From positions 1 to 33,201 of the forward strand of contig CACHDH010000004.1 in NCBI GenBank assembly GCA_902578515.1: 33,201 nt of DNA. Reading direction: 5' to 3'. Below, piece after piece: positions 1 through 33,201 of this stretch. Each line of letters begins with the position of its first letter. Position 1 is the first letter of the stretch. The position numbers and the translations under genes are program-made. The notes under the pieces were generated by a model. That model was given only the letters and a program-made list of their open reading frames with translations. It was not told the DNA's origin and made no database searches. The stretch is from an uncultured marine group I thaumarchaeote. GTDB lineage: Archaea > Thermoproteota > Nitrososphaeria > Nitrososphaerales > Nitrosopumilaceae.

Positions 1-100
1 TTCCTTCCCAGTCTGATGTTAGATCTGATGATTTACATGCTGGGCAAACTTTCCCTATAGTAACACATTTGCATTTTCTGCATGCTAATTCTTTTACCAT
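1..100 (-). CDS. spt4: Transcription elongation factor Spt4 / RpoE'' (partial, truncated at the window edge)
   Basis: Reverse complement of 1-100 reads MVKELACRKCKCVTIGKVCPACKSSDLTSDWEG; zinc-ribbon CxxC...CxxC typical of archaeal Spt4; directly upstream gene is Rpo7. Confidence 0.85.
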   Translation of the reverse strand, partial: MVKELACRKCKCVTIGKVCPACKSSDLTSDWEG

Positions 101-102
101 AT

Positions 103-756
103 TTATTCAGCTTCTACTTTTTCTTCTTTCTTCTCCTTCTTCGCTTCTACTTTTTCTTCTTTCTTCTCCTTCTTCGCTTCTACTTTTTCTTCACCTTCAT
201 CAACACCGCTTGCCTTTTTAAGATCTTCTTGTATCCATTCCTCTGCACCCAAAAATGGTTGTCTACATGTAATTCCTATCTTCCCCATCGTTGATGCTTT
301 ACCAAGTGATACAGCAGTAATTCTTGTTCTTATTGTTGAACCAATCTTTAATGTTCGACCACTTTGGTTTGCAAGTATAACACCAGATGCTATGTTGCTT
401 TTGAGATAATCATCCATAACCTGCGATAAGTGCAATAATGCATCAGTAGGACCAATTCTAACAAACGCGCCAAAATCAGTAATATCAACAAGTTCACCAT
501 AGATTATCTCTTGTAGTTTTGGGAAAAACGTTAATGCATCAAATGTTACACGATGGAACGTTCCCCCATCACCTGCAATTAATTTACCCATAGGTTCAAC
601 ATCAGCATCAAGTATCATTATGATATAACCAAGATCTGATTTTACCATACTTTCATATTTTGATTTGAGAATGTTGATTGCCGCTTTGTTCAACGACGTA
701 CCAAACAGATTAGGTGGTATCCTAACAATATCCTCTAGCGTGGAAACAGAAAACAC
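103..756 (-). CDS. rpo7: DNA-directed RNA polymerase subunit Rpo7 (RpoE') with a K/E-rich repeat tail
   Basis: MFSVSTLEDIVRIPPNLFG... plus S1-like domain (GELVDITDFGAFVRIGPTDALLHLSQV); GTG start; adjacent to Spt4. Confidence 0.92.
   Translation of the reverse strand: MFSVSTLEDIVRIPPNLFGTSLNKAAINILKSKYESMVKSDLGYIIMILDADVEPMGKLIAGDGGTFHRVTFDALTFFPKLQEIIYGELVDITDFGAFVRIGPTDALLHLSQVMDDYLKSNIASGVILANQSGRTLKIGSTIRTRITAVSLGKASTMGKIGITCRQPFLGAEEWIQEDLKKASGVDEGEEKVEAKKEKKEEKVEAKKEKKEEKVEAE
111..192 (-). repeat. 33-bp in-frame tandem repeat (two full copies 111-143 and 144-176 plus a 16-bp partial) in the Rpo7 C-terminal tail
   Basis: cttctactttttcttctttcttctccttcttcg repeated exactly; encodes EKVEAKKEKKE units. 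Confidence 0.95.
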
Positions 757-890
757 TTTGTTGATGCGGCGATTTTCACCTTATGAACCTTTTGAAAAAT
801 CATGCCTGATTTAGATAAGAAATTTAATCTCTGAATTATGCCAAGCTAAATCTCTCTATCTTTAAATAAAGTAGACATGAATTTTGCGCT

Positions 891-1994
891 ATGGTTGGCG
901 TTGACGATGTCATTAACAAACTTTCAACTGTAATTGATCCTGACCTAAACAAGGACATAGTATCAATGGGCATGATCAAAGATTTGGATCTCAATTCTGG
1001 AAATCTAAAGTTTACATTAGAACTTACAACACCAGCATGTCCATTTAATGAACAGATAGAGGAAGATGTTCGTAAAGCAATAGACGAGCTTGATGGAATC
1101 AACAATCTTGACCTCAATGTAACTGCAAAAGTAATGGAAGGAAGATCATTGGATGCAGATGAGTTTATGAAAGGCGTTAAAAACATTGTAGCTGTTGCTA
1201 GTGGAAAAGGTGGAGTAGGTAAATCCACTGTTGCATTAAATCTTGCTTTAGCACTTTCAAAAACTGGAGCTAAAGTTGGTCTGTTAGATGCTGATATCTA
1301 TGGTCCAAGTATACCATTAATGCTTGGAATGAAGGGAACTGAAATGGACGTCGCGATGGATCAAGAAAAACGGAAATTAGTACCACCAGAATATGAAGGA
1401 ATTAAAGTTGTATCTTTTGGTTTTTTTGCAGAGCAAGAACATCAAGCAGCAATTTACAGAGGTCCAATTATATCTGGAATTGTAAAACAGTTTTTAGTTG
1501 ATACTCTTTGGACTGATTTAGATTATCTAATTGTGGATCTACCACCTGGTACTGGTGATATACCATTAACATTAGCACAAACAATTCCAATTACAGGAAT
1601 TCTTGTTGTTACAACTCCACAGGAGGTAGCAAGTAGTGTTGCTAGTAAAGCAATTGGAATGTTTGATAAACTTAATGTTCCAATGTTAGGTGTTGTGGAA
1701 AATATGAGTTACTTTGAGTGTTCAAAATGTAACGAGAAGCATCACATATTTGGTAAGGGTGGCGCAGAAGAAATTAGTGAAAAGCATAACATGCCATTAC
1801 TTGGTGCAATACCACTTAATTCAGGAATTATGGAAGGATCTGAGTTGGGAAAACCTGTTATGATTACACAACCTGATTCTCCAAGTGCTGAAGCATTTAC
1901 TGTAGCCGCTAAAAATATTGCAGCTCAATGTAGTATTCAAGCCAGAAAAGTACAGGAAGAAATGCAAGCAGAAACAACTCCAACAACTAGTTAG
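891..1994 (+). CDS. apbC: Mrp/ApbC/NBP35-type P-loop ATPase (Fe-S cluster carrier) with N-terminal MIP18/DUF59-type domain
   Basis: Deviant Walker A GKGGVGKST, ECSKCNEKH, DLPPGTGDIPLT; N-terminal VINKLSTVIDPDLNKDIVSMGMIKDL. Confidence 0.93.
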   Translation: MVGVDDVINKLSTVIDPDLNKDIVSMGMIKDLDLNSGNLKFTLELTTPACPFNEQIEEDVRKAIDELDGINNLDLNVTAKVMEGRSLDADEFMKGVKNIVAVASGKGGVGKSTVALNLALALSKTGAKVGLLDADIYGPSIPLMLGMKGTEMDVAMDQEKRKLVPPEYEGIKVVSFGFFAEQEHQAAIYRGPIISGIVKQFLVDTLWTDLDYLIVDLPPGTGDIPLTLAQTIPITGILVVTTPQEVASSVASKAIGMFDKLNVPMLGVVENMSYFECSKCNEKHHIFGKGGAEEISEKHNMPLLGAIPLNSGIMEGSELGKPVMITQPDSPSAEAFTVAAKNIAAQCSIQARKVQEEMQAETTPTTS

Positions 1995-2000
1995 ATTTTC

Positions 2001-2498
2001 TTGCAACTACCTGATGATCTTCGTGATCAGCTCAAAAACCCACTAGGAAATTTAATCAGTGACAATGATCCAAACAAAGAAAATATCATAAAAAAAATAT
2101 CAACCGAATCAATTATAATCACAGTAGGCGATAGGACGACTGAAAATTTATTACAATTGGATATCAAACCGCAGATTCAAATCGTAGATGGTCTTGAAAA
2201 ACGCAATAAACGTACAGTACCTATTGATGATACAGTAAATACCAATCTTTCCTGCAGAAACCCACCTGGTGAAATAACTGATGAAAGTATACAAGTTATT
2301 CAAAAGGCATTTTCTAGTGAACCACCTGTTAGAATCATAATAGATGGAGAAGAAGATCTTCTTGTCATACCTGTATGTATTCATGCACCAGAAAATTCTA
2401 TCGTGATGTACGGTCAACCAAATGAGGGTTTGGTTATTGTTACAATCACGCCTGAAATACGAGCGAAGGTTCAAAAAATACTTGATGTAATGAATTAG
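2001..2498 (+). CDS. GTP-dependent dephospho-CoA kinase (DUF359 family)
   Basis: TTG start; VGDRTTENLL...QIVDGLEKR, NPPGEIT, VRIIIDGEEDLLVIPVCIHAPENSIVMYGQPNEGLVIV motifs of the DUF359 family. Confidence 0.85.
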   Translation: MQLPDDLRDQLKNPLGNLISDNDPNKENIIKKISTESIIITVGDRTTENLLQLDIKPQIQIVDGLEKRNKRTVPIDDTVNTNLSCRNPPGEITDESIQVIQKAFSSEPPVRIIIDGEEDLLVIPVCIHAPENSIVMYGQPNEGLVIVTITPEIRAKVQKILDVMN

Positions 2499-2563
2499 GG
2501 GTATGATGAGACGGTGGCTGTATGATTTATGATTACACTACTAAAACTCTGACCCTATTTTTT
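2496..2563 (+). ncRNA. Candidate archaeal C/D-box guide sRNA
   Basis: Terminal stem TAGGG (2496-2500)/CCCTA (2553-2557); C box ATGATGA 2503-2509; 12-nt spacer; degenerate D' ATGA 2522-2525; C' ATGATTA 2529-2535; 13-nt spacer; D box CTGA 2549-2552; T6 run follows. Confidence 0.55.
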
Positions 2564-2657
2564 GATCATGTTTCTATTTATAGAAACTAGTGGTAACTTC
2601 TAGCGATCAACCAATTAAAAGAAAAAGTAGTTAAACTCTGATAATTTTTTAGAAATC

Positions 2658-3734
2658 GTGGAGAAAAAACTAAGTTATGAAGACCTTGGGGATTTATCCA
2701 ATGATCAAATAAAAAAAGCAATTACTGATTATTATAAAAACCATAATTCCAATGACCAAATAAAAGAATTAAATGAAAAGGCACAAACATATGCAGAAAA
2801 ACTTGGTATAGTTTTAACCGAAGTTCAAAAAGTCATAGTAGGCCAAGATCAAATTCAAGAAAAACTTTTGATTGGATTGATAGTTGATGGGCACATACTA
2901 CTTGAAGGGGTTCCTGGTCTCGCAAAAACATTGATGGTAAAAACTTTTTCAGATTCTATTGGCGCTGATTTTATTCGTATTCAATTTACCCCGGATCTTC
3001 TACCGGCAGACATAGTTGGAACTAAAATATTTGATAACAAAACAGACAGTTTTGTAACAAGAAAAGGCCCCATATTCCATAACCTAATCTTGGCTGATGA
3101 AATTAACAGAGCCCCACCCAAAGTTCAATCAGCATTACTTGAAGCAATGCAAGAAAAGCAGGTTACAATTCATGGTGATTCATATTCATTGGAAAGACCA
3201 TTCTTAGTACTTGCAACACAAAACCCAATAGAAACAGAAGGAACATACAAGCTTCCAGACGCACAAATTGACCGATTTACATTCAAGTTATTGATTGACT
3301 ATCCATCAAAAAATGATGAGAAAGTTATCATGCAGAGATACACACAAAAATCGAGCCCAGAAGCAAAACCTGTAATAAGTTCAAGTGAAATATTAGAGAT
3401 TCAGAATTTTAACAAAACCATTTATGCTGATGAAAAAATTGAAGAATACGTTGCAAGTATCATAGACGCAACACGAAATCCAAGAGAATATGGAGTTGAT
3501 TTGGTTGATATGATAGAATTTGGTGCTTCACCACGTGCATCTATTTGGCTAATCCTTACTGCAAAAGCTCACGCGTTATTAAATGGAAGAGGATTTGTTA
3601 TTCCTGAGGATGTAAAAGACGTAGTTCATGATGTACTACGACATAGAATTACTTTGACATACGAGGCTGATGCAGAGGGAATGACAACAGATCGTATTAT
3701 TGATCTGATAATGGACAAAATTCGTTCACCGTGA
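2658..3734 (+). CDS. MoxR-family AAA+ ATPase
   Basis: LEGVPGLAKTLMVKTF, LADEINRAPPKVQSALLEAMQEKQVTI, LATQNPIETEGTYKLPDAQIDRF. Confidence 0.93.
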   Translation: MEKKLSYEDLGDLSNDQIKKAITDYYKNHNSNDQIKELNEKAQTYAEKLGIVLTEVQKVIVGQDQIQEKLLIGLIVDGHILLEGVPGLAKTLMVKTFSDSIGADFIRIQFTPDLLPADIVGTKIFDNKTDSFVTRKGPIFHNLILADEINRAPPKVQSALLEAMQEKQVTIHGDSYSLERPFLVLATQNPIETEGTYKLPDAQIDRFTFKLLIDYPSKNDEKVIMQRYTQKSSPEAKPVISSSEILEIQNFNKTIYADEKIEEYVASIIDATRNPREYGVDLVDMIEFGASPRASIWLILTAKAHALLNGRGFVIPEDVKDVVHDVLRHRITLTYEADAEGMTTDRIIDLIMDKIRSP

Positions 3735-3738
3735 TCAT

Positions 3739-4614
3739 TTGACTGAGGTTAAAGAATTATTAAAACGAGTAAAGGATCTTGAAATTAAAACCAAAGGTTT
3801 TGCAGAGGGAATAGCATCTGGTAGTTACAAATCAAAGATTCGTGGTAGAGGAATAGAATTCTCACAAGTACGTGAGTATGTTTTTGGTGATGATACACGA
3901 AACATTGATTGGAATGTTACTGCACGCTACAATAAACTATTTGTTAAAGAATTTGTTGAAGAACGTGATCTTTTTGTTTATGTCATATATGATAATTCTG
4001 CAAGTAATGATTTTGGATACAAAAAAAGCAAAAAAGATTTTGGCTTAGAGATTGCGGCATCATTAATTTTTTCAGCCATGAAAAATAATGATAACATTGG
4101 GTTAGGCATTTTTACTGATAAACTTGAAGTATTTGTTCCAGCAAAAAAAGGTAAAAGACATAGCTTACAATTGATTAGAGAATTATTGATAAACAAACCA
4201 AAAAGTAAAAAAACTGACATTCAAACATCTTTAGCAAACTTTCATAAAATTATAAAACAGAGAAGCACAATTTTTATCATATCTGATTTTATTTCTGAAT
4301 CTTTTACTAAACCACTCAAATATCTTAAAAATAAACATGACGTGATATTGGTAAAACTTTCTGATACAACTGAAAAAAAATTCCCAGAGATTGGTTATGC
4401 TTTAGTAGAAGATTCCGAAACAGGCGAACAGATAATTGTTAATACTTCTGATAAAGATTTTCAGAGGCAATATAACCAATTTATTATAGAAAACGATGAA
4501 AATCTAAAACGAGAATCTCAGAAACTTAACATAGATATGATTGAAGTTACATCGGATAAACCATTTGATAAAGTATTCAATAGTTTTTTTGAAAAAAGAA
4601 TGTTTAGGAGATGA
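3739..4614 (+). CDS. DUF58 domain-containing protein
   Basis: GRGIEFSQVREYVFGDDTRNIDWNVTARYNKLFVKEFVEERD is the DUF58 signature; directly after moxR. Confidence 0.92.
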   Translation: MTEVKELLKRVKDLEIKTKGFAEGIASGSYKSKIRGRGIEFSQVREYVFGDDTRNIDWNVTARYNKLFVKEFVEERDLFVYVIYDNSASNDFGYKKSKKDFGLEIAASLIFSAMKNNDNIGLGIFTDKLEVFVPAKKGKRHSLQLIRELLINKPKSKKTDIQTSLANFHKIIKQRSTIFIISDFISESFTKPLKYLKNKHDVILVKLSDTTEKKFPEIGYALVEDSETGEQIIVNTSDKDFQRQYNQFIIENDENLKRESQKLNIDMIEVTSDKPFDKVFNSFFEKRMFRR

Positions 4615-4619
4615 TATAG

Positions 4620-5573
4620 TTGGGTCTTGAATTTGGAAATTTGTATGTGCTTTTATCTCTGATCATTATTCCTGTATTTTATTTTCTTTACAAAAAATAT
4701 GGGGAGTCTAAAAAATCTACAGCATTAAAGTTTAGCACACTTTTGACCGTTAAGGCATCGGCAAATACTAATTTTTTGTTGAGGAAGCATTTACCATTTA
4801 TTTTGATGATTACTTCAATGGGATTGATCATAGTGGGCCTATCTGAACCTACTTACCCACTTGAAAACATACAGGAAGGTGTGAATGTAGTTTTAGTTAT
4901 TGATGGCTCAGGAAGTATGTCTGCTGAGGATTATTATCCAACAAGATTGGAGGCTGCAAAAAACGCTGCTGAAATTCTAATCAATAGTCTAAGTACAAAT
5001 GATCATGCAGGTGTTATTGTATTTGCAGATGGGGCAACTACAGCCTCATATCTAAGTCCGTTTAAGGAAAAAACCATATCTGACTTACATGCTATTGAAC
5101 AAACTAGAGGTTCAACTGCATTAGGTGATGGTCTTGCTTTGGGTGTTGATATGGCATCTTCTATTCCAAACAAAAACAAAGTTGTTATTTTACTAAGTGA
5201 TGGTGAACATAATGCAGGATTTTTGTCACCAGATGACGCAATCGGTTTAGCATTAATAAAAAATATTCAAGTCAACACAATCGCAATGGGTTCATCTGAA
5301 CCAGTATTATTAGCAGTCAATCCAATCAGTGGTCAACCAACATACGCTGGAGTAGATGAAGACACATTAATTAAAATTGCACATTATGCTGGTGGTAAAT
5401 TCTACAAATCAGTTGATAATAGTAGCTTGGAAGAAATTTTTAGTACATTAGGTGATAACATTGATCGTGAAGTAGAGCAACTTAGTATCAAAGATTGGTT
5501 TTTCATACCAGCAGTTGTGTTATTAGCTCTTAACGTCTACATAATCTATGGGAGGTATAAAATAATTGCATAA
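4620..5573 (+). CDS. VWA domain membrane protein (BatA/BatB-like)
   Basis: MIDAS motif VIDGSGSMS; N-terminal and C-terminal TM segments; operonic position after DUF58. Confidence 0.9.
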   Translation: MGLEFGNLYVLLSLIIIPVFYFLYKKYGESKKSTALKFSTLLTVKASANTNFLLRKHLPFILMITSMGLIIVGLSEPTYPLENIQEGVNVVLVIDGSGSMSAEDYYPTRLEAAKNAAEILINSLSTNDHAGVIVFADGATTASYLSPFKEKTISDLHAIEQTRGSTALGDGLALGVDMASSIPNKNKVVILLSDGEHNAGFLSPDDAIGLALIKNIQVNTIAMGSSEPVLLAVNPISGQPTYAGVDEDTLIKIAHYAGGKFYKSVDNSSLEEIFSTLGDNIDREVEQLSIKDWFFIPAVVLLALNVYIIYGRYKIIA

Positions 5574-7050
5574 TCTATATTTCTGTTCAATCATATTCTT
5601 TCTATTTACTTCGGGAATAATTTCATCAGTCTCAGCACAAAACTATGATCTTCTTCACATAGAACCATCTTCAATGGTTGAATCGGGTTTTATCTATCTA
5701 AATTCAGATAATCCAAACGACTCTGATCAAGTGTATATGTTACATCAAATTTCAAATCACTTTGCCGAAAATATCATCATTAAAGTTTCAAAATTTACTG
5801 CAAAAATTGAATTTTCTGATCAGCTTTTGAACGAAGTAGAGTGTGGAAGATACAATGTAAGTCCATCAGAGCTTTTGACTATTTCATATGATACAATAAT
5901 TATAGATCAACATGCAAATTATACACTTTTACCTGTCCAGATAGAATATCAGGATCCAGTTCAAAATCAAAATAAAAATTACGTGACGCCAGTATACACA
6001 ATGGATATTTCTGACGAAAATGATAGTTTTATTCAAAACATCTCTAACAATTTTTCTTGTGACAATATTGAAGTTATAGATGATATGAATGCACGAGAGA
6101 ATTTTGATGAATCAGGATTCAGAATTGGATCAACAGATAATCAATCAGGCATGAATGGTGGTGGTCAACAAGGTGGTCAACAAGGTGGTCAACAAGGTGG
6201 TCAACAAGGTGGTCAACAAATGTCCCAATCTGACATACAAACAACTCAAGAAATGATGCAAAATTTCATGAATGGAGTTCCTATGAATGATGAAAGACCT
6301 AACATCATGAACCAAAATACAGAGCAGATTAGAGATGAAATAAATAAAATGAAAGAAAGAAATGATAGAATTATTCAAGAGTTAGAACAAACTGAAGAAT
6401 TTCAGAGTTTACATGACGAATTATCAACTCAAGGATTAACCCAACAACCACCACGTATTGACATAAATTCTGATAATAATGCTGAGATTACAATACCATA
6501 TGAAAATGATTACCAAGAATCATCTATTGAAGCAGATTATGAAAATGGAGAAATCTCAAATGTTAGAATCTCTTCAAGCGAAGAAATAATTAAATTTGAT
6601 CCTTTTTGGATAATCATACCTGTGGCAGTAGTAATTTCTACCATTGCGGCTTTTTGGATTAAAAAATCTAAAAAAGAAAAACCAAATAAAGTTTCAACAG
6701 TACAAGTCATAGATTCTACATCTAATCGTATTGAAACTGTTAATTTTATTGATTCCACTAAACAAATGCTTACTCAATCAAAAAATCTCTATGAGCAGAA
6801 AAAAATTAAGGATGCATACGAGACGTTTGGACAGGCTATTCGATATTATTATTCTAATAAATTAGAACTAAAAACAGAAATGACTACCAAAGAAATTCTA
6901 CAGCAACTACGTAAACAAAACATTCAAGAATTTCAATCTATTCAAGACTGTTTAATGCTATGTGGAATGATAGAATTTGCAAAACATAGGGCTAGTGATA
7001 CAGAGTTTTTTGACGCAATAGAAAAATTTTCTAAAATTGTATCGAATTGA
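5566..7050 (+). CDS. Exported membrane-anchored protein with GGQQ repeats and a DUF4129-like C-terminal region (Bat-operon partner)
   Basis: Signal-peptide-like N-terminus, TM at DPFWIIIPVAVVISTIAAFWI, cytosolic helical tail; TTG start preceded by gggaggt; overlaps the end of the VWA gene. Confidence 0.75.
   Translation: MHNLYFCSIIFFLFTSGIISSVSAQNYDLLHIEPSSMVESGFIYLNSDNPNDSDQVYMLHQISNHFAENIIIKVSKFTAKIEFSDQLLNEVECGRYNVSPSELLTISYDTIIIDQHANYTLLPVQIEYQDPVQNQNKNYVTPVYTMDISDENDSFIQNISNNFSCDNIEVIDDMNARENFDESGFRIGSTDNQSGMNGGGQQGGQQGGQQGGQQGGQQMSQSDIQTTQEMMQNFMNGVPMNDERPNIMNQNTEQIRDEINKMKERNDRIIQELEQTEEFQSLHDELSTQGLTQQPPRIDINSDNNAEITIPYENDYQESSIEADYENGEISNVRISSSEEIIKFDPFWIIIPVAVVISTIAAFWIKKSKKEKPNKVSTVQVIDSTSNRIETVNFIDSTKQMLTQSKNLYEQKKIKDAYETFGQAIRYYYSNKLELKTEMTTKEILQQLRKQNIQEFQSIQDCLMLCGMIEFAKHRASDTEFFDAIEKFSKIVSN
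6160..6219 (+). repeat. Five perfect copies of the 12-bp unit ggtggtcaacaa (encodes GGQQ x5)
   Basis: Direct reading; copies at 6160, 6172, 6184, 6196, 6208. Confidence 0.98.
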
Positions 7051-7120
7051 TTCAATATCAAGTCTGTAAAGGTAAACCAAGATCAGAGTAACAATTGACA
7101 TTGTATGATAAACTATCATT

Positions 7121-7498
7121 ATGAGATTAGAGTATGTGAAATTAGATCCTGATCTAAGACTAAAAATTTATGAAAAAGTTGGGATTTACGCTAATAGATT
7201 TTCTATTCCAGAACCAAGAGTACTTCTCACAACACGTGAGGTTCTTGATATGCCAAGAGAGATGACAGAGGGAGCACGAACTTCAGCCTACAAATATTTA
7301 GGATTATCATATAATAAACAAAGTCTCATATTCCTAAATATTAGGAAAATTTCTGACGAAAAAGATCTAGAGAATACGATCGTACATGAATTGATACATC
7401 AGAGATTTCCATATCTAAGCCATGGAAGGAGGTTTAACAAGCTAGTTAGGCAAGGCTTACGAGGAAAGAGATTCCCACCATATCAAAAAAGAAAATAA
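7121..7498 (+). CDS. SprT/M48-like small zinc metallopeptidase-fold protein
   Basis: VHELIHQRFPYLSHGRRFN: HExxH plus downstream H. Confidence 0.7.
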   Translation: MRLEYVKLDPDLRLKIYEKVGIYANRFSIPEPRVLLTTREVLDMPREMTEGARTSAYKYLGLSYNKQSLIFLNIRKISDEKDLENTIVHELIHQRFPYLSHGRRFNKLVRQGLRGKRFPPYQKRK

Positions 7499-7524
7499 AT
7501 TGACTAACAATTTTTGCTTGATGA

Positions 7525-7534
7525 TTTATATTTA
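7525..7534 (+). promoter_or_regulatory. Putative TATA-box region of the hppA promoter
   Basis: tttatattta about 26-35 bp upstream of the ATG at 7560, consistent with a leaderless or short-leader archaeal transcript. Confidence 0.35.
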
Positions 7535-7559
7535 CAATTTATAGGCTTGCAAGTATAGT

Positions 7560-9620
7560 ATGGCAATTTCTGACTTTATTTCAGTTAGCACATCTCAACT
7601 TTTACCACTTGTGGCGGTAATAGCTTCCTTTGCAGTAGCAGCTGGATTTGCTGCCTGGGTTACTAAGCAAAAACCTGGAACAAAAGAAATGCTTGCAATA
7701 TCAGATGCAGTGAAAGAAGGTGCATCGGCATTTCTCGCAAGGGAAATGAAAGTGATAATTCCTGTTGCTATAGGTCTATCAGTTGTTATTGGATTTTTCA
7801 TAGGTTCTTCTAACGGAATAGCATTTGCTGTTGGTGCAGCACTTTCAGCAGTTGCTGGAATAATTTCATTGAAAATTACTGTTAAGGCAGCAGTAAGATC
7901 AGCTAATTCTACTAAGAAAGGACTTGGAAGAACTTTTGCATTAGCATTCAGAGGTGGCGCAACTGTTGGTCTTTCAGTACCAGCAATGGCCTTAGGTGCT
8001 ATGGCAGTACTCTATATCATATATCCTGATCCAATATCAATAGCTGGTGTAGGAATTGGGGCAAGCCTAATTGCATTATTCATTAGAATTGGTGGTGGAA
8101 TTTACACTAAGGCAGCAGATATGGCTGCAGATTTGGTTGGAAAAGTTGAAGCAAATATTCCAGAGGATGACCCACGAAATCCTGCTACCATTGCAGACAA
8201 TGTAGGTGATAATGTTGGTGATGCAGCAGGAATGGGTTCGGATGTTTACGAGTCTTACATAGTTACTATGTTAGCATCTTTATTGATTGCAGCTCTTATA
8301 GGATTCCCTGATATTGTAATTTATCCAATTCTTGTTGGTGCATCAGGAATAGTTGCTTCTATAATCGGTGCGGCTACTATAAACTCTAGAAAGATCAAAG
8401 ATGTAATGAAACCTCTTAACATTGCTTTTTACGTTTCAGCAGCAGTCGCAATTGCATTAAACTTTATTTTTGCACGTCTATTTCTTGGAGAATCAACCCT
8501 TACATACGCATTATTTGGAACTACTGTAATTGGTGTGATTCTTGTACCTGTGATACAAAAAATTACTGATAACTTTACAAATTACAAATACAAACCTGTC
8601 AATGAAATAGCCGAGTCTGCAAAATGGGGCTATGCATCATTGACTCTAATGGGAATCATACAAGGTATGCGTTCTACGGGTCCTTTCATGATTGCACTGG
8701 TAGTTGCAATTATCATATCATTTGCTTTGTGTTCTTCAGCAGCGCCTGAGGGTTCCGATCCATTACTTTATGGAATATTTGGAACGTCACTCACTGCAAT
8801 GGCGATGTTGAGTCTTGCAGGAATTGTCTTGAGCATAGATGCTTTTGGCCCTATCGCTGATAATGCGGGAGGAATTGTAGAAATGACCGGTATGGGAGAG
8901 AGGAATCGTAAAGTTACAGATGAAATTGATGCTGTAGGAAATACAACAAAGGCAATAACAAAGGGATTTGCAATAGCTAGTGCTGGCCTTGCTGCATTAG
9001 CTATGATTCAAGCTTTCCAATATGAAGCAGCAGAATACTTCCATGCAGTATTTGATTATTCATTATCAAATCCTTCAGTCATTGTAGGCCTATTGGTTGG
9101 TGGATTAATCCCTTTCATTATCACTGGTCAATTAATTAGCGGTGTTTCACGTGCGGCTTTCATACTTATTGATGAAATAAGAGCGCAATTCAAGAAAAAT
9201 CCTGGAATACTTACTGGTAAGACAAAACCAGATTATGCTAGATGTGTGGACATAGCCACCGTAGCATCAATCAAAGAACTGTGGAAAACTGCAAGTATTG
9301 CTGTTGCCGCTCCTATAGTTCTTGGAGTTTTATTAGGTCCTGAAGCAGTAGCAGGTTTGTTATTGGGTGCAGTAGTTACTGGAATATTCCTTGCTTATCA
9401 TTTGGCAAATACTGGCGGTGCATGGGATAATGCTAAAAAGCTCATAGAAATGAAGGGCGAGAGAGGAACTGAGGAACATAAAGTCGCAGTGGTCGGTGAT
9501 ATTATTGGAGATCCTTACAAGGACACAGCAGGTCCTGCACTAAATACAGTAATAAAATTACTTAATACAGTAGCTATAGTTTTTGTTGCTGCATTTGTTA
9601 CTATAATTCCAGGATTGTAG
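7560..9620 (+). CDS. hppA: Membrane-bound proton-translocating pyrophosphatase (K+-independent type signature)
   Basis: 686 aa polytopic; DNVGDNVGDAAGMGSDVYESY; GNTTKAITKGFAIASA; GDIIGDPYKDTAGPALN. Confidence 0.97.
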   Translation: MAISDFISVSTSQLLPLVAVIASFAVAAGFAAWVTKQKPGTKEMLAISDAVKEGASAFLAREMKVIIPVAIGLSVVIGFFIGSSNGIAFAVGAALSAVAGIISLKITVKAAVRSANSTKKGLGRTFALAFRGGATVGLSVPAMALGAMAVLYIIYPDPISIAGVGIGASLIALFIRIGGGIYTKAADMAADLVGKVEANIPEDDPRNPATIADNVGDNVGDAAGMGSDVYESYIVTMLASLLIAALIGFPDIVIYPILVGASGIVASIIGAATINSRKIKDVMKPLNIAFYVSAAVAIALNFIFARLFLGESTLTYALFGTTVIGVILVPVIQKITDNFTNYKYKPVNEIAESAKWGYASLTLMGIIQGMRSTGPFMIALVVAIIISFALCSSAAPEGSDPLLYGIFGTSLTAMAMLSLAGIVLSIDAFGPIADNAGGIVEMTGMGERNRKVTDEIDAVGNTTKAITKGFAIASAGLAALAMIQAFQYEAAEYFHAVFDYSLSNPSVIVGLLVGGLIPFIITGQLISGVSRAAFILIDEIRAQFKKNPGILTGKTKPDYARCVDIATVASIKELWKTASIAVAAPIVLGVLLGPEAVAGLLLGAVVTGIFLAYHLANTGGAWDNAKKLIEMKGERGTEEHKVAVVGDIIGDPYKDTAGPALNTVIKLLNTVAIVFVAAFVTIIPGL

Positions 9621-9634
9621 ATTAAAAAAAGAGT

Positions 9635-9898
9635 TTAAGGGCATCCTTCCATTTTTTGAATAAAGAAACCTTTCTCTTTAATTTCTTTTTCAACTGGTTC
9701 TGGTGCACCCTGTGTGTGACAAAATTGGCATTCCTCTCCTGTCACTTTTGCTCCATCCTCACCTATTGTTGCTAGCCATTGTTTTGCATATTCAATTGCT
9801 TTGTCATGATCTTGCACGTCTGTTATAACATCAAAGTGCATAGTATGACCATCTTTGGCTTTAACATAGGTATCGTAGACGTGTATGTCCATTGCCAT
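9635..9898 (-). CDS. DUF2024-like small protein
   Basis: MAMDIHVYDTYVKAKDGHTMHFDV...ECQFCHTQGAPEPVEKEIKEKGFFIQKMEGCP pattern. Confidence 0.75.
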   Translation of the reverse strand: MAMDIHVYDTYVKAKDGHTMHFDVITDVQDHDKAIEYAKQWLATIGEDGAKVTGEECQFCHTQGAPEPVEKEIKEKGFFIQKMEGCP

Positions 9899-9944
9899 AA
9901 TAATGCATAAAATCAGGGACTATTTAATCTAAACAATTAACATT

Positions 9945-10337
9945 ATGAAAAAAAAGATTCTTGCTTCTATTACAGGATTTGAAAACATAAACATAGAATT
10001 GAACGATACTCTTTCGCCTAAAACTTGTCAGAGTATTATTGATTCGTTACCATTCTCAGTTAATGCACATGTCTGGGGAGAAGAGATCTATACTGATGAA
10101 TCGCCAATCTCACAAGCTGAAGAAAATGCAAAGGATTTGGTTAGTATTAATGACGTTGCATATTGGCCAAGTGGGAAAGCAATATGCCTATTTTTTGGTC
10201 CTACACCAATCGGTAAAAAGGGAGAGATTAAACCATATTCACCAGTAAATGTAGTAGGGAAAATAATTTTCTCAGACAAATCTATCATTAAAAAATTCAC
10301 TGATGGGCAAGAAATTAGTTTCAAGAAGATTAGTTAA
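9945..10337 (+). CDS. Cyclophilin-like fold protein (archaeal DUF369-type)
   Basis: ATLP-like N-terminus, WGEEIYTDESPI, DVAYWPSGKAICLFFGPTPIG, SPVNVVGKI. Confidence 0.75.
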   Translation: MKKKILASITGFENINIELNDTLSPKTCQSIIDSLPFSVNAHVWGEEIYTDESPISQAEENAKDLVSINDVAYWPSGKAICLFFGPTPIGKKGEIKPYSPVNVVGKIIFSDKSIIKKFTDGQEISFKKIS

Positions 10338-10738
10338 TCTATTTTTATTGGTATTTCTATTACATCTAAATCTAGTAGATATGCCCTCATATTGTTACTT
10401 ACACCTGAGAAAATTATCCATGGTACAGGATTATTTTGCATGAATTTTTTATCAGTACTTGATGGAATTGCATCTGAATTAGGATGAGAATGAAACACAC
10501 CAACTAGTTCTAAATGCATTTTTTCTGCAAGTTTATATCCCTTCAATAGTTCGTCTGGAGAAATTGTAAAATTTGTTTGTGATTCATCTATATTTTCTGT
10601 AAGAAAAACCTCTTTGATATTCCAAACATCATCAATCTTTTCTCCAAGTAACATTGCACATGATTCATTCGGTTGTTGTTCAACGGCATGAGTGACTAAC
10701 CTATCTTTTTCTTTTTGCGTTAAAACTATACATTCCAA
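10334..10738 (-). CDS. JAMM/MPN+ (Mov34/PAD-1) metalloprotease
   Basis: ELVGVFHSHPNSDAIPSSTD fits E...HxHx10D JAMM motif. Confidence 0.88.
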   Translation of the reverse strand: MECIVLTQKEKDRLVTHAVEQQPNESCAMLLGEKIDDVWNIKEVFLTENIDESQTNFTISPDELLKGYKLAEKMHLELVGVFHSHPNSDAIPSSTDKKFMQNNPVPWIIFSGVSNNMRAYLLDLDVIEIPIKID

Positions 10739-10743
10739 TGTGT

Positions 10744-11550
10744 TTATTCAACAGGCTCTTCTATTACAATGCTTGCAACCATCCAAGGGTGGACTATGCA
10801 CATGTATTCGTAAGAACCAATACTCAATTGACCTGAATCAAGTAGAAATTTTTCATTTGCATTAAGCAAACCAGAATCAAAAGTTTCTCCAAAGTCCAAC
10901 GAACTAGTTACGGTATGCATATCCACATCATCGTTTGTCCATTGTATTACATCGCCTTTTTCTAATGTAGCAACATCAGGATCATAATCTGGATTTCCTT
11001 GTTCTGATGAACCAGCTAAAATTGAAATAGCAAAAATTTCACCTTCAGGAACTTCTTGAACAATCTCCTTAACAGTCTCTTCGGCAACTTCTGGCAAAAG
11101 ATATCCAGTTGGTCCTAGTATACCAAAGCCAAAAAATACTGTGATACCTAAACCAATTGCAAATATGAAGATAAGACCAACAGGTTTGACATACTGTGGA
11201 ATCTTCATAGCCATATATGCAATTACGATACCTGGTACTGAAACCATAATCAGAAGTCCTGCAACTGTTGGTAATGTAGTACTTTCACTTCCTACAAATC
11301 CTCCAGCACCAAATGTCAAAATTATTGACATTGTAACCAGGACAGTGGCTTTTGTTCTGTTTGATGTTGATACTCCGCCATCTAGAATTCCAGCACCCAA
11401 GAATATCAATCCGATAAAAAATAACAAGCCTGAAAGTGCATGCATTCCATCAATGAATGTATGTGCTAATCCAGCATATGATAGAACTATACCAGCTAGC
11501 CCAATTGCACTAAGCCCGCCACCAGGCATGACTAGTTCCCAATTACTCAT
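10744..11550 (-). CDS. Multi-TM membrane protein with C-terminal plastocyanin-like cupredoxin domain
   Basis: Several N-terminal hydrophobic helices; C-terminal VDMHTVTSS...YEYMCIVHPWM type-1 copper ligand pattern. Confidence 0.88.
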   Translation of the reverse strand: MSNWELVMPGGGLSAIGLAGIVLSYAGLAHTFIDGMHALSGLLFFIGLIFLGAGILDGGVSTSNRTKATVLVTMSIILTFGAGGFVGSESTTLPTVAGLLIMVSVPGIVIAYMAMKIPQYVKPVGLIFIFAIGLGITVFFGFGILGPTGYLLPEVAEETVKEIVQEVPEGEIFAISILAGSSEQGNPDYDPDVATLEKGDVIQWTNDDVDMHTVTSSLDFGETFDSGLLNANEKFLLDSGQLSIGSYEYMCIVHPWMVASIVIEEPVE

Positions 11551-11597
11551 TTAAGCTTGATGAGAAATTCTAGATAATTAATCGTTTTGCACAGAAA

Positions 11598-12518
11598 TTG
11601 ATCGATTCGAATAAATTAAATCATATAGACCAATCTCAACAATCGTTGGGATTAAAAGAGATATTCGAGGTTTCAAAGCCCAGAATAATAATTCTACTTG
11701 TAATAACCGCTGTTACATCCATGTATGCTGGAAGTAAACTTGTTGGTCCTGAGATAGACTATCTAGGAATTTTACATATTATAGTTGCTGGATCGCTTGC
11801 ATCTGCTGGTTCAAGTGCACTAAACCATTTTTATGATAGGGACATAGATTTGAAAATGAAACGTACAAGCAATAGACCTATACCATCAGGAAGAAGTAAA
11901 GATACAACAGTTCTCATTTATGGACTTGGTGTTAGTGCAGCATCTGTTATTTATGCAGCGTTCACACTCAATTATGTAGCTACTTTCTTTATTGCCTTGG
12001 GAATTTTCTTTTATGTTATAATATACACAGTCTGGCTTAAACGTTCGAATTCCTCAAATATCGTAATTGGTGGATTTGCGGGAAGTGCTGCATCAATGGC
12101 TGGGTGGTCTGCTGCGACTGGATCTATTGACATTCTCGGATTTTTAATCGGATTTCTGGTTTTTGTATGGACACCATCTCACTTTTGGTGTCTTGCTATG
12201 AAAATACGCGATGATTATGCAGAAGCAAATGTACCGATGCTTCCTGTGTTGATTGGAATGGAAAAAACATCAAAGTACATACTTGCAAATACGATTATAC
12301 TATTACCGTATTCATTGATGCTCTATGCATTTGGTATGGGTATTGTTTATACCATAATCGCAGCAGTTGCAGGTGGTCTCATGTTGGCATATCATTATAA
12401 GCTTACAAAAACACCAACGTCAGATTTTGCGTGGAAGGCGTACAAAGTAACTGCGCCCTATCTTACTATAATTTTTGTAGGTATCGCATTAGATGCAGCT
12501 TTTCACTTTAGATTTTAG
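11598..12518 (+). CDS. ctaB: Protoheme IX farnesyltransferase
   Basis: NHFYDRDIDLKMKRTSNRPIPSGR, WTPSHFWCLAMKIRDDYAEANVPMLPV; TTG start. Confidence 0.95.
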   Translation: MIDSNKLNHIDQSQQSLGLKEIFEVSKPRIIILLVITAVTSMYAGSKLVGPEIDYLGILHIIVAGSLASAGSSALNHFYDRDIDLKMKRTSNRPIPSGRSKDTTVLIYGLGVSAASVIYAAFTLNYVATFFIALGIFFYVIIYTVWLKRSNSSNIVIGGFAGSAASMAGWSAATGSIDILGFLIGFLVFVWTPSHFWCLAMKIRDDYAEANVPMLPVLIGMEKTSKYILANTIILLPYSLMLYAFGMGIVYTIIAAVAGGLMLAYHYKLTKTPTSDFAWKAYKVTAPYLTIIFVGIALDAAFHFRF

Positions 12519-12820
12519 TTGGTATTATCATTAGGTTCAGGAAAACTATCTTCATAGTCTTTTTCTAATGATTTCTGATTCTGTAATTCAACATCATCTT
12601 CTTCTTCTTTGTTAGTAACAATTTCGATTCTACGTGTATCCTTGGTAAGCCAGTTTACATTTATCAGACCCATTATTTCCATGTCTAGTAATGTTTTATT
12701 GAAAAGATCATCCGATATATGATAACCATCCTTCACTAGACTTTTGATCAGTGTTGTATCAGTAATAGAACCTTTTTCTTCGACTTTCTCCATTACTATA
12801 TTCTTATATTTTACAGTCAA
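12515..12820 (-). CDS. Small winged-helix-like conserved hypothetical protein
   Basis: 101 aa; helical N-terminal region with acidic tail; immediately downstream of cdc48 (3-bp gap). Confidence 0.65.
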   Translation of the reverse strand: MTVKYKNIVMEKVEEKGSITDTTLIKSLVKDGYHISDDLFNKTLLDMEIMGLINVNWLTKDTRRIEIVTNKEEEDDVELQNQKSLEKDYEDSFPEPNDNTN

Positions 12821-12822
12821 TT

Positions 12823-14994
12823 TTATCGATAGAATGTGTCCCCTGCAGGTTTAGGAATTATGTTTGAAACTTCAGCTTTGATATCGCTGTACCATTTATC
12901 AATTTCTTTAGTCATTGATGGTCTAACTCTCTTTAATGCCACAGCAAAATCGTTACTAGTAATCTTTGGCGAATCTTTTTGCATAGCATTAACTGCTGCT
13001 TCCCTACATAATGAAGCCAAATCAGCTCCAGTATAATTTTGTGTAGATACTGCAATTTCATTCAAGTTAACGTCATTTGCAAGTGGCATGTTGTCAGTTA
13101 ATATCTTAATTATTTCTAATCGGCTTTTTTCATCTGGTGGCTGAACAAACAAAACAATGTCAAGTCTTTCATTACGTAACATTGAATTGTCAATTAAATC
13201 AGGTCTATTTGTAATTCCAACGATTACTATATTTGATGTACCACTATCCTCCATTTCAGTTAACATCTGGCTAAGTATTGTTTCTCCATGATTGTGTTCA
13301 TCTTTCATTTTAGATTTTGCAAGTGAATCAAGCTCATCAAAAATAACAACACATGGAGCAGATGCTTTTGCCTTTCGGAAAATTTCTCTTATTGCCTTTT
13401 CAGATTCTCCAACCCATTTTGATAGTATTTCTGGTCCCCTAACCAAAATCATGTTTGCACCACACTCGGCTGCTAATGCCCTTGCAAGTAATGTTTTACC
13501 ACAACCTGGTGGACCATAAAGCAGTACACCCCTAGGTGGTTTTACACCCATTTTCTTAAATTTATTCGGAGAATTGATAGCAGCAACCATGTTATCTTCC
13601 AATATCTTTTTTTCATCATTTAATCCACCAACATTATCCCACCAAACTTTTGCACGTTCAACATAAAATTCTCTCATAGCTGTTGGAATTACTTCTAATG
13701 TTGCATCGTAAAAGTCACGAAGTTTTATTTCCATCGACTCCAATATTTTTGTTGGTATACGCTCATTTTCAAGATCAATTTCAGGTAAGTATCGTCGTAT
13801 TGCCTTTATGGCGCTTTCCCTACATAATGATTTGATATCTGCGCCAGTGTATCCATGAAGATCATTTGCAAAGCTCTTCAAATCAATATCTGTTGCAAGA
13901 GGCATTCCACGTGTATGTATTTGTAAAATTTCTAATCTACCGTCTGTATTAGGTACAGATATTTCCATTTCTCTATCGAATCTTCCAGGTCTTCGTAGTG
14001 CTGGATCTACGCTATCAGGACGATTTGATGCACCAAGTACAATTACATTTCCTCTATCAGTAAGCCCATCCATCAATGCTAAAAGTTGCGCGACAACTCG
14101 TTTCTCAACATCCCCATAAACTTCTTCTCGCTTTGGCGCAATCGCATCAATTTCATCTATGAATATTATACTAGGTGAATTATCCTTTGCTTCCTTGAAT
14201 ATATCTCGAAGTTTAGCCTCAGTTTCTCCATAATACTTGTTCATAATTTCCGGACCATTGATGAGATACATGTTAGCATCTGATTCACTTGCAATAACTC
14301 TAGCAAGTAATGTTTTACCACAACCTGGTGGACCATAAAGTAACACACCGCTGTGTGGCTCAACTCCTAGTCTGCTGAATAATTCTGGATGTCTTAAAGG
14401 CAATTCAACTATTTCACGCATAGCCTTAACTGTGTCACCCAATCCACCTATTTCTTCATATGTAATCCGTGTTCTTTTGTCAGTTGATGTCTCAGAAAGT
14501 ATTTTTAGGATAGTAGAACGTTCAATCTTAACAATTCCTTTTGGTGTAGCCTTGCTAATCTTAAACTCCATTGAATTTCCAAGAATCATTACTGATATTT
14601 CATCACCTATAGTGAGAGGCAATCCTTTCAATCTGTTTTTTACAAAATCAGTAAATTCCTTATCTATAGTAACAACATCATTTACTGGCATTAGTTTGAC
14701 ATTCTTTGCAGTTTTCACCTTAACTTTTTTCACAAAAACTACATCGCCTATAGCTGCACCAATATTTTTTCTAGTTTGCCCGTCTAGACGAATAGAGTCA
14801 GGGTTTTTTTCATCCTCATCTGATGGCCATACAATTGCACAACTTGTTTTAGTACCCTTTATTTCAATAATATCTCCTGGAGCAACATGTAGGTAGTCCA
14901 TTGCATTGTGACCAATTCTGGCTCTCCTTTTTCCAACATCTCTTTGCTTAGATTCATCCACTCTCATTTGTAATAGAATTTTTTCATCGACCAA
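12823..14994 (-). CDS. cdc48: CDC48/VCP/p97-family double AAA+ ATPase
   Basis: Two Walker A ([30 protein letters not shown]), two SRH regions, CDC48 N-domain; C-terminus ...GDTFYR. Confidence 0.97.
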
Positions 14995-15002
14995 GAAATC
15001 AC

Positions 15003-15284
15003 CTATTTCATGTCAACTGACATTCTACTCATATTTAGAACCTCAAATTCACTAACACCATCTACAGATTTCACTGCATTTTCTAGCGAATCCATCTGTC
15101 CCTCCTTATCATCTAGGATAAATTCAGCCTTGATAAAGTGCAAGCCAAAAGCTAGTGGTTCAAGTTGGTGATTTCTGAGTTGAATGCCATCCTTTAATGA
15201 TCCCTTAATTTCTTCAACTAACTTGTTCAAGTCTATCTCTGTTCCAGTAGGAAGAATTTTTGTGATAAATAATAACTGTGCCAA
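15003..15284 (-). CDS. Translation elongation factor EF-1beta
   Basis: 93 aa; [43 protein letters not shown]; neighbours a zinc-ribbon gene as in many archaea. Confidence 0.9.
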
Positions 15285-15287
15285 TTT

Positions 15288-15470
15288 TTAAGGACCTTGA
15301 AAATTACAAGATGAACATGTATAACTTCTTACAGATATCCTACAACTTTCGCATCTCCAAAAAAGATCACCGTTATCACAGTTTGGACAATTAAATTTTA
15401 CACATTTATCGTTAGGCATGATATGTCGATGGCAGCAACTACATATTGGTAATTCAAGGTTTGTTGACAT
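15288..15470 (-). CDS. Zinc-ribbon RNA-binding-type protein (DUF1610-like)
   Basis: ICSCCHRHI..., FNCPNCDNGDLFWRCESCRISVRSYTCSSCNFQGP; likely start at internal ATG (MSTNLELP); ORF track extends to 15497. Confidence 0.8.
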   Translation of the reverse strand: MSTNLELPICSCCHRHIMPNDKCVKFNCPNCDNGDLFWRCESCRISVRSYTCSSCNFQGP

Positions 15471-15508
15471 ACACAAGTCGCTGCCTAATAACGGCATTTA
15501 TACCTTGC

Positions 15509-16669
15509 TTACCTCGCGGATGAATAATTTAGTATACGTTTTATTTCTGCACTCATTATATTTTGAGCTGCATTTAGAGACTTTCGCATACCAAGCAATT
15601 TTACAATAGACGTTGCATGGAAATCAAAATCATCTTTGTTTGAAATTTCATCTGTGATCTCTGGTGTGACAGTATCAAAGATTGTATCGATTGTTTTGTT
15701 ATCAACTCTTTCAAGAATTTTTCTCGCAAGACGCTGTTTTTCAAATTCTTTACCAAACTTATCATGCCAATTTTTTTGATATTGTTTAAGCTGTGCTTTA
15801 TCATCAGATTCCAGATATTTTGTTATTGCACTACCTGCAAAAATTCCACCCATACCACAGGAATAGATTCCACCTGCTGTAGTTGGTTTTGATTGTCCCG
15901 CAGCGTCGCCAGCTATCACTGTGTTCTCAGCGACAAAATTTTTGATTGGTCCTTTGATCCATATTGGGGCAAAAATCTTTCTTACAGTCGAATGATTTCC
16001 TTTACTCTTCAGAAACTGTTTCATTAGATTCGATACGTTGATCTCTCTACCAGCAACACCTACTTTACCAGCACCGTTACCAGATGGAATTATCCACGCA
16101 AAAAATCCAGGATATTTCACATTATCAAAATATACCTCAACTCTACCATCTTCTATCCAATCTGCATAAACTTCATACTGGGCAGAAAGCAAAACACCAT
16201 CTCTCTCATTATTTATCAAAGCATTAACTCCCCTACAATCTACTAGAATTTTACACCCAATCTCACCATCAGTTGTTTTAACGCTAAGTTTCGTTTTTTC
16301 TTTAAAACCGGTTTTTACTCTAATCTCAGCACCAGATTGCTCGGCTTGTTTAGCCACCTGTTTGTCAAGTTCTCTCCTATTAACCACAATAACTTTCTGC
16401 TTTTTTGAATTGATTTCTATATGCTTTCCACCAGGCGCATAAATTAGAGCTGAATTAATTGTTGAATCGAATGTTTTTTGTGTAGGTTCTATTCCTAATT
16501 CACCCAACGCTGTTTTACTGACCAAACCTCCACAATGATCAGGAGTTCCAATCTCGAACCCTTCTTCTAAAACTAAAACAGAATGTCCTTTTTTTGCTAT
16601 TTCTCTAGCAGACATTAATCCAGAAATGCTACCACCTGCAATTACTACATCATATTCTTCCATAAACAC
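15509..16669 (-). CDS. Geranylgeranyl reductase-family FAD-dependent oxidoreductase
   Basis: YDVVIAGGSISGLMSAREIAKKGHSVLVLEE; DHCGGLVS; AGDAAGQSKPTTAGGIYSCGMGG. Confidence 0.92.
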   Translation of the reverse strand: MFMEEYDVVIAGGSISGLMSAREIAKKGHSVLVLEEGFEIGTPDHCGGLVSKTALGELGIEPTQKTFDSTINSALIYAPGGKHIEINSKKQKVIVVNRRELDKQVAKQAEQSGAEIRVKTGFKEKTKLSVKTTDGEIGCKILVDCRGVNALINNERDGVLLSAQYEVYADWIEDGRVEVYFDNVKYPGFFAWIIPSGNGAGKVGVAGREINVSNLMKQFLKSKGNHSTVRKIFAPIWIKGPIKNFVAENTVIAGDAAGQSKPTTAGGIYSCGMGGIFAGSAITKYLESDDKAQLKQYQKNWHDKFGKEFEKQRLARKILERVDNKTIDTIFDTVTPEITDEISNKDDFDFHATSIVKLLGMRKSLNAAQNIMSAEIKRILNYSSAR

Positions 16670-16738
16670 TCAAAATATCTATTAATACAATTATGTTTCG
16701 AATCAATTGCAAAGTTTTTCATAATACACGGTTTTTGT

Positions 16739-17095
16739 ATGTATATGGCAATAAAACAGGTTATTGTAGTAAGAACTGATCTTGATATGGGAAAAGGAAA
16801 GATTGCTGCTCAAGTTGGTCATGCATGTGTAATGGGTGCTGAGCATGTTCGAAAATCTAATCCCGACTGGTTTTCAGAATGGTGGGAAGCACAAGAAAAG
16901 GTTGTACTCAAAGTTGCGAATCTAAAAGAACTTGAGCAAATAATACGAGATGCACAGGAATTTGGATTGCCTTGCTCTGGAATATCTGATGCAGGTCACA
17001 CGCAACTACCACCTGGGACAGTAACTTGTGCATCCATTGGTCCCGCACCTGAAGAAAAGATTGATAAAATCACTGGAGATTTAAAACTTTTATAA
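16739..17095 (+). CDS. pth2: Peptidyl-tRNA hydrolase Pth2
   Basis: IKQVIVVRTDLDMGKGKIAAQVGHACVMG; DAGHTQLPPGTVTCASIGPAPEEKID; real start may be ATG 16745. Confidence 0.95.
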   Translation: MYMAIKQVIVVRTDLDMGKGKIAAQVGHACVMGAEHVRKSNPDWFSEWWEAQEKVVLKVANLKELEQIIRDAQEFGLPCSGISDAGHTQLPPGTVTCASIGPAPEEKIDKITGDLKLL

Positions 17096-17149
17096 TTTTT
17101 TATTATTAATTCCCAATCAGATATAATGTAGATAAATTCGTATGTTACT

Positions 17150-18832
17150 ATGAAAACCAGAAAAAAAGGGATTCTATTCTTTGCAGTTGTTGCTGGAATT
17201 ATGTTAAGTTCTGGAATCACAATAGCGATAAATCCTGCGCAATGGTTTGGGGATTCTAGTCTGGAGGACGATATGAATATTCCAACTGCTGAAGAATTTG
17301 ATGCATTTGATCCTGATGCACTTGGTTTGGATCTAGGATATAATCCTGGTGAAAAATTACAATTTTGTTCTACAAATGATCAACCATTATCAAACCAATA
17401 TGTCAAAGAATACAAAATACCTACTGAATGTACACAGCCACTTGCAATTACAGTAGATCATAGTGGAAATGTATGGTTTGCAGAAACAAGCACTGGCGAT
17501 GTGGCAAAATTTGATCCTCTAACAGAAACATTCACTGAATATAATAACACAGAATGGGAAGATGTAGAAAAAATATTCATTATGACTGCACTTGAAAACA
17601 ATGTGCAGCCAACTAAATTGCGCTCTATGATTTGGGGAATTGATTATTTCCCTGATGGTAGTATTTGGTTTACTGATGAAACAACAGACGCAATATGGAA
17701 ATTCACAATAGATGCAGAAACGTACGATAGAATTTCCTACTCACAATCTGATGAAAAATCATCATTACCACAAAAATTAGTTATTGATGGATCAAAAATT
17801 ATAATTAATGATTTTTCTGGAGGTAAGCTTTCATTTTTGGATTATGCACAGGATAGGGAAGGATTACGCCACTATTCAATTCCATCTGTTGTACCAGATG
17901 CAGTTACTAGTGATTTTGGAATTGACTCAGACAAGAATGTTTGGTATACAAATTGGGTTCCAAGTGGACAGGGTATTCTAGTGAAGTTTAATTATCCTGG
18001 ATATGAGTTTCAAGCAACACAAGGTGAAGTAACTCAAGGTTTACTTTTACAAGATTTTGTTGAATGGTACAATTTTCCACCAGGACTTACTACACCAAAT
18101 GGTGTTACAGTTGGACCAGAACAGAAGATTTGGTTAGCTGACACGTCAAGTAATTATTTTTTCAGTTTTGATCCTAAAACTGAAGAATTTACAAAATACA
18201 CAACATCTGTTCCTACGATTGATTCTTACGGCAATGCATCAGGTGTGATAAAAAATCCTGTGTCAAGGCCATATTGGATTGAACATTACGATGGTAATAT
18301 CATTATGAATGAGCAAACAGCAAATCGAATTGGTGTGTTCAATCCATCGACTGAAGCGTTAATAGAATATACAATTCCCTCGAGGAATCCAAATTGGGCT
18401 GATTGTGAAGGAATTGATTACTGTGGAGTTGCGCAAGTATTTGACTTTGCACCTGATGGCAAAAAAATTTGGTTTACGGAATGGGTTGAAAATAATATCG
18501 GTGTTGTAGATACATCAATCTCGCCTCCATTTTCTGTTGACATTGATAAGAAACAAATCACTTTGGAGAAAGGGCAAACTACTCAGCTTGTACTTAAGGT
18601 TAAATCATTAGTTTCGAGCACATTTGATGTTAATGTAAATTCTTCCACAACATCAACATTTTCAGATATAATTATCACACATGAAGATAATTTTTCACTC
18701 TCTAATGAGACATCTATCTCAGTAGAGATTATGGCAAGTGAACATGCATTGTCAGGCACACATAAAGTACTTCTTGGCGCATATACTGATGACATTGCTG
18801 TTTCTCAGTTTATCACAGTGACAGTAGTGTGA
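17150..18832 (+). CDS. Exported Vgb/streptogramin-lyase-like beta-propeller protein
   Basis: N-terminal signal/TM; repeated blades such as TVDHSGNVWFAETSTGDVAKFDP, DGSIWFTDETTDAIWKF, DGKKIWFTEWVENNIGVVD. Confidence 0.82.
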   Translation: MKTRKKGILFFAVVAGIMLSSGITIAINPAQWFGDSSLEDDMNIPTAEEFDAFDPDALGLDLGYNPGEKLQFCSTNDQPLSNQYVKEYKIPTECTQPLAITVDHSGNVWFAETSTGDVAKFDPLTETFTEYNNTEWEDVEKIFIMTALENNVQPTKLRSMIWGIDYFPDGSIWFTDETTDAIWKFTIDAETYDRISYSQSDEKSSLPQKLVIDGSKIIINDFSGGKLSFLDYAQDREGLRHYSIPSVVPDAVTSDFGIDSDKNVWYTNWVPSGQGILVKFNYPGYEFQATQGEVTQGLLLQDFVEWYNFPPGLTTPNGVTVGPEQKIWLADTSSNYFFSFDPKTEEFTKYTTSVPTIDSYGNASGVIKNPVSRPYWIEHYDGNIIMNEQTANRIGVFNPSTEALIEYTIPSRNPNWADCEGIDYCGVAQVFDFAPDGKKIWFTEWVENNIGVVDTSISPPFSVDIDKKQITLEKGQTTQLVLKVKSLVSSTFDVNVNSSTTSTFSDIIITHEDNFSLSNETSISVEIMASEHALSGTHKVLLGAYTDDIAVSQFITVTVV

Positions 18833-20025
18833 TTCCTAAAATCGATTCTGAAATTGGAATCTCATCGTATACAACAAATTTTATTGGTTGTGGAGGAGTA
18901 ATACGAAAACAAAAAGAAGATTTCCATGTCTCTGAATTAATAAAAGATAAGTCTAGTTCTAAGATTTGCTCTGAATCTGGTTTTGCTGTATACAAATTAC
19001 AAAAACATGGCATTGATACAACTCATGCATTGGATGAAATTTTCAAAAAACATGGTATAAGATTAAAATCACTTGGTCTGAAGGATGCATCAGCGATAAC
19101 AGAGCAGTTTGTATTTACTACATACAAAACTAACAAACATTTTGAAGTCAGCGGGCAGAAGTATAATTTAACTAAAGTTGGATTCACAGATAAATTATTA
19201 TCAAAAAAAGATATGATCGGGAATCATTTTAGAATAAAAATTGATGGAGCGTCAAATGAATTAGGAAAATTTAGTGAGTTTGATAAAATTCTGAATTTTT
19301 ATGGATACCAAAGATTTGGTTCACGTAGAGCAGTAACGCATCTTATCGGAAGAGCTATAATACAGAAGAACTTTACTGCTGCAGTACATCTACTACTATC
19401 ATTTACTTCTGAATATGATAGTGATGAAAATACCAAACTACGGCAATTAATGTCTGATACATCAAAATATTCTGAGGCAATAGAAATAATTCCAAAAGGT
19501 ATGGATCTTGAAAAAATTGCATTGAAACAAATGATAGAACATAATGATCCAGTCAAGACTTTACGTGCATTACCACTATCAATAAGGAGGTTTTTTATTC
19601 AAGCATATCAATCATATATTTTCAATCGTACTCTTAGCAATTCTCTAGATGCTGGTGAAGAATTGTTTTCACCACAATCTAACGATGTTTGTTACAATAA
19701 GGATGGTGAATTGGGAAAGTTTGAAAACGATCCCCTACAAAGATTATCTATACCGTTTGTAGGATACTCATATTATAAAAAAACTCGATTCCATAATTAT
19801 ATTGAAAAGATTTTACATGATGAAGCAATAACTCACAAGGATTTTTTTTCTAGTGATATGCAAGAAATAAGCAGTGAAGGCGGTTTTCGAAATTCTTCAA
19901 TAAAATGTGATGATTGTAGCATAGATAATAACATAGTATCATTTTCCCTTTCTCGGGGTTCATTTGCAACAATAGTTCTACGGGAGATAATTAAGCCAGA
20001 AAATCCATTAACATCAGGATTTTAG
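18829..20025 (+). CDS. truD: tRNA pseudouridine(13) synthase TruD
   Basis: GTG start overlapping previous stop (GTGA); GLKDASAITEQF, FYGYQRFGSRRAVTHLIGRAI, QAYQSYIFNRTLS. Confidence 0.93.
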   Translation: MIPKIDSEIGISSYTTNFIGCGGVIRKQKEDFHVSELIKDKSSSKICSESGFAVYKLQKHGIDTTHALDEIFKKHGIRLKSLGLKDASAITEQFVFTTYKTNKHFEVSGQKYNLTKVGFTDKLLSKKDMIGNHFRIKIDGASNELGKFSEFDKILNFYGYQRFGSRRAVTHLIGRAIIQKNFTAAVHLLLSFTSEYDSDENTKLRQLMSDTSKYSEAIEIIPKGMDLEKIALKQMIEHNDPVKTLRALPLSIRRFFIQAYQSYIFNRTLSNSLDAGEELFSPQSNDVCYNKDGELGKFENDPLQRLSIPFVGYSYYKKTRFHNYIEKILHDEAITHKDFFSSDMQEISSEGGFRNSSIKCDDCSIDNNIVSFSLSRGSFATIVLREIIKPENPLTSGF

Positions 20026-20126
20026 GCATGTTTCTCTAGAAGCACACACATGGGTAAACAGAATTGATCAAATAACTAAATGATTTTTTTACTTCCCATT
20101 TAATCCATATTTTTTAATCAGTTCAT

Positions 20127-20822
20127 ATGTCAAATTGGTTAGCATCAGATGAATCTGATTCTATATTTGTCCGATATTCCACTTTTATCATTTTCTCTAT
20201 AGCTGCTATATCTGCTCTAACATTGTTTGTTGTATTTCAACCAATGATTGAAAGTATTACAACTGAAACCCCTACGATAGTATACGTTATGTTTGCACCA
20301 GCATTCGCTATTGGATTTCTTTATGGATTGAAGATCACCGAACGTGTGATGAAACCATCAGAGTCGAGAAGTCCCCTTAAACGTGGAATTGTAAAGATGT
20401 TTTTGTTCTTCTTTGTCATAGGTGGCTTGTTCAGTTCGGTAAATTTTGCATTACATGGAGGCAGTATGATGCCTAATGGTTCTATGTTTGATGTAGGAAT
20501 AATTGAATGGATAACAGAATTGATCAAATACAATGGTGGTGTAACTTTCATGATTGTATCTAGTATAGTTTTGATGGCTGCGGCAACTCGAAAAATTGTA
20601 GGGTTAGGAAGTGGTTATTTAGGTAAAATCATTTCTTTCGTTGGAACATTTGTTTTCTTTTCAATGGTTTCAGTTAGTCTTACACAACTTGATCCAACTC
20701 ATTCACAGGTATTTCTCTACACATTTTTCTATGCAGGTATAATCTCCGGTGCGCTGTATGAGATGAACAAATTAACTACCAAGCAAAATATGTGGGACGA
20801 TTATTCAAACGGTTATCTATAA
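20127..20822 (+). CDS. Polytopic membrane protein of unknown function
   Basis: 231 aa, multiple hydrophobic helices, intergenic region upstream, stop overlaps facing gene region. Confidence 0.75.
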   Translation: MSNWLASDESDSIFVRYSTFIIFSIAAISALTLFVVFQPMIESITTETPTIVYVMFAPAFAIGFLYGLKITERVMKPSESRSPLKRGIVKMFLFFFVIGGLFSSVNFALHGGSMMPNGSMFDVGIIEWITELIKYNGGVTFMIVSSIVLMAAATRKIVGLGSGYLGKIISFVGTFVFFSMVSVSLTQLDPTHSQVFLYTFFYAGIISGALYEMNKLTTKQNMWDDYSNGYL

Positions 20823-21149
20823 TTCGTCTTGATTTGGGGCATTCTTCATTATTTCTTCTAATTCCTGATCTTGTATTACCCACATTCTATATTTCCAGCA
20901 TTCACCTTCTGTATCATTGTTTTCTCTACATTCCTGTAATTTCATTTCATCTAACCATTTTGCACATTGTGGATCTTGGAAACCATTTACTTTACAATCC
21001 TCAAAAAGAGCAACTTGTTGTCTTTGTATTTCATCACCAAACATAACATTTGGACCTATTGCTAATTGGAGTATTCCTATTGCACCCAATGATGCTGCCA
21101 CCATAATCATTCCTATTCCAACTTTCCTCTGATGATGTGGCTCCTTCAT
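20817..21149 (-). CDS. Single-TM hypothetical protein with Cys-rich soluble domain
   Basis: 110 aa; VGIGMIMVAASLGAIGILQLAIG TM; four Cys (CKVNGFQDPQCAKW, QECRENNDTEGECWKY). Confidence 0.72.
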   Translation of the reverse strand: MKEPHHQRKVGIGMIMVAASLGAIGILQLAIGPNVMFGDEIQRQQVALFEDCKVNGFQDPQCAKWLDEMKLQECRENNDTEGECWKYRMWVIQDQELEEIMKNAPNQDEL

Positions 21150-21238
21150 GTAATCTTGGATCTTAATTAGTAGAATTTAATCCTTAAGGAGATCCTATTG
21201 ATTAGCTTATGCACTGCCGAAAAGAAAAAAAGGGTAGA

Positions 21239-21655
21239 ATGGATTATCAAATAGAGTTGTCTATTCAAATTCTTCAGTATGAATTCTTAGGTCCAATAAA
21301 ACTATCAGAATGGGGTCCACCGATGGATAAGGTGGCATACATAATTTTTTATAAAAATAAAGATGTTTTTAATATGATTTATGTCGGTGAATCAGACAAA
21401 ACTGAATCACGTGATTTCTTTACAAAGAATGACCAGTTTAAATGCTGGTTATCGTATGCCGGTAAAGAAGAGAATCTGTACCTTTCAATTTATCCAATGT
21501 GGGAATCTAGTGTTTCTCAACGAAGGCAGCTAGTAAGGAAAGTGATCTCCAAATATAAGCCAGTTTGTAATGACGGTACTTCTGATGATGGATCAAATAC
21601 ATCACAAGTAACTGAACCAGAACCTGAACCAGAACCTGAGCCAGAGTCAGATTAA
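21239..21655 (+). CDS. Hypothetical protein, possible degenerate GIY-YIG fold, with EP-repeat tail
   Basis: Likely start MDYQIELS (ORF track starts 21209); VAYIIFYKNKDVFNMIYVGESDKTESRDFF...RRQLVRKVISKYKPVCN; PEPEPEPEPESD tail. Confidence 0.7.
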   Translation: MDYQIELSIQILQYEFLGPIKLSEWGPPMDKVAYIIFYKNKDVFNMIYVGESDKTESRDFFTKNDQFKCWLSYAGKEENLYLSIYPMWESSVSQRRQLVRKVISKYKPVCNDGTSDDGSNTSQVTEPEPEPEPEPESD

Positions 21656-21879
21656 TTCTTATTTTTTACTTTAAACATCTCCAATGTAACAAGATCTATT
21701 GCTTTTTTCAGATGTTCAAATTCCTTAAACAGAGTTATCTCTCCTTGTACAAGTGTTTTAAGGACACTAACGATTGCTTTTTGATATTCATCAGTGGATG
21801 AAACCTCAAGACCATTAACTCTTGACGCCATATCTTCTAGTTCTTTTATTGTACTATCAAGTGGAATGTGTTTTTTCAT
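21652..21879 (-). CDS. Small helical hypothetical protein
   Basis: 75 aa; 4-bp overlap with downstream facing gene and 4-bp overlap with the upstream small gene. Confidence 0.6.
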   Translation of the reverse strand: MKKHIPLDSTIKELEDMASRVNGLEVSSTDEYQKAIVSVLKTLVQGEITLFKEFEHLKKAIDLVTLEMFKVKNKN

Positions 21880-22025
21880 AGAAGTTCCTCATCAATTTTT
21901 TTTATTGCATCAGAATATTCTTTACAATGACATGATGGTATCATACACTTTCCACGTTTCAGTAACGAATTATTATTAATATTTTCATGAGCTTCATCGG
22001 TGTGATGGCATCTAATGCAATTCAT
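21876..22025 (-). CDS. Small Cys/His-rich putative zinc-binding protein
   Basis: Internal start gives MNCIRCHHTDEAHENINNNSLLKRGKCMIPSCHCKEYSDAIKKIDEELL; longer start would overlap the adh gene. Confidence 0.65.
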   Translation of the reverse strand: MNCIRCHHTDEAHENINNNSLLKRGKCMIPSCHCKEYSDAIKKIDEELL

Positions 22026-22050
22026 AAATTTATGATTTAAAACAGGTATT

Positions 22051-23106
22051 TTAAGGAATAAGAACAGCACGCGCGTCTATCTCTGAATTTTTAAGTTTCA
22101 GCAGAACTTCATTTGCTTGTTCTAATGGGAAGGACTCAGTTACTACTTCTAACTTATGTTCACCTGAAATTTTTATAACATCTTCCATATCTTTTCTGGA
22201 ACCTATCAAAGTTCCCCTAACAGTTTTTTCTTCAAATGCTAAAAAATTAGGAATCTTACCAACTGTAGCAATAACTACAGTTCCACCCTTTTTGATTGAC
22301 TTGATTGCGGTATCCGTCACTTCATCAACTGGAGCAAAAACAATCGCAGCGTCAAATAATCCATATTCTTTCTTTACATTTTCAAGAAATTGATCCTGAT
22401 TAGATGAATAAACAAAAATATTATCTGCTCCAAGTTTTTTTGCTACATCAAGATGCTTTTCTTTTCTTGAAACTCCACTAACATCACATCCCTCAACTTT
22501 AGCAAATTGTATTGCCATATGCCCAACACCACCTATACCAAAAATTGCAATTTTTTTATTCTTTTTTGGTTCTGCAGCTTTTACCGCTTTGTAAGCTGTT
22601 ATTCCAGCACAGAATAGTGGTGCTGCATATTCAGACCTCATTGTGTCAGGAACCTTTGTTGCAAATTCTTCTTCCACAGTGATGTATTCCGTGTATCCGC
22701 CTCTCAGTGACTCACCAGTGACATCCATATTTTCACAAAGATACTCCTTTCCTTCATTACAATATTGACAATTCAAGCATGATCCAAGCAGTGGTGTTAT
22801 TCCCACTCTTTCATCTACCTTAAATTTTGTAACGTCATTTCCAATTTCCACTATTTTCCCAACCACTTCATGTCCAGGAACAGTTGGTAATGTAGGAGGT
22901 AATCCAATATCCTCCCAATCCCCCTCTATCGAATGTAACTGTGAATGACAAACACCACATGCTTCAATCTTTATCAGAATTTCATTCGGTTTTGTAATTT
23001 CATGCCTGTCAATTTGTGTAAGTTTTAATGGTTTTGATTCTACGGGACCAAGTTTTGAGAGAATCATAGCACGCATCTTTTCTGGCATGATTTTCAATTT
23101 TGGCAT
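22051..23106 (-). CDS. Zinc-dependent alcohol dehydrogenase (MDR family)
   Basis: ACGVCHSQLHSIEGDW, PGHEVVGKIVEIG, CLNCQYCNEGKEYLCEN, FGIGGVGHMAIQFAK. Confidence 0.93.
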   Translation of the reverse strand: MPKLKIMPEKMRAMILSKLGPVESKPLKLTQIDRHEITKPNEILIKIEACGVCHSQLHSIEGDWEDIGLPPTLPTVPGHEVVGKIVEIGNDVTKFKVDERVGITPLLGSCLNCQYCNEGKEYLCENMDVTGESLRGGYTEYITVEEEFATKVPDTMRSEYAAPLFCAGITAYKAVKAAEPKKNKKIAIFGIGGVGHMAIQFAKVEGCDVSGVSRKEKHLDVAKKLGADNIFVYSSNQDQFLENVKKEYGLFDAAIVFAPVDEVTDTAIKSIKKGGTVVIATVGKIPNFLAFEEKTVRGTLIGSRKDMEDVIKISGEHKLEVVTESFPLEQANEVLLKLKNSEIDARAVLIP

Positions 23107-23164
23107 TCATTCTTAAATTTTTGTAAAGACAAGAATTAAAATCAGTATAAAATTATTCATTATA

Positions 23165-23392
23165 ATGGATTATCGGCTGACAGATGAGGACAAAGAAAGG
23201 ATAAAACTGCTTAATGAAGTTTCAAAAAATAGATTTAAAAATTTTAGTCTTGAACAGCTTATACGATTACAGGAGCTACTAGAAAAGAAAGATTACAGTA
23301 ATCAAAAAAAGGCAGCAAAATCCAAGAAAAAATTACTTAGTCAAATTAATGTAGAAATTTACAAGCGTGATGACGCGGCAATCTGGAAATAA
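23165..23392 (+). CDS. Small charged helical hypothetical protein
   Basis: 75 aa; immediately upstream of the DUF255 gene. Confidence 0.6.
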
Positions 23393-23393
23393 T

Positions 23394-25424
23394 ATGAGTG
23401 AAAATAAGCTTGGTAGTGAATCCAGTCCATACTTACTACAACATGCTAAAAATCCTGTACACTGGTATGCATGGAATGAGGAATCACTTAGCAAGGCAAA
23501 AAAAGAGAATAAACCAATCTTTCTAAGCGTAGGATATAGTTCGTGCCATTGGTGTCATGTTATGGCACATGAATCATTTGAGGATGACGAAATTGCAAAA
23601 GTCATGAATGAAAATTTTGTTAACATCAAAGTAGACAGAGAGGAACGTCCTGACCTAGATGATATTTACCAAAAGGTTTGTCAAATGTCAACTGGGCAGG
23701 GCGGTTGGCCATTAAGCGTATTCCTAACACCTGAGCAAAGACCATTTTATGTTGGAACATATTTTCCTGCTATCGATTCGTATGGAAGACCTGGATTTGG
23801 TAGTCTATGCAGACAACTCGCACAATCATGGAAGGAAAAACCAAAGGACGTTGAAAAGGCGGCTGACAGTTTTTTACAAAACCTAGATAAACTACAACAA
23901 TTTCCTACTCCTTCTGAAATTGATAAATCAATACTTGATGAAGCAGCAATTAATCTCTTACAGATAGCTGATACTACATATGGTGGTTTTGGTCAAGCAC
24001 CAAAATTTCCAAATGCATCTAACTTGTCATTTATGCTTAGGTACACAAGGATTTCTGGAATATCAAAATTCGAAAAATTTGCATTACTAACTTTGAAAAA
24101 AATGGCAAAGGGTGGAATATTTGATCAGATTGGTGGTGGATTCCATCGTTATTCTACTGATGCAAGATGGTTAGTACCTCATTTTGAAAAAATGCTATAT
24201 GATAATGCACTTTTACCTATAGTTTATTCCGAAGCTTACCAAATTACCAAGGATTCTTTTTTTAGCGAAGTTGTGAGAAAAACTCTTGATTATGTTATTC
24301 GTGAAATGACATCAGATAACGGTACATTCTTTTCCGCTCAGGATGCTGATACCAATGGAGAAGAGGGTCAAACATTTGTATGGAAAAAACAGGAAATTGA
24401 AAAAATTTTGGGTGATAATTCAGAGATTTTTTGTATTTATTATGACGCTACAGATGGTGGAAATTTTGAAGGTAATACAATACTTGCGAATAACATAAAC
24501 GCATCATCTTTGGGGTTCAAATTTAACAAAACCGAGACCGAAATACAGGATATAATTTCAGATTGTTCTCATAAATTACTTGAAGCGAGAAGCAAAAGGG
24601 AACAGCCTGGAAAAGACGACAAGGTTATAACATCATGGAATGGGTTAATGATTTCTGGATTTCTAGCTGGATACAGAATAACTGACGATGTAAAATATTT
24701 TGATATGGCAAAAAAATCAATAGACTTCTTTGAAAAAAGTTTTGAGAAAAATAATATGTTGCATAGGACATTCAAAAATAACAACCCAAAATTAAATGGA
24801 TATTTGGATGATTATGCGTATATGGCAAACGCATCAATTGATATGTTTGAAAACACATCAGAACCAAAATACTTGGAATTTGCAACTAATCTGGCTAAGC
24901 ATTTAATCAAACATTTTTGGGATGATTCAACGCATGGATTTTTCTTCACATCAGATAGTCATGAAAAACTGATTATACGACCAAAAAATAATTATGATCT
25001 TTCCATGCCATCTGGAAATTCAGTTGCTGCGCATGTATTACTAAGGCTTCATTACATAACTCAAGATAAGCAGTTTTTAGAGATAGCCAAAAGAATTATT
25101 GAAGCACAGGCAACTGCTGCTGCTGAAAACCCATTCGCATTTGGCTATTTACTGAACGTTTTGTATTTATATTATCAAAAACCTACAGAAATTACTATAA
25201 TTAACGACAAGAACTCCGAACTCATCTCATCATTGCGGAAAAAGTTCTTACCAGAGTCAATTATGATTACAGTTAGTAATAATGATAATTTGAACTTGTT
25301 ATCAAAACATGTTTTCTTTTCTGGTAAGGAATTTCAAGATGATAAAACAATTGTGTTTGTATGTAAAAATTTTAGTTGCTCATTACCCTTATCGGATTTA
25401 TCCGAGATAGAAAAGGAACTCTAA
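23394..25424 (+). CDS. Thioredoxin-domain (DUF255)/YyaL/SSP411-like protein
   Basis: [91 protein letters not shown] 23394 preferred over 23367. Confidence 0.93.
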
Positions 25425-25741
25425 ATCTTTTTTAGTTCTACTTCTAATTTATCTCCAACTTGTGGTCTTCCCATCTTTTCATATCGGTTTTTTGGCATGG
25501 TGATGGAAATGTTTGTCTGCGCATAACTCTTCACTCTAATCGTTGGTTGTGCTTGGAGTATAGCTTCTAAGAGCGGCATCACTTGCTTTTTAGTGTCTTC
25601 ATCTAATTTTTTGGCTACATTTTCAACAATTAGTTGTTTTTGAGATAATGGTTCAGTTTGAACATCCTCAATCAACGAAATTTGCACAGCATTACCATTG
25701 TCAACAATTTGTTGTATTTTGTATGCATCAATTTCAGCCAT
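25421..25741 (-). CDS. Conserved hypothetical protein
   Basis: 106 aa ORF; no confident family. Confidence 0.65.
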
Positions 25742-25799
25742 ATCTAACAGACAGTTTGTAATTTATCTATAATTAAATGTACAAAAACCTATTCTAATT

Positions 25800-26090
25800 C
25801 TAACCATTTTCATCATCAGATGTGATTGATTCTTTTATTTTCTTAGAGTTCTTGGTAATTATTTCAGTAAAGTCTTCCATCTCTTGTGAACTTGGCATAC
25901 TATTTTGATTTGTATACGCCTGAAGAAAACTAGAATAGATGCAGCCTATTATGATACCAAAGGCAGTGTCATGTATTGAATCATCATCTAAATTGTATCC
26001 TTGTGCCATTTCTTTATAGGATTTAGCTTCTTTAGTATAATATTCAATTTGGCTGTCTAGGAATCCTTGAATTTCGTTAGGAAGTGTCAT
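25800..26090 (-). CDS. Small hypothetical protein
   Basis: 96 aa ORF; no family recognised. Confidence 0.6.
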   Translation of the reverse strand: MTLPNEIQGFLDSQIEYYTKEAKSYKEMAQGYNLDDDSIHDTAFGIIIGCIYSSFLQAYTNQNSMPSSQEMEDFTEIITKNSKKIKESITSDDENG

Positions 26091-26109
26091 TTCATTATTG
26101 GGCGTAATG

Positions 26110-26886
26110 TTATCTCAAATATGATAAGACTCGTTTTGTATTGCTTAGGTATCCTAACCCCCTTGTAATAACTGATGGATTTTTAGTTAATGCAATATAT
26201 GCAGAAAGTGAAGCTACTAACAACACACCTGAACCCAAAGGAAATTCTGGTACAGCTGTATATTCTTCTGATTCTGCAACAAGTGAGTAGTCCACTATTA
26301 CATCTGCTTGATCTCTGTCGATGATGGGAATTACAAAGAATGATTCGTCATTTGCTCGTAAGTAATCTGGTTTTGTATTTGCCTCAGACACAGCTACAAC
26401 ATTGCCATCCCTGTCATATAATGTAGCAATCACTTTAACCATATTAGCTGTTATTTCGCCATTGTTTGCAACAGTTCCCTGTATAGAAATAGTATCAACC
26501 GGACCCTGTGTAAATTCAGATGATGTAATCTCAATTACTTGTTCTTTTGGCTGAGCTATTTTGAAATTAACATCCAATGTGTAATGATCAATATAGCCAA
26601 CATCTTCAATCACTGTTAAGTCAAAAGCACCCTTCATTTCTGGCATAATCATATTGGTTAAATTTTCTGTGCTTGTTTCATATACAACATTTCCATCATG
26701 ATAAAAAATTGCATTGATTTCAACTTGATTTATTGGTTTATCTGATTCATTGATAATTTCTCCAACTATGTGTAACATACCATCATTCCCAACATACTCA
26801 TGTTCGTTATCAATATAGACATCAGCAAAAGCACTAGGAATAGCAAATACAATCAAAATAAGAAATAAGCTTAATTTTTTCAACAA
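26110..26886 (-). CDS. Exported FxLYD/CARDB-like protein with C-terminal PEF-CTERM-like segment
   Basis: Signal peptide MLKKLSLFLILIVFAIPSAFA; two related beta domains (LHIVGEIINESDKPINQVEINAIFY; ISIQGTVANNGEITANMVKVIATLYDRDGNVV); VPEFPLGSGVLLVASLSAYIAL. Confidence 0.75.
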   Translation of the reverse strand: MLKKLSLFLILIVFAIPSAFADVYIDNEHEYVGNDGMLHIVGEIINESDKPINQVEINAIFYHDGNVVYETSTENLTNMIMPEMKGAFDLTVIEDVGYIDHYTLDVNFKIAQPKEQVIEITSSEFTQGPVDTISIQGTVANNGEITANMVKVIATLYDRDGNVVAVSEANTKPDYLRANDESFFVIPIIDRDQADVIVDYSLVAESEEYTAVPEFPLGSGVLLVASLSAYIALTKNPSVITRGLGYLSNTKRVLSYLR

Positions 26887-26914
26887 TTGTTCTTCTTTTA
26901 TATAATTAAATAAG

Positions 26915-27424
26915 TTATGGATTATTCTTACCTTGCACTAATTGAAATTCGTATAATGCAGCTTGCTCATATTCAAATGCCTGTTGCAAAAAAGAATCTG
27001 ATCTGATATGCGCAGAGTTATCACCGGTTCTGATCCATTCTATCATGTATTTATCACTCTCCAGTTGTGCTTCAGCTGATAGTTTGAATAATTCCATGGA
27101 CGGCATAAATGGTTTTGGTGTCTGCAAATTATCATATCGTAAAACAATTTTTTCCATATTGTTTTCATGATTTTTAGTAGACTCTAGGAATTCATCCTTT
27201 CCAATGTCACCTCGTTTAAACATAGAAATTTTTGAATCAAACAGATGTGTTTGATTTCTAAGATCTTCCTGAAGAAATTCTATTGCTTTACCAAAAGCCT
27301 GTCCACGTGTTTTCGCTTGTTCGCTAGAATAAACAAAAAATATCGACATTCCAATTATCACTATACCAACTGCAATGGCAGCATACATAGTAGTGCGTTT
27401 CTTTTTTTTAGATTTCTCTCTCAA
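26915..27424 (-). CDS. Membrane-anchored helical hypothetical protein
   Basis: N-terminal TM TTMYAAIAVGIVIIGMSIFFVYSS with basic N-tail. Confidence 0.68.
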   Translation of the reverse strand: MREKSKKKKRTTMYAAIAVGIVIIGMSIFFVYSSEQAKTRGQAFGKAIEFLQEDLRNQTHLFDSKISMFKRGDIGKDEFLESTKNHENNMEKIVLRYDNLQTPKPFMPSMELFKLSAEAQLESDKYMIEWIRTGDNSAHIRSDSFLQQAFEYEQAALYEFQLVQGKNNP

Positions 27425-27426
27425 GT

Positions 27427-27714
27427 TTAATCAATATATTTACCATCGGCGTCCGTCTTGAGTTCGATAGTTCCAATTAAACCACTGATAAACGATTCAT
27501 TCCTAATAGTTCTCACGCGTGCTATGTCAAGGTGATATGGAAAAACTTCTACTACAATATTTCCAATTTGAGGTTTTTCTGGTGAGTCAGTTATTGTTAT
27601 ATCCTCTTTTTTTATTCCAAGATTTTCTAATTTTTTAATACTATGATTCAATAGCGGTTCCGGATATTTATGATCAAGCACATACACAGTGCCAGTATAT
27701 TCTATCTTTTTCAA
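27427..27714 (-). CDS. Conserved hypothetical protein
   Basis: 95 aa ORF in compact same-strand cluster. Confidence 0.6.
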   Translation of the reverse strand: MKKIEYTGTVYVLDHKYPEPLLNHSIKKLENLGIKKEDITITDSPEKPQIGNIVVEVFPYHLDIARVRTIRNESFISGLIGTIELKTDADGKYID

Positions 27715-27747
27715 TTAGAATTATTCTGATTATTGCTCATATAACCA

Positions 27748-27981
27748 TTAAGAATTGAGAACATTAAGTGTCATTGTACTTACAATACGTGTTAGTCGTC
27801 TTATCTTCATAGCAACAGTCTCATCAAAATCCTGTTGGGAATCAGCATTTATTTCTGCTATAACGTCATATGCGCCAAATGTAACGTATGCTTGTGAAAC
27901 ATTTGGAATTTTCTTTAGTTCCTCAAGGATAAATTCTTCTGCCCCCAAATCACAGTTTAACAACACAAATCCTTTATGCAT
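27748..27981 (-). CDS. Stand-alone Lrp/AsnC ligand-binding (RAM) domain protein
   Basis: GFVLLNCDLGAEEFILEELKKIPNVSQAYVTFGAYDVIAEINADSQQDFDETVAMKIRRLTRIVSTMTLNVL; no HTH. Confidence 0.85.
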   Translation of the reverse strand: MHKGFVLLNCDLGAEEFILEELKKIPNVSQAYVTFGAYDVIAEINADSQQDFDETVAMKIRRLTRIVSTMTLNVLNS

Positions 27982-28048
27982 TATCTAGTTTCACTCCTAT
28001 TCATATATTCTAGGTTTTAAGTCTTCAAAGATATACATTTCCAATAAT

Positions 28049-29350
28049 TTACCAGCGTTTCTTTTTACTGAAATAACTTCTTGTTGTGACATGTTGTACT
28101 TTTTTTCTTTTATCGTATTGGTCTCTAGCGGAAGATCTCTTTCCAGTAAATCCCCTTCCCGAACTTCTCGATCGGTCAAAACGTCGTCTTGTATCTGCTC
28201 CACGTTTGAGCGGATCAGGAATCTTAAATTCGATTCCAAGTTTTTCGTTGAGGTCAGTCATCTTAACATTTGTCTGTTTTTTTATTTCGTTCCATTCTCC
28301 AACTGATGAGTATGAAACTAGTGTAATTGCCCTACCTTTTGCACCAGCCCTTGCGGTTCTACCTATTCTGTGGAAATATACCATGTCTTGATTTGGAATA
28401 TCATAATTAATTACAAGTGCAACTTTTGGTACATCTATCCCTCTTGCCGCAACATCAGTAGCAACAAGTATGTCAGCTTTTGACTTCCTAAATTTTTGCA
28501 TTGAATCCTCACGTTTATTCTGTGACATATCACCTTCAATCGCTACAGATCTCTTACCAGCCTTGTGAAGTGCTCTTGCAACATCCCGTGTTCGAATTTT
28601 TGTTGAACAGAATATAATGCATTGACCAATATTGCCATCTATAAAATCAAGTACATATTTCGGCTTTTCTCTGTCCTTTAAAATTAGAAATGATTGATCT
28701 ATACCTGCTCCACTAAGATCATCTGAATCAACAAGAATTTTTCTTGGTGAATTCATATTAGTTTCTGCTAACCGCATTATTTCTTGTGGCATTGTAGCAG
28801 ACCACAAGGATGTGACTCTTTCTTCTGGTGTCAGATCTAAAATAAATTGTATGTCTTCAATAAAACCCATGTCAAGCATTACATCAGCTTCATCTAATAC
28901 CGCATGTTTTACATTATTCAATTTTATAGTGCCCCTTTTCAAGTGGTCAATCAATCTACCTGGCGTCGCAACTAGAATCTCTGGTTTTTTTCTTAACGCA
29001 TCAAGCTGTATTCCCATACCTTGACCACCATAGATTGTGGCAGTTCTTATTCCGGTATTTTTTGCAAATCGATTAATTTCAGATGTTATTTGTAATGCGA
29101 GCTCCCTTGTAGGAGCCATTATAATTCCCTGTATGCCTTGTTTGGAAGATATTAGCTGTAACATTGGAAGTGAATATGCAGCTGTTTTACCGGTTCCTGT
29201 ATGTGCTTGACCAATCACATCATTTCCTTCTAACAAAACTGGAATTGTACGCTCTTGGATTGGAAATGGTGTAGTAAATCCTGCATCATCTAGTGTGTCC
29301 AATAGTTTTTTTTCTAATCCTAATTTTTCAAATTTTGTCATTTTCTTCAT
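28049..29350 (-). CDS. DEAD-box RNA helicase
   Basis: AHTGTGKTAAYSLP, PTRELALQ, VLDEADVMLDMGF, SAT, RGIDVPKVALVINYDIP, HRIGRTARAGAKG; basic C-terminus. Confidence 0.96.
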   Translation of the reverse strand: MKKMTKFEKLGLEKKLLDTLDDAGFTTPFPIQERTIPVLLEGNDVIGQAHTGTGKTAAYSLPMLQLISSKQGIQGIIMAPTRELALQITSEINRFAKNTGIRTATIYGGQGMGIQLDALRKKPEILVATPGRLIDHLKRGTIKLNNVKHAVLDEADVMLDMGFIEDIQFILDLTPEERVTSLWSATMPQEIMRLAETNMNSPRKILVDSDDLSGAGIDQSFLILKDREKPKYVLDFIDGNIGQCIIFCSTKIRTRDVARALHKAGKRSVAIEGDMSQNKREDSMQKFRKSKADILVATDVAARGIDVPKVALVINYDIPNQDMVYFHRIGRTARAGAKGRAITLVSYSSVGEWNEIKKQTNVKMTDLNEKLGIEFKIPDPLKRGADTRRRFDRSRSSGRGFTGKRSSARDQYDKRKKVQHVTTRSYFSKKKRW

Positions 29351-29472
29351 CTAAATCATGACGAAGAACGCTCTTGCCTAATTCGTCATATTTCCTGTAT
29401 TGTTCAAACTTTGATGACGTCTAATAAACGCTTATTCAGACCAGCCTGAATTATTTTGTAAATTAAGGTAAA

Positions 29473-29546
29473 GCCAGTGGAGGGAGTTGGACCCTCGACC
29501 TTTCGCTTACAAGGCGAATGCTCTAGCCAGGCTGAGCTACACTGGC
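29473..29546 (-). tRNA. tRNA-Thr (anticodon TGT)
   Basis: Reverse complement folds as GCCAGTG-TA-GCTC-AGCCTGGCTA-GAGC-A-TTCGC-CTTGTAA-GCGAA-AGGTC-GAGGG-TCCAACT-CCCTC-CACTGGC (74 nt); no encoded CCA. Confidence 0.95.
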
Positions 29547-29642
29547 ATGACGTATGCATGAAGATTGGCTGATTTAAAATGTTCTCAAGATGTCTGATCA
29601 GCATCAAATCACTTTAATAATCACAAAATCTGAAAAATTTCT

Positions 29643-29876
29643 ATGAAGATCAAGTATATCAAACCTCAGAAACTCAAGGTTTTGGTTGCTTTATTTTTTG
29701 GAACGGCTGGCCTGGGAATTTTTATGGGGTTATACGTTGCAGAAGGAATACAATCACTTTACATTACACTCCTAGGTGTGATTAATTTATGTTTGGGTGG
29801 GCTTGTTGCATACCTTTTGATGACACAAAAACCCAGAGTTCGAGATAGCAGAAAGTACAAGGGAGGATCAAAATGA
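29643..29876 (+). CDS. Small two-TM membrane protein
   Basis: 77 aa; two hydrophobic helices, basic C-tail. Confidence 0.7.
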   Translation: MKIKYIKPQKLKVLVALFFGTAGLGIFMGLYVAEGIQSLYITLLGVINLCLGGLVAYLLMTQKPRVRDSRKYKGGSK

Positions 29877-29913
29877 AATTCTTAATTATTGGTAATGAAT
29901 TTCAAAATTTGAA

Positions 29914-30465
29914 ATGTTAGATCTAGTAGCCAAGAAATTATTCCTTACAAAAGGAGTTGGTATTGCAGATGATAAACTAACAAGTTTTGAATTTGCTCTA
30001 AGACAGGCTGGTATTGCGGGGACTAATATTGTCTTGATATCAAGTATTTTTCCACCAAACGCAAAACTAATCCCACGCAAAGAAGGTTTAAAATTAATAA
30101 AAGCAGGGCAGATTTTATTTACAATTTATTCTCGAACTCAAACCAATGAACCAAATAGACTAATCTCTGCATCTGTTGGTATAGCACAACCAAAGGACAG
30201 ATCAAAATATGGATATCTTTCTGAATATGATACATATGGAAAAAATGAAAGGGAGGCTGGTGATTACGCGGAGGATATTGCAGCACAAATGCTTGCATCA
30301 TCTCTGGGAATTCCATTTGATATTGAAAAAAGCTGGGATGAGAAACGCCAACAATGGACTATATCTGGACAAATATACAAGACAAAGAACATCACACAAT
30401 CAGCAAAAGGAAATAAGGATGGTAAATGGACTACTGTTTTTGCTGCAGCAGTTTTAATCGTTTAA
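29914..30465 (+). CDS. Pyruvoyl-dependent arginine decarboxylase
   Basis: LTKGVGIADDKLTSFEFALRQAGIAGTNIVLISSIFPP; NRLISASVGIAQPKD; YGKNEREAGDYAEDIAAQML. Confidence 0.9.
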   Translation: MLDLVAKKLFLTKGVGIADDKLTSFEFALRQAGIAGTNIVLISSIFPPNAKLIPRKEGLKLIKAGQILFTIYSRTQTNEPNRLISASVGIAQPKDRSKYGYLSEYDTYGKNEREAGDYAEDIAAQMLASSLGIPFDIEKSWDEKRQQWTISGQIYKTKNITQSAKGNKDGKWTTVFAAAVLIV

Positions 30466-31950
30466 TTAAATGAGTTTTTTAATTTTCATAATTAGAATAG
30501 TCGGAGCAACAAAGTACATCCCAATGTTTAGCAATATAATACTAATACCATAACCAAGCATCTCAGATTCAGAATCAATGTCAACATACTGCAACAATGT
30601 CAAGGAAATTAGAAGTGGAGTCAATGTTAACTTTACAGCTTCTTTGAAAGCTAGGTTTTCCCTTTCATAATCAGATACTATTGGACTAAATGAATAGTAG
30701 AATTGGTTGAATCCTGTCATAAATGTTATCCCAGATTCTGTTTGTAATACAGTGTTATCACGAAGTTCTCTTAACAATTGGACTTGTGAAGATATTTCAG
30801 AACCAAACGCTGCCGTTGCTATTAGGCATCCCCCACCATCTTTTGACTCACTTATTTCAATCATAGAATCAGTATTAGGTCCAATTGAAAAAATTAAGTC
30901 ATTCCTGCTCACTGAATTATCTGGACCAAATAGATATCTTCCATCGATTCTTTGATCTGATTTTTTAAAGAACCACCCACTATTTTGTATAGTAGAAATA
31001 TCCAATTCTTCTAGTAGGTCAGTATGAACATTAGTCACCTGAACGTCATCGGATGAAAATACGGTTACTTGAATTATTGAATTTAGTGGTAAAAATTCGT
31101 CTGTAAATAATTTTGATCTATTAAGATTTTCAGTTTCTATGAATTCAAGTGGGCTAATCTTACCATTTTTAATTTGTTCAGTAATATTTTCAGGACATCG
31201 GATGAGCTCAGGTGTTACATCAGAACAAATAAGCGAAACCCTCATTGAACGTAATGACTCATCACCATTTAATTTAATAAATGACACAGTAAAATCGGAA
31301 AAGGGATTTTTTGCAAGCTTTATTGCGTGGGTATAGAATCCATCATTAGTTCTAATATCAGCACTGAGAAGAGTAGAAGTTAATCCTCCAAACATTGCAC
31401 TTGATGATTGTTTATTTATCGTGTACAATGCTCTAGATACAAATACTTTTTCTCCATCTGGATTAGATGTTGGTTGTAGTGTAACGGAAGAAAATTTAGG
31501 CGAATAATGCATAACACCCCTATCAACAAGCGGATCAGTAATTTTACGCGTATTATCTCTAATTTCTTCTATCGTCTTACCCAATCCCTCTCTTTTTACA
31601 TCAATGATGATACATCCACGGTCAATTTGAGTAGGAGCACATGCAAATTGATTAGTCATTGAAAAAGAAAGTATTTGTTGACTACTTGTGATATTCTCAA
31701 TATAATCAGGGAATCTAATATCGTTTGGACTATTACTCATCATATTAATAGATATTCGATTTTTTAACGTTGACTCGTCAATTATTATTTGTAATTGCTC
31801 TTGATATGGTATTTTTTCAGGATCTATCCATCCAAGACTTTCTTTTACTCTATCAGTTTCTTTCTGAAATTCTATTTCTAGTGAATATGCATTTACTAGA
31901 AAAAAGGATGAACATACCAAAAGTGCAAAGAAAACTAGAGGTTTTTTCAT
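30466..31950 (-). CDS. Exported membrane protein with CFI-box-like C-terminal domain
   Basis: Signal peptide; GGGCLIATAAFGSEISSQVQLLRELRDNTVLQTESGITFMTGFNQFYYSFSPIVSDYERENLAFKEAVKLTLTPLL; C-terminal TM helices. Confidence 0.8.
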   Translation of the reverse strand: MKKPLVFFALLVCSSFFLVNAYSLEIEFQKETDRVKESLGWIDPEKIPYQEQLQIIIDESTLKNRISINMMSNSPNDIRFPDYIENITSSQQILSFSMTNQFACAPTQIDRGCIIIDVKREGLGKTIEEIRDNTRKITDPLVDRGVMHYSPKFSSVTLQPTSNPDGEKVFVSRALYTINKQSSSAMFGGLTSTLLSADIRTNDGFYTHAIKLAKNPFSDFTVSFIKLNGDESLRSMRVSLICSDVTPELIRCPENITEQIKNGKISPLEFIETENLNRSKLFTDEFLPLNSIIQVTVFSSDDVQVTNVHTDLLEELDISTIQNSGWFFKKSDQRIDGRYLFGPDNSVSRNDLIFSIGPNTDSMIEISESKDGGGCLIATAAFGSEISSQVQLLRELRDNTVLQTESGITFMTGFNQFYYSFSPIVSDYERENLAFKEAVKLTLTPLLISLTLLQYVDIDSESEMLGYGISIILLNIGMYFVAPTILIMKIKKLI

Positions 31951-32019
31951 AGTAGGATTATTCTGGATTTTCTCTATTAATATTACTTAGGAGATAATCA
32001 TTCATTTTTTCTAATAAAA

Positions 32020-33201
32020 TTAGCTTAATTTTGATAGTTCATTCACTTGATCCTGAATATAATCAAACCCGTCCTGCCAGAATTTTTTCTTGGTTATATC
32101 CATGCCAGATTCTTTTAGTAATTTTTCAGGTTTTTTTTGTTCCACCCGCTGCCAAAATTTCGATGTATGTTGGTGCAAAGTCCTTTCCTTCTTTTTTGTA
32201 CCTCTGGAATAATGATAGTGCTAATAGGTTTCCAAATGCGTATGCATAGCAGTAAAATGGAGCGTGGTGGAAATGCGGAATACAACTCCATTCTATTCCA
32301 AAGTCATCAGAAACTTTGACCGAGTTGCCAAATTGCTCATTGAGATTCTTCAGGTAGGTTTTTGATATCTCATCTACGGTAGTACTCTTAGCAATCTGAT
32401 TATGCGCTTCTATTTCAAACAATGTGAAGAAGGATTGTCTCCCTATAGTAGCATAAAAGTCATCTATTTTTTCTGATAACATCATTCTTTTCTTGATTAC
32501 TTACAGTTTCAGATAGTTTGTCATACAATAACATCTCAGAAAATGTAGAAGCGGTTTCAGCCAATGGCAATGAGGCATCAGAAACCAGGATTGATTTTCC
32601 TGATGCAGATATACTGTGTACAGCATGACCAATTTCATGTGCAAGTGTGAACACATCACGTGACTTTCCAGTGAAATTTACCAAAACATAAGGAGTTATT
32701 TTTGGGGAAGGTGTACTACAAAATGCTCCAACAGTTTTACCGGGACGTATAATCGAATCAACATGTTTTTTCTTAAAGACATTATTCGCATAATCTGATA
32801 AGACAGGACTAAATTTTTCTAGTGATTCCAGTACTAATTTTACAGATTTATCATAAGAGTAGTTTTTTTCTTTTATTTTTGATTTATTTGGCGCATAGAG
32901 ATCATATCGTCTAAGTTTCTTCATGTCAAGAAGTTTTGCTTTTTGTAGAAAGTACTTTTGAAAAATTTTAGAGTTTTTCTTGCAAACATCAAGTAATGTA
33001 TTAGTAGTCTCGTCATCAATGTCATTTGAAATATTTCTTATCGTTATTGGAGAAGAGAATCCGCGCATTCCAATTCCTTCATCCCTCCAATTTAGCACTA
33101 TATTTTGGTAAATTTCCCCAGTAACACCACTATTTTCACTAAATTTTGAGAATAGTGATTTGTATGCCGCTTCTCTTGTCTTTGCTTTCTTATTTCGCAC
33201 A
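32020..33201 (-). pseudogene. PepF/M3-family oligoendopeptidase, interrupted by two apparent frameshifts (5' end beyond the window)
   Basis: ORFs 32460-33200 (...TLAHEIGHAVHS...) and 32126-32485 (SEKIDDFYATIGRQSFFTLFEIEAHNQ...) plus an out-of-frame C-terminal tail PEKLLKESGMDITKKKFWQDGFDYIQDQVNELSKLS* read from 32020-32130. Confidence 0.8.

Follow-up and report, generated by a model that had tools for sequence, protein, structure and literature searches.

The stop codon of a dephospho-CoA kinase gene in a marine ammonia-oxidizing archaeon is followed by a series of short motifs reminiscent of a guide RNA, which raises the question of whether the locus encodes a C/D-box sRNA and, if so, which nucleotide that sRNA guides. 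We examined the locus in a window of 33,201 nucleotides, the whole stretch of DNA that was analyzed, which comes from a 58%-complete genome assembly. The kinase gene, encoding a DUF359 (PF04019) protein, lies on the plus strand (positions 2001 to 2498) with a Mrp-type ATPase gene upstream and a MoxR-type ATPase gene downstream, and its 3' end overlaps the sRNA. From stem to stem, the sRNA gene spans approximately positions 2496 to 2557 of the same strand and reads TAGGG-GT-ATGATGA-GACGGTGGCTGT-ATGA-TTT-ATGATTA-CACTACTAAAACT-CTGA-CCCTA, followed by a T6 run.

The arms of the closing stem, TAGGG (2496 to 2500) and CCCTA (2553 to 2557), form 5 bp, and the TAG stop codon of the kinase gene (2496 to 2498) begins the 5' arm. 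Inside the stem, the C box ATGATGA (2503 to 2509) is followed by the 12-nt D' guide GACGGTGGCTGT (2510 to 2521), the D' box ATGA (2522 to 2525), TTT (2526 to 2528), the C' box ATGATTA (2529 to 2535), the 13-nt D guide CACTACTAAAACT (2536 to 2548), and the D box CTGA (2549 to 2552), all on the plus strand. The locus therefore carries the features of the class: a terminal C box (RTGATGA) and D box (CTGA), a short closing stem, and internal D' and C' boxes. A sequence-only reading of the window had described an sRNA with this box order, a spacing of about 12 nt, and a 5' stem that uses the stop codon of the upstream gene, and all of these elements were found. The T6 run that it also listed is present (plus strand, 2558 to 2563) but is not a conserved part of the sRNA, as relatives differ there.

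The complete C-D'-C'-D pattern with a 5-bp stem occurs once in the 33-kb window. Among relatives, pairing between the two arms of a stem averaged 4.54 bp, a small excess over the mean of 4.33 bp (standard deviation, 0.10) obtained with shuffled partners. The fold of the whole RNA was uninformative (z, -1.38), as expected for C/D RNAs. Just 3' of the sRNA lies a perfect short hairpin, GTTTCTA-TTTA-TAGAAAC (2570 to 2587), that is unconserved in relatives. Elsewhere in the window (110 to 175), two perfect 33-nt direct repeats fall in the Lys/Glu-rich C-terminal tail of an RpoE/Rpb7-like ORF (103 to 756, minus strand), and a strict-pattern search of the genome for other C/D RNAs yielded only two further weak candidates; matches to a loose C/D pattern lie at G000:C2:27984-28032 and G000:C23:6851-6905.

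A DNA search recovered matches to the sRNA in 34 of 61 genomes of relatives. With a sequence profile built from 21 sRNA sequences, the count was 183 out of 250 genomes at the order level and 222 out of 300 at the class level. The matches listed from the order search came from four families, Nitrosopumilaceae, Nitrosocaldaceae, and Nitrososphaeraceae included. The conserved guide block was present in Nitrosopumilus, Nitrosarchaeum, Nitrosopelagicus, Nitrosotenuis, Cenarchaeum, Nitrosocaldus, Nitrosothermus, and Nitrosocosmicus, among others, so the sRNA spans the ammonia-oxidizing archaea. Boxes were conserved in relatives with the same synteny, a check that the sequence-only reading had proposed. 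We consider it highly likely that the locus in the window is a real C/D sRNA gene.

Several other matches departed from this pattern. In one genome the C box, D' guide, and D' box occur again at another place (G026:C26, L062, C box near 1553), followed by a different sequence without a clear C' box; it is a candidate partial duplicate or re-used guide half. In family f19 of the same class, three loci (L124, L126, and L127) hold C/D-like RNAs with the guide GGCGGTGGCTGC, in which C528 is also paired, and a TTGA D' box. No kinase or Mrp gene was found adjoining these three loci, and the same target is predicted for them from another locus. Two more profile matches in f19 (L128 and L131) resemble other C/D sRNAs, with different guides on the same ATGATGA / ATGA / ATGATTA / CTGA scaffold. 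Crenarchaeal matches to the C-guide-D' pattern, with CTGA as D', were seen in Sulfolobales Acd1 (L206, 116 to 137) and Ignisphaera (L231, 1825 to 1846); no clear C' or D boxes were seen in either, and both matches are possibly due to chance because bacterial records match the pattern too.

Conservation was concentrated in one half of the RNA. Compared with the window, the stretch from the C box through the D' box was 100% identical within the genus, 95% identical in other genera of the family, and 86 to 87% identical in other families. In the neighboring coding stretch identity fell to 47 to 54% in distant groups, in the D guide it fell to 42 to 52%, and the downstream stretch stood at 43 to 48% throughout. 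Because the boxes and the D' guide are nearly invariant while their flanks diverge to about 45 to 50% identity, selection acts on the boxes and the D' guide.

We then compared 148 distinct sequences from a search anchored on GGYGGCT. The D' box was ATGA in 140 of them; the sequence-only reading had seen ATGA and called it degenerate, but this form is normal for the family. Guide positions 3 to 9 were invariant except for one U-to-C change that converts a G:U to a G-C pair, an invariance inflated there by the anchoring. Most changes at position 10 replaced C with U, turning G-C into G:U. At position 11 an unpaired A was replaced by G in 22 of the 148 sequences, which adds a pair with C528. Changes at positions 7, 10, and 11 thus mostly kept or gained pairing. 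Profile matches obtained without the anchor gave the same picture, the exceptions being A at position 2 in three genomes and A at position 10 in two genomes, both small and from a single genus; a mismatch at position 2 or 10 occurs in a few genomes.

Within the mature rRNA of its own genome, the best site for the D' guide is the 16S segment CAGCCGCCG, aligned to Escherichia coli positions 519 to 527 in helix 18. Guide positions 2 to 10, counted from D', would pair with this segment and position 5 faces C522, the predicted Cm522. C522 sits in the 530 loop (helix 18) of the decoding center. The duplex spans the N+5 nucleotide and has 9 bp, including one internal G:U. It thus reaches the 9 bp that the sequence-only reading had asked of a complementary rRNA or tRNA site, but it falls short of nine consecutive Watson-Crick pairs, the general requirement in PMC4644070. 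In this single genome the match is not significant, as shuffled guides reach its score in 6 to 13% of trials (P, 0.06 to 0.13). Another match of the D' guide, at 25 points, was discarded, as it falls over 600 bases upstream of the 16S gene.

A comparative scan, in which the guide of each of 24 genomes was scored against its own rRNA at homologous sites with family weighting, placed helix 18 as the top rRNA site; 1 of 1,000 permutations of the guide columns reached its score at any site (P about 0.001). By family, helix 18 came first in f1, f2, and f8 and not in f3, for which two genomes were used. All genomes in which the target sequence was covered have it in identical form. On this evidence, the D' guide probably targets 16S C522.

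The main alternative, to which we give a smaller but appreciable chance, is that the sRNA is real and its D' guide addresses a different molecule (a tRNA, 5S rRNA, or an mRNA), or serves mainly as a folding chaperone of helix 18 and not in methylation. For about a third of surveyed archaeal C/D sRNAs no rRNA match is significant, and others have been proposed to act as chaperones (PMC4644070, PMC7994747); the nonsignificant match in the single genome fits this reading as well. Against it stands the comparative ranking of helix 18 under permutation. Moreover, nothing convincing was seen among the tRNAs found in the incomplete genome, the best D' match scoring 20.5 versus 23.5 for helix 18 in a scan that had 5S rRNA and mRNAs outside its scope.

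The D guide, which the sequence-only reading had likewise proposed to align with rRNA and tRNA, yielded no convincing target. Its best site in the single genome, in 16S rRNA, pairs 11 of 13 positions with an internal mismatch and is no better than those of shuffled guides (P, 0.33). Among relatives the D guide varies in sequence and length, and its A-run ranges from 3 to 5, which shifts its register. The D guide of Nitrososphaeraceae contains a TACCA block opposite UGGUA at 16S 1240 to 1244, and in one member (G043) the D guide forms nine Watson-Crick pairs plus wobbles around 1236 to 1245, with N+5 at U1240; the D guide of this family may thus pair around U1240. In the genus of the window and elsewhere the match to 1236 to 1245 is partial or out of register, so this site is a lead only. 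We regard the weakly conserved D guide of the window as an orphan or a decaying, drifting guide.

In almost every ammonia-oxidizing archaeon tested, the sRNA sits beside the same gene. At the loci inspected across families, Mrp and the kinase precede it, even where kinase identity drops to 33 to 45%. A location at the kinase 3' end would also suit a regulatory element in the 3' untranslated region, namely, an L7Ae-binding k-turn that controls the kinase mRNA and gives rise to no free guide RNA; L7Ae binding to k-turns in archaeal mRNAs is known from a RIP-Seq study (PMC5539422). A k-turn needs the C/D motif only, however, and the D' guide is conserved as much as the boxes. Further, in Nitrososphaeraceae the sRNA lies further from the kinase end, and in one genome (G036, L030) it is on the strand opposite the kinase, convergent and tail to tail, so that it cannot ride on the kinase mRNA there. 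We consider such an element very unlikely. Chance resemblance in A+T-rich intergenic DNA is less likely still, for although single boxes are short and common, the C-D'-C'-D pattern appeared in none of 300 dinucleotide-preserving shuffles and is conserved across several families.

We are accordingly left with a genuine methylation guide RNA of the archaeal C/D-box class, a reading in which our confidence is very high, with a D' guide predicted to address 16S C522 and with probable cotranscription with the Mrp/kinase mRNA. In this class, the C/D and C'/D' motifs are the binding sites of L7Ae, Nop5, and fibrillarin. The sRNA would probably be made as part of a longer Mrp/dephospho-CoA kinase transcript, extending from its 3' end, and then released; L7Ae, Nop5, and fibrillarin would assemble on it; D' guide positions 2 to 10 would base-pair with 16S 519 to 527; and fibrillarin would add a 2'-O-methyl group to the ribose that the N+5 rule selects, which is that of C522 in E. 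coli numbering. Intact fibrillarin and Nop5 were not found in the 58%-complete genome of the window, and the two genes are adjacent in a genome of the same genus (G001).

That ammonia-oxidizing archaea share this guide nearly letter for letter suggests strong selection for a modification in the decoding center. From the near-invariance of this guide, it seems on balance reasonable to expect that 2'-O-methyl-C522 is common to mesophilic and thermophilic ammonia-oxidizing archaea, supplied by one locus beside the dephospho-CoA kinase gene whose second guide is free to drift. The prediction names one concrete nucleotide and can be tested. In archaea, the targets of C/D sRNAs are usually poorly conserved, with no position common to all seven species surveyed in 2015 (PMC7994747).

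The sequence-only reading had called the sRNA unannotated, and in Rfam 15 no family reached its gathering threshold on the interval. Subthreshold matches were to SNORD113 (28.6 bits), sR20 (21.3 bits), and three others, all of them C/D-box families. We found nothing in the literature joining "box sRNA" with Nitrosopumilus or ammonia-oxidizing archaea, a search whose scope excluded most subscription papers and all supplementary tables, where an earlier prediction is possible; the available passages joining the term with Thaumarchaeota do not treat this sRNA. The novelty lies in a family that Rfam 15 lacks, whose predicted site ammonia-oxidizing archaea have in common, and in an sRNA annotation that Rfam 15 does not supply for their genomes. 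Stop codon overlap and helix 18 targeting are already known for archaeal C/D sRNAs.

Comparison with known systems places the sRNA within its class. SNORD113 (RF00181) and sR20 (RF01140) share its C/D-box architecture and match weakly over the interval, but both fall under their gathering thresholds and the likeness is mostly in the boxes. Among archaeal C/D genes, 25% carry the stop codon of the upstream gene and only about a fifth have a promoter-like motif of their own (PMC7994747). In almost half of the 3'-overlapping genes the stop codon lies in the C box (Breuer et al. 2021, PMC7994747), whereas here it lies in the stem, and the kinase genes of other families stop short of the sRNA. Helix 18 is a described hotspot: across seven surveyed species, 13 positions were predicted there, spread over five of the species, and the mesophile in the survey had none (PMC4644070). 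The closest counterparts, Tte sR114, Pca sR28, and Sac sR115 (Dennis et al. 2015, PMC4644070), resemble this sRNA in architecture, guide lengths, and predicted target helix. Those RNAs guide E. coli positions A535 and G515 in hyperthermophilic crenarchaea, whereas here the predicted target is C522, the D' box is ATGA, and the sRNA occupies a fixed locus in ammonia-oxidizing archaea, both mesophilic and thermophilic.
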